From Saksenaea vasiformis B4078 (taxonomy: Eukaryota > Mucoromycota > Mucoromycetes > Mucorales > Saksenaeaceae), in assembly GCA_000697055.1 (NCBI GenBank), contig JNDT01001705.1:23869-87868 (forward strand): DNA of 64,000 nt, read 5' to 3'. The position numbers and the translations under genes are program-made. Of the stretch, positions 1-64,000 are shown piece after piece. The notes beneath the pieces were generated by a model that saw only the letters and a program-made list of their open reading frames with translations, was not told where the DNA came from and made no database searches. How positions within the stretch are numbered: the first letter of the stretch is position 1; every line of letters begins with the position of its first letter.

Positions 1-409
1 TCCCGCGCGAGCAGATTATTTCGCAGACTCTTTCTTACGCTAGAGAATTGGAACGTATTGTTTAGAATGATGAGAAGATATATACAGAGTATACACAATG
101 TAGCCTGGAAAAGTGCATGGAATTATTTGGTGCTTTTTTTTGGGGGGATTTGATAGCTAGTCCGTCTCTCTATTATTTGAGTACAAAGCTTTCTGCAAAG
201 AAATAAATGCATATGTATATCCGTGTGTGCTACAAAAATCAGTTATATATATTTCTTCTTCTACGTTTGGCTCGATAGAGATAGCGCATTGCTCATCAGA
301 ACAGTCAGGCACACCGGTCCTATTGCAACTCCGCTGTCTCAATGAAGCCACTTTCAAGGGAATGAGTTTGATACCTCTTTTTCTTTATCATAGAACGTAC
401 CTAGCCAAC
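1..409. other. Upstream region of cornichon gene, no gene seen
   Basis: No convincing coding segment was found here on either strand. The short open frames have no recognisable composition or splice continuity. The stretch just before position 410 is the presumed promoter and 5' UTR of the cornichon gene. Confidence 0.5.
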
Positions 410-1084
410 ATGCCCGGTGAAGCTATCTTATTTCTTTTCTCCGTTATATTTGATGCGCTACTTCTCTTTGCGATGGTGTTTTTTGTAAGCGTTTGCGTGA
501 TGGCTCCATCCGTTTTACTTAATGCTATGTTTAGGTTATCATGTTTTCCGATTTGGAATGCGACTACATCAATCCTATCGATCTCTGCAACAAGTTGAAT
601 CAGGTAAGAACTGGGTTCATGTTTTCGTAACTGGGTCTGATCATGGATGGCGTCTGTCAGTTTATTCTTCCGGAAATGGGTGCGCATGCATTCCTCTTCT
701 TTTTGTTTCTCGTGAACGGCAGCTGGCTCGCTATGTTGTTGAACTTACCATTGGTGGTGTATAATGTACAAAAGTAAGTTATTCCTCGGTCTCCAAGAGG
801 AGAGAAAGAGAGAGAGAGAGACAGAGACGTTAATTTTTTTCCTTTCCTTCAGGATCACAAAGGCACGTCATATGCTCGACGCAACAGAAATCTTCCGTAC
901 ACTGCCTACCCATAAGAAGGAGTGCTTTATCAAACTTGGCTTTTATCTTATCGTAAGTCTGAAAAACAGAAAGAAGGAAACGGTAGTAGTGATTTGTTGT
1001 TGCTGTTCTGACATGTTTTCTTTATAGTTGTTCTTCTACTTTTTATACCGCATGATCGCAGCTCTGATCGCAGCTGAAGCTTAA
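410..1084 (+). CDS. ERV14: Cornichon family ER export cargo receptor (Erv14-like)
   Basis: Five exons: 410-484, 535-603, 661-773, 853-952 and 1028-1084, all with GT-AG junctions and consistent phase, giving 137 aa. The yeast family member has almost the same length. Cornichon proteins sit in COPII vesicles and recruit transmembrane cargo for ER exit. Visible hallmarks are a first membrane helix (about residues 6-25), the CDYINP motif at 34-39, a second helix around 56-76 (exon 3), the segment DATEIFRTLPTHKKE encoded by exon 4, and a C-terminal helix ending in AALIAAEA. The start is the ATG that gives the typical MPGEA-type N terminus; the upstream in-frame ATG would add 61 residues unlike any cornichon. 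The gene converges on the minus-strand fucosyltransferase-like gene 41 bp away. Confidence 0.95.
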
Positions 1085-1124
1085 TCATAGAGACATCCCC
1101 CATACAATAAAAAAAATTGCGACT

Positions 1125-2477
1125 TTAGGGTACCCAAGTATTGTGCAGCTCGCTGATGTATTTTGAAAATGTTGAGCGGGGTGTGGTCAGTATTTTTCGG
1201 CCGTGGGCTGCTACCATGGCATCGACAAGCGGAGTTAGCCGCGAACGCAGCGACTTTTTCGGTTGCATAAGATCATGGATTTTGTCGAGTGGTGCGAACA
1301 TCGCTTCAGGGATGTCATTGAGGATAATCGTACATGGAAAATGATCAAACCATGGCAAAAGTACGCTTCCATGACCCCGCGGGTCACGATGGTCCGTTGC
1401 AACGTAAACACGGACACGGGATCCTGCAGAACCGATAGGTGCGTGAACGTCGGCGGGCAGGCTGAGACATGTGGTTGTGTCGTTTTGGCCGGTGAACCGG
1501 CCTGTAAGTGCTGCCATGTTCTCTATGAACATTTTAAGATTTCGGGAGAGTTGCCTTCGGAAAGGCTGATCCCCTGTGCGGAAATGAATCGCCATAAATG
1601 TACCCTTCCCTCCCAGCCATGTTACAATGTTTTTGACAGTATCACCAAGAGGTGTATCCAGGCGGTACTGGAGCGTCGAGGAAATGAGGTCACGTAGTGC
1701 AATGTATTCCGGCGACACTACTCGCAGGCGCGAGCTCCCAAAGGTGCCTCCCAAATACAGTAACCGCTCGTTTCGTGCTCTCCAATGGCGAAGTGTAAAT
1801 ACTTTAAAGAATTGCTTGCCCGCAAACGTGTCCATATAATTTTCTTGTCTATCAATTAATGCCTGGGCATAGGTCTCATCATCGTAAAGCCTCCAATCAT
1901 AAAGCTGTTCATCGTAATGGATGTAGACGTCTTTCGCTGTCAGACCGAGGTCGCGCTGGAGGTGATCCATAGAGATGACGGATTGGAAACGAATACGGAT
2001 AAAGGGAGACAGCTGACTGAAATCATGGAGCTCTGACCATGCAATCGCACCAAAGCCAGCATACGTATCACATCGACTACGCACCAGATAGGTGGACAGA
2101 TTGCCGGTGGTGGGTGGTTTGCAGAGACCATCAAAGTCTTTGGGCACCGTCAGCCATTCAAAATACCGCATTAATTTGTCGTGACCCGCCCAGCTCGGCA
2201 CCGAGCCAAGGAAAGCCGGTGGAACGATCAACGTACGTTTTAGCAGTCCGGCTATCAGCAAGGCGTTGGCGAGTTCAATTCGTTGGTTTGAGAGGCCAGA
2301 ATGCGGAAGATAGGCCAAGTATCTTTCTCCATCGTGTGCATTGTGTCGCGTCAAGCGCCATTGCCAGAAACACAGAAGAAGAAGAATACCAAGAATAAGA
2401 AGCAGGATGCCTGTCTTCTTATTTCTACAAGCGCGATAAAAGCACGCCAAAACAGGATTCCCAGGTCTAGAAGTCAT
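1125..2477 (-). CDS. O-fucosyltransferase-like type II membrane protein
   Basis: Intronless 450-aa frame. A short basic cytosolic tail is followed by one membrane helix at about residues 23-42, then a lumenal domain: a type II Golgi/ER topology. The lumenal part opens with a YLPHSGLSNQR segment, resembling the nucleotide-sugar-binding start of the O-fucosyltransferase (GDP-fucose) superfamily. At 296-303 it has AIHFRTGD, matching the conserved HxRxGD-type motif. By family knowledge it would transfer fucose or a related sugar from a GDP-sugar to a glycan or protein; the acceptor cannot be read from sequence. A second, intron-containing relative lies at 12374-13861. Mucorales walls are known to contain fucose, which fits. 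The N-terminal Met precedes a natural membrane anchor, so I accept it. Confidence 0.75.
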   Translation of the reverse strand: MTSRPGNPVLACFYRACRNKKTGILLLILGILLLLCFWQWRLTRHNAHDGERYLAYLPHSGLSNQRIELANALLIAGLLKRTLIVPPAFLGSVPSWAGHDKLMRYFEWLTVPKDFDGLCKPPTTGNLSTYLVRSRCDTYAGFGAIAWSELHDFSQLSPFIRIRFQSVISMDHLQRDLGLTAKDVYIHYDEQLYDWRLYDDETYAQALIDRQENYMDTFAGKQFFKVFTLRHWRARNERLLYLGGTFGSSRLRVVSPEYIALRDLISSTLQYRLDTPLGDTVKNIVTWLGGKGTFMAIHFRTGDQPFRRQLSRNLKMFIENMAALTGRFTGQNDTTTCLSLPADVHAPIGSAGSRVRVYVATDHRDPRGHGSVLLPWFDHFPCTIILNDIPEAMFAPLDKIHDLMQPKKSLRSRLTPLVDAMVAAHGRKILTTPRSTFSKYISELHNTWVP

Positions 2478-5400
2478 GCTAGAGCAGCATCAAGAGAGCA
2501 AGATGAATAAGCAAGGAGGAGCTTCCTTTTTCTTTTTTAGTAGTGGGTTCCGAATAACAAAGGGGGAGGAGGGACAGGGTAGTAACATGGAAAGTACATG
2601 TATCCCGCCAATCACACAATGACACTCACATACACTCTTTCCGGATAACCGTTGAAAATTAATCCAGAGACACAGGAGAGAGGCGCTTATAAATCAGGCA
2701 GAATGTTTTGTGGTACAAACCTTGGTACATCGAGGGGTCTTTTTTTTTTTGGGCGAAAACGATTATTTCCATCCTTACTCTCTCCTCCTTTATACCGTAC
2801 CGCGCACATTGAAGCAATCCTATTCAATCTAGGACAAGATGATAAGTGGCTGAGAAACAGAAGGCCTGTGCCCACCAGTCTACATCGGCAAAGTGTAGTG
2901 TACCCTTGAAACGGTACGCAATGCTTGTGCGGTAAACATTGGCGGATCCATAATGAATCAGAGGCTGTGCAGATGAAAGGATATACACAATTACACGTGT
3001 ACTCTGTATGAAACTGCGATGGGCTGAGCACAAGTACGTACAACGACTGGCATCCAGTTGTTGTTGTTGTTGTTGGAAAAGCCAACCTAAAAATATGGGT
3101 GATTATTTTTGTATCGCACCCGTTCGACAGTAACACAAAGTGCTGTCTTGCCAATCACCACGTGCCAGGAAATCTACCAAAATTTTGGAATTCCTCGTCT
3201 TCGTTCACGTCGAATCCCATCGTCACTTGCGTCCGTCAGATACCAGAGAATTTTCATATAGAATATATGCCAGCGAAAGTCCACCAGGTCACAAACAGTG
3301 TATCATGGTCTTCGGATATCTGCATATGTTTGTTTGTTGTTTGCCAGCTATCATCAAGGTGCATCTCTTCCAAGTTGATCTGCGTGAAACCTATACAAAT
3401 GCTGCCAAAGGATACCGACGTGAATAGAATAGACAGTAGTAAATGGATCGCTGTCTCATATCTTGTATGTGCATTGTCACTTGGGTTCCTATCACTTGCC
3501 TTTCTGGCATTCAGGGCATCACTATCCTCATGAATATCTCAAACTCATGCATTTTTCATAGGCCGTATTGGCGAATTGGTATTTCCCTTTTGGCAAGATC
3601 TTACTGGGAACTGCGAGAGAGCAGGGACATTAAACAATGACATGATTCCGTCAGTGTACTCAAAGTTCGCGCGTATACTGTTGTTAAATCGTTGCTTCCA
3701 GGTATTTGTGCCTTCTCTAGGTAATATGTTGTATTGCTTTCTTACTATGTGCATATTAATCATTTTTTGCTTACCGAACTGTCAGAGCTCTTAGTCTAGC
3801 AAGTTCGGTGCTTCCCCTGATCTCTCGGGTAAAAGCTTTTTGGTTTAAACTGGCTCCTTATATGGCAATTGTGCTTTTAATACGCTGCTTAATCGTACAA
3901 ACTGCGCTCAAAAACTGTTTTTTTTCCGAGTCAGTCCTCTATATTTACGCATAGCGAATCTCTCACCACTTAACGTTTATTACTTTTCGTTTTTACATAG
4001 AAAACATGTAGTAAATGCGCAATGACAGCAGGGGCTATAGCACTATTAACAGAAGACCGCTGCTAAATTTATATCGCATTTAAAAAAGTGTCGAGCGCTA
4101 CCACTTGGCGTCTATTCATACAAGGCGCTAAACATGAATAAGAGATACGATCAGCTGTCGCATATATATGAAATCCATATGTTATGTATGCTTTGCGGTT
4201 AGACAAATGGAATTCACAAAGTCTGCGATGATCGCCTGTCAAAACCTGCAAAAATTTTATCCTCGTTTTCTCGCGTGACAACCCAGGCTGTCCTCAGCAA
4301 TCAGCATGGCTAAGCCTATACAATTCAGTTGCAGCGATTGAGCAAAATTACTTTGAGAAGAAGAAGTATGCGTCTGTGGTTTGTATAAGCCTTGAGGGGA
4401 CTCCAGAAATCGAGCCACAGGTTTAGAGTAAGAGAAGAGGAGGTACCGTAATATTACCCGCAGGGAGCTGTAAGAATGACCGACGAGAAACGTAATCCGT
4501 AAGACATTAGACAGATAAAATAGGTCCCTGCTAACAATTGATCTATGCGCATGGAAATTGCCTCTCCCTTTTACCAAACTGGCCTCCTAGCGAATCATGC
4601 ATCGCATTTACTAGCGTATCGAGGCTTATTCCCGCAACACAATGCCATTATTTGATGTCGAACCTGTCAACGTGTTTTGTTCCAGGCACCATCAAAGGTA
4701 ATAGTGTATATGTCTGCATTTTTGTATATAGCTGCCTAGATGACGTCGTGCCTTTTTGAACGGAACGAATTACTTTAGAGAGCTTTTCTCTGGAGACAGC
4801 GTAGGCGTTAATAAAAAAAATATATTTAGTGAATTTTCAGGAGGGACGTGTTTGATTATTGATGCATGACGTCCGAGTTAGGGGTCGGTATGGAACGACT
4901 AGAAGAGTATTTTGCCAATCCTTATGAACCAGTAGCTCAGCGTATCATATCAACTATCGTACCTTTGAACGTCATCAAGGTTTATTCCTCTCCATCTTAG
5001 GAACTAGACTTGTTTTCAATAACCACAGGAGTTGGTGAGCAGAGTTGAACGTTCTGTTGTCTTGTACTACTGTGTGATTAAAAAAGTCTCACGAAATAGC
5101 GCACGAGACTGAGCTAGTTTCAAAAGAGCGACCTGCAGCCGTCTGCTATTTTGGCTATATCATAATGCAAATGATAGTCGTTTTCTTCTAGTGCACAGCG
5201 CTTGGCTGAAAGGAGTATGAATGAAGTTAGTAGCATAGTTCCGAAACTTTTCAAGTTATATCATTTTTTTTTGTCGGTATTTGCGTTACGCGGGATCATT
5301 TTATGGGTTGACGCCCTCTAAATTATATACACTTCGTTATACCAAAGGCTCACTTATGCCTGTAGCTATTTACGCTGATCGAAATAACGTTCGATATCAC

Positions 5401-5889
5401 CCGGAGTCCAACATTTATAGAAGCCTATAACGCGTATTTCATTGTTTGGTTGACGCAGAGTCTATTCATCATAATTATCCAAGTCGTACTGTAGAATAAG
5501 ATTTCATTGGCGCTTTAATATTCTATCTGATTTTTTTTCCTGAAAAAAAATGGAGTTGACTGTAGAGGGTGTATTTCTTCTTTTTGTTATCCTGCAATGT
5601 GTGTCTCATTTGTGTAATGATTGCTTTCAGCTATTACACCTAAAAAGCAAAAGTGGGCCGATAAAGGGGGTTGTGTTGGAGAAGTTGACATTATATACAC
5701 AAGAGATAGATGTTTGATTACTTATTAAAAGATGGATGTGTTGTCCCATGGTAGTGGCCCGTCAAAGATTTCATTGTTGACAGGACAGTAATTAAGAATA
5801 TCAGCCAGTGCTGGACATGTATACCGATAAGCGTGCCTAAACAAAATGTTTAGCTATCTCTACTGGGCAAAGATGAATGTCATCTTCGC
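2478..5889. other. Gene-poor interval (3.4 kb)
   Basis: AT-rich, with no recognisable gene. The only item worth naming is a plus-strand 44-codon frame at 3399-3533. It would encode a short polar N terminus and one strongly hydrophobic segment (SSKWIAVSYLVCALSLGFLS and onward). It could be a micro-membrane protein or chance, and I do not call it. Several T- or A-runs flank the DUF218 gene. Confidence 0.4.
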
Positions 5890-6946
5890 TTACCGCCGGC
5901 GAAACGGGTTCCGATCCACTTTTTTCTGTTTCAATGATCCACGGCATCCATAGGTGTCTTTTGTAAATGGTGTGTAGGATTTTTCCAACTCTCCTATCTC
6001 TGGGGTTGTGTCGATAGTATCCAGTGTGGGTGGATCAATGCCAATATATTGAAACCTATCATTTGTAGAATTGATCAGTTCCACCTCGTTGTTCTACTTT
6101 TTTTTTTCTTTACCGATCAGAGGGGTATCGTAGTGCTGATCGATGAATGTCTTCAAATCGCTTCCGCTTAAATTCAAATCCAACGACAGCGATTGACTTT
6201 GGGTAACGAGCGGTTATCTCAGCAAAACGACAAATGGAGAAAAGTAGGTTCTCATGAGAATCCCGTGCGAATTCCTCAATCACCATACGTCCTCGTACAT
6301 CCTTTCGCACTTCCTCTTCCTGGATCATGGCATCCACTAACAACTGTGCAATTGTCCAGTACGATAAACCTTCGGATTGAGGTCCTGCATCGGGACGTGT
6401 TTGACCACTGAAAGGCCAAAAAAAAAGACGTGTAAAGAACACGTACAAAAGATTTAACTCGGGGGAACCATGTGTATCATTGCTTATTTCTTACCCTGTG
6501 AAGACCAGGACGGCGTTAGGATCCGCCTGAGCCTGCTCAATACCTTTCTGGATATGTTTGATAAATGTTGCTACTTGACCGTTGTTGCGTTGAAAGGGTT
6601 CTAAAATCCAATGGTCTTCTACATGAATGCTATCCATCGTGTGGGGGCCCGCGTAGATGGCGTGGCCAGGGACGATGATAGCATTAAGATGTGTTGGGAG
6701 TGGAGGTGGAGGAAGTGGATCATTGATGGCGATAGTGACAGTTGATGAACATGCTTTAGGTCTGGCGAGGTTTACGAATAAGAACACAAAGAGCAAGATC
6801 ATGAGGAAGGTCAAGGGAACCTGACGCTTGCTAAGAACTCGCCGCCATGGGTAAGAGCTTTGTGGCGGCGGTGCTGTGAAGGAAGTGGTGTCGATATGTA
6901 ATGGCAAGACCGTTTTTCGTTTGCTATTCCCCGTGTCGGCATGCAT
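5890..6946 (-). CDS. DUF218 (YdcF-like) domain membrane protein
   Basis: Three exons on the minus strand: 6946-6495, 6407-6114 and 6055-5890, phase-consistent, 303 aa. The N-terminal 43 residues are polar, followed by one membrane helix at about 44-62. The DUF218 fold starts with the LNAIIVPGHAIY strand and carries the signature FTGGQTR (about 149-155, formed across the first splice), then AGPQSEGLSYW and the EEFARDSHEN segment typical of the family. Fungal relatives resemble the uncharacterised S. pombe protein C57A10.07. DUF218 proteins in bacteria act in envelope metabolism, but the biochemical activity in fungi is not established. Conserved helices after the GGQTR motif are present, so the gene appears intact. 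Confidence 0.85.
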
Positions 6947-7659
6947 ATTTTTTTATGGCGGAAGAAAAAGTGTTCGAAAAGGAAGGGGAAGCGAGGGCAG
7001 ACTTTCTGACTCTTAATGGCACTGATCAGGCGAAAGGATTAGTGGCTTTGCAATTAATGCAGAGATTTTGCGTTATGGGTTGCCTTCTTGGCATGATGGC
7101 AAACCGTATCAAAACCACCACAAACTCGCTAGCTGACCACAGGAACAAAATCCCAAAATCCCAACCAATGATTGTTAACTTGATAATGGCCATGTGCATA
7201 TAACACGGAGCTTGTGGTAAGCTATGATACTCCGTTCGGTGCTACACTGGGGGGAGGGGCGAAAGGTAGTTACAGAGCAACAGGAGAATGGGGCCGTTTT
7301 GGCAAAAAAAAGAAAAAAAGAAAAAGAAGACAACAGGATGATATAGACATAACGCTAATACTACATTCTCTGGTCGTTTGAAAGAAAAAAACCAAAAGGC
7401 ACATAACTGAAGGGAAACATCACATGCCTTGCCTTTATGCGATACAAGAGTCTAAACTCATGGGGATGACTGCAAATTTACCACCAACCAAACTTTGTCA
7501 TTCCTTTATACGTATTCTCTGTTGTCACTGCAATTGTATGTGGCGTCTAAATTAAGTAGCACGTGCGTTGTGCGCAGTCGGCATCTTCTTGACGCTTTAC
7601 TTTGTGAGTGCTAAAGGTAAAGTCTTTTTTATTAATGCAACGTGATTAAGACGTTGGAG
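6947..7659. other. Intergenic, A-rich, no gene seen
   Basis: The 5' flank of the DUF218 gene and 3' flank of the small secreted-protein gene. Holds purine-rich runs near 7300-7340 and no supported coding sequence. A plus-strand frame at 6901-7203 has no recognisable features and lies in the DUF218 promoter. Confidence 0.4.
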
Positions 7660-7917
7660 TTATTTAGGACAACGCGGGGGATATGTTTTTGGACAAGGTT
7701 TGTCTGGATAAATACATGTGTTGGGACATTCGGCAGGACTATTAAAGGAGTGTTTTTCTTTTTTAATTATTCGTTTTCCAAGACACAAGTACACAAACCA
7801 CTCTATGATCGATTGGATACAGAATATTCCTTCTTCCGGATCATCCGATGGATGCACGGCACCGGTTGCATAAAGCGAAGAAAGACAAATGACGAAAAGT
7901 AGAAGTCGAAAATTCAT
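7660..7917 (-). CDS. Small secreted cysteine-rich protein
   Basis: I start at the Met followed by NFRLLLFVICLSSLYATGA, a good signal peptide (about 19-20 residues). An upstream in-frame Met would bury it. The preferred model has two exons, 7917-7799 and 7738-7660 (65 aa). The 60-nt GT-AG intron is a multiple of three, so the unspliced frame is also open (85 aa). Splicing creates an extra Cys at the junction (IIEC then PAECPNTC), giving a compact Cys- and Pro-rich tail ending CPKTYPPRCPK. No family was recognised. It may be a small protease inhibitor-like or cell-surface peptide; that is a guess. Intron retention would insert a hydrophobic and basic stretch and lose the extra Cys. Confidence 0.5.
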   Translation of the reverse strand: MNFRLLLFVICLSSLYATGAVHPSDDPEEGIFCIQSIIEWFVYLCLGKRIIKKEKHSFNSPAECPNTCIYPDKPCPKTYPPRCPK

Positions 7918-8063
7918 AGGTAGAAGAAAGGCAGGGAAAAAAGGGATGTAAAGTAAAATTAAAAAAAGACCACCTTTATAAGTATGCAACTGGATGCTAA
8001 GCATATTAACTTTTAAAGGGTTCACATTGTGTTTGAATACAAAACTCTTATGACACGTAATTG

Positions 8064-8558
8064 TTATGGCATCCAGTCATCCAATCGGTGGTAAACGGCT
8101 ATAGTAGAGTGGCATTCCGGGCAGCTATGGCGTATATCCTGGCACATTGGCAAGCAGCAAGGTAGGAGACAGCCACCAGAATTGCACCCTAAAATAAACA
8201 GACCCACAGCACTGAGAGCGACAGCTCCCCCCGCCTTTGACTGCGTTACTGTTTCAACGACATGACCACACTGATGACACTGCACCACTCGTGACTCAGT
8301 CCGTAACGCCGAAGAAGGGGTAACAGTTGGCATGATCGGGACGGACATGGGAGGAACAGGCATTGTAGGAACAGCGCCATAGCCATGAGGTGATCGCTGT
8401 GGAGGAGGAACAGTAGGAGGTTGTTGTTGTTGTTGTTGTTGTTGTTGTACTACAGTCGCTTCATAAGAAGGAGGAGAGTAGTTTGAACTGGACTCGTCTG
8501 ATATAGCCACATAGGGTGGGGAAGGGTAAATGCTTGGTATCTTATTGTCGCTTGGCAT
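8064..8558 (-). CDS. LITAF-domain membrane-associated zinc protein
   Basis: Intronless, 164 aa. The N-terminal half is Pro-rich with a PPSY motif at 29-32 (PPxY, a WW-domain or Nedd4-type ligase ligand), a nine-Gln run at 38-46 encoded by a CAA/CAG repeat, and YGAVPTMPVPP low complexity. The C-terminal LITAF domain has CHQC at 94-97, a hydrophobic stretch about 108-132 with GCNSGGCLLPCC, and CPEC at 146-149. The two CxxC knuckles form one zinc site, and the hydrophobic segment between them lies in the cytosolic face of endosomal or lysosomal membranes. By family knowledge it would adapt ubiquitin ligases or ESCRT factors to endosomes. The PPxY motif upstream of the domain matches animal LITAF architecture. 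Confidence 0.9.
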   Translation of the reverse strand: MPSDNKIPSIYPSPPYVAISDESSSNYSPPSYEATVVQQQQQQQQQPPTVPPPQRSPHGYGAVPTMPVPPMSVPIMPTVTPSSALRTESRVVQCHQCGHVVETVTQSKAGGAVALSAVGLFILGCNSGGCLLPCCLPMCQDIRHSCPECHSTIAVYHRLDDWMP

Positions 8559-8832
8559 TGGAAAAAAAAAAGGGTTGCTACTACCTACCGCACTGCGACA
8601 CTAAATTTTTGAATCAGGTGCTTAGCAGGAGGGAAAAAAAAACCTGCTGAGCAAATATATACATATATCTTCATTTCCCTTACGTCAATGATAGATAGAA
8701 TGAAATACGCATATACTGTTTATTTGCCCATTGAAAAGTAACCAGGAGAGAAACGCAAATCACATAAACAATTAACCCCGTGCGCCCTCCCACGCCTTTT
8801 TTTGTTCCCTTTTTTATATCTCTCTTTTCTTT

Positions 8833-11207
8833 CTACTCATCTAGCCCAGATTCGGTTATCTTTGGGCTTTTACCGTTATTTTGTAACATATTTTTTAACG
8901 CGCGCACTGCAAATACAGTGAGTCCAATGGCAGACCAATCTTCATCCAGTAGCTCTTTTAGATCGCCAACTGTCATAATGTCTTGCGCTTTCAACTTGGT
9001 TGCCCACTCACTCGCCTTGTCTGCGTCACGTTTAGAAGCTGCTGCGGTTTTTCGCACAAATTCGTCGATACTTGTATCGTCGGTAAATTCTATGTAATTT
9101 TCACCTATAAATATAACAAAACACTCAACATGTGTATTACCTGTTGGAATCGGTTCTACTGAGCCAGAGGATAATTCTTCTTCTGGATCGGACATGGGTA
9201 TATCTGCACTTGGTCTTCGGCTACCGATACCACTGCTGCCTTGTTGACTGTGTCGAAGGAACAAGAGAAGTTACTCGCTTTGTTGTTGTTGTTGTTGTTG
9301 CCGATTTTTTTTTTTTTACCTTCGTGTCATTCTATCTAATTCAAGGACAACTTCTCGTTGTCGTTCTTCTGCCTGGAGGATCTGTTGTTGATACAATTCA
9401 ATGCGTCGCTCAGTTTCCAGCACTCGTTCAGTCATCTGCGCCAGTTCTTGTTTTGCTTTTTCAAGTTCGGTTCGGATGTCCTTTTCTCGTCGCCAAACAG
9501 CTCGCGTATCTTGCTTATCATGTGCGGTTTCATTTAACGGCCGATCATTGTCAATATCGCGTAACAATCGATTGATTTCACTTGTGATCCAGTGTTGATA
9601 TCGGTCAGGCAAAACTTGCTCGTAAATCTTGGAAATTAAGTCAGTTGGAAATCCGTAGTGTCTTTTCTAACATACCATCTCCGCCACCACTTCTTCTGCT
9701 GTGTCCTTTTCCTAAACACACCGTCAGCGAAATCTTCTTCTTCTTTTTTTTTTAATATGGACGTACCACATTGAATTCAAATTTAACGGATAGTTTGTCA
9801 GACCCTTTAAACACAACTTGTAATGTTACAATTTTGTGTAACGGATCAGTTGACAACATCATGACATCGGGTTCCACAGCCAGGAAAGAGCATTCTAAGA
9901 GCTCTTGCGATGATAGACTTATGGAAACCATGAGTGTCAAGAAGAGTAGAGTGTTATAAAGTTTACCGCTCGTTTTCATCAGTAGATAAACAACTGTTGA
10001 TAACCTCTAACACTTGCTGGTTTTCAACTTTGTTGAGTGATTCCGGTTTAATATGCTAAGATAAAAAAAACAGGTAAGGTTCTTTTTTTTTTGGCGCAAA
10101 AACAAAAGAGAGAAATTGTTTACCTGGGAGACTTTTTTGTAGACTTGTGCGGCATTTGTACATTCAGCATATGGATATTCACCAGTAACCATCTCCAGTA
10201 GACACATGCCAAAAGCATAAATGTCGACTTTTTCAGAATAACCTCGTTCTTCGTACATTTCAGGAGCCATAAATTCAGGCGTGCCAATCAATGTATATTT
10301 TTTATTGCCGAGCCACATATTTTCGGCAGTTCCCATGTCACCAATCTTGATTTCTCCGTGTGCGCCGTTGATGAAAATGTTGTCACATTTAATATCACGA
10401 TGAATGATAGGTGGATTATGAGAATGAAGGTAAGCCAAACCCTTCAATATTTGACGACTCCATCGTTTGACAATCTTGGGTGTTGGTGTACTGAGTTTAC
10501 GGATATATTCTCGTAAAGTGCCTGAAGTCATCAGTTCCGTTACAAAGACAAATTCCGTCTTGGATTCACCCAACCAAGCATCGTGAAACGCAATGATATT
10601 CGGATGTCGGACAGATTTCAGAATTTCAATTTCATGTCCGATGTCCTTGTTATTTTCTTGTCCGATCTATAAGAGCATCACAAGCTCAGAAAATAATAAA
10701 AAAACTAATGTCTTTTCTCCCCCCTTTTTCTTTTCCCTTCCCTTTTTCTCTTCTTCTTTTACTTTCTCACTTTCTCACTTTTATACTCTCTCTCTCTCTT
10801 ATTACCTGTAATACATTCCATGCTACTTCATATCCTTCCTCATGATCAATGGCCTTGTGCACAACTTTAAATGCACCTTTACCAAGCAAGGTGTTTAATC
10901 GACCATACCGTTTGTTAGGTGAGAGTTCGACTACTTGTTCAGCTGTATGATGATTTGATTGGTCTATTAAGTCGTGATTATTATGAAAACCACTAGTAGT
11001 AGTAGTAGTAGTAGTGAGATGATGTTGCTGTTCGCTGTTATTATTTAAATCCATGTGATGATTGATATGTTGCGCGATAGTAGGGCCATCAGGATCCAGG
11101 ATGGCGGGAGATAAAAATGGTTGACGGAGATGTTGGTGAACGCTGGCTGTACCATCCATAGGAATCACACTTCCTGTAGGATCACAGAGCTGGTGCGTCT
11201 CTGTCAT
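8833..11207 (-). CDS. WNK-type (with-no-lysine) serine/threonine kinase
   Basis: Seven exons: 11207-10806, 10666-10124, 10055-9967, 9917-9767, 9711-9676, 9627-9320 and 9247-8833; 647 aa. A 36-nt in-frame candidate intron inside the last exon remains open. The kinase domain spans about 102-330. The usual beta-3 lysine is replaced (VAWN, N131), while a lysine sits in the glycine-rich loop (GKGAFKVV, K114): the WNK arrangement. Other motifs are HRD at 223-225, DMG in place of DFG at 244-246, and GTPEFMAPE ending at 270. Next comes an OSR1-C/PF2-like segment ([17 protein letters not shown] then EKDTAEEV), a coiled coil (about 430-500) and a C-terminal helical SAM-like region ([20 protein letters not shown]). 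WNKs sense chloride or osmotic state in animals; the fungal role is inferred. N-terminal residues 1-95 are Gln/His/Thr-rich and probably disordered. Confidence 0.88.
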
Positions 11208-12373
11208 GTAAGATAAGAAATAAAGAAAGAAGGAAAAAAAGAGGAGAAAGAAGAAAGAGAAAGAAAGAGAAGAAAAGAAAGTGAGAAAGAGAAAAGCCTG
11301 TGGCGGAGAAATACGGCAATAGGTTTGTGAGCGTTGATTTAAAAAAATTTGCAAATCTTCGTTAGAGTAATACCTTCTTTTCGAGAAACAATCCCTTCTT
11401 TATTTTACACGCTTTTTTACAAAACGAAGAAAAAGAAGGAGAAGGAGAAGGAAAAGAAGAGATGTCTGTTTGAAAAATTGGTGGATAGTTAGTACCTACA
11501 TCTGGATGAATAAAGGAGCGTGACTGAAAGCAAGTCATGACGAAATGTAAAAATCAAGATAATACCTTCCAGTCTCTTTCCTCTTAGTTATTAAAACCAC
11601 TTGACCACTCGTTTTGCATATAAGTAGATGTGTTCCGAGAAAGAAGACATCTGTTATCCTACTGCTGACCATGTTGTTTTATCCAAAAGAGGCAATTCTG
11701 ACCTCTAGAAACAAAAAAAACGTGCTTCTATAAAGTCCTATTCATATATCACATCCCTCTCACTGAACAGAGGACACGATGTATGAGAAAACACTTGCGT
11801 AAGTCATCCAAGTTGGTGGACATGAACGTCTATGCTTTTAAAACCCGACATCAAAGCATACAAGTTAACCTCACGTGGAGCATAACTTTCCTTTGCATCC
11901 TATTCGTTCTTCTTTAGGAAAAAATGAGTGTAACATGGATCAGACTTACATCAATGGATCCCATCTCCAGGCGAACTAAACTGAATAGCAAATTTCACAC
12001 ACTTAATAGAATACGCGTGCCGTTTACATCAACATACACGTCATTGGGAAGTGAGTATATGTATATCTGATTGGCATGCTGTGGCGTTGTTCTCTTTTTT
12101 TTTTTATACAAATGATGTGCAGGATATGTGCTAACGCATCCATCAATCACACCGTTTTGTTTTAACACTCAAACTTTATATATTGCCAAGCGGCACCGTC
12201 ACCTACCCATCACCCCTTTTTATTTCAGAGCATCCTCTGTAGAAAAAGTCTGCCTTTATGATAGGGCATATTTACTGCTATGCAATGCCGCATAAATAAT
12301 TTTATGGATGGATTGTAAAATAAAGGTCAATGTCTAGGATATCATCATCATCATCATCATCTACACGTTTGTA
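11208..12373. other. Intergenic between WNK kinase and O-fucosyltransferase-like gene
   Basis: Contains the WNK 5' region with long purine runs (11221-11290 and 11425-11460 on the plus strand) and otherwise AT-rich sequence. No coding exon is supported. Confidence 0.4.
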
Positions 12374-13861
12374 CTACAAGCCAAACGTTTCAACTGCAAC
12401 TTTGATATTCGGATGTCCTGCGTTCAACGCAGCTTGTCTGTCCTCAATAATTCTGTTTGTAAAGCTACTGGGCTTGCCACACACGCCTGGTTCGCCAGCA
12501 AAAAACCATTGCGCACGCATGGCCACGAGTTTATCGACAATGCCTAGTACGCTAATGTCATAACGTTTGGCATGAGACGGTACTGTGTAGATGTGCCACG
12601 ATGACGGTATTTCACCATCTGCCACCTTTCGGTCTGGTCTCTCCAGGGTCGTCAGTGTCACATCCAAATTTTCATACACGTGACGGATGGCCTCGTGGTG
12701 TTGCCATTTCAGTTCGCCTGCTTTAAACGATCTTGATTCAGGTTCCGAAGCATTCAGAAGGTGAGGGTAATCTGTCAACAAGAACAAATTGGTGCCTTGA
12801 TCAAGTGCCTTTACTTTCTTTACGAGACTCTCCGCACATGGAAGCATATTACTGAGTGGTGTTAGTCGCTCCATGCGCCAGTGTATCGCTGCAAACGGTT
12901 GAAGTCGGGATGCGATTTCGTCTGCTACCTGGCTCCATCGCGGGTGATACGATAAGGGAACTTCCACCTCCGGATTTTCGATAAAACCAAGCCTGAAGCA
13001 TACATAGTTTAGTTTTCTTTTTTCTTGTTTTCGTATACGAACCTTCGGTCGTAAAATAGCTGTACTACATCTACCGACTCCGACTTCGCCAGTTCGTCCA
13101 TAAAGATCTGCGTGTAGTTTCTTCGCCCTACTTCGAACTCAGGATCATCCAGCTGTAACCGCGTTCGTGGTTGGTTGTCAAACATATGCTGCATACAGTT
13201 CTTTGTATTGTCCAAATAGCTTGAGCTTTCCTCCAATTCGAAGAATACTTCCCGGCCAGTGGCTATCGCATCTGCCTGATGCCGCTCCTCACTCCACGAC
13301 TTGAAGTCAGCGAGTGTAATGTAATTAAAAAACTTTCGATTGGACTTGAGCCAGTCATCGTCATAATAAAAACTGAAGTTATAGAGACGGCATGCACCGA
13401 GATGGGACAGAAATACGTTTGGCAGTACAATGGTCCTGCCTACCTTGCCTGACAAAAACGCAATCTGACGAAAATGCATTTGTGCCTTGGATTCTGTTCT
13501 ATGCTTTAGTTTACCAAAGCAACGTACATTCTTTTTCTTTTTCTTTCTTACCTTGTTCGCTGATAGCGATGGGTAACATGAATTGACACCGGTCTCTGCC
13601 ACAGTACTTTTGATTTATTCGCTTTTTTTGCAACTCTTGCTCTTCCCGTCTTTGAAGACCATAGTCGAAAATATATTCTGGTTTTCTTTCATCATGCTCT
13701 TTAGGCTTTACGTAACCGGAGAAAACGTCGGGCTCAACGTGAGGTGCTGTTTGAAGGGTAGACTGTCGACGGGAAAAGACACCGGTGTAATATATCAATA
13801 GGACAACCAAAGCAAAAAGAAGGTAACGTCGAGGCGACGATCGTCGCGGTTGAGTGATCAT
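12374..13861 (-). CDS. Second O-fucosyltransferase-like type II membrane protein
   Basis: Three exons: 13861-13552, 13493-13043 and 12992-12374; 459 aa with matching phases. A basic N terminus precedes one membrane helix (about 13-29). The lumenal domain contains IAFLSGKVGRTIVLPNVFLS and, at 289-296, AI-H-W-R-M-E-R, which aligns with the HxRxxD/E motif of the O-fucosyltransferase superfamily. Further on are a conserved LFLLTDYP strand and a terminal region with CGKPSSFTNRI. The protein is related to, but clearly diverged from, the intronless copy at 1125-2477. GDP-fucose-dependent transfer in the Golgi or ER lumen is inferred from the fold; the acceptor is unknown. Confidence 0.75.
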
Positions 13862-14191
13862 GATGAATCAAGTCGCTGGATGAACGACCTTTGGATCACT
13901 CGGATGAAGGAAGGGAAAAAAAAGAGAGGGAAGGTGGACAACGCTGGTTTTACATACGAGAAAGGAAATTGATAATCTTTGAATTAAAATGCCGCCTTCT
14001 CTTCTCCCGGTCCACGAGTTGCGTTCCTGATAAGACACATGATAACTACACTTGCAAGTATCATTATTATTCTCTGGCGACCGGAATTGGGAAACATGCT
14101 TTGATCTTGATTAAGCAGAAATTTATGAAACGATGATTAAACAAAAGGAAGAAGAAAAACGAAATGTACATGTAGACTGTGCAACAAAAGG
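13862..14191. other. Short intergenic gap, no gene seen
   Basis: Lies between the 5' end of the fucosyltransferase-like gene and the 3' end of the glutaredoxin gene, both on the minus strand. No coding sequence is supported. Confidence 0.4.
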
Positions 14192-15467
14192 TTAGGCTGT
14201 CAAGACTTGATCAAATTCGCCACTCTCGATCTGTTTATGGTATTATTTTCCTTAGTACTCTATAAACCACGTGCTTCAAACTTACCATCTCTTTAATAAT
14301 GTCCAAACCACCTAGCAATTCTCCCTTATAAAACAACATGGGATAGGTTGGCCAGTTGACGTGGGTCTTCAAACCCTGTCTAACCTCCTCGTCGGAAAGA
14401 ATATCAAAGTATCCATACTTGACATGACGGTCGTTAAGGATACCGATCATCTGTCTCGAAAAGCCGCAACGTGGTTCCTGAGGTGTGCCCTTGATAAATA
14501 CCATCACTGGTTGTTTCTCAATGATATCTTGAAGACGTGCACCCAAATCCTTCTCCTTAGGCAATGCCTCTGCAAATTCTCCAGACGCAATCATTTCCTT
14601 GACAATGTCGAGACCGCCAATCAATTCTCCATCAATATACACCTGAGGATAAGTCGGCCAGTCTGAGTATGCCTTCAACCCTGTCATCTAAATCTCAGTA
14701 ATCCCGCACTATCAATAAGGAATGATGATTTTACCTTGACGCACATCTTCATCAGCAAGGATATTGAACGAACTGTATTTCACTTTCTGCTCTGCAAGAA
14801 TTTCCACTAGCTGACGCGAAAATCCACAACGTGGCTATATTTTGCTTTGTCAGCAGACAGTCGTTTTCACTTTTGTTTTTGTTTTTGTTTTGCTTTACCT
14901 GCTGTGGTGTACCCTTAATAAACACCATGACAGGTGCGCTGTTGATCAGTGCCTTCAAACGAGCATTCAAGTCTCTGACGGGTTTGTTGGCACCTTTCTC
15001 TTGTGGAAGGGTACTGGACACCTTGTTCAACACACCTTTTGCATGCTTGGATACAGCGTTCGTAAGCTCTGCTGCCTTGGCTCCCTCGATACGCTCGACG
15101 ATCTTTCCATTCTGTAAAGCAGTACCATTGTTAAAACACAGATGATCCACATGGCTCGCTTTTGCCATACCTTCAACACGATAAACGTAGGCACAGCAGC
15201 AATTTCGAAGCTCTCAGAGATATCAGGGAAATTTTCAGCTTCGATCTAACATATTAGGTCAATGAGGAACAATCTTTCACACTAATGGATCACCTTAAGG
15301 AACTGGAGGGCGGGGAACTTGCCAGCAAGTTCGGCGAACACATCGTTCATTTGCTGACAAGGCTCAGCCCAAGGAGCCCAGAAATCAAGACAAACAACTG
15401 CATTCTTCCTGGAAACAGTGTCGTTGAATTGTGCGTCTGTGGTAATGTCCTGAAGGTTGGCTGCCAT
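14192..15467 (-). CDS. GLRX3: Multidomain monothiol glutaredoxin, Trx-Grx-Grx (PICOT/GLRX3 type)
   Basis: Six exons: 15467-15294, 15245-15171, 15111-14899, 14834-14735, 14680-14286 and 14230-14192; 331 aa. Residues 1-105 form a thioredoxin-like domain with WAPWAEPC at 30-37, a single active-site Cys as in Grx3-type proteins. Two glutaredoxin domains follow, each with KGTPQ, a CGFS active site (157-160 and 259-262), a WPTYP segment and GGLDI. Such proteins bind glutathione-ligated 2Fe-2S clusters at the CGFS cysteines, deliver iron-sulfur clusters with BolA partners in the cytosol and nucleus, and signal iron status. Yeast Grx3/Grx4 have one Grx domain; two is the arrangement of animal PICOT (335 aa). 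The last 13 residues come from a 39-nt terminal exon. Confidence 0.95.
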
Positions 15468-16839
15468 AGAAGTGAGAGAGTGGGGATTAAAAAAAAGACA
15501 GAAAAGTGTTGAACAGGCCCTGCAGCACCAAATATCACCGGCGGGACCTTTTTTTTCGCCTCATCTACGAATGATCTGATTGGGCAGGAGAGTACCGTTG
15601 TCACGATTGCTGTCTTTCGCTGCACATCCAATGACGAGAGCTGTCCCATCCGAAGCCGGTTATTTGATGGATCAAAGGTGAGACCCTACTATGAAAACCA
15701 AAGGGACAGCAGATTTGGGAGACTACATTGATAGATCCATTTTGCAATAAAATCACCTGAGGAATGATATGCAAACATGGATGAAGCTATTGTGGCCATT
15801 GCTGCAAGAAAATGATCACCTGCATTAATGAAGAAGTCTTGTACTGAAAACAGCATATCCATCCATGCGGTTAATAAACAAACATTTCTTTTCGGATTGT
15901 AATGCATAGTATCCACAAAGGTTCTTAGAAATGGCTCCTGACTCTTGTTTCCTTCTTTTCTTGCATGAAAGCTCTTGTTCGGTTTGTATGTACTTTTTAC
16001 AGCATTTCGCTTCACTTTAAGACAGTTTTGGTGTGTGATCCACATAACCCTTTTTCCGTTGACCCAATGCGTGCAGTGACGTGTTTACTTTTCATGTTGA
16101 CGTTCCGTATCCGAGACTGGTTCCATAATCTGTATAGAAAATACTTTAAAGAACGGGATGCGATGCGATGCGTATGTCAAGGAAAAATCGACTTCCTTTT
16201 TCTACGACTTCAGTATATCCGAGCCTGAGCTCAGGCGGATTAAGCATGATATACAATGATTTCAATAAAGGTAATCTTTACCTCGACAAGCACAGACCGT
16301 TAGCATCATGTTTTAGTAAAATGCAAAAAAAGAATTATTCATATCCACCGTACCGGTGTCTTTCATTTGGTAAAGACGAGTCGCTTCACTATTCATTGGA
16401 CTATGGCATCCTAAATTGTACCCATTATTCCAACCTCATCTTCACGGATCAAATGCCACTAATTATCAGCGCTCGTAATCCTATTTAATTTTGTGCACAA
16501 TACAAATAGAGCAGACGGTAGTCGTTACCTGTATATATATGTGTACGTGTCCATACCCATTCGTGGACTAGTTTTATGTCAATAATTAATCTGGAATTTT
16601 GCGATGCATATCATTACAAAATCCGTCAAGCTAATATGACGATGCAAATGACGACACCATAAAGAACGTCTAGTGCAAACGTATGGCATTTTTGTTTTTT
16701 ACGGCGTCGTGGTTTGACAGCTGCGTAGGAAAGGGCCATTGCAGTTACTGCGCTCCTTTCCACAACTGGTCAGAATCGATTATTGGCACCCGCATCGACG
16801 GATTTACACAAATAGTTAAGCGCTGTTCTGGTTCATTGT

Positions 16840-17215
16840 TCGAGTAAACGGGACTTGCTCACAAGCTCAATATCACTCATCCTTTGCAATGGATCGCCAG
16901 ACGTCGTATCTCTTCAAGTGCTCAACAGTGTGTCTTCTTCCGCAGGCCTATATCACCAGGATCTTCTCTATGTCACTCCCATCGGTCATCGCGAGGGGCG
17001 GGCCACTGCTGTCGGCGGAATTACCTTTGGGAATAAGGTAAATTGATATCCAACTTTGGTTCGATCCATTAGCCAGAAATGTACGTTTATGCTACTATAT
17101 ATGAATTTTGTAGCTACCAAGGGACCAATCTGGGCATTGATCTTGCCGAAATTCATGTATTAATGACCGTATATCCAATTATTTATTAGCGTAACCTTCG
17201 TCTCTCTCCACAGAC
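16840..17215 (+). repeat. Dispersed repeat family, copy C (partial)
   Basis: Resembles 58735-59095 by eye in collinear order. Shared blocks include ATATCACTCATC / GCATCACTCATC, GTCGTATCTCTTCAAGTGCT / GTTGTATCGCTTCAAGTCCT, TTTATGCT followed by TATATGAATTT or TATAAATTT, and GTATTAAYGAMCG followed 18 nt later by TTAGCGT. The copy is diverged and lacks the left part of the 58.6-kb copy. No terminal inverted repeat or coding capacity was recognised. Confidence 0.6.
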
Positions 17216-17900
17216 ACATAACTTGTACAGATCAGATGCGTTAGTTGTGGCTTTCGTGTTTGTATTGCAAGTCAACATAAAACAATAAAAAATCTTTTAG
17301 AATGGTATTTATTCCGGAAAGAGGGCGAGACTATTGTGAGACATTTGATGTTGAAATATCCAGGTACCAGAATTGCTGATCCCGGACCCAAGTTTCGATT
17401 ATCTTAAATCTATCTTTCTTTTCCTGACCTCTAGAAAGAGGTTGACCTTCGTCGGCGGTTAATCATAATATTCCGCTCATGTATGTTTACATAATTACAT
17501 GCAATGGCTTCACCGCGGAGCATTGAACCAGATCTTTCTTGAATTGCTCGCCACTGATGATATTCAGGCAAATTACCTGCCAATTAAGCATGACAATGCC
17601 GATTCCTGCAGGTAGAGCATGCAATCCTTATCTTTGTCAGTCCGCGACTTCGAAAATTGCCGCAATGCGACATCGATCGCAGGAGCGTGTCCTCGCAATT
17701 TAGGGTTCAGATTTCTTAGGAGCCGTACCAAACCCACGAACCGCATCTTTTGGAGCCATACCTTGCACAGCCGCACATCCACCGAAACTACCCTAAACTT
17801 TATTGACTTCCGAGCCGGGAAATTTGATATGGCTCCTAACGCCCGGCTTTTTTTTTGCTATGGCTCGCAAGGTGTCAACCAATCTCAAAAAGGGATGACG

Positions 17901-17908
17901 TATAAAAG
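17901..17908 (+). promoter_or_regulatory. TATA box of the small orphan gene
   Basis: TATAAAAG lies 84-91 nt upstream of the candidate ATG at 17992 (133 nt before the first well-supported exon base). The spacing is compatible with transcription starting near 17930. Inference from motif only. Confidence 0.4.
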
Positions 17909-17991
17909 GATAAATGTTTTACCTCGGGGAGGTTGATGCGGGAAACGATTTACAGGTCTTTTTCTTCACATCAACCAAGTGGATTAAGGAC

Positions 17992-18628
17992 ATGGCAGGC
18001 AAAGTTGGTTTTTAAAGTGTTGCAGCAGCTTATGTTTTTCTTTTTTTCTTCAGGCAATCACAACAAAAAGAATAATGACCGACGCGATTCCACAAAACAG
18101 CCACAACAACGAAAGAATTCAGCTGGTAGGAGACAAGATGCAACCACATCACAGATATTCATTTTCTCTTGTTCGCAGCACGAAAAGACAATATAAACAA
18201 GAGTAACACAAAGTCCTTGCCACACACAGAATCCGAACCTACCCTTTCTCTCGCCTCCCATGTAAGCCTGAACAACTTCAACAGCGCCGATGTCATGCAG
18301 TTTTTGAATCTACGTACGTTACACCCCCATATTTCACTGGCATGCTTGGTCTTTTTAAACTGATCGTTGATGCAGGATTTTCGGACACACTGACTTCCTA
18401 CCATGACACAAACATCGACCAGTCATTACGACCAGAAAAATACGAAAGCCAGGAAAAAGCTTGGGGTAATAAAGTGGGACTTCCTTCTGTATGGGGACAG
18501 AAAGGTAAGGCATTGTAAAAGAGGAAGAGAAAGAGAAGGAGAATAGATATTAAATCATTGCTGTTAAAGGTGCCACAATGGCTTCAGGTGCCGACTTTTT
18601 AACCGAGGTTGTCCATCGTTCAAAATAA
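17992..18628 (+). CDS. Small orphan protein, spliced
   Basis: Not recognised. Three junctions are well supported by GT-AG sites and phase: exons ending 18125, 18179-18313, 18376-18504 and 18570-18628. The encoded tail is polar (RPEKYESQEKAWGNKVGLPS, then ADFLTEVVHRSK). The first exon is uncertain. A long pyrimidine tract at 18035-18053 looks like an intron 3' end. A tiny exon 17992-17998 (Met-Ala) joined by a GC-AG intron (17999-18053) keeps phase; the alternative is the ATG at 18032, which would translate the tract. The product is about 130-138 aa, Asn/Lys/Ser-rich at the N terminus, with no signal peptide or membrane helix. It overlaps the convergent Yippee gene by 9 bp at the 3' ends. Confidence 0.42.
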
Positions 18629-18988
18629 ATCGTGTTTGAGCAATTTCGATTTTTCCACAATATATTTGCCTTCATGTAAGTATTTCCATCCAAGCTTCGT
18701 ATGACATCCACGGCAGGCAATGTCTGCCATAGTGTGTACGCCTGTCAACAACATTCTCCTTTCTTTGGCACCAATACCAACATTGACAACTTGACAGACC
18801 AGAAAAGCAGCACCATACTGGTCAAAATAAGATGTGAACGCATGATTAAAAAAAATCAATATACCATTTACCTGTCCTTGGAATGATCGCGACAATATAT
18901 CTTCATGACGGAGAACGTGGGAATGACATGTACTACAAATGTAGATACGATTATGTTCAAGATACACTTGGTGCTTAGGATTCTTCAT
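18620..18988 (-). CDS. Yippee-like zinc-binding protein
   Basis: Two exons: 18988-18872 and 18817-18620; 104 aa. The 54-nt intron is in frame, but removing it restores the family motif SFQGQ-YG. The two zinc knuckles CSTC (18-21) and CRGC (74-77) are separated by exactly 52 residues, the Yippee signature, with VVNVGIG, LLTGVHT-ADI and LGWKY in their usual places. The usual stretch of roughly eight residues between LGWKY and EGKYIVEK is missing here (LGWKYLHEGKYI). The final exon therefore seems shortened, or a micro-intron is hidden. Yippee proteins form a cereblon/MIS18-like zinc fold; subunits such as yeast Moh1 associate with GID/CTLH-type ligases in some species. The exact role is unknown. 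Confidence 0.9.
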   Translation of the reverse strand: MKNPKHQVYLEHNRIYICSTCHSHVLRHEDILSRSFQGQVNGILIFFNHAFTSYFDQYGAAFLVCQVVNVGIGAKERRMLLTGVHTMADIACRGCHTKLGWKYLHEGKYIVEKSKLLKHDLF

Positions 18989-20319
18989 AAGGATGTAATT
19001 GCATGCTAAGGGAATGGAGAAAGAAGACGAAAGGGAAAAAAAAAAGAGGCAATGGATTCCTGTTTATCCGAATCGGACTGTAATCATGCGATCAGAGAGT
19101 CACCCATCTGTAGGAGGAATAGGGATGGTAATTGCATTACAAGTCAAAACCACACCGGAGGGATGCCCTTTAGTGCTATATGATTTACGTAAAAGGAGAT
19201 ATACATGCTAGTGGTTAATTGACGATTTAGACCTCGCCTATCTGACAATACACCCTCTTTATGCTTTTTTTTTGCACTGGCGTTGAAAAGTTGATTGGCC
19301 TGATGCAACTATCACATGGTATAACTGGAAATCACGGTCTGAACTTCACAGCATACAGAATGTGGACGATCACCCACGTTAAGTTTGCGCGATCATGGAG
19401 AAAAGACTGCATAATTTTGTGTTGCCCCCAAATGGACCTTTCACTGGAAAGCATCCCTTTTCTACCTTCGTCCAATGCTGAAGTTTTTGTCTGTCCATAT
19501 TTTCCGTGCTGCATTTGTGTTAAAGATGAGATATCGATTGTAGCTATTTCATTCTAGTTGACCCAGTTAGATTTCAGCTATGGCGCAGCAGCCTAACAGA
19601 CCCCTTTCCATGGAAAAGAAAGTTGTTTAGAAAACGAAGCTATTTGATTCCAGGAAGGTACGACCCAAAAAGATATAGTGGAATGACACCATGTCGGAAG
19701 GGTATGCAGTCGGATGTAAATGAAGAATGAGACTTGCCGAAGCAAAGCAAAGAATCGCCATTTTCGGAATGATAGTCTGGCTACACGTCCTTCCTTTGCC
19801 ACTTTCTCTCTATCAAGAGGATTGCGAGGAACATAAGAAAGTAGCATGATGAAGTAAACCTTCAATATAAGGTTCAGATGTATGTAGTCAATTTGTGATC
19901 GTCATAGTAGCTTGTGATGCGCATTAAAAAAAGTGGAAGATAGGAAATGTGTGTTATGAAGGAGAGGAAAGCCCAAGATCATAAGATAGTAGCACAGGAT
20001 ACAGGGCAGTTCTCATGAAGGTAGATAATTTATTCTCGTTTACCGTACAAGTGGCGTCATTTGTAGCCATATACGACGCTGCTTTTTTGTCCAGGCATTT
20101 GCTGGCAAATACAATTCTTGAAGGCAAGCGCTGGGTATTTGATAACCTGAGTCCCGTTCTCAGCAGTCGCCTATGTCCTCACATGCGATGATGAGTATCT
20201 GCTCTAACTACCAGAACGTCCCAGATAATAGCACTTGCCCCATGTGACTTTCCGTCACGGAATCGGCTGTTGTGCCTCGATAACCTCTTTTAACCGTGGT
20301 GTCTATTGAGACAAAGACA

Positions 20320-20342
20320 CCCCCCCCCCCCCCCCCCCCCCC
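20320..20342. repeat. Poly-C tract (23 nt)
   Basis: An uninterrupted run of C on the plus strand in a gene-poor interval. The length may be affected by sequencing or assembly error. Confidence 0.8.
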
Positions 20343-22404
20343 TTCAACGGCTACTTTATCGTGTGTCGTTCTTATTTTTTCTTTTCGGCTCATGCGTTCT
20401 CTTCTCTCGGTACACCTGTCGAGGGCGGTAACGCTCTTTCAGAAGATCAAGATTTCCGCCTGCGATTTATTTATTAATGGATTCGTCAGATGTGGTGTAT
20501 TATATTTCGGCATACATCCTGGGAATTAACATCTTCCGAAGTATGTCCCAACTAAAATATGTTTCCTTTCAGAAGTTTCGAACTTTATGATGCTTTCTTG
20601 CTTATACGATCAAGATATCCTTATCAACCACTCAACATATCCGAAACTTCTGCTCTTAATCTTATACTCCTCGTTGAAGAGTTGATTAGAAAGCAACAGT
20701 TGATAAAATGCTTTGAGAGTCTTGGTAGAAATGTATCCAAAGCACATCGCTGATTAATCACAATGTACCTCAGATTTATTTATACCATTCAATGCTAAAC
20801 TGATTATGTCAGTGAACAGAAGACACGTAAGCATCGACAAACCATGATATTGCGATCTGGTTGCGTCTGAATACTGGCCTTACTGGATATGCGACATTTA
20901 ACTAGTCTACATCAACCCATGATCGTCGTAATTGTCTTGTTGCATCCATCATACTATGGAATAATCCGAAGTATCTTCACACGACAGCAAGGCGCCCTAT
21001 CGTCCTATTCCACAGACGTCCTTTACTCTATTTCTGAGCAGATGAATTGCTAATGCTATGAGAAGCTCAACCAAATATCATAGATAAAAGTGCATGTTGA
21101 TCATATACTTCAAATCCAACGTAAGTGCAGATAAAGTGGATGCCTGTAGATGCCTCGACATAATGGAAAAAAGAAAGAGATAAGGTAGATCGCTGGAAAG
21201 AGATGGTGTTTCTCCTTCAAGGTACAACAATGGTGTGTACCTCGCCGGCGTCCTTTTTCATTTGCAATCTGTCCAACAGCAAACAGTTTGGACGCCTATG
21301 GCGTTTTCTAGATCAGATGTTAACGTTATTTCGCTCAACCTCCGAGAATGGCTCCCTGATGATCGCAAAAACTATGAATGAAGGCGAGAATGTATATCAA
21401 CTGGTATCGAGATAGCAGCTTGCTTGGATATCTATGTGACTTCCCAAAAAAAATGTTATTCTATAGAACGAGATTTCGGTCAGATCCTTTCTGTGGTTGT
21501 TATAACCAATTTAAACCATATAACCATCTTGAACAATGAGAAAAAAAATTATCAAAATCTACGAGGGCGCTTCTAATGAATGGCGTTTTGTGCAGTTACT
21601 ATTTATCGGACATACGCTAATCCATATAAGTTCAGCTCTAAATGGAGGGGCAAGTCTGCACCGAGGAAGAATAGACAATAGGATTATAGGGACATGCATT
21701 GCCAACGAACTCATGCTTTACTTACATCAAGTACGGTAAGCTCCCGGCGGACACAAGTTTATCCTCAAAGCAAGATAGGCTCGGCTCAACGAAAACAGTA
21801 TCCAGCTGACGTTCAAAATCCGGTATTTGATCGAAAACCGAAAAGGCAACGTTTACTCCACAACCGCAAAAGTGCATGTCATAACCAGCACAGATAAATA
21901 TTTAGATTGATTTTGGACTGATGTTTGGCAAGGCAGCATTCTATCTGCTCGCATTAGCAGGGAAGAAACTATGTGTGTGTCCATTTTTCATGCTTTTTGG
22001 TTACTAAGCTTTCCTTTCATCAAAAGCGGAAATCCCAGAACACGGCCGGAAGGACATGGTTGATGTTTGATCCATGCATCCAGACAATCTCGTTCAGAGG
22101 AATATGCGTCCAAGGAAATTGATATTGCGCCGAGAAATTGCGACGTTGCAAGTACTAGGTGCGCTCTACAATGGCCTGTCAGAACATCCACCAATTTTCT
22201 TTTTGTCTTTCTCAAATATAGAAGTTGGATGCTCCACATGTTGTTTTACCTATCTCTCTGCTGTGTGAATGTGGATTCTTACTTGCTTTGCAGTAGGTGG
22301 AATCCCTTGTCTTTCAGCCTGGCGAGCCGGTCTTGCCCAGTTGTTAGGCTGCGGCCTTCGTCGCAAACAACCTCCGTCGCAAACGGCCTCGACTGTGCGT
22401 GTGT

Positions 22405-22495
22405 GTAACTTCCATTCACGGCTTAAGTAAACGTTGTCACACGTAGCATCACTTATTCTCCACAACAGATCGTCAGGTGCAGCCGTTATTGGAAA
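22405..22495 (+). repeat. Dispersed repeat family, copy D (partial)
   Basis: Matches 58725-58795 in the block CTTAAGTAA, then GTTGTC-CAC and AGCATCACT-AT, then AACA-AGATCG. Only about 90 bp is clearly related. The flanks to 22300 may be a more diverged continuation. Confidence 0.5.
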
Positions 22496-23206
22496 AGGCG
22501 GCCGCTATTAAGCCATCCGCGGAAAGCGTCTCTCCTTACCGGCCTGGCTGGATCAATTGACTATCATCCATGGATAGACGTATCAGTTCAGAAGAAGTAA
22601 GCCATACGGTATCCAAATATCGTCCATGCACTAGTTGCGGATAGGCTTTTTCCTGCTAAAACAAATATCCTGTCAGGGGTGGGAAGTTCATGGTGGTAAA
22701 GCGTAGTGTTTTAGCTTACATATTAATGACACACATATTCAATGCTTCCTCAGCGTAAGCTCAGCTCTTCATGGAAGCAGAGATCATTCATTCAATAAAT
22801 GATGTCCTATATTTTATCATACGCAAAAAAAAAAAAAAATTGCTTAGCGGGAAAAGATACTGCCATAGGTAAATACAACAATGCCTGCAGTTGTTTTGGT
22901 GTAACGGCACTTAATTGTGTACCTACCAATCATCGTCTATGACAAAGGAGAAGGTAGTTTGTTGTTAGACGCTGACACAAAATATGCAATCTTTTCTTTC
23001 GTTCTTTTGGTACGTTTCCCGAAAAGTGCTAAATCCTCGATGCAAGTGCATACGTTTTTCTTTCCTCTTCCATGTGATTTGTCGAGAAGTAGGTGGTACA
23101 ACGGGTGGGAAACGCTGATCAAAAAAAGCAAGAGTCTCTCACCTTTTAATTCATTGTTGGGGTAATCCCTTTTAATTGTTTCTTTCTTTTCTTAACATCT
23201 CACAGA

Positions 23207-24524
23207 ATGAACGGGTTTCGCACAGCTCTTCGAAAGCTCCCTCCTTCCACCACCATCAAAATCCTCCGCAAGGTCTTTTCGTTGCCAGCTCCCGCCGCCA
23301 GACTGATTCTCAACGACGTCACGCGACCTCGTAAATCCCATCGTAGCTGGATCCGCACGGTACCATGGAACAAAGAATGGTCCGGCTGCTGGATAGGTGA
23401 AAACGTAAACAAGTTGGATGATGAAGCCCTTGTCAAGCGGATCACTCAGGCCGACATCATCTTTTTCAATGTGCATGGTAAACAAAAAAAAAAGAAAAAA
23501 AAAGTTGGTTGGGGTGGAGTCACAAAAGAAGCACTGACGTTTTCCATTTTTAGGTGGCGGTTTCAGAATTGGTAGCTGTACAATGTACATGGACAGTTAC
23601 ATTGGATGGTTGCGACTACTCAAAGAAAAATACGGATTAACGGCAATGATAATGTCTGTGGATTATCGACTTGCACCTGAGTACAAGTATCCAAGCCCTG
23701 TCGAAGACGTGGTCCGTGCCTATGATCATCTGATCAACGTGTTGGGTGTCGATGGATCAAAAATCATTGTTGTTGGTGACTCCAACGGGGCTTCCCTTGT
23801 TCTTGAAATGCTTTTTATTACGCATGATCCCAGCATGTTTGAGATTGTCACAGATGAAGGCGAACAGCCCGAACAGCTTGCAGAGCTTCCCCGGCCCGCT
23901 GGTACGGTCCTCATTTCTCCGTTAGTCACCGACGAAACAACCTCGCAGTCATGGAAAGATAATGTCAAGCATGACTATGTTTCGTTGTACACGGCACGCG
24001 TCATTAAACGTGATTACTTTGAGCCCGTTGAACCGGACTCACCCGACTCCAACCAAGTGCTTGGCATAGCCAAGCTACAAACAGGCTTCCAGGCATTTCT
24101 ATCGTCACAAGTACTGATGTTCGTCGGTAACAAAGAAGTACTAAGGGACGATGCGCTTGACCTGGCGTCCAAGGCCGAAGAAGATGGCGTCCAATGGAAA
24201 ACAGTTATTGAAGACAGTGTCCATAATTGGTTCTGCGTGCGTGAAGTAGTCAAGGATCGATCCATCCTGGAACGAGGGGATCAAACTTTTGCAGAATTCT
24301 GCTATCGTACCGTCATTTCCCAACGCCAAAGCACCATCGGCAGTCAGCGAGCTCCAAGCGAAGGCCTAGAAGCCGTGCCAGAAGACGCTGAAGACGAGGA
24401 CGATGACGAATTCCACGAAGCGCTAACAGAAACAGATTTTGACTCTACCACTACCACAGCGTACGACAAGTTGACGGGTAATGAGAAAACGATCAGACAA
24501 AAACCTATGACAGTTTACGTTTAA
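23207..24524 (+). CDS. Alpha/beta hydrolase, HSL-type esterase/lipase
   Basis: Two exons: 23207-23477 and 23554-24524; 413 aa. The intron splits the oxyanion motif HGGG (90-93), which is restored exactly by splicing. The nucleophile elbow is GDSNG (Ser about 167). The probable acid is an Asp near 289 in NKEVLRDD, and the catalytic His is in DSVHNW (about 314). YRLAPEYKYP before the elbow is typical of the hormone-sensitive lipase group. The acidic low-complexity C-terminal tail (about residues 345-395) is an extension beyond the catalytic core. Substrates are probably acyl or acetyl esters such as sterol acetates or acylglycerols; this is inferred from family. No signal peptide is evident. 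Confidence 0.9.
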
Positions 24525-26837
24525 AAACCGCCCATCCCCCGACCTCTTTCTATTTATTTTATTTTATTTTTTTGTTTGGCTTTACCATATAGTCACATGC
24601 CGTCTGTACATAAGTTCTATAATTAAATATCATGGCATTTTATCAATCAGTGGATCTCTCTGCCTGCTGCGCAACGTCTCCTGAAGAAAAAAAAGGGCTT
24701 ACCCTTCATGGAGGCAAGAAGATAGTAGACGCTGCACTGCCTCAACAGGTACCATCCATAGGATCAAATTGGGGAAGATCAGGTGCGGCAGTGATCTAAT
24801 GTAGTAGCCACCAATATTCGACTGATCCAGTAGGTGGATCCTGCCTATGTAAACGGTACGCCTTTGTGCCCTTTCCCATCCTGTCTTACATGCCTTTTTT
24901 CCCCCACGGGCTTCCTTCGCATTATTCCTTCTTTCTCACGACACACGTGCAAAGCCTATTACTGCATTTTTATGCATGCATAATTATTCGCTACTTCAAA
25001 TACAAAGACAATCTACATAGTTAATTCAGAAAAGACGACGTTTAATGTTTGAAATGTTGTTTTACGTCATACCAAGCATCCTAGTTTCTTTGTAATACCT
25101 ACAAATTGGTGGTAAAGAAAAGTCTCCTGGTGTCTATTAGCCGGATTTTTACTCTAATCTATACAGATTTTGCGTCTCTGGCGACTGCACTATCTGTTGA
25201 TGCATAGAGTCATGCTTCCCATGCAACGTTCAAGTGTGCAGCACGCAAAAATGACTACATCCGACGTAAAATTTATTTGGAGCTTATGCCAAACAGTTTA
25301 AGAGTAGCGTAGAACAACGAGAAAGATCTACAAAATCAAGAAGTCGCATGAAAGTCTCACAGTATTCGACAGTTGTGCGTGCATTCAAGAACGAGTGCAA
25401 GGAAAAGAGGCTTTCTTTATCTGTAGAGTTGAAAAAAAACAAGATGTAGTTGGTTGTGTAGCTTAGGACGATAACACTTATGAAGCAACAAGGATATAAT
25501 TCTTCTTTTTTTTTTCTTTCCTACCGGTGTGATATCTATAAGAGCTAGCGACATGTAACATGTTTGTACTTATCCTGGCTTTCATATGTTAATCGTTTGT
25601 TCCAAAATTACGAACATTAAGCAAACGTACAATTCATCCGACCATTTCCAATACATATACTAAGTTTCTGAAAGGAGACAGATAGCAAGTTGCTCGTTTG
25701 TGCCGATCATTAGCCCGTCGATTTCAGGCAAGTGGCCGGGTCTATCCGCCGAAACCTTGCATAGAGAGTTGTTTGCAAAGTATATTTGTACGTAGTATCT
25801 CTCAACTCTTCTGGATGTGATTTTCGATTTCGTCGGTCAATTTAAAGACGGAGTGCTATCTTTGCCTGTATTATTGCGATATTCAGACAAATGGAGATCG
25901 AGAAAAAACTTAGTTCAACCCTGCCATCTTCAGCTCTGACCGCACGCTACGCGCCCAGTGCTCCAAGAAGTTTTTCGCTGACGGTTGAGGTGACACCAAT
26001 ACCTAATTGTCTGTGAAACTCGAAAACGAAACTTAAGTTGACGATCGACAAGTTCAATTCCGCGAAGATCCCGGCACTGCTATCTGTGGACTTCTCATAA
26101 AAGGTAAAATCATATATAAACAGATGGTTCTTCCTTCACGCTCAAAGTTTCTCGTCGATAACCCAGGCTTCAAGTGTGAAGCGCACGAAATGGATTTTAA
26201 AACCATAAAGCTGTGGTTAAATCGGCATAAACGAAAAAAAAGTGCTAAACGCTTAAGAATGAAGCTGTATATATTATCATTTTATTCAATGGATTGTTTA
26301 CTCCATTTCATGACTTTGAATAAAAATACTTTAGTACGCCGATTCTAACTGAGATTGACGAAAGGAAAAGTAAGCACCTGCATTAAACGCTACGAAACAG
26401 AAACACTGTCAATCAAAGGCTCGCTTTGGCAGAAAACATTCACAATCATAGTACACTGCTACCCGCAAGGAAGACTGCATTCTCGATGTTAATCTCGCTG
26501 TTCAATGCAGAAGATGAGTGTCAAAAAAAGTTAAGGTTCTTTGACTTTGGCTGGGTACAAGTTTGTCCCGTCTTTCAACGTGGGGGAAAGTGGTGCGTCC
26601 GTCTTCGTTTCGACTTTTCGTACATACTAATCATCGATACATTATATAGAAGATGACGCTAATATGACAGATGAAGACTAGAAAGTATGGGATGGAGTTT
26701 GTAGGTGTATCCATTAGCAACTTTGTCCGGGAGTAGGAAGGTGGATGATAGTAAGTGCTTCGTTCCAATGGGATTGAAATTTTTTTTTTTTAATTTCCAG
26801 CATTGGCTGGTTTTCACTTGTTCTCCTAAATTGCATC
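24525..26837. other. Gene-poor interval (2.3 kb)
   Basis: AT-rich. No coding exon is supported on either strand. The plus-strand frames at 26124-26348 and 26426-26656 have no recognisable domain. The right end should contain the promoter of the STIMATE-family gene. Confidence 0.4.
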
Positions 26838-27767
26838 ATGTCCTTCCTATCCACATTGACTCTACAGCCGTCATTTACCAGTTGTAGCAAAGAAAATCTT
26901 GATTTCCACATGTCCGCTACCAATCCAGATGATGAGGGTTGCAAACTGTTAGATGGGTTTGCCATTGTGGTCCAGATCACTTTGGCATCGACGGCATTAC
27001 TAACTCTGGTGTACAAACGCTATCGAGAACGACCGCAGCGGCCTGTTTCCATATGGTAAAGCCAGAGTTAGTTTGATTTCCTATTCCCCTTTTTTTGAGC
27101 GACGATCATTGTTGCAGGGCACTCGATGTTTCGAAGCAATTCCTGGGTGCAGGTGTCATCCATTTCCTAAACCTAGCTGTGAGTTATCTCGCCGGCCGGC
27201 CGATGGACGGACCTCGTACAAATCTCTGCGTGTGGTATTTCTTAAACGTTGCTCTCGATACAACCGTGGGCGTGGGCATTTTATGGGCTTGGCTTCATGT
27301 TCTACAATGGATGCTTGAGCAATTAGGGTGGAAATACATCCGTACCGGTCATTATGGGCCTCCTCCTTTACGGAGAAGACTAGTACCATGGGCGGGACAG
27401 ACGATTGTATTCATTATCGCCGAGTCTTTGATGAAGCTCTGTGTATATGGCATGTTCCGTACCATGCCTTTCTTATTTACTCTTGGCGAATGGGTTCTGC
27501 GATGGACAGAAGGAAACTACAGATATCAAGTTATCTTTGTCATGCTCATGTAAGGGAGAAATTGCTGAGTGTTTCATCTGGCTTTATGCTGATAGACTAC
27601 TTCTGAACCTTAGATTTCCTTTAATCATGAATATGATTCAATTCTGGATCATTGACACTATCGTGAAGCTCAATCCGAAAATGATGCAAGACGAACGTTC
27701 GTCAGATGACGAGCAGGCCTCGCGTGTGACGATAAATGATGAACAAACGCCGCTTTTACCACATTAG
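26838..27767 (+). CDS. STIMATE/TMEM110 family multipass membrane protein
   Basis: Three exons: 26838-27055, 27118-27549 and 27614-27767; 267 aa. The family signature is clear: CKLLDGFAIVVQ near the start of helix 1, KRYRERPQRPVSIWALDVSKQ across the first splice, then HFLNLAV, GPRTNLCVWYF and a GVGILWAW helix, with a final helix after the second intron. About five membrane helices are predicted by eye. The tail is acidic and ends TPLLPH. Animal STIMATE works at ER-plasma membrane junctions; fungal members are annotated as vacuolar membrane proteins. Localisation here is inferred. Confidence 0.88.
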
Positions 27768-28889
27768 TTAAGCCCAAACCGGAACGAGATGTAAAGTCAT
27801 ATTTCTTGATCACGTTGGTACGTTGACTTGTTGTATGTTTTACATCACCATCCACAGATGACTGCACCCGAAATAAACCGCAACAATTCACTTAAAAGAA
27901 GTGGCGATGATCATACGCACAGCTTTGAAAAATCAAAACGTATAAACAATTGCAAATGTAGTCTGTGGAACTATTGTGAGCAACCCTACTCTTTGGACAA
28001 AGGGCGGCGGACATCGCGGAATTTGATTGCGGAGGTGCTATCTGACTTCATGGTAGTGGGAAATGGCCCAAAAACGTATCTACTGTAACTGTCACCTCGT
28101 TGGTTAAGAAGTAGAACGACTATGCTGTAGGGATTCGCGTGAAATAGTGCGCTTCGATGAATCATACAACGTTATCATCGGCAATGACCGCAGCCTTCCG
28201 AATTTTATATATCGACAGGAAAAGAATGCACTATACAATTAACCAGGTGATATGGAAGTACAGCAGTAAAGCTTTGGAGTTACGCCGAGATATTGTCAAT
28301 ATGGAGTTGATGGGTTTCTCTGTGCTCTGCAAAGACAGCCCTTCAATTCATTAAGCATTGAACAATTTTCGGGGCGCTCGCTGCTGCCCCTCAAGTACGC
28401 AGTCACGAAGGGAAACGTTGAATTCACGAAACGAATCTCGTGTTTTCCACTGTTTTTACCGCAACGTCGCTCAAAACAAAATCTTGCAAGATTAACATCT
28501 TGACGAGATTTGCGATTGCATAAACCCATTGGGTCTCCATTTATGCATTCAATGAGCCGTTTTCAGATCAAACATTTCAGGCTAATCTCTGACTGCTTGC
28601 GAGAAGTTCTGCCGCAGGTAGTTCGTTCCATGCCTACATTACTTTTAAATCCTTTGTCAAATGAAGAAATCTAACGTATTTAATGGGTTTTGGTAGCAAG
28701 AAAAATAGGAGAGCTGTTTCAATCAACCAATACGGTTAATCAAAAAAAAATACAGAATAAATTGGTGTTGAAGTGCAGGAGCATGGATGACAAGTAGCAC
28801 GCTACCTTTCTAAATGACTTGAATTAAGTAGACATGATATTGCTAGTCTATCGCTGTACAAAAGAAACTCTGACAATCAGGGAGTGTAT
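27768..28889. other. Intergenic, no gene seen
   Basis: Between the 3' ends of the STIMATE-family gene and the convergent NOA1-like gene. Short frames at 27828-28354 lack features. No repeat was noticed. Confidence 0.4.
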
Positions 28890-30654
28890 TTAGCTCGAAC
28901 CGTAGAATTTGCGAACCTTGCCGCGGTACTCAAAAGGCAGCAGTGGAGGTTCTCGCAGCTGGAATGCTTTGTGAGGGTCTATGCCTTCTGGCAACCATAT
29001 ACGGAGTTTCGCTTTGTCAAAGAAACCAGTAACAGCTGCCCATCCGAAGCTTGCAAATGCCAAGTCGGACGTTGCTCGCATACGATGAACACCTTCTATC
29101 ATCACCAATTCTGGTACAGGGCGCAGCGGACCGAGTTGCACGTTCAACGGGCGAGCTGCGGTCGCACTGCCATCGTGTGATGGGAGTTTGGATGTCTTTG
29201 TAATATGAGGTTCAGCAAATGTAAAGAAGGTCAATAGAATAGGTGATTCGGCCTCCACAATATCGACCCGGACAAGTGGTTTCAGTAGAAATGATTGACC
29301 TATAATAAGAACCGTATGAGATACCTACAGACAAACAGTACTCCTCGTGGAACTCACCGCGAGAAAGTCGGTATGTGACAGGGTGTAATTTGCCCTTTCG
29401 AAGGAGCATTTTTTGTTCTTCAAAAGACAGTTGATGGATCAATTGCTGATCGTTGATGATACCTGGAGTGTCGATCAAGAACCGTTCGCGACTGAAATAG
29501 CGAGCCTTTTTCCACGATGGTTCGTCCGATGACAAAGGGTTAGAGGACATCCCGAGTACGCGCAACGGAATTCGGATACTGCCCATGGTAGTTCCTGGAA
29601 GAGGGGCACTCGTAATAGCATACTGCGACTTCATTGAGGCTTTCTTCGCCTTGTGGTCTGCATGTGGTGCATCATGCGAGGGTGCTTCTGACAGCATTTG
29701 GTTGATAAGAGCGGATTTGCCAACATTTGTGCAACCGACGATATACACATCATCTGTTGGTAGACATTCGTTTTTAATCGACTTCATCAGACCGTTGATG
29801 CCCCAGCCTTTCTTGGCACTGACCAATGCCACACGAACAATCTGGCGACTGTCCATACCAGCTTTCTTGACGTGTTGCACAATCCAGTCGCGAATCCGCT
29901 GCTCATGAGAACGCGACTCTACAGGGAGTATATCAAACTTATTTGCTGCTAGTATCACCCGAGCTCCTTTGTTTTTTCGGAGCAACGATGGCAATGTTCC
30001 AAGGGACGATGGGAGATCGGTCAGGTCACACACAGCCACCACCAATGGGTTTTTTTTCGTCTGTAAAAATGACAAGGACCCGTACTGTTGAGATTCTCTT
30101 AAGAATTGGTGGGAAGTCTCGGTCGTTGATCGTTGATGGTATCGTAAGTTATAGCATCTCTGACATAAAATACGCGATGCTTCTTCTGTTTCCGGTTTAG
30201 AGAGCGTCTCTTCTTTTACTTCTTCTTCCGTTTCCTCTTGTCCTTCCAAAAGGCCTCGAACTTCCGGGTCCAGTGCTTTTACCATCGATTGATATTCATC
30301 ATTACTCAGGGTTCTGTTGCTTTTCTTCTTGATGATCGGTGTTTCGTTGCTTGTTGGTTTAAGATCTGTTACGTAGCCCGCTTTGTTGGGATTGTCTCGT
30401 TGAAATGGCGCACCACAACCGGAGCAATCGTTCGGTAGGACGCTTTCCGATTTGTCTGAAACTGCCGCGGTCGTACTTTGCCTTGCTGCTTGAATGTTGA
30501 ACTTCTGCTGTAAGGACTGCAAACGAAGGCTATGCGTGGCGATCGCTGGATAAACGACTCGTGTCGACAATGACCGAGAACATGGTCTAATAATCAAGTT
30601 TGATCTACACAATCGGCCGGCGAAGGCATATGCTCTCCCAATACACTTGTCCAT
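28890..30654 (-). CDS. NOA1: Circularly permuted mitochondrial GTPase, NOA1/YqeH-like
   Basis: Two exons: 30654-29358 and 29299-28890; 568 aa. The N terminus is Arg/Ser-rich without acidic residues, as expected for a mitochondrial presequence. A split zinc finger, CSGC (77-80) and CQRC (164-167), is separated by a charged insert. The GTPase motifs occur in permuted order: G4 NKFD (238-241), G5 SAK (279-281), G1 GCTNVGKS (307-314), G3 DTPG (about 390). This order is the hallmark of the YqeH/NOA1 branch, which helps assemble the small mitochondrial ribosomal subunit. The C-terminal domain after the intron (roughly 433-568) is the RNA-binding part. It appears complete. Confidence 0.93.
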
Positions 30655-32732
30655 GGGCCACGATCGTCGAGTGAAGGGGAAAAAAAGAGAGAGGGACTGT
30701 CAACTCTCTTCTTCGTCTGGAGGGTAAATATTTTAGCCGTACGATACTCTCACTGAATCTGTTTGGGTCCTCGTCGCTATTGCACTGTAGGCAAATGAAA
30801 AGCCGCAACTGCATGACGAAACAAAATGCATGGGATACGGCAAGTTAAACAAACAGCAGTTTCTACTTGTTTTCTTCCTGTCGTCTTCAAATGATACCTT
30901 GCCATTGAAGAAACAACATAAAGCATAGGGTGGTCCACTAGTCCTTAATTCCAGGTCCAAACATTAGATAGACGAAGCATGTTTGTGAAAACAAGTAATG
31001 AACTTGCAAGGGAACATGATGTTGTTGCCTCAAATATACTATGTAATACCACAGCTGTTCCGTGGCGCCACGTTTATTGGAGATCAGCATATCTCACTAC
31101 GGGAAAAGATCTTAACTATTGCATAATCTTGGAAAAATCTTAACAAAAACTTAGCAAGATCTTGGATAAATCTTACAAAACCAACAAAATCCAAGATTTT
31201 TCCAAGATGTTTTCCCGTAGTGTCTTCCTGATCCGTTGCATGGACTAAAGGAAGCTGGTGCGCATCATAGGTCATTGTAACGACGGCCACCATTGCAGAT
31301 GACTTTGATGATACGGATATTGCAATGAACATGAATTGGTAATGGAGAGGATAACCTCTCTCCGCTCCTGGATTTCATTATCAAACTATTCGCTGGCAGA
31401 GGTCATTGACAACAAAGATTTTGGGAATTCACAGGCATGCTTGGCGAACGTTGTCACCATAAATAAACACAGGCTACAATTCACCTATAGAGAACAAATT
31501 TTGCGCTAAGGAAAGGAATTGGATATATGGTTGTTAATGCACAAATTGTCAACAAACTAAAAAATTCATGCATCCGTCTAGAGCTATTATTTTACACGTC
31601 CCGGTCGGTGCCTTGACTGACCTATTGCTATGAACCAGCGCAATACACCTTTGATTTGACACAAGAGCTACCTGCTTCTCAGCGCAAGATTGGTGTGGTG
31701 TCAACGCATTTCTCTGAGCTCCGGCATGATGCCTCAATTGCAACGGCATCGCTTGTTTGTAATGTGAGAATGTTTGATTCCGTAGCAGTGACAGAAAAGA
31801 CAGGCAGAAACAAACAACAGAGTCATCTAGGAACAGTTCTCGCTGAAGCTTCCCAACCATTCAACCAATAAGTTTGCAGGATCCAATTTCTGAGAACAGT
31901 GGCAGCGCTAGCTTTGCTATGCATCGCATCTCTTCTATGATAACCGGAGTAAAGGAAAATGTACTATTATAACGGAAAACTTACGAATATGGAAAAAAGG
32001 GAGAATCTATAGAAAAAGGAAACCACACTGTTTGGCAACGCGATATCGAAAGAGACTATGTAGGTGAAGAGGTAATTCCAACGCAACATAGTATATGATA
32101 TGTGCTGTCAGGATGCACATCTATATATTCCTTCCAGTAAGTGCTTTTACCTTCGTTCCGCTTCGATAAGTACTTCGCTCTTCACTCATGTCTGATTGTG
32201 CATCCTTGTTATTATATGATGCAGATCGACTAAGCAATATGCAAAAACTCAGCATGACGCTAGTTCCAATCGGAAAGATTGCAGCCTCAAAGTTTCATCT
32301 TCCCAGCGTCTAGCACGCTAAAGGACCCTGTCATACTGGTCCCCTGAATATGATCGAAAAAGTTAAATTTAGACAATAGGAAGGTGTGGCCTATTGCTGG
32401 AACAGTTTAAGCTACAACATGCTATCACTGCAACTAGGACTAACGTTTAAAAGATGAAATGCCTTGTGTGGAATGGACTTGATAATGGTTGTTGCATCGG
32501 TGATAAGCACTTGGAAGTTCAGTCATTATATGACAGAATATAAAATCTAAAAATGAGGCCCACTGAGGAATTACAAAAAACTAGTGTTAAATGAGGTGCA
32601 CGGTGAGGATTAAAGTCCTCCTTTGGTAAATATGGTCAAGAAAAGAAGAAGAGACTCTATTGTAGAGAAAGAAGGGCGGGAAAGGAAGAGAAGGGAAGAA
32701 GGGAAAAATCTGTGGGGAGGGGAAAGGTACGA
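30655..32732. other. Intergenic with a CACTA-like miniature element
   Basis: Apart from the element at 31095-31222, no coding exon or RNA gene is supported. The minus-strand frame at 31084-31332 runs through the element and is not credited. Confidence 0.4.
31095..31222. mobile_element. CACTA-like miniature inverted-repeat element (MITE)
   Basis: 128 bp with a perfect 13-bp terminal inverted repeat, CACTACGGGAAAA at 31095-31107 and its complement at 31210-31222. The 3-bp TCT direct repeat flanks it (31092-31094 and 31223-31225). Both the CACTA terminus and a 3-bp target duplication are diagnostic of the CACTA/EnSpm superfamily. An inner perfect 16-bp inverted repeat (ATCTTGGAAAAATCTT at 31126-31141, complement 31193-31208) lies next to the right terminus. 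Non-autonomous: no coding capacity. Confidence 0.82.
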
Positions 32733-34198
32733 TTAGTGGCACAAACCACAGGTCAATTTTGTCCATATGTTCGCTTTCTTGTGAGGTTCTTCTTGAGCCG
32801 CTTGGGCTGTTGCTGTTTGTTGTGGAGCTTGGGACGTTTGTGGTTGGTTTTGGCGTTTGTTGTTGTTTTCAATCACTTTTCTTGCTGGGGCTGGCAAACC
32901 TTGACGCGTAGCTTGGCGTTTCGAAAGGGTCTGAAGTAACACAAAGATAAGAATCAGGAAAACATATTTAACTTATAACTTACCTCCCAGCCTTTACCGT
33001 CGTTCAGTAACATCCAGTCGTATACACCATCCTCAACACCACCGCTGTTCTTGATGACTTTACTGAACAGTTCCCGCAAGAAGTCGTAATCGGGTGTTTC
33101 TTCAAAACCGAGTTTGCGGACGTATTGGAGATATATTCCGAATTCCTCTACAATGATGGTCAGTTTTGTCATCAAGGAAAACAGAAACTGACTTACCAGG
33201 AAAACCTTCACAGAGATCTTTAATGGCTGTGCTCTGTTTCTTTTCACCAATCTTTTCGTACTTCTGCTTGTTTGTAGCAGCCTTCAGACCTTGCCACGGC
33301 AACGATCCTCGTAAAAAGTACATAAACACATGGCCTAGGGCTTCAAGATCATCACGCCGGGATTGTTCTGGGGAGAATCATCGTTTAAACACATACAGAT
33401 GAATGGTTCCAAGTAGTTTTACCTCTTCCCAGATGCGTATTGATACTCATATAACGTGCTGTGCCCGATAAACTTTTACGTTCTCGATAGGGAATGTGTT
33501 GCTTCGATTTAGGGTCGCGGTAAAGTTTCGCCATACCGAAATCAACAATGAAAATATTATTTGCCATTTGCGTGCCGGGTTTGCCGATTAAGAAGTTATC
33601 GGGTTTAATATCGCGGTAAATGAGGTTCTTTTCGTGGATAGTCTGAACGCGGGACAACTAAAAGGACATAGCTCATGTAAACGGGATGTCGGATATCATT
33701 TTTGTTTACCATTTGCTTGGCAAGCATTGCAGTTGTTTTGATAGAAAAGCGTCTGCCACAAACATCGAACATATCCTCCAAACTAGGGCCCAGCAAATCG
33801 ATCACGAGGATATTATGAAGACCTTCCTGACCAAAATAATAAGCCGTGGGTATACCGGCTGCATTTATAGTAAAAGTGAATTAATATCAATTGTAAAAGG
33901 AGAAAGGATACTCAACTGGACCCAGCCATAATTTTATAAGTTCTGTATTCGTCTCGTAGCTGTGGTGCATCGGATTTACGAGGTTCAAATTTAATAGCGA
34001 CTTGTTGATTATTAAGTAGATTGGTGCCTAGATGAATGGGTAATGAGTATACTTTTTTATATGTATATATCTTTTTATACCTTCATAGATAATGCCGAAG
34101 CTACCTTCGCCTATCTTTTTACCAACTCTGTAATGGACACCGACAACATTGTGTGACGATGAAACGGAGTGTGATGATGACTGATTTGGGTTGGTCAT
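32733..34198 (-). CDS. Casein kinase 1 (Yck/Cki-type) protein kinase
   Basis: Seven exons: 34198-34081, 34027-33917, 33858-33710, 33657-33423, 33367-33197, 33147-32984 and 32930-32733; 381 aa. CK1 features are [53 protein letters not shown] (Asp 142), a VDFGMAK Mg loop, and the CK1-specific [17 protein letters not shown] in place of an APE segment. The catalytic domain ends near residue 300. A Gln/Pro/Lys-rich tail follows, ending TKLTCGLCH. Yeast plasma-membrane Yck kinases are palmitoylated on a C-terminal Cys pair; the two Cys in this tail could play that part, though they are spaced CGLC and followed by His. The start Met is the one nearest the kinase core; an upstream Met would add an unlikely hydrophobic stretch. 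Confidence 0.94.
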
Positions 34199-35224
34199 AA
34201 GGTAAGGCGTTAAAGGGATGTAAAGAAGAGGAAAATAAAGGTTGTTGTTATTCGAAAAGGGAAAAATAAAAACGGAAGGTTTCGTGTGGCTTTGGTTTAT
34301 CCTTTGAAAAACGAATGGAGAAATGAAGGAAACCACGTTGTTTTTCGGTCTGTTAAAAGAAAAAGAAACGTAAGGAAATTTTCTCGGTAAGAAATAAAAA
34401 GAGATGAAATCACGGGTTTTTAGCTGCTTTATCTTTACCTTAAAGGAGTGATTAAGGAGTGAATGTGCGTAAGTGACGCGTGTAAAGGAAGTAAGGATAA
34501 AAAGAGTATGAGAAAAAAAAACAACGACGCGGGAATAAAAAATACTTTCTAATGATGAAAAAAGTCCGCATTCACCCCATTTCCGATTTCTATTACCGTG
34601 CGTAATCCTACATCTTGCATAACAGAATCTCTAGCTGCTATTGGGATTTTGATATCCTTTATTCGGCGATTTCATTTGTTCCTGTTCTAAATCTAGTAAC
34701 TATGCAGTTGTTATGGTAGATTTTATTAGAAAGCAATAAATAGTAGCTTAAATCGTGATTGTAGAAACTTATCTTTATGCCAAACTGCATACACAGTTTA
34801 CCAAGGATTGGCTGCTTCCTTGACCACATGTTTCCTAAAGTTAAACAGACATAGTTGTCCCTCTGTTTAGATGCAATTGTTGATCTTGAGGAGGCCTATG
34901 GGAATTTTCTTTTTTAGGTTCGAACGATTGGTTCGTGGACTGCAGTTGAAGTCCGCGTGAAAGATAGATTTCCCCGCGCTTTAGCAGATGTTTGTTGGCG
35001 GAGTCATTGCTTGATTTCAGGGCAGTGCAGAAATAGATGCATACGTGAAAACATCATCGTTACCAAATTAGTATTCCCAAGACTCTCAATAGTTTTAAAG
35101 TGAATTTGTTAATCGCTCAACGATAAAGCTATGTAAAAAAAAAAAAAAAATTAGATCACATTTTTATAACATTTGTTTGGATTAGATATTAACAATAATA
35201 ATAATGGATCATAATCCATCTAGG
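34199..35224. other. Intergenic, no gene seen
   Basis: 5' flank of the casein kinase 1 gene and 3' flank of the epimerase gene. AT-rich with an A-run near 35135-35150. No coding or RNA gene is supported. Confidence 0.4.
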
Positions 35225-36838
<1,614 letters not shown>

Positions 36839-38431
36839 TGCACACGCATATACACGTCTTTTCCCAAAAGAGATAAGAAAAGAGACAAGTCAAGAACAAG
36901 TACGCCCTTTTTATTGCAATGAAAATGATGTCACACATGAAGCCTGTTTTGCTAGGTTCTACTTTTTTTTCTCCTGGATTTTGGGAAAACAAGGAGTGCA
37001 TCCACTAATTCTAATTTGTGAAGTTTGAAAGAATCTGCTCGAAAAGTTTTTTTTAATCTACTTCTCTCTCCGAATCGGGCTTCAAGTTTTTCGGTTTCTC
37101 TTTGGGTAAAGGAGAACCAATCATACAAACATGCTATATAGAATTCCTATTAGAGAGTTGTGTGTGAGACATTCTTGAACACGAAGACGTCATGTTGATT
37201 CTGTCACACAGACATGATGTATACTTTTTCGTTTTTTTTTCTCAATCATGGCCTCAGATTTTGACAAGAGCCCTTGTTTACCTGGATTGACAGTTCATGG
37301 TACTAATAGCACCGAATACAGGGCATAGTTATTACCATACGCGGATGCCGTATAAGCGTCAGCGAAATCAAAATATGAGATATCTTCTTTGGCGAGTTGC
37401 TTATGCTGGTACATGCTATCGCATCCCATGAACGGCTAGCTTGCTTCTGGTTGGAACAATATAAGAAACTGTTTCATAACGTCTCTAGACTCAGTGATAT
37501 TAATAAGTAGATGCAGGATATTACCAAATCGATGCAGGTTTACGTACTCGGATGGCAGCCGTACTCAGTAGGGATCAAGTCCGCGAAACTCCTTAAGAAC
37601 TGATGTAAGTGATGAGATCTTTGGTCGTGCATCATTCATGAACCACGCATAAGATTGTGGGGGAGAACTTAGCCTGACAATATATACGCTGAAGAAATTT
37701 TGACAAGCTGTAAGCGTTCAAATCGGTAATCTAGAAGATTTTAACGGACGTTGTTGTCGCAAGAGGACACTATCTGGTTAGATCTGCCCATTCTGCAAAA
37801 GTTTTCGGCAATGCAAAATGGAACCCTGTCTTTCTGTTCTCTACCGCTTCTACAATTTATATAGTACTTTGCTTTCGCGAGTACATGCTGTTACTGTGAA
37901 CGTATATGCACCCCCTAGAAAAGCGTTGTCGATGCACAGTTCGCATGACCCAAATGAGAGGATACTCACACAAATGATAACTTTTACCTATTCCTAAATG
38001 ATCCTATGATTAGACTTTGCTTACATTGAATCCAGAGATAACTGAAGTCCATTAGACTATACTATCCGCTCGTCAGAAGCGTTAAACACCTCTGCGTTTC
38101 ATGTTTACTGGCTATCCCAAGTCCAGTGAAATGCAGAATTATATTGTGATGTCTCTTACTCTTTTTAGAATTGGGGAAAAAGAAAAAGAAAAATGGATCA
38201 CATTTTCAGGAGACAATAGAGCACAAGTAGACATTATCATCTAAACCTGTGCCAATCCTTCTATGCCGAAGATAGTAGCTGAGATAGAGACAGGTGACTT
38301 CAATGAAGAATGATATGATTTCTCAACATGCGATCCATCCCGTCTTTCAAATTCATATTTATTGTTTATTAACTGTACAAACGTAAAAGCTAGTAATCCT
38401 AGATCATTTCTTTCAGTTTCAGTAAAATCAA
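36839..38431. other. Gene-poor interval, no gene seen
   Basis: Between the epimerase 5' end and the SERINC 3' end. AT-rich. The short plus-strand frame beginning at 36801 overlaps the epimerase promoter and is not credited. Confidence 0.4.
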
Positions 38432-40272
38432 CTAACAAGAAATGCTTACCCCAAATCGATCTGGCATCACGATGGGGGCCACTAACGACCACCCGTAAAT
38501 GATATGGCATAGCCATCCTGACACAATCTTGACCCACACGGCCGCGTAACTCTGGCCTACACGGACCAGCTCGCCATTGCTCTGGACAGTGCTATTATCT
38601 GTCGTCACCGTATTCCTTCAAGTCATATAAACGATTTAGCTCTAAGAAAATGACTACGCATCCACATACCAATTTGTGAGCACCATTGCAACGTACATAG
38701 CAGCAATAGCAAATACGAAATGGAAGAATGAATAGCTGTAAACTGATCCGTAGCGTTCATCATCACGCTCGTCAACTCCTTCCATATCATCCTCATCTTC
38801 ATCATCCAAAGCAGAGCGCGGCAATCCACTGTTTTATCATGAATATTTTTGATCTGATGAAATGAAGACTTACCCGCTTTCCACGGCCGCAAGCAAATGC
38901 CGACGACGAGAATCATCAGTGCTCATGCGTTGCACTCCAGCTTCCACTTGATTGGGCATCAAAGGTACTGCACTATCCGTCTCCAAAGGTTCGTAGTGAT
39001 GTCGACTTTTATGATTGATGAATGCGCCATCCTGAGTAGCCGCACGACTAGTAGAGTAAGCAACTGCCAGGAAAGTAAAGATTGCGCCAAGAACAATGGA
39101 TACGGTCTGAGGTCCATGTGATCGACGGAGAGGGTTACATTCTTTGTCATTTGGTTCATTGGCAACAGCGGACATGACAAGATAGGTACAATAGATAACA
39201 ACTATCGAGGCTTGCGATAGACCCGATCTGCTGTTCGCTTCCTGAACGGAGGGTGAAATGCATAGCAACGTTACGAGAACGCACAGGATCAGGTTAAACG
39301 TGACAAAGAACTGATTAAGCGAGCAGCCGTTCGTAGCGAAGAATGCGTACATAATTCCCGTCATGGCGATAGCTCCAGAAAACATAAGGATGGTACCTCC
39401 GATAAGGATGTTCTTCCAAGTATTTGATTCATACGTCTCGTAATTTTCCATACATCGTTCTGTCCAGCTGTGCGCAAAATCGACGAGCAATACAAGGCCA
39501 AAAAGGATGAAGATAGCCGCACCGATTAATGCAAAGTAATTTCCCCATACCATGAAGAAACTGCTTGGAATGAAAAAGGAAACCACCAAGAGGATAATCC
39601 ATCCAAGGATTTTGGGACCCCACCATCTAACATAATGCTATTAACTCTTGCTTCCTTCCTATCATCGTCAGTTACCCGTTTTGTATAGCTGCCCATTTTG
39701 TTCGACTATCATGAACACCCAGCAGCATGACACCTAGAATAGCATGGAATAATACAAGGGCAAAACAAACGCGGTGGACCTGCATAGACCAGAAAGAGGC
39801 TCGTCATCATCGTAGTTACACTAGGTCTCGACTTTACCGCAATAATGCCGTAGCAAGTTCCCTCCGCACATTCCAGTTTCATGTAATCCAATGTTAGATG
39901 TTGAAGTTGTTTAATAGCCCAATTGGATAACATGAGCCAAGCGAACTAACACATGGATCAGTCATTCACTTCATTGGTCAAATTTCTTGGCAACTCACGA
40001 CAGAGTTTAACAAAAATATAATCTAGTCCATGTCATAATCAGTCATGCATAATTAACAGTGAGGGAGAGCCCTTACTGCAAATCCTATTCTTGTGGCAAT
40101 GGAGTTGTTGCAATTGCAGCTATAAGGATCAGGTTGGTAAGCATGTACAATATCGGAGGAAGTGGGACCTTTTGAAAGCGAGCGAACATGCTGCTGCAGA
40201 GAAACAGCTAGCAATCCAAGTTCCAACCGAACTCAAAGCAGGTAATGCAATGCAACTAAGAGCTGCACCCAT
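38432..40272 (-). CDS. TMS1: SERINC/TMS1 family multipass membrane protein
   Basis: Eight exons: 40272-40169, 40119-40077, 40022-39999, 39945-39838, 39779-39676, 39626-38874, 38828-38670 and 38615-38432; 492 aa. The N terminus MGAALSC-type, the [15 protein letters not shown] segment, [17 protein letters not shown], a long multipass middle exon, the acidic loop [20 protein letters not shown] before YSFFHFVFA, and [10 protein letters not shown] near the end are all family landmarks. About ten membrane helices. SERINC proteins were proposed to aid serine incorporation into lipids and are now seen as lipid scramblase-like; the yeast role is unclear. The last few codons after DRFG are uncertain: the frame reads on for a few residues to a stop, but a terminal intron is possible. 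One exon (39999-40022) is only 24 nt. Confidence 0.92.
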
Positions 40273-42141
40273 GCTGGTATAAGAGGAAGTTTAAAAGAGG
40301 AAGTGAGTACGGACAAGGTGTTTCGGGAGAGCCAAAAGTCGGCAAATAGAAGATCCGGTGCGCAGAGCCAGCTTTTTTAAGCGATCTTCCCAAACGAACA
40401 GTTTTCAGTTGAATTCGTTGCGACAACCTCTCATTAAGAGAACATCTCATTTATAGCTATACAAACAGAACATTCCTATGAACAGAATAAGAAAGTGTTT
40501 CAATCATTGTCATTCAGTGGTGCAGAACGGTGGGAACATCGGCGAACGGCTCATTCTTACCTTACTGCCATGAGGAAATAACTTCTGCATATCAACAGCA
40601 GCTATACATGGCGGTTCAGATACCGCGCTGATCGAGGTTGGGTCTGTGCACGTCAGCACATAGTGTATCTTTGAACTTTGGCTATGGGTCGCGACGTTCT
40701 TTTGCGTTCTCTGTCTGTCGTATCTCGCAACATGAACAGACTTACGATGTAAAAACGCATTGATCACGAACAAATAAGTCGGAGCATAAAGATGCTCACC
40801 AGTCCGTGTTGAACTACTAGAATCTCTGATTACACACCTCCCGCTGAAACACTTTTCTTTTCTTCGTCATCCTCATTAGTAGAAGAAATGGGGTTCCGTT
40901 CTGTATCATGGTGTCCTCACCTAGACCTATTAGATCCGCATAAGGAGTAGTACTGATGTGGATACTATGGGAAGCGTTGCTGGTACCATAAGCAGCAATG
41001 AATAGAATTGCGACTCCAGGAACCCGTCATATTACAGTAGTGTGAAGTTTGTCTTTGATATCAGGTAGGGCGACCAGTTTTTGTTTTGATCAAACGGTTC
41101 TTTATACTTCTTAAACACGAACAATACGTCCAGCCTTCCAGCTCGAATAACGTTCCTACCAAATGTGTCAGAAACAGAAGCCTTCATCCCGATTTACCAA
41201 AATAAGGTTGTATCTGTATATGTGCCGATCAACCGTACGATAACTAGTCTTCGACCTATCGAACAGCTCAAAGTACATCTTCGGACTTGGTAAGTATTCG
41301 GCTGTTGCTTAAACCTGCCTCAAACCGAAAAGTGTTTGAACCTCTGCTGCGTTTGGTGGCCGTAGTTCGTTCCTTCCATTTGACATAGCCCAAGAACGGG
41401 TGTTTTGTCCAGCTGATTAATAAAATTGGGCTTTCGGATTTACCCACCGGGAAGACCAACTTGTCGCCTATTTTTTCTGCATCAAGGGAAACGGTCGTGC
41501 ACAGAATATAGAAAACTCTTGGTACGGCCGAAAGTTGAGACGGAGCCGACTTGACATCAGTCTAAGTAGAGTTTTTCCACTTGAGATTGAGACGGTCTTT
41601 TACTTTCTTCTGGATGGATAGAAACGCAGATTGAAACAGTCCATTCTCTTTCGTTGGATGATTTGAATCATGAAAAACGACCGAACTTAGGTATCATTAG
41701 AGACTGATTTGACTTATCACCGTGATTTTCCATTAATCCATTGGTTCATGAGCAAAATTTAAGGAGAAATGATAAAAATACGAGAGTCTGCTTCGACTCT
41801 TCCGTCGCCACAGTGTCGGTTATTCCAAGTTCAATTCTAGAGAGAATAGGCCGTGGCGCGATAAAAAGAAGTCGAAGAAGATAGTAAGAAGATATCACGA
41901 CGAATCCAATGCAAAATTTCCTATTGCGCTACCACTAGGGAAAAATTGGTCGCTGATTGACCACTTTCTCATATTGTATACCATACTTCAGTTTGACCAC
42001 TATTTATCCGGTTTCTAGCCAGTAACATTAATTCGTGCGTATGATAGATTGTTTCATAGGTCACGTCTCTAAGTTGTCACTGAGAGACTATATAAGCAGT
42101 GGTTTCGAGAACACACTACTCATTCTTTCCAGTTACTTGTA
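40273..42141. other. Intergenic left flank of the Fanzor locus
   Basis: No gene is supported. A minus-strand frame at 40510-40773 looks weakly protein-like but has no recognised motif. The left boundary of any transposon carrying the Fanzor gene should lie here, but I found no convincing inverted repeat shared with the right flank. Confidence 0.4.
42089..42096 (+). promoter_or_regulatory. TATA box of the Fanzor gene
   Basis: TATATAAG, 46 nt before the first ATG (42142). Position and lack of intervening ATG fit a fungal core promoter. Inferred from motif and spacing. Confidence 0.45.
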
Positions 42142-45100
42142 ATGTCACCAAAGCGTAATAAAGGGTAAACCATCCAAGTTTCTCTGCGTACGACTTCTCA
42201 ATCTCTCCCATAGAAAGCAACGTCAGACAGATCCATCTCCGTCTTTTGCTTCAGGACACCGTCATGCCGCGAAAACTCACCACGAGGTGTTCATCGAGAA
42301 AAAGGAGGCTAAGCAACGTGAAGAAGACGAGATACCAGGTTGTTCAGACATTTATGAAGGCTTGCAGTTAAAAGTTATTCATCATTACCAATTTAGTCCT
42401 GTGTATATGATGCAATCGGCAAGGACATCAAGATTCAAGTAGTGTAAACTGTCCTTTGAACCGTCAGCACAATTTAGGAGCCATAGACAGTAAGGATTTG
42501 CTAATTAATAATGGTCACTTTGTGTCTAACACGAAGGATTAGACCAGTTTCATCGTCAGCTCAAAAGCTTAAGTGTCGAAAAACGGATGAGCAGAAAGCC
42601 GCTGAACGAGCAAAAAGGGCTCAGGGAAAGAACGAAAAGGTCGCAAATCCGAACGTAAAACCATGCGCCTATTGCACAGAGCAGAACGTTTACAATGCAG
42701 ATGAAAACGCTCACGGGTCAAGAAGAGTTAAGACATGCTTATTTCATATCCCTTCTCAGCGAGAGTGGCTTTCCACTGAATTGGGAGATACAAGTGTCAG
42801 ATGATGCCTTTTTTAGTCAGATGTTTTTCTATGCATGCATCCAGCTCGTCTTGGATCAACGCTTTTCGTCGCCTAATCCGTTGCTCCCCGCCGAAAGGAT
42901 GCAGGAGGTGTTTAACGACTTCATAACGAAGTTTCCTCTGTGTCGGGTGCACACCAATCTCAAATAAAACCATGCGTTCGCAAGTCTAGCCTACCAATCG
43001 CTAACAGCATTTGTCAACTCAATAATGGAGACTTTTCCGCAGCGGGCTTGCAAGTTCCTGATAGTTGAACTCAAAGAAAGACTGGTAGGGTGCATGTATA
43101 CAGATTTTCGATATCTAATATCACGAAATACATGGTTAGAAGCTCACGGATTCTCATGCACGAACGCTAGCATCGTACATATATGATCGAATCGCAGGAG
43201 ATAACAATCGTGCTTGGCCTACCTCTGTGGCAGAAAACAATGAGGTGCAGGGTGTCGTGGAAGAACTGGAAGGGATGGACTTTGGTGCGCGGCCAATATC
43301 TGTTGAAACACTCTCTGCTTAACCTGCACAGTACCTACCGGCGCTGAAACGTTTTCTACAAACCATTGAGGAACATAATGACCGACAGGAAGAACAGGCT
43401 GCAGAGGTACAACAGGAAGCAACCCTATCCTGGGTCCGGATGATTACTCAAGATTTGGATGAGTACCAAATGCTTGGTCGCTGCCGACGGAATCGTTTGG
43501 CGAAAGAAGTGAAAGGTGGTGCTAATGGCAATACCTACAACCTCGAAGGTTTCGGCTTATCAGACTTTTCGCAGATGTTCCTACGCGATACAATCGCCAA
43601 CACTTGGGAAGAGATCCAGAATTCGCGTCGATACTTGGAAATTGCGGACGAAGAGAGAGAAACGATTCTGCATACATGTTTCGGGCCTGAAACGCATACA
43701 TTTGTCAAAAAGCGGCGGCTTTTCTCCCTGCTGCCTTAGTACAGCTTCACTCGTCAGTATGTTACCGTAGATGTGCAGACTCTCAAATCACTATTACGTC
43801 GCAGCGGTGGCAGAAATTACGCTACAGGTCCTGTTGATTCCTCGAACACCCGCCAGAACTTTGATATGACCTTTGATCTGCGCAAAGTGTTGAGGAGGTA
43901 TAGCGTATAATGCTCCACATCTGATTTATAACTTGAGTCATTTTATAGTCGCGAGCTAGAGGACAACCTACGCTTTTCCAGTATACGGTGCGCACAGACG
44001 GCTTCGGGATCGATTTCATTTTTGATCAAGCAAAGCGTGAGAGCGACGAGTTGCCCGATCTTTCATTGTGGATTTTGATGAGTCCGACCTTGAAGATACA
44101 TTTCATCTGTGGGAGTGTTGATCCGGGAATCAACAACGTGTATGTGGCAGGTGACGGCCATGCGAGTCGGTCAAGCGGAGGACGTGGATCAACAAAGACA
44201 TCAGGTTCGCAAGATGACAACTGATGAATACTACACGCGTGCAGGCTTGACGAAGACCTCATCCGAAAGACTCCAACTGAAAAGACAACATACAGTCGGC
44301 GAAGAGGCTAACAATATTCAACACATTGAAGCACATCTACCGACAGCAAAAACGGCAAACATTGAAACGTTCAAAGAACATCTACGAGCCCTATTGCCAG
44401 CTTTACCCATTATTTTCGACTTCTATAACGAACAATTTACAAGTAAAGTGTTCCGGAATTATATGGGGAAACAAAAGAGCGGATGCAGAGCCTGTAAACA
44501 TTCTCATTACCGGCGGGAAAAAGTACATCGGCTTTCCACAAAGAGGAAGAAACGCTCGCTCCGTCGATCAGACATCCAACCAAGACGGAGAAGGAAGAAG
44601 AAGAGAAGACCTGAACAAAGGCCTATGCAGCAGGCTCAACCAAGTGAGCCAACCAGGTAATGCATTCTTTACTTGCCGAAATAAATAGATAACACATTGC
44701 AGGCTTCGGAAGTGGAGACCATCTCGTTTACATAGCGACAACAATATACCATTGGTAGCCTTCGGAGGGGTCCGTCTCGGATCCAGCATACGTGGAGTTC
44801 GCAGTGGATTTGTGGACCGTTGTCGGAGGCTTTTGAAGGCTGCTGAGCGCGAAATCCGAGTCGTTGTCGTCGAAATCGACGAATTTTTTACATCGAAGGT
44901 AAGAAAAGGGACACGCTATTACATGTAAAGTGGACTGTATTAACGTTCTTTTTTATGTAGGTCTGCTCGCACTGTCATGCAAGAGCCTTAGGGAACATGA
45001 ACCTGACGGAGGGAAAGCTACATGGCGTAGTGCATTGTACAAATTGCGGTGCAAATCACGGGACAAGCAGGCGAATTTGGCAACGAGACAATAATGCTGC

Positions 45101-45185
45101 CAGAAACATCCACTACATAGCAGAAGAATGTTTTCGAGGACAACCAAGACCCGGCCTGTTTCTCCCACCAGAGGTCGCTAGTTAA
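42142..45185 (+). pseudogene. Fanzor (eukaryotic TnpB/RuvC RNA-guided nuclease) gene, apparently decayed
   Basis: The RuvC core is readable: RuvC-I in GSVDPGINNVY (Asp codon 44120-44122), RuvC-II in EIDEFFTSK (44870-44899), a zinc ribbon CSHC...CTNC, and RuvC-III in WQRDNNAARNI in the intact last exon 44961-45185. Upstream are a basic N terminus (exons 42142-42164, 42214-42438, from 42543), helical regions of the Fanzor recognition-lobe type, FQYTVRTDGFGIDFIF before RuvC-I, and DEYYTRAGL after it. A lysine/arginine-rich loop precedes VAFGGVRLG. Introns at 43912-43955 (approx.), 44659-44702 (approx.) and 44900-44960 splice in phase. Damage: in-frame TAA at 42965-42967, TAA at 43320-43322, TAG at 43737-43739, with coding similarity continuing in the same frame. 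Frame shifts occur near 44150-44190 and twice in 44470-44545. Some stops might be hidden in short introns, so inactivity is likely but unproven. Fanzors are transposon-borne and use a nearby omega-RNA guide. Confidence 0.85.
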
Positions 45186-46132
45186 CATCTCCTCATAACA
45201 AAAATGAGTAGAGACATACAGTGTAAGTGATGTACAACAGCTTATGTCCAAAGATCTCGAACGCTAACTTCATCCAATTCCTTTTTACTTTTTATCCAAA
45301 ATCTGTTCTCTCATCTGCCTAAATTCCATTTCTCTTTCGTACGAAAACTTTGGCGCGTTGTTCCAAAATTCAAGTGAATAAACTGTGGAACATTTGATAC
45401 TATTTGCGTGCGGCGTCAGCACAAACCGTACACTACGTCTTTTGTTCCCACGCAAACGTTATCTGCCTGGCCTAGAACGTGTGCTACATTGTTGGCTGGG
45501 CGTGTACTACGCCCGCTGACGACCATACAAGTTTAGGAGATGTCTCAGGATGAGTGGTTTGGCTACCCTGTTCTGCTATGAGTTCATCCCTGATTATTTG
45601 CATAAGAAAAACCTTAAGTAACTGGGCATAGGTCCATGTGGTGCTTGTGGTATTATTTTCCCAGAAAGTAAAAATTGCTTTTTTGAATGACTCTTCTTTT
45701 TCCCTTCTTTACCGCTCTGTTGATAGGGGGTGACATATTGATATATGCTACAGTGCTTTACTATCACTACGATTTCAACAGAGCCTATTCATGTATTTCA
45801 CTTGCTGCTTTTGTTTTCGAACAGAAGAGCTACCGTGTACAACAATCTAACTTCTGCGTTGACATGATATTGACTTGAGATAACAAATAACCTTGGCTTT
45901 CAAAAAATCCTACGGACAAGGACACCGTGAGATTTAACGGCCAATAGGATCGTTCCAGCTAAAGACGAATGCGCCAGTTAACGATTTCCATATATGGGAG
46001 ACTTCAGTGATGTGGCGACGAACTGTCCCCGTACTATTATATTGGTTGAAACTCAACTACTTCCTATCCCTTTTCTTCTTGAACTTACTGTCGTAGATCT
46101 TTACGTTGAACAAGTTATTGTGTTAGTTCGTC
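45186..46132. other. Right flank of Fanzor locus and promoter of KDEL receptor gene
   Basis: No gene is supported. A small hairpin (GGGCG at 45498-45502 pairing with CGCCC at 45510-45514) is noted. A frame at 45687-45878 starts with a hydrophobic stretch but lacks splice continuity to the downstream gene. The right boundary of a Fanzor-carrying element should lie here. Confidence 0.4.
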
Positions 46133-47022
46133 ATGAATATATTTCGGCTTGTTGCGGATTTGATGCACTTAGCATCTATCTTTATTCTACTGTTAAAAAT
46201 CAGAAAAACGCGATCGTGTGTGGGTACGTTGACATGTCGCTCTACATCCGAAAAACACGAATGCTGATTAAAGCCTTTAGGCATATCATTCAAGTCGCAG
46301 TTGTTATACTCCGTTGTATACATTACGCGTTATCTAGATGTATTCACCTCATGGGTGTCGCTCTACAATACTGCTATGAAAATATTCTTCTCTGCGTCGT
46401 CGTTGTATATCTTATATTTGATGAAAGCCAAGTTTAAGGCTACATATGACCCAAGCATGGACACCTTCCGCATTGAATATCTGTTGGGTTCAGCCTCCGT
46501 GATAGCATTACTGACGACATACAAGTACACGATACTAGAGGTAAATGGAGAAGAGGACACCGTAGAAAGGAAAGTGTCAGTCTTACTCTGAACTACGTAC
46601 AGGTGCTGTGGACTTTTTCGATCTGGCTAGAGTCTGTGGCCATCCTTCCTCAATTGTTCATGCTGCAGAGAACAGGCGAGGCAGAAACAATCACGACTCA
46701 TTATTTGTTTGCATTGGGTGCTTACAGGGCACTGTACCTTTTCAACTGGATCTACCGCTATTACACTGAAGACCACGTTGATTGGGTCGCATGGATAGCT
46801 GGTATTTTGCAGACTGCCTTGTACAGTGATTTCTTCTACATCTACTACACCAGGTAAATAATTCGGCTTCTGAGAGGGATCAAGTCGAGTAACTTTTCTT
46901 CTGGTTGATAGAGTCTTGCGAGGAAGGAAATTCGAGCTACCAAAGTAAGTGGATAACATCAAAATATGTACAGTTTGTTGATGCATTGTGCTTTGACTTT
47001 TTTTTTCACTAGAATGGTTTAA
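46133..47022 (+). CDS. ERD2: ER lumen protein retaining receptor (KDEL/HDEL receptor)
   Basis: Five exons: 46133-46223, 46281-46540, 46603-46853, 46912-46944 and 47013-47022; 214 aa, the normal ERD2 length. Landmarks are MNIFRL at the start, [92 protein letters not shown], and a cytosolic tail ending [10 protein letters not shown]. Seven membrane helices. The protein binds escaped ER proteins by their C-terminal HDEL-type signal in the Golgi at low pH and returns them in COPI vesicles. The last exon contributes only Met-Val and the stop. It converges on the NSRP1-like gene, 156 bp away. Confidence 0.96.
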
Positions 47023-47178
47023 TGATGAAACCTTCATTCACAAACAAATAAACAGCACTTTCTATTTGGGTACATTATGCTACTTAAAAAAAGAGGGAGT
47101 TTGACAACTGTGGTGGGAATGGACAACGAAGGATTAGTTGATGACTGATGTAAAACAACAAGCACGGTATGGACAGTT

Positions 47179-48514
47179 TTATTCGGATTCTTTCGATTCC
47201 TGTTCCAGTCGCTGTTTTTTTCTGGCCAAGTACCGTTCTCTTGCACTCATAGCTGATTCCTCTGTTGTTCGTTTTTCTGCCACCTTTTTCTCAAACTCTT
47301 TTTGTTTCTGTTCTTGCTCTTCGCGTTCTTTTTCTCGATTTTCAATCATCTGTCGTTCCACCTCGCGACTCAAGCGTTCACGCTCATCGCGTTTGCCACT
47401 GTTCTTTCTACTTTCGTATTCTTCCACCTTTTTACGCTTGTACTCCTCGTATTCTTTCTGTCGTTCGCGTATGCGGGCATCCGTTGAGGCCAGTGACGCA
47501 AATGATCCATACTTCGGCTTCGCATTTAATCCAGCTCCGAGTAGCTCACGCTTGTCAACAATTTCATTACTGTCGTTAAGCACTACGGCCTTCCCTTCTC
47601 GTCGTGCTTGTTCCGCAAGTTTTAAGTCTTCAGCATCCCCCTTCTGACGCGTCTCTTCTACCGGTGCTTCCGGAGAAGATTTATCTTTCAAGGCCTTCAT
47701 AAATGCTAAATGTGCCGCTTCTTTTCTATCTAACATCTGCTTGTAAAAAGATGTCATTGTTTTTTTCTTTTCGGCTTTCTCTATAATTTCGCTCAATCAA
47801 TAAAGCAGACTTGTAAACGTATCCGTACCTTCTCGTTGACGTTCTTCAGCCTCAATGCGTTCTAGCTCTTCTTTTTGTTTTTTGTATCTAAATACAAAAG
47901 AACCATCTAAGTACTCTCATGGCACTCGGAATATGACTTACGCTTCTGTGGTGAACTCTTCTTTGTCTGCAAATGCTTCACCTTCTGCCTCGCGCTCGCG
48001 TGCCACTTTTTTCTCTTCAGCTAACAAACGATCCCGTTTTCGGATTTCTGCCATCTCCAGCAATCCATGGATATATCTTGCCTATTTGGTATGTATGATT
48101 TAGATATAATGCTTTCTGTTTCTAGGTTTCAGCTCTTACACTTTTAGTGTCGACAGCTTTCATGGCCTCCTTTTGTTTTCTTTCTGCGTTTTTTAGATCG
48201 TCATAAACAGCATCGTAATCGAAAATGGTGGGATCTTCCTCAAGAGCTTTTGTATATTCTTGCTCTACTTTCTTGTTTGCTGTTTTAAGGGTGGTCAGCT
48301 GCTGATTGATTGCGGTGCGATGACCGGTAGATTTTTTCTTAGATTGGCTAGGTTGCTCTGCGATTTCTTCATCGTCATTCGTTTCATGGCGTGAGAATGC
48401 ATTGCTGCGGCTGAATGCCGGTTGTGCCTTCTTTTTGGCAGATACATTGAGACCGAACTTCATTTTCTGCATGGTGTAGTGTTTAAAAGGAATTTTGCCT
48501 TTCGGATCGGTCAA
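47179..48514 (-). CDS. NSRP1-like (CCDC55/DUF2040) splicing regulatory protein
   Basis: Four exons: 48514-48140, 48081-47942, 47887-47829 and 47780-47179; 391 aa. The start is uncertain: in-frame Met codons at 48514, 48472 and 48463; the last gives the usual MKFGLN beginning. Next come an FSRSNAF and acidic segment, then the DUF2040 core EEDPTIFDYDAVYDDLKNAE, SARYIHGLLEMAEIRKRDRL, and a very long charged helix rich in Arg/Glu/Lys (about 150-391). The animal protein sits in nuclear speckles and influences alternative splice-site choice. The coiled coil is antisense to a Ser-rich plus-strand frame that is only a shadow. Confidence 0.88.
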
Positions 48515-49515
48515 TCAATTGGCCTCGTCGGTCAGCATAATAAATCCGACCAATGGCAAGGTTACATTTCCACCTCTATGGAGTATCATAAACTCATGAT
48601 GAATTCTCGAAGCATAATGCATTACCCTACGAAGGGTTGTCGTTTTCAACAAAATTCCTGGATTCTATGTCATGAGTATTTAGCAATTGCAAAAAAAAAA
48701 GGCTTGATATCTTATTCCAAATCAGAGCTTCTTTACCTGGAAAGTAGTCCGCATTGCGTAAATCCAAGGCATCGTCCGCGCCGGGATGATGTGAGTCTTG
48801 CGTTGGAGCATTTATTCGTCCAGTGATGGTTCTTAGTACTCTGTCAGATGGTTAGAAAGGCTTTGAGATAAAGTGTTCTATTTCTTTTGCATTGAAGTAC
48901 TACAGAGATGGTTTCTGTTTAGCGCTGTTCACCTTATCATCCCCGGTGAGGGCGTCAATTCTTCATCACATATAAAGAATCATTCATGTCTTTTTACCTA
49001 TGGTTCAACCTGCATGACCTCTGTCCCGAACCATTCTGACTGTGGTGTAGCGCCTCGTCCATCACCAGGTAAGCAAGAAAGTGTCGCCAATTTCTACACT
49101 AATGATCGCATATCCAATTTCTCCCTTAGCGCAATCTTGGCCTCCATGGGATGCGTAGTTTATTTAAGTAGCGTGAAAAGTCGTTCAATAAGCAGTAAAC
49201 AGGGAACACTATACTGAGCAATAGGTGCCAGAAATGGCCATGAACGAGTAAGACCTGTTAGTCAAACTCCAATGGTGATATTCGATAGCTATCAAGGTGA
49301 AATTGAAGCCTGGGTGGAGATCACACGCACCATAAAATCGCAACATAATGCATATAGGCGTCCTTCCTATATAATGCTCTATACTTCTAATACTTTTCGA
49401 GTGTCCTCGAATGTTATACAGATGCATTACGATTGCGGAGTTTGCGCAGCGGTCCTCAAGACTTTTTGTCGTTTTGAAATTGCCAACGGACGTCTGAGTA
49501 ACGTCTGAACCACTC
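48515..49515. other. Intergenic with dispersed repeat copy B
   Basis: Holds the repeat at 48905-49215. No exon is supported. The frames on both strands here show no continuity or motif. Confidence 0.4.
48905..49215 (+). repeat. Dispersed repeat family, copy B (partial)
   Basis: Shares with 58590-59110 the order CATCCCCGGT, TCA-TCATGTCTTTT, the identical block TGACCTCTGTCCCGAACC (49016 and 58677), CTGTGGTG, CCATCAC, then near the right end a TTAGCG block and GTTCAATAA-CAGTA. The centre of the 58-kb copy, about 200 bp, is absent here. No coding sequence was recognised. Confidence 0.65.
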
Positions 49516-50755
49516 ATGCAGAATGATAAACCGATCATGCGATCACTTCGAAATAATGTCCCATCGCCAACTAATTATAGCCATCAGAACTCTCAACAAA
49601 GCGGTGGCCATCCCACGCAGCAACATCATGATTCTCCCACTATTAACGTTGTCATAAAGCAGGGTAACCGCTTCATTCCAAAAAACAAAAGGGTTATGGT
49701 TGTATCAACTTGAAGTCGCATAGACACCGTACTGATAAAGTCGAAACGCGACTGGGAGCGAGATAAGCTTGAACGACAAAACCGGGCAGAGGAACTACCG
49801 CTTATTAGTCGTTCAGCATGGGATAGTTTCAAAGATAAACGAAGGTAGTAAAAGTGATATCTTATAGAAACCGGAATCCATTACAGCATATAAATAATGT
49901 CTTTGAGCAGCTTAAAAAACGTAGTGATACAAGGGGTATTTTGGGATCATATACTGCAAAAGGTATGTAATCTAGATCGAAAATGAAGCCCATAGGATGA
50001 ACACAACAAAGGCAGAAGCTCTGAATCCACTGGATCCTAAAGAAGTTTGGGAACCAATTGTTGACTTATTTCGGAAGCTTCGTGAGGGCATATATGCATC
50101 AAGATGGAGCCAAGGCAATATGGAATTTGCAGTGGAAGGTAAAGAAAAATAAGACGAAAGTTGGGTGTATTTACCAGAAGACGAAGTCTATGAGCAATCC
50201 ATTCTATGTTGCCTGAGAGCACAGAATGCCGACGAATTGCACAAAAGTTTTCTAGGCCTGATGGAGGAATTGTATATATTGAAACCGGTAAGATAGGTGA
50301 ATGCGGGAAAATAATAATCATCCTATTTTTGTGCCTAGGTCCTGAGAGACTCATACTATACTGCTCTCTATGTGATATATTTGAGCTTTCGAGACCCAGT
50401 TGCTGTGAAAGATCGTATGTCGTGGATGGATAAGGAGACGAAAGAGGCCCAATTTGCCCAACGTGTCGTTGATTCCGTTTTGGCGAACAATCCACTCAAG
50501 TTTTTCGCCCTCTATCCGCATGCGCCGGATCGCTGCTTCCAATTATTGATGTCCATTAACACTGAGTCAATGCGAACTCATGCCGTTAAGGTGATGCGCG
50601 CGGCATATTATTCCATGTCGCTGGATTGGGCGGCGCGATGGTTGGGGGAGGCCCCAAGCAAGATTCCAGAATTAATTGAGCAACTTACCCAGCCAGGCAC
50701 TATCCGTATCGATGCAGATCAACAAATTGTTCAGTTCCCAAGAAACAGAAAGTAA
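49516..50755 (+). CDS. SAC3/GANP-THP3-like protein, 5' half unresolved
   Basis: The 3' half is clear: exons 49997-50138, 50178-50287 and 50339-50755 in phase, encoding WEPIVDLFRKLREGIYASRW, VYEQSILCCLRAQ, ELHKSFLGLMEELY, then NPLKFFALYPHAPDRCFQLL and a winged-helix-like end (WLGEAPSKIPELIEQLTQP). This matches the SAC3/GANP domain of the THP3/LENG8 branch, which links transcription, splicing and mRNA export. The 5' half is problematic. A frame from 49516 (Gln/Asn/Ser-rich) meets TGA at 49711-49713, yet coding-like sequence continues in that frame (SKRDWERDKLERQ). An exon-like segment around 49874-49960 joins the next exon only with a phase break. Either small introns are misread or the gene is damaged. 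Confidence 0.6.
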
Positions 50756-51530
50756 CAATCCGGCCATGCTTTGATTGAATTCCTAAGATTGGAATTATAC
50801 ATACGCTATTCCTCGCATTCTTGTACATTATATAAATTGTTCCTTTTGCTGTTCTTGTGAATGATCGCGGGAGTGCGTTGAAAAGCGACATGTATCCCAA
50901 GAGCCGTGATTAGGGAAGCAACTGAAATAACCAGCACTAGTGAGATGGAGATCAAACCACCGTAATTTTTATCGTTTCTAGTGCAATCCTATGATGTAGT
51001 TAAGCGGTGGGCAAACTACGTTCGTGAACACTTTAACATAATTTCTAGTGAAATGTCCATGAAGCAAAATGATGCAGTGGAAGCAAGACGCCTGAAGAAT
51101 ACAGCAAATTTAGAAGAAGTAATACATCGACAAAGGCCCTGGACTAGCATATCGGATGGTTGAAGATTGAGCTAGTAGCAGCTGCCACTTGAAATGAGCC
51201 TCCAAGGATTATGGATAGGATGGATGGGCTGAAAGCATCTGACGTGGGGGTATTTGCTGATTTCTTTATCTATTGTGCGAATTTGCAATGATCCCAGTAT
51301 CCCCTTTTCCGCTTTTTCTCTATGTATATCTCGTAAAGAATAAATAATTTCAGTCATCATGTAACCAATAGACGCTGGTGTTATTCTTTAATTGTATGTA
51401 TTCAAACATGTAAAGCTCATATTATACTAATCTTTCTCTCGTATCCCATTTGTTAACTTCGTATGTATCACTAATGTTAACATCTGTAAACGCCATTTTA
51501 TGCAGATATTTTCACTGATGATGTATATGT
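50756..51530. other. Intergenic, with weak coding-like stretches
   Basis: A plus-strand stretch at 50981-51163 (REHFNIISSEMSMKQNDAVE) and a minus-strand hydrophobic stretch read from about 50965 down to 50808 look somewhat protein-like. Neither has a credible gene model. No RNA gene was recognised. Confidence 0.35.
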
Positions 51531-52692
51531 TCAAATGACAGCAGCAAAGAAACCGAGTTTCTCCACATGATCTCCTCGTCGCCTCTTTTCCTGCACCGCA
51601 TTATCCTCCTCAATCAACTTTGCATCCAACTGTTCTATGAGAGGCTTCGCCAGTGCAGTGGCAGTCTATATTCCAAAATCAATGCCATTCTCGCAAGTGT
51701 CGTTGTTTACCTGAATCATCTCTGTCAGCAGGCTAGGATCGACGCTTCCGGTAGCACCCTTTTGTACACCACAAACTTGTCCTTCCTTATTTACACCAAC
51801 GGTTAGCGTGACCTGAGAACATAATTCTTCGAGAATTGTGGGATCGGTAATGTATCGTTCTCCGATCTACAGAAAAAACGTCTTTCTGTAAACCGCTATT
51901 CTTTCTTTCTCTTTTTCCAGCGTTTGTTACCTTGTAGAGAGATACAGCAATAGGTAAGCGTTGCCAGCCTTCAATAGGATCCGCATCTTCTACATCATCC
52001 ATCACCTCAAACTCATACTCTCCATCGCCGAGGTCCTGAATCTCTGTCTTGGGAATCCGGGTATTAAATAGCGCAGCACGAGTAGTCATGACGATGCAAT
52101 CGAGCAGATTTCCAGCACAGTCCATGACCTAACCATCCAACCAGGTCAATTCTTTTCCTTCCATAAATAACAGGCCATAACCTATAACAGCAATAGCCTC
52201 CACCTACCATGGCATCAATATGTATGACCCAGCACTGTTGGCCGGGAATAATGCAGAGTTTAGCAAGATCAATCCCACTTTGAGGTCCATTTAAAAGTCG
52301 GTCGAGTGCCAATGTTAACGAATTGTTGAGATCGTCCGCACCCCGTCCTTCGAACTGTTGCGATGCGCTTGGTGAACTACGCATAGCCAATAAATACCTC
52401 ATCATTTCCACACACAGCGTCTTCCATACCATTCCACATTGCATACGATTCTGCCTTCATTCGGTTGACTTTGTTCAATATCACCGATCTCTACCTTGAC
52501 GCCTACAAGCACATCGCTGTCTCCTAAACGGCATCGCGCGCTACCGCTTGCTTGTGACAGTAAACCCGTTTCAAGAATCAAATGACGATACTCGAGGCAG
52601 CCTCGGCCATCTGCACGACAGTCATGCTCAACGCCTTGTTCAATGTACTCTTTTTCTGCGGGAGATATCAGTGGTGCAGGCATAACGGGCAA
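51531..52692 (-). CDS. RRP42: Exosome complex subunit RRP42 (EXOSC7, RNase PH-like)
   Basis: Five exons: 52692-52430, 52376-52208, 52128-51931, 51866-51711 and 51665-51531; 306 aa, all phases matching. Family features are SPAEKEYIEQGVEHDCRADG near the N terminus, HLILETGLLSQASGSARCRLG, DVLVGVKVEIG, ASQQFEGRGADDLNN, CWVIHIDAMVMDCAGNLLDC and an ALFNTRIPKTE strand. It is a non-catalytic ring subunit of the eukaryotic exosome, which threads RNA to Rrp44 and Rrp6 in nucleus and cytosol. The short charged helix at the C terminus (EEDNAVQEKRRRGDHVEKLG) is a modest extension. Confidence 0.95.
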
Positions 52693-52797
52693 AGAATGTC
52701 AGCCAAGTTTTCCAAGGTGTAAGTAAAAGCCACCAGCTCGTCCAGCAAGGTAAAATAAATAACCGCCGCAGTTCTGAGGTCCGTTCGCCCGGCATGA

Positions 52798-52836
52798 GGT
52801 ATCACTATAAGGTATCACTATACAGTATCACTATAC
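52798..52836. repeat. 13-bp tandem repeat, three units
   Basis: Units GGTATCACTATAA, GGTATCACTATAC and AGTATCACTATAC stand head to tail. It lies in the divergent promoter region between RRP42 and the F-box gene (52693-53197). That region otherwise holds no gene apart from a TATA box. Confidence 0.75.
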
Positions 52837-53154
52837 AGAATAACCAGTGTAAGTTGGACAGCCAGACCACATGCGTAATAACGTGCTACATACATGGTTC
52901 AAAGTGTCCATATCGTATGAGCAGCAAGGCCATACTGCGCTTATATCTGGATGCCAAATCTTTCACAGTAGCTACCAAAAGCGCACGCAGTTCGCGGCGT
53001 AGTACCAGACCATTCAGGTATATTTTGACCTTCATCTGGTTGGCAGAATGTTCAGAAGCACAGATTCGTCACCATAAACTGATTGTTACACCACTGCTTT
53101 AAGCAGTTGTTGCTATAGCGACCAACCGCAAGAACGATTCGTGTAACCGCGCCT

Positions 53155-53162
53155 TATAAAAA
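53155..53162 (+). promoter_or_regulatory. TATA box deciding the F-box protein start
   Basis: TATAAAAA. Transcription about 25-35 nt downstream would begin near 53185, after the in-frame ATG at 53168 and before the ATG at 53198. This supports the second ATG as start. Confidence 0.5.
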
Positions 53163-53197
53163 GCCTTGTGCTAGTGCTTTTCTACCCAACAACGACC

Positions 53198-54928
53198 ATG
53201 GACCGATTACCGCCAGAAATTCTGGATATTATCGCAAATTGCTTGCCTAGGGATGTTCAATTGGCCTGTTTATATGTCTGTCGATCCTGGAATGCTGCAT
53301 TTACACCAGTACTGTACAAAAATGTGGATATCAGGAACAAAGGACGGTTGAAACGGTTTTTCGACACTTTGATTCATACGGAAACAACGAAAGCTCTTGG
53401 TCAATTTGTACATTATCTCCGCTTGGCGGATAGTGTATCTATGTCTCATGACAAGCTGAAGCTCCTTCCACGCTTGTGTCCTTCCCTTGCTGGACTTCAT
53501 TATCACTCATTCTGGCGCTCATCATTCATGACTGTGTTGGATGGTTGCAAGAAACTCCTCGATGTTCCATGTCTCTATCTAGAAAAGCCTCTGAAGTTTC
53601 CAGTAAATCGTTTGGAGGAATGCATCACACAGTTGGTAATATGTATTGAACGTGTCCCTGGTTGGTTCGAGCTGGTGAGAGAGTTGCATTGCTTGCAGTA
53701 TTTGAAGCTCGACGATATGTGTCCTACGTGTATGGTTTCGATTTCCCATGCGGCAAGGCACTCAAACGTATCTTTCGATCAGCTAGAATCGATCCATACA
53801 GCTCTCCCCTCTTTGACCAATCTTCAGTTACAATGTGCGAATATAGTTGGGACACCTCCAAAAGACGTGGTTCCTTGCACTACCATACGCAAGATGCAGT
53901 TGATTATCAATGGTACTCCACATTGGGACCCATACTTTGCACGTAAATATCCAATGGTAGAAGAGTTGCATGTAACGACAGCGTATCAACAATCGGGCAA
54001 CGTATCGGAATCAAACTTTCTGGAATTTTTGAGACGATGCAGGCATATCAAGGTGTTCACGATCAGAAGCGCGTACTTTTCTGGTTCTTGCTGCCGTGAG
54101 AAAGCTCTAGAGGCACTTGCAGAGAGTGGCGCGCCGTGCACCACGTTGCACATCGCACATGGCAGTCATGTACGGGAAAGACAACTCATCAGCAGCTTTC
54201 ACCGGACTCTTTCTTGTTTGACAATTGCCTTCCATCGTTCAGCGGACCTAGACTCGAGAGATTTGCAACTATTGGAACAATGCACGGGTTTAACCGATCT
54301 TCACCTGACGAATTACGGATTGGAAGTCGATATGGCAGACTTCTTAAGTCGCTTTAAGCGACTAAAACGGTTGAAGTTGTATGTAAATACGTTCCGAATC
54401 GGAAGAAGTGATGCTGAGGAGAATCATCATGGCTTGGAGAACTTGAAAATCTATGGCGACACCATTGGGAACGAGCTGTACCCATATATTGCAAAACGTT
54501 GCCCTAGCCTTTCCAGACTCTCGGCAATATATCGTCGGCAACTCCAATCATCACAGTACGTGATCGATTTGTCAAGCATGAAACTTCGGTCATTCGAGCT
54601 TATATGTGGGACCGACGTGTTGAAGTTGACACAGACGGCCAAAACCCAACAAGTAACACAGCAGGATCCAGAACACGACAAATACAGGGACAAACATAAT
54701 ATGAACGGCTGGACCAGATGGTATATTAATACTAGGGTCCGCAGTATTCGCAAACTGACAACATCTGAGGTGAAATATCTACTTTCCGTAGCGCATATCA
54801 GAGTCTTTGAAAGACCTGGTGTATACGCAGAAAACGATCAACAGCCAAGAGTCAAAGGAATGGAATTTATAACGGTTCATTTTCACAGACTTCAAAATCT
54901 AGTATTCCAAGGAATAAAGATGTTTTAA
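53198..54928 (+). CDS. F-box protein with degenerate leucine-rich repeats
   Basis: Intronless, 576 aa from the ATG at 53198. The upstream in-frame ATG (53168) adds ten hydrophobic residues and lies before the expected transcription start. Residues 2-45 form an F-box: DRLPPEILDIIANCLPRDVQ followed by VCRSWNAAFTPVLY. The rest is a series of irregular leucine-rich segments (for example LTDLHLTNYGLEV, LKRLKLY, LENLKIY, CPSLSRLSA) in the style of fungal F-box/LRR proteins. Expected role: the substrate receptor of an SCF ubiquitin ligase through Skp1. The substrate is unknown. This family is expanded in Mucoromycota. Confidence 0.85.
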   Translation: MDRLPPEILDIIANCLPRDVQLACLYVCRSWNAAFTPVLYKNVDIRNKGRLKRFFDTLIHTETTKALGQFVHYLRLADSVSMSHDKLKLLPRLCPSLAGLHYHSFWRSSFMTVLDGCKKLLDVPCLYLEKPLKFPVNRLEECITQLVICIERVPGWFELVRELHCLQYLKLDDMCPTCMVSISHAARHSNVSFDQLESIHTALPSLTNLQLQCANIVGTPPKDVVPCTTIRKMQLIINGTPHWDPYFARKYPMVEELHVTTAYQQSGNVSESNFLEFLRRCRHIKVFTIRSAYFSGSCCREKALEALAESGAPCTTLHIAHGSHVRERQLISSFHRTLSCLTIAFHRSADLDSRDLQLLEQCTGLTDLHLTNYGLEVDMADFLSRFKRLKRLKLYVNTFRIGRSDAEENHHGLENLKIYGDTIGNELYPYIAKRCPSLSRLSAIYRRQLQSSQYVIDLSSMKLRSFELICGTDVLKLTQTAKTQQVTQQDPEHDKYRDKHNMNGWTRWYINTRVRSIRKLTTSEVKYLLSVAHIRVFERPGVYAENDQQPRVKGMEFITVHFHRLQNLVFQGIKMF

Positions 54929-56139
54929 TGTCATACAGTAAACTGCCTTCTTACGACTTTATTATTGTTTTGTGTGATACATATTTTTTGCTTTGATGAA
55001 TAGGATAAGTTTAAATAATAACGTACTTACCTTCGTTAAAATTTCGATAGCCAAAAAGCAACAGAATCGAGGTACCATGTAAAGAGAATTCTAATTGCTG
55101 AACTGCTACCGAATGGTGACGTTGCGGACGTAATTTAACTTAAACAGTTCAATGACCCCAACAGCACGGCATATCCAGGCTCATTTGTCCTTTGAAAGAC
55201 CGTAGAAAGCCAGACAATTACGATCACTGCGCATCAGAGCCCAGACTTGGATACTGTTGGACATCTGAGATATGCACCTAAGGAAAGTGTGACGCACCAA
55301 AGGGTTCGTATTCATAAACGCGAAGGGTCGAGGTATGACCAAAACAACGACGGCAGTATCAGATATCTGGTTTTCAGTGGCCCTGATAGGAGATATGCTA
55401 CAGAAGATATCAGCAGTCATTGATCCCAAAAGTGGTAATACAGAATACTGATTAGATGTAAACTTGGTGTGACAGGACTGGACCTTAGAGGGAGGATCCG
55501 ATGCGGGACACGTTGAGCCCACCCATCCTTCGCTTTCTTTTCTCACTTTCCTTAGCCTCCTCCCTTTTTCCCTTATAACACTTTTAAGGCCTTTTCCTTT
55601 TATGGAGATGACAAGATCAGATATGGCTAAGCGATGAATCGTTTGTAGTCTATAAGACCAAAAATTTCATCCACGGTGGAAGCATGTTACACAGTCTATC
55701 GCATCACGGTTATCCCGTGCGAAAGTTTGGTCCGAGCCGATCAAAATGATCAAGAGGCCAATAGACAAATGTGGCGGTATGATCATGTTTACAGTGACCA
55801 ATGCCAACTCGAAAGTGATTGGCTGTGAGCGTTTTGTGACGAAGTTGGTATCGTGGAGATGATAGGGCTATAACAGATATCCTTTATGTCAAGCGTCCAT
55901 TACATCCACAGTTAATCTCAGTATCAGGACAAAGCTCCTTGTGCAGGAAAATCCGCGGAGTACCGCGTTTCCAAAGAGAAATTATGTACGATACCTTTTG
56001 TTTATCTATAAGCTTGTGAACAATGTTGTTTTTGTCATGGGCACATAAAACGTATAACATGTATCATTTTTTGGGACCGCATAAAAATGCGAGAAGTTGC
56101 ATTCCTTTTTTTTTTCTTCTTTTTTCTTTGTCTATCACT
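54929..56139. other. Intergenic, no gene seen
   Basis: Frames such as 55181-55546 on the minus strand have no domain or splice support. The right end is the promoter of the membrane/coiled-coil gene, with a long pyrimidine tract just before its ATG. Confidence 0.4.
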
Positions 56140-57449
56140 ATGGCACTGTCGGATAATGATCAAGATGACGTTTATTTGCGTCGTTTCTCATCTCCAGGGA
56201 AGACTCGTCATGTACCTCTAGCATCACGATTTTCGACAGTCCAGCAGCAACAACCACAACGAAAAAGCGTGGCAAAATCATTGGAAGATGACGAGTTTTC
56301 AACAACCGTTTCATGGCCCATCTTTTTAGCCATTATACCAGCCTTGGGAGCATTTATCGCCGGCAGTGCAGAAGTGTGGGGCGATTTTGTGATGATTCTA
56401 CTGATTCTTTACTATGTCTATAAATGGATCACAGGTACATTTTGTTGCAAAGAAGGAAGGAAAGAAAACTGAACGCCACCTTTTTCTTTCTTACCAGTAC
56501 CGTGGTCCTATTACGAAGGCGCCCGATCTCGCCGCATCATCCATCAAAATGCCACTCAACATTCTTTTTCCGAAGAGGGGAAGCGACTGGAGCGCGAACG
56601 CAAAGAGGCTATAATGAGAGAATTACGGCGGCATGAACTTGTTGGACTGACCTGGGTGCTCATATCTCCCATTGTGGCGGGCTATACATTGCAGTACAGT
56701 CGATATTTTCTGAGCAATCATGAGAGATACATGAGTTCTTTCAATATTACCGTTTTTGTTCTTGCCGCGTCGCTCAAGCCATTAGCACATGCCGCGACAC
56801 TTTTACGGGAACGGACACTATACTTGCAGAGTGAAATACAAATCTCAGAATCTGCAACGGAAATGCTCCAAAAGAAGCTTGACTATATGGAAGAAGAATT
56901 ACATGGTCTGCAAAAAGCATATGCCACAAAAAAGGATCTGGGTCAGGTAAATAGAATGCGGAAAAAAAAACTTCGATCTGAAACCATGCCACGGTATGTT
57001 TATTTTAGGTGGCCAATGGTTTGACACCGACCATTCAGCAGCTTTCAAAATCTATCAGAAAACTTGAAAAGAAAGAGATGGCATTTCGCACATTATCTGA
57101 AGACCGCTTTGCCACAGTGGATCAGAAGATACGTGATATTGATCAATTTATATGTTACCGTATCGAACAAGACCAACGCAAATCCGCCCAAGGAGCCATC
57201 GTCACGTTGATGTTTTTGCCACTCAACATCATCTTTTGGTTGTCAAAACATATGGTCTGCTTGCTTCCCTTCCCTCGTGCCCTGCTAGAACCCTCTCCAC
57301 AGCCATCACCAGTTGAACGTCGCCGTCGACAACCTTACTCCAAGCATCTGATCCACACTGATACTTCCAAGCCTGCAGATAACGAGGATCCGTGCGTAAT
57401 TGACACCAATGGATTCAGTGGAGATAGCTTTGGTCGTGCTGCTTTGTAA
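56140..57449 (+). CDS. Conserved-looking membrane and coiled-coil protein, function unknown
   Basis: Three exons: 56140-56434, 56498-56946 and 57009-57449; 394 aa. The start is the Met of MALSDNDQDD; an upstream in-frame Met would add 39 hydrophobic, aromatic residues across a pyrimidine tract. Two adjacent membrane helices (about 55-97), an amphipathic charged stretch with SEEGKRLERERKEAIMREL, two more helices (about 145-200), then a coiled coil (about 210-290, QSEIQISESATEMLQKKL) that crosses the second intron. Another hydrophobic segment (TLMFLPLNIIFWLS, about 315-330) precedes a polar tail. I did not recognise the family. The layout suggests an organelle-membrane protein with a cytosolic coiled coil. 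Confidence 0.75.
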
Positions 57450-60400
57450 TCCTATATGGCTTGTAAAGAGAAGCATACGAAACATGTTTATTATTATAGT
57501 GTCGTTATAAGTATCATATTACTACTACTTTGAACAGATTAGGTTCATCTTACAAACATCAAACAAATAAAAAAACCTTAATTTTCTTTCGTAAGTCCTA
57601 TAGTTATTTGACAGTGAGAACTGAAATTTTCAGCATGGTTCGTTATCATGCAAACGATTAGATCCTACCATGGAGATAACTGAAGAATGTAAACAAGTAC
57701 ACTGCTTACTTTTCTTTTCTTTTTTCCTTTTTTGAAAAACAACGAGCGTAGCTTTTATTTCAAGAACCAGTTCGACACATTACTCTCTCTCTGATTCGCG
57801 AAACGTCCCATTTTACCAGAGCAAACTTTTATTCATGAGAGCGAAGGTGGTGGAGAGACTGCACTCGATCTATTTATGCTTACATCCAAACTAAAACAAG
57901 GAGATTAATTGTAACACACTATATCGTACGACAGCACGATGCAGTGAAAGGATACCTTTGAAAACCATCTTATTTATGGACGCTGTAATGTTTCAAAAGA
58001 TAGCCTTGTAAACTGCCAGGTCAGTCCAACAATTCTTCTGTTTTTTTTTTTCCTGTTCACGATCGCTTGGATATACGCTACAGCGTTTATGTCTCTTGGC
58101 GCTTGCTGCATTGGATGTCGTTTGACATGCAGATAACTTGCAGCATCAGCGCCAATGTATGTACACCATTAATTCTACTGCAATTGAGTACCTTTATTTG
58201 CGCGTTGCCTTGTCATCATTGCGTGTTGAGCAAGAAGAGGTGCCAGTGCGCTTACGTGTCCTGTCTACGGTTGTTTGGAGGTGACAAGACGAAATAGTTC
58301 TGTCTGGCCGATGAGGTACAGATGGTGATCCCGCGTAGGTGGGCACACGATATCGTTTGAGAATACAGGGTTTTGAATAAACATTTACGTCATCCAAATA
58401 TTACTTTGTATCGACACCATCTCAATCGTGCGGTGAGGAGCAGCGTATCTTTGCGCAGAGAATCAGGTATCTTTACCTCTCAATCAAAGGTGTATTGCGC
58501 TGGTCCATTGTAATATGTTCCCAACGCACCAATCGGAACCCTTAAAGCGACCGTATTTAAAGGGACGCATGAATCCTTTCTTTGGCTCTGTTCATTTTAC
58601 ATCCCCGGTATATAACTTTTAATGGAATATGCGTCCAGGATCACTCATGTCTTTTGATGGATTGTTTAGCTTGTATGACCTCTGTCCCGAACCGTCTCGG
58701 CTGTGGTGGCGTCTTTACCCATCACTTAAGTAAGTAAAATAAATGTTGTCGCACTCAGCATCACTCATCTTGAACAATAGATCGCTGGACGTTGTATCGC
58801 TTCAAGTCCTCTGCAGTGCGTTTCAATTGGCCGCTCACATCGAAGCCAATCTTCTCCCTTCTCCCGCCCCCACCCACCACGGTGCGGGGTGCGGCCTCCA
58901 TCGAATGGTGGAAATACCCTTCGGGGGTAAGTAAAATAACATCCATTTACTAACCATGAGCAAATTTTTATGCTGTCTATATAAATTTCGCATCCATCGA
59001 GGGGCCACGTTGATGTAAGTAGTGTATGAATTTGTTACCAACTTATGTATTAACGAACGCATATTTGATTCTTTTCTTAGCGTAAAAATTTGTTCAATAA
59101 ACAGTATGCAAGGCTCCTATGCTTATGTAGGCTGTGACACGCGATGTGGATACCTTCGATGACAAACAGCAATGACAAGACAAATTTCAGAAGAATTGCT
59201 TGGTTCTCTACAGACTAACATCAATTGAAGGCGAATAGATGTGCTTTTCCGTAGGGCACCAGCAAGCTATGAAGAGTCAGAGAAAGACGCTGCGCGTCGC
59301 GCTATATGCTTACTACCTGGACTCGATGCGATAGCTCGATGGTACTGTATGCTCTTTATCTCCATCCGCGAGCTGAAAATAGCAGTAGTATTTGGAAACA
59401 ACCTTCACATTTTATTTGAGCTCCACGAGAGAAAATCATCTTTAAGAACATTTCTCTGGAAAGGGGTAGTCGCTGAAGACTGACAGACAAGTACACGAAT
59501 TAGTAAGCGCCACAATGATGCAGAAAGCCACCCCTAGCAAGAAAATATCGGGGTTGCGCAACTTATGCTTTTGGAAGGGGAATACGCGGGCATGCGTCAA
59601 TTACAGGCTCATGTTTACATAAACGATGGAAGACGACACTAATAGCGCTATATGACGGATGCGAAACCTCCTCATTTGGCGACGTAACACCTACGACGGC
59701 GTGCGTAGAAAAAGACAAAGTTGTCATGGCGTCGGCATTTGTTCGCAAAGCTTCCAGAAGTTCGTGGTGAATGTACAGCACAAGCGTGATGGGGATAGAT
59801 TGTGGTCGGGTGGTGCTAACGCTAGCGGGGTATGGGGATCATTTCCAGCACGGAAGCCAACAGCCGTCCACGATCCAGCAGCACCTCGTCGTGAAGCCTT
59901 ACTCTCTTGATTGCCATCGCAGCGATTCGGTTAGATCCCACCAAATCGGTGGTTGCAGATGCCTTTTTCGGTTTGTTCATACCAATCCGAAACGTAATCT
60001 TAGACCTACCTGTGGAAGTTGCCGCAAGACTGCCTTGTATCTCATGCAGATATGGCCTTGCAACCGTACAAATGGTATTCCACAGGACAGTGAGACATGC
60101 AATTACACGGATAAAGCGTAGTCTTCGGTAAAGGCTCAAACCAATGATATGTTTGATTTATGCATGATGACGCTATAGTAAGGCCGATGGTGTGAACATG
60201 TCATTCTCAATACTAAGCAGCCAATAGCCCAATAAAGTATCTTGTCAATTGATAAAATGTAAGCTAAGAAGAAGCTAATTTGTATGTAATCCATTTGACC
60301 GATACACTTCGCGTTTTGCTACTATCATTCCATCGCAACAGCACACAATGAACTATGGAGTATAATGGAAAAAAGATCAAGTGATTGCGAGGAGAGTAGT

Positions 60401-60524
60401 TCGTCAAGTGATGTATCCAGTCAGAGGAGTATGGAAAAGCAAGGATGGGGGGGAAGCAATAATGGTTATAGGAATCGTGAATCGTTTAGTTCGCAAACGG
60501 TCAAAATTTACAAGCCATCCAGCA
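57450..60524. other. Gene-poor interval (3.1 kb) with dispersed repeat copy A
   Basis: No gene is supported. Overlapping frames on both strands at 59563-60140 look partly protein-like but gave no recognisable motif. The repeat at 58590-59115 is listed separately. The frame at 60365-60652 on the plus strand is antisense to or upstream of the FHA gene's 3' end. Confidence 0.4.
58590..59115 (+). repeat. Dispersed repeat family, copy A (longest)
   Basis: The reference copy, about 525 bp. Its left half matches 48905-49100, its middle 16840-16930 and 22405-22495, and its right end (GTATTAACGAACG onward, then the TTAGCGT and GTTCAATAAACAGTA blocks) matches 17150-17195 and 49105-49200. No terminal inverted repeats or obvious target duplication seen by eye. 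It may be a degenerate transposon or SINE-like unit. Confidence 0.65.
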
Positions 60525-61416
60525 TTAAACAAGGTCCCAGCTTTCGCCTCCTAACAAGCTGGATTCAACAGATATATTCTCAGTGTACTCAAACGAGTCA
60601 GACAAGCTTGAATCTGTCGGTGGATGATCGGCTTCTGATACGATTTGATTAGCTATGCTGGATCCTGTTGATGAAATATCGTCTTCTGCCGTATTGCGAT
60701 CGGAAGTTGCTATCTTCTCGCTGTCAGACAATTTCTCAGTCGTCCGTGGCTCTGGTTCTGGCTCCGGTTCCGGTTCCGGTTCTGGCTTTGGCTCTGGCTT
60801 TGGCTCTGACTCAGGCTTTGGCTCTGGCTTTGGCTCTGACTCAGGCTTTGGCTCTGTCTTTAGCTCTGACTCAGGCTTTGGCTCAGGCTTTGGCTCAGGC
60901 TTTGATTCTGGTTGAGGTTGAGGCTGAGGTTCAGGCTCGAATTGGGGTTCGGGTTTAGGTTCAGGTCTTTTGGGTAATTCAATCTTAAATGGTAACTCAT
61001 TCTAGATAATTATGTTGGATGTGAGATACTAGCCACAGTTTCTTTACCGGTAAAAGATGAAGAACATTGCCGCTATGAACCTCGACTTCTTCGTTCAATG
61101 GTAGTAAACGACCTTGCAATACGGATGGGTTTGTGGATAACTAGAGTGCAGGAGTCAGAGGCTGTCAGCCGTTTCAACATTTTTCTACTTGCGCGTTTAA
61201 TAAAGCATCGACCATCTTTCAGTAGTGTAAATTGTACTAGGATTGATGAAGCGTATGTATCAGTAAACGATATGTGTGGCGCATCCATAAATAACCTTGG
61301 TTTCGGCTGACTTTACGGTTCTCGATCTTGAAGAAGGGATTTCTCCCGACGATGGTAGATTGTCCAATTTCAAGGGGAAATGTTTCGTTTGTGGTGAGAT
61401 TGTAAAGTAACGCCAT
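60525..61416 (-). CDS. FHA-domain protein with Pro-Glu-Lys repeat tail
   Basis: Four exons: 61416-61296, 61236-61193, 61140-61048 and 61001-60525; 244 aa. Introns 1 and 3 are GT-AG; intron 2 is GC-AG with the consensus donor GCAAGT and is the only choice that keeps phase. The FHA domain (about 1-95) is of the PNKP/aprataxin/APLF type: [15 protein letters not shown] with Arg25, then RKVSRNQ (34-40, Ser37 Arg38 Asn39), GRCFIKR, TNPSVLQ and a final [14 protein letters not shown] strand. It should bind phosphothreonine, typically on XRCC1/XRCC4-like repair scaffolds. The tail is [10 protein letters not shown] repeats (about 95-160), then an acidic Ser-rich end. No kinase, phosphatase or nuclease domain is present. 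Confidence 0.82.
60745..60960 (-). repeat. Coding low-complexity repeat (Pro-Glu-Lys)
   Basis: On the plus strand the core is TTTGGCTC-type units with TCAGGC and TCTGAC interleaved; read on the minus strand they encode P-E-P-K and P-E-S-E-P-K units in the FHA gene. Copy number is likely variable between strains. Confidence 0.8.
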
Positions 61417-61641
61417 GAGCGAATTCAAATAGGATAAAATGCTAATAACACCTAGTCCCTTGGCGTTGCGATTGGGAAGATTTTGTGTACTTAACCAGAG
61501 AACAACCAGTTCGCGGAGCAATTCGGCTGGAAATGAATTTCGCGCCAGAAAGGTTTCAGCTTTGTTTGGAAGGCCTAATTGTGCCGCTGGATTGAAAATG
61601 ACGACGTTGCCTTAGTTGACGTTGATACGATAGACAGCCAT
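61417..61641 (-). pseudogene. Coding-like fragment upstream of FHA gene, with in-frame stop
   Basis: In the same frame as the FHA gene, an ATG at 61641 opens MAVYRINVN, then TAA (61612-61614). After the stop the frame is open and protein-like for about 60 codons (GNVVIFNPAAQLGLPNKAE, then LLRELVVLWLSTQNLPN). I do not recognise the family. It may be a decayed exon, a missed short intron, or chance. Confidence 0.3.
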
Positions 61642-63058
61642 TAAGTATACATTTGATGTATCTCGATCGGGAAACATGAAGAGCAATCAAACATATAGTC
61701 GCCCGCTTTTAGACATGTTGATTGCTGCTGTAAATGCGCAAAACTTCTCAAAGACCGATAGGTAAGGTCATTAATTTATCATTATATGCACACCCAATCT
61801 CACCTGCGTGTGATTGATCCATCGTACTTAAAGTCTGTTTCATGAGCAATTGTCATGCCTTTGCTGTTCTTTGGGCCATCCGATTTACACCGAACACAGT
61901 GATAGTTGTGGATCAGATTGGTTAAAAGTGGATCACACAATCGAAAATCGATCAAGCCATGTCTGAGTCAGTCATCATTTTTTTTCCTTCTCTTCTTTTT
62001 TTTTTAGCAGAAAAAAAAAGCACGTTTGCTGTGGTATCTTAACAAGTTCAACAAAAGGGAAGCGGATAAAATCCTTTTCATTCAATTTGTCTGTCTATTT
62101 ATATTTGGTCAGTCTTTTCGGAATTCAGGTCTAAGTGAACATTGTTCTCGGCGATAGGTCTTCATGATAGTAATTACTGCGGTAACAGTGCCAGCTTGTT
62201 AACGATCTCGGCGACGTCTCTGTGATTTAGAGATGAGGCATAATTGGTGTTCCAATGTAGAGAAGCTCACTTGTAAAATGGAACACATTTCAATAGGATG
62301 AATAACATGAATGTCTACATATACCATATTTGCAAAGCAAGCGGTGCATCTTGCATCGATCCAAGTAGTCCCAGATCTCGTTGACCAAAACTTGATTAAA
62401 TGAGCACACTACTGAAGGAACCTTATAAAAAAAAGGATGATTTGCGGGTATGGCGTAATGTAAAGACCAGAATCAAGGGCTCTTCTGGGTTGGTTGCAAA
62501 TCGATGCGCCCAAGATGGTGATGTAGAGATAGCATGAATGTGCATGCACATTGACAAGGGAATAATTTTATTACGCAAATTTGTTCCATGAGCAGGTTGG
62601 ACGAAAAAGGAGCAGAGGCGATGGTGCAACAAAGAATGTGTAAATGGAGGAGAGGATGGGTGTGGATTTCGGTTCTTTAGATGTTAACTGACAAACGGGA
62701 AATCCTTGACAGTCTTCGTTATTTGAGTGTGTAAAGTAAGAGATGGGGACAATTGTTTACGCGTCTCTCCTTATTGTTGTTATATTAATTCGAGATTGCG
62801 GTTATTTGTAGTTGGTCTTGATTTTAGATATTATGCCGATCTTTGGACGTGGATCTATGACCTCATATGTGATATATACGGCCGTGGGTCAGGACAATGG
62901 CGCGCGACAGTGAAGGAAAGACTAATAAAGGATGGTGATAATGTCGTGGTTGGTGAAAAGCACAGTATCCAAGAACGCATCAAAGTACTGTGAGGACAAT
63001 TTCAGAGCTTACCATAATAGACGCTATTTGACGAACGCATGGTAGCAATTGCAAAACG
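61642..63058. other. Intergenic, no gene seen
   Basis: AT-rich with long T and A runs around 61977-62020. No coding exon or RNA gene is supported. Confidence 0.4.
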
Positions 63059-63578
63059 CCGTTTTCTCTGTTTGCAGGAAGGCCACGATACATTTATTCC
63101 AAGAAATTTGCCGCAGCATATCCATCATAACAGCCAGCTCAATGCAGTGTGTGCCAATAGGAGATGACAGAACCACTTCACTATTGTTGCTCATACAACG
63201 GGTGAGGCTGATACGTCGTTCAAACGCACGAAGGGCGCCACCTTTCATGCTCCCTCACCTATCCATGTTCCAAGGAGAGATGGTTACGCGGTTGACGTGA
63301 CAAGCCAGTTCCCCTCTGTTTTTGGGATTTCCTCCAGTCGGATAGATATGCGATGCGCATTCTGTTCTACAACTTGGCAGGCTGGGACTCCTATCCAGAT
63401 ACACGAGAGGGCGTCACCCCCCATGTCCCCCACGGAAACAATAAACCAACAAGTCATCGACAACCACACATCGTCCCCAAGGCGTTGTACAAGGCAATAG
63501 CAAGCATCAAATCATAGCAATCCAAAAGGCTCAAACTGCACGAGCACTATAATAGAACAGTGAGCATCAGATAATTTC
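63059..63578. repeat. Direct repeat, copy 1 (520-bp period)
   Basis: Positions 63075-63480 recur at 63595-64000 with a constant 520-bp offset and very few differences, mostly C/T or G/A. On the minus strand each copy carries an open frame starting MKGGALRAFERRISLTRCMS (63248 in copy 1) and part of another (WFIVSVGDMGGDALSCIW). No family was recognised. The segment 63481-63578 has no counterpart in the window. Confidence 0.85.
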
Positions 63579-64000
63579 CCGTTTTTTCCGTTTGCAGGGA
63601 GGCCATGATACATTTACCCCAAGAAATTTGCCGCAGCATATCCATCATAACAGCCAGCTCAATGCAGTGTGTGCCAATAGGAGATGACAGAACCACTTCA
63701 CTATTGTTGCTCATACAACGGGTGAGGCTGATACGTCGTTCAAACGCACGAAGGGCGCCACCTTTCATGCTCCCTCACCTATCCATGTTCCAAGGAGAGA
63801 TGGTTACGCGGTTGACGTGACAAGCCAGTTCCCCTCTGTTTTTGGGATTTCCTCCAGTCGGATAGATATGCGATGCGCATTCTATTCTACAACTTGGCAG
63901 GCTGGGACTCCTATCCAGATACACGAGAGGACGTCACCCCCCATGTCCCCCACGGAAACAATAAACCAACAAGTCATCGACAACCACACATCGTCCCCAA
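63579..64000. repeat. Direct repeat, copy 2, truncated by window edge
   Basis: Second copy of the 520-bp unit, nearly identical to 63059-63480, so the duplication is recent. It runs to the last base of the window, so more copies may follow. Confidence 0.85.

Follow-up and report, generated by a model that had tools for sequence, protein, structure and literature searches.

A decayed Fanzor, most likely Fanzor1, within a probable Tc1/mariner-like element, and its many relatives in the same genome

The stretch of DNA that we analysed (the window, 64,000 nucleotides in all) carries, on its plus strand, the remains of a Fanzor gene (Fanzors are eukaryotic proteins related to Cas12, the CRISPR enzyme). 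The remains lie between a Serinc gene to the left (38870-39637, minus strand, E 3.8e-88) and a KDEL-receptor gene to the right (about 46268-46857, plus strand, E 1.5e-27 and 2.9e-27), and the element that carries them is an ordinary intergenic insertion in this gap. The earlier note on this DNA had placed the locus at 42142-45185; the motifs do lie inside that span, but the element as a whole is probably wider, about 3.8 kb (41567-45387) as judged from its repeats. The nearest copy in the genome, C580:98979-100789 (the sister copy), is 92% identical over about 1.8 kb, and its similarity to the window starts only at 43565. The features are as follows.

41567-41595, plus strand: probable left terminal inverted repeat, TA followed by GAGTTTTTCCACTTGAGATTGAGACGG, matching the repeat at the right end of a paralogous Fanzor family (family A) better than anything else in 64 kb
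42142-42164, plus strand: putative first exon with an ATG, about 45 bases 3' of TATATAAG (42089-42096), from sequence reading and not confirmed by paralogues
42505-42801, plus strand: N-terminal CxxC...HxxRxxxxC zinc-like region, by tblastn 32% identical over 82 amino acids to the paralogue L041 and 39% over 64 to the paralogue L042, with the frame lost near the 3' end
42659-42967, plus strand: REC-like coding remnant, so labelled from its position only, closed by a premature TAA (42965-42967) and 51-56% identical over 43-47 amino acids to L041 and L042
42968-43084, plus strand: coding remnant with the frame unchanged past that stop, 50-54% identical over 28-36 amino acids to L041 and L042
43085-43139, plus strand: putative GT-AG intron, directly 3' of which the protein alignment picks up
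43140-43739, plus strand: coding remnant interrupted by a premature TAA (43320-43322) and a premature TAG (43737-43739), from the frames and the alignment to paralogues
43740-43897, plus strand: YSFTRQYVTVDVQTLKSLLRR coding remnant, 41% identical to L041 and to L042
43898-43948, plus strand: GT-AG intron 3' of DLRKVL, found in the sister copy too, at a point where the frames of family A also break
43949-44656, plus strand: exon with RuvC-I (DPG) and the linker helices TTDEYYTRAG...KTANIETF, from the frames, the sister copy and paralogues
44657-44702, plus strand: GT-AG intron, found in the sister copy too
44703-44898, plus strand: exon with RuvC-II and its shifted glutamate, matching PF07282 once joined to the following exon
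44899-44960, plus strand: GT-AG intron of 62 bases at the FFTSK/VCSHC boundary, found in the sister copy, with an apparent intron at the same place in L042
44961-45185, plus strand: last exon with the C4 ribbon and RuvC-III, open to the stop codon, 92% identical in amino acids to the sister copy (74/74 residues)
45186-45371, plus strand: 3' non-coding stretch, by its position only the place of the omega RNA in live Fanzor elements
45372-45387, minus strand: probable right terminal inverted repeat, degenerate, with TG in place of the TA of the sister copy, from the comparison of copy ends

As read from the frames, the motifs follow one another along the plus strand between 44114 and 45110 in the order that had been described for them: RuvC-I (SVDPGINNVY, 44114-44143, with the codon of the catalytic aspartate at 44120-44122), RuvC-II (EIDEFFTSK, 44872-44898), the C4 ribbon (VCSHC...HCTNC) and RuvC-III (WQRDNNAARNI, 45078-45110), the last two in a single open exon that is intact to its stop codon, as the earlier note had also held. 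Several introns had been claimed as well, and the three GT-AG introns at 43898-43948, 44657-44702 and 44899-44960 are all present in the sister copy; the one at 43085-43139 is putative, and the remaining N-terminal introns are guesses. An N-terminal basic region fared less well, part of it, the RRRRKKKRR stretch near 44590, lying out of frame with the paralogues. Both halves of the Fanzor fingerprint, as defined in the portion of PMC10711439 available to us, are found here, namely DPG in RuvC-I and a glutamate a few residues ahead of the ribbon. This shifted glutamate (44881-44883) is separated by six residues from the first ribbon cysteine, and it occupies the same column in six of the seven paralogue rows of our alignment A1, the exception (L015) being degenerate there. 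The window also agrees with the pattern D-X(125,275)-[TS][TS]-X-X-[C4 zinc finger]-X(5,50)-RD, given for Fanzor in the available part of PMC3627910, with about 240 codons from D to TS (intron removed, counted across the frame changes), the C4 finger, and 12 residues to RD.

Profiles of the TnpB type point in the same direction. PF07282 (Pfam Cas12f1-like_TNB) scores over its cut-off against the last two exons joined over their intron (E 1e-8, 35.6 bits, cut-off 26.3) and has no match to the last exon by itself, while NCBIfam guided_TnpB gives E 4.1e-6 and 26.3 bits, far under its whole-protein cut-off of 100, as expected because the query is only a piece. Collinearity with paralogues takes in most of the gene and is for that reason stronger evidence than the motifs: all ten of ten window pieces are collinear with L041 (C484) and L042 (C376) at 32-56% identity (tblastn), including the N-terminal CxxC...HxxR...C region. 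Profile A1, made from the C-terminal part of the window Fanzor and paralogues of its own genome (8 rows), was compared with PDB sequences at E up to 10 and listed 36 of them, TnpBs and Cas12s among them. The Fanzor1 chains of S. punctatus (8gkh, E 2.3e-6), Parasitella (9cf0, 4.9e-5) and Guillardia (9cer, 0.0039) are matched, with several TnpB or Cas12 chains scoring equal to or above them; since the top scores belong to other TnpB-like chains, this search cannot separate Fanzor from TnpB. A profile of RuvC-I and the linker has five PDB matches, the best of them a weak one to the S. punctatus Fanzor (SpuFz1, E 0.01); the 852-residue read-through and the terminal repeats with TA would also fit Fanzor1. 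No PDB chain was found by phmmer with the window read-through, nothing was found in PDB by profile A2, and the 768-residue paralogue L028 has two PDB matches only, both at chance level. Two queries of a large protein database, which apparently holds few or no fungal proteins, gave no relative at E 0.001 among the 8000 candidates scored for each. The TNB match, the DPG with its shifted glutamate and the collinear paralogues support the assignment of the locus to Fanzor, and the Fanzor identity first proposed from the motifs is upheld, the Fanzor1 matches in PDB being in line with it.

The evidence for the ends of the element comes largely from family A, a second Fanzor family with five copies (L020, L022, L023, L024 and L026), which is about 32-38% like the window's family in aligned parts. 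All five copies have a common right end, ...GGAAAAACTGTA or nearly so, with unrelated DNA beyond it. When its reverse complement, TACAGTTTTTCCTTTTGAAATTTAGACGG, is compared with both strands of the 64-kb window, the top match is 41567-41595, upstream of the Fanzor and in left-end orientation, with a score of 38; the 4.3-kb stretch upstream, shuffled 500 times in two-base blocks, never reached it (best shuffle 35). On the right, the final bases are ...CAAGTGTATAAACTGTA in the sister copy and ...CAAGTGAATAAACTGTG in the window copy. The left end of the window copy and the right end of the sister copy start with TA and the right end of the window copy with TG, so that no target-site duplication is seen. 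In the genome, the left-type repeat pattern has 17 sites, one of which is the window left end, and the combined pattern has 20, against 0 for each reversed-pattern control; TA starts all 20 sites, but was required by the search pattern. Ten of the 20 are in right-end orientation and at most 1.5 kb downstream of a Fanzor match, where about 0.1 would be expected. The other ten include the window's own left end, with a site on C58 as another; those on C53 and C277 look by eye like right ends, adjoining a Fanzor remnant or family A 3' sequence, and those on C80, C112, C409, C422, C287 and C505 have a common left-type end of about 30-200 bases. No Fanzor was found beside the four of these left-type sites that were examined at length, and complete short elements at the extra left-type sites were rejected, no closing repeat being found in four of four. 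These results support inverted repeats as the boundaries of the element, with TA starting them in its relatives.

Other comparisons give a less clear signal. With the window's own right end as the query, the best upstream match is at 40398 (score 30, with shuffles reaching 32) and the left repeat at 41567 is not recovered, the two window ends matching each other poorly. The right end of the sister copy does match at 41567, with a score of 36 that the best of 100 shuffles ties, and an initial scan of the window for the pattern yielded 7 matches against 7.5 expected by chance, the proposed ends being its two best. No terminal repeat was found in the examined flanks of L041 and L042, the closest full-length relatives (best scores 19-29), and no left end of family A was found within the sequence examined of L022, L023 and L035 (the stretch upstream of L026). 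We consider the element ends probable rather than proven because of the own-end query, the chance-level scan, and the failure to find the repeat in the examined flanks of L041 and L042 or a left end for family A.

The element appears to contain no transposase, a conclusion supported by the lack of a Pfam match in seven of the seven short frames tried around the window Fanzor. The genome profile search places DDE_3 at no fewer than 157 places and DDE_1 at 34, and among the matches listed the nearest to any of the 20 repeat sites is 13.7 kb away. On C112 the reading frames reveal a Tc1-like fragment at a distance of 3.8 kb from the repeat site; an autonomous element with a Tc1 transposase was considered there and rejected, no closing repeat being found as far as C112:13100.

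Ends of the CAGT type are typical of Tc1/mariner, and such an end is present here; the repeat sites also have TA on their outer side, and the upstream repeat is the best match in 64 kb. Against this, one may hold that the Fanzor element belongs to another superfamily or has ends other than those proposed; no transposase with the same repeat was found, the window's two ends match poorly, and the examined flanks of L041 and L042 are without the repeat. The published record can be read both ways. The available part of PMC3627910 (2013, Bao and Jurka) describes Fanzor1 in Tc/mariner elements, some of them without a transposase yet with mariner ends and TA sites, and it also describes Fanzor1 families in Rhizopus, Phycomyces and Mucor, with MuDR-like elements (ROr-4, PBl-3 and MCi-4) and unclassified ones (MCi-2 and MCi-5). 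We judge a different superfamily or different ends to be rather less likely than not, though more probable than any of the other alternatives.

The reading frame itself is broken. Three single stops occur in frame (42965-42967, 43320-43322 and 43737-43739). Compared with the paralogues, the frame also changes in the N-terminal region, to either side of RuvC-I and past the linker helices, and the only exons that stay open from end to end are the last two, 44703-44898 and 44961-45185. Where the window has the TAG at 43737-43739, a sense codon stands in the sister copy, and small indels between the two copies shift the frame, around RuvC-I among other places, the sister copy being itself broken at other places. 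In the 345 codons of five coding stretches, 23 first, 23 second and 29 third positions differ between the two copies, and their introns (139/152 bases identical) are about as similar as their exons (1356/1463 bases). This near-neutral pattern, with no clear excess at third positions, has the look of two dead copies; the last exon alone, with 2, 4 and 9 differences, is the only stretch that leans to third positions. From its sequence, the window Fanzor is a pseudogene, from which no full nuclease would be made, and the three stops and the frame changes are the grounds on which an intact gene is rejected. The earlier note, which had described an RNA-guided nuclease locus here, was right in kind and over-read in state, a working gene being unsupported.

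One could still suppose that the Fanzor is intact and expressed, its apparent stops being removed by splicing or read through, given the open last two exons and the presence of all three catalytic motifs, but each stop is the only interruption of a frame that stays open before and after it and aligns to paralogues, one of them is a sense codon in the sister copy, RuvC-I is flanked by frame changes, and the codon pattern is near neutral; this supposition is very improbable. A domesticated Fanzor, kept by the host for another task, would fit the two ordinary host genes that flank the locus and the lean of the last exon, yet it is just as improbable, in view of the broken frame, the probable transposon end upstream, the sister copy elsewhere in the genome, which is broken too, and the lack of a clear third-position excess over the 345 codons. 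An unrelated zinc-ribbon protein or DDE transposase is refuted by the TNB match and the paralogue collinearity, with the profile matches to Fanzor1 chains also against it and nothing found in its favour.

The 3' stretch gives no fold signal: five of five right-end sequences fold no better than their shuffles (z 0.56 to 1.54), which lends no support to a structured guide RNA there. In family A, the columns identical in all five copies are 154/174 in the 3' non-coding part and 229/299 in the adjoining coding part (p 0.0015; columns 600-790 and 250-550, ranges picked after the data were seen), and this conservation would fit an RNA or transposition ends there. The comparison of the window with the sister copy shows the reverse, with 167/188 positions identical in the non-coding part and 210/225 in the last exon. 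Because there is no fold signal and conservation is lower in the 3' stretch than in the last exon, the idea that the window copy may still supply a guide RNA to live relatives has no support.

We therefore favour, with a probability of roughly 85%, a decayed Fanzor, most likely Fanzor1, in a probable Tc1/mariner-like element of about 3.8 kb in the Serinc/KDEL-receptor gap. By analogy with the family, a TA-targeting transposase acting in trans would move a live element of this kind, and RNA from the element's right end would guide the Fanzor of a live copy; together they may cut matching DNA, for example the empty site, so that the element would persist. The window copy has lost the ability to produce its nuclease.

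This copy is one of many in a genome of 38.7 Mb (666 contigs). PF07282 matches at least 137 genome places (150 of 388 candidates scored), the window locus being missing from these because its domain is split by an intron, and the 88-residue RuvC linker of the window matches at least 120 (150 of 154 scored), the window itself and the sister copy included, with 48 of the linker places near a TNB place. Merged at 3 kb or less on the same strand, with fragments and contig-end copies counted, the TNB and linker places amount to at least about 209 Fanzor-related loci. The genome search for intact paralogues that the earlier note had suggested returned an abundance of related loci, with none shown intact end to end among the relatives examined. 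After the sister copy, the nearest relatives of the window Fanzor (C206, C282, C633, C410, C291, C538, C484, C376 and others) have linkers 41-51% identical to its own. Long open frames cross all of the motifs in L041, with one apparent frame change, and L028 has a single 768-residue frame with DPR in place of DPG. Neither the transposon ends nor the genome-wide size of the family had figured in the earlier note. As for the host, an early-diverging fungus had been proposed. An expansion of CotH points to Mucoromycota, and the genome has 35 CotH matches, which are not fungus-specific since they also occur in 3 of 14 control genomes, together with six chitin synthase N-terminal matches, which occur in 0 of 14 and are consistent with the proposal; taken together, the two fit a Mucoromycota-like fungus.

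The closest likenesses in print are PUl-4 and SPu-1, Fanzor1-only Tc/mariner elements (PMC3627910; SpuFz1 in PMC10432273) which, in the portions of these papers available, resemble the window in having a Fanzor, inverted repeats, TA ends (putative for SPu-1 in PMC3627910), no transposase found, and many copies. The window copy differs from SPu-1, where a single reading frame occupies about 2.1 kb, in being longer, in being a pseudogene and in having several introns. S. punctatus is credited in the available part of PMC10432273 with 42 Fanzor loci, whether full or partial, besides 134 ghost elements. The Fanzor1 proteins of Rhizopus, Phycomyces and Mucor (PMC3627910) and PpFz1 of Parasitella (PMC11423790) have, as far as the available text goes, the same RuvC fingerprint and come from what we infer to be a similar fungus, and the ribbon profile matches PpFz1; compared by description, however, the elements of the first three are MuDR-like or unclassified (other-elements section of PMC3627910), in contrast to the probable Tc1/mariner-like build in the window. 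The TnpBs of IS200/IS605 and IS607 are like the window in their RuvC-ribbon-RuvC architecture and TNB domain, whereas the window has the DPG, the shifted glutamate, a long N-terminal part, introns and transposon ends of the eukaryotic type. A keyword search of the literature for Fanzor with Mucoromycota found nothing, and among the matches listed for Mutator-like or MULE elements with Fanzor none contained the word Fanzor.

Taken by itself, the window locus is a real but ordinary and inactive new copy of an already known Fanzor family. More tentatively, and short of an even chance, the genome may be an unusually rich Fanzor arena, in which the many related loci would include at least two divergent Fanzor1 families with a common TA-beginning repeat, and a Fanzor2-like gene that would lie tail to tail with a MULE transposase. 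On this reading the window family and family A would share this one repeat, so that one transposase would probably serve both in trans. The Fanzor2-like/MULE pair, if true, would represent the capture of a fungal Fanzor2 by an element of the Mutator type, the kind of intermediate proposed as ancestral to Fanzor1. The locus is useful as a pointer to a genome rich in relatives, some of which keep long frames open across the catalytic motifs, and with a repeat common to families. These relatives and their common repeat could help to test what role Fanzor plays for its carrier elements, a question described as open in the available part of PMC10432273.

A Fanzor2-like gene lies beside a MULE transposase in the genome of the same fungus (38.7 Mb, 666 contigs), at the following places, each given in the coordinates of its fetched stretch.

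L018 160-4474 (C531), Fanzor2-like gene and MULE transposase
L021 1-4408 (C599), Fanzor2-like gene and MULE transposase
L019 3454-5134 (C666), the same pair, from DNA similarity only

The two genes are arranged tail to tail. The Fanzor2-like gene matches TNB (PF07282) at 67.4 bits and HTH_OrfB at 22.5 bits against a cut-off of 21, and it carries the DPG and the shifted glutamate of the Fanzor RuvC fingerprint. The MULE domain exceeds its cut-off on both C531 and C599, with one stop inside the domain on each contig, while a single piece of L018 taken alone scores 20.0, below the cut-off of 27.6.

Other Fanzor sequences and element ends are found elsewhere in the genome.

L028 1896-4202 (C419), minus strand, single Fanzor-like open frame of 768 aa
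L038 (C53:3700-4050), family A Fanzor fragment, sequence judged by eye
L030, L031, L032, L033, L036 and L037 (C80, C422, C112, C409, C287 and C505, respectively), left-type terminal repeats

The 768-aa frame has a TNB match and reads DPR rather than DPG in RuvC-I; its 96-97% relative, L027, keeps DPG in a broken frame. In L038 the PGFTKKYATID region of the divergent family A Fanzor passes directly into the right-end stretch and repeat, and by eye this locus appears to be an internal deletion derivative of that family. The six left-type repeats are followed by a common sequence of up to ~200 bases. Neither a Fanzor nor a closing repeat was found in the four of these stretches fetched at length, and the loci may be what is left of shorter elements, or of unrelated ones, with the same ends. 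Domain matches also reveal a large stock of Tc1/mariner-type DDE_3 places (at least 157), several forming inverted pairs within one contig (e.g. C24, C53, C445, C599 and C662).

By DNA comparison, the Fanzor2-like and MULE sides are jointly present in three of nine matched contigs (C531, C599 and, counted from DNA similarity only, C666); C81 matches both sides weakly, and C208 carries the MULE side without the other. The C531 and C599 copies, both close to contig ends, are 97% identical. The pairing would be consistent with capture of a Fanzor2 by a eukaryotic transposon. PMC10711439 describes such captures in an alga and in molluscs.
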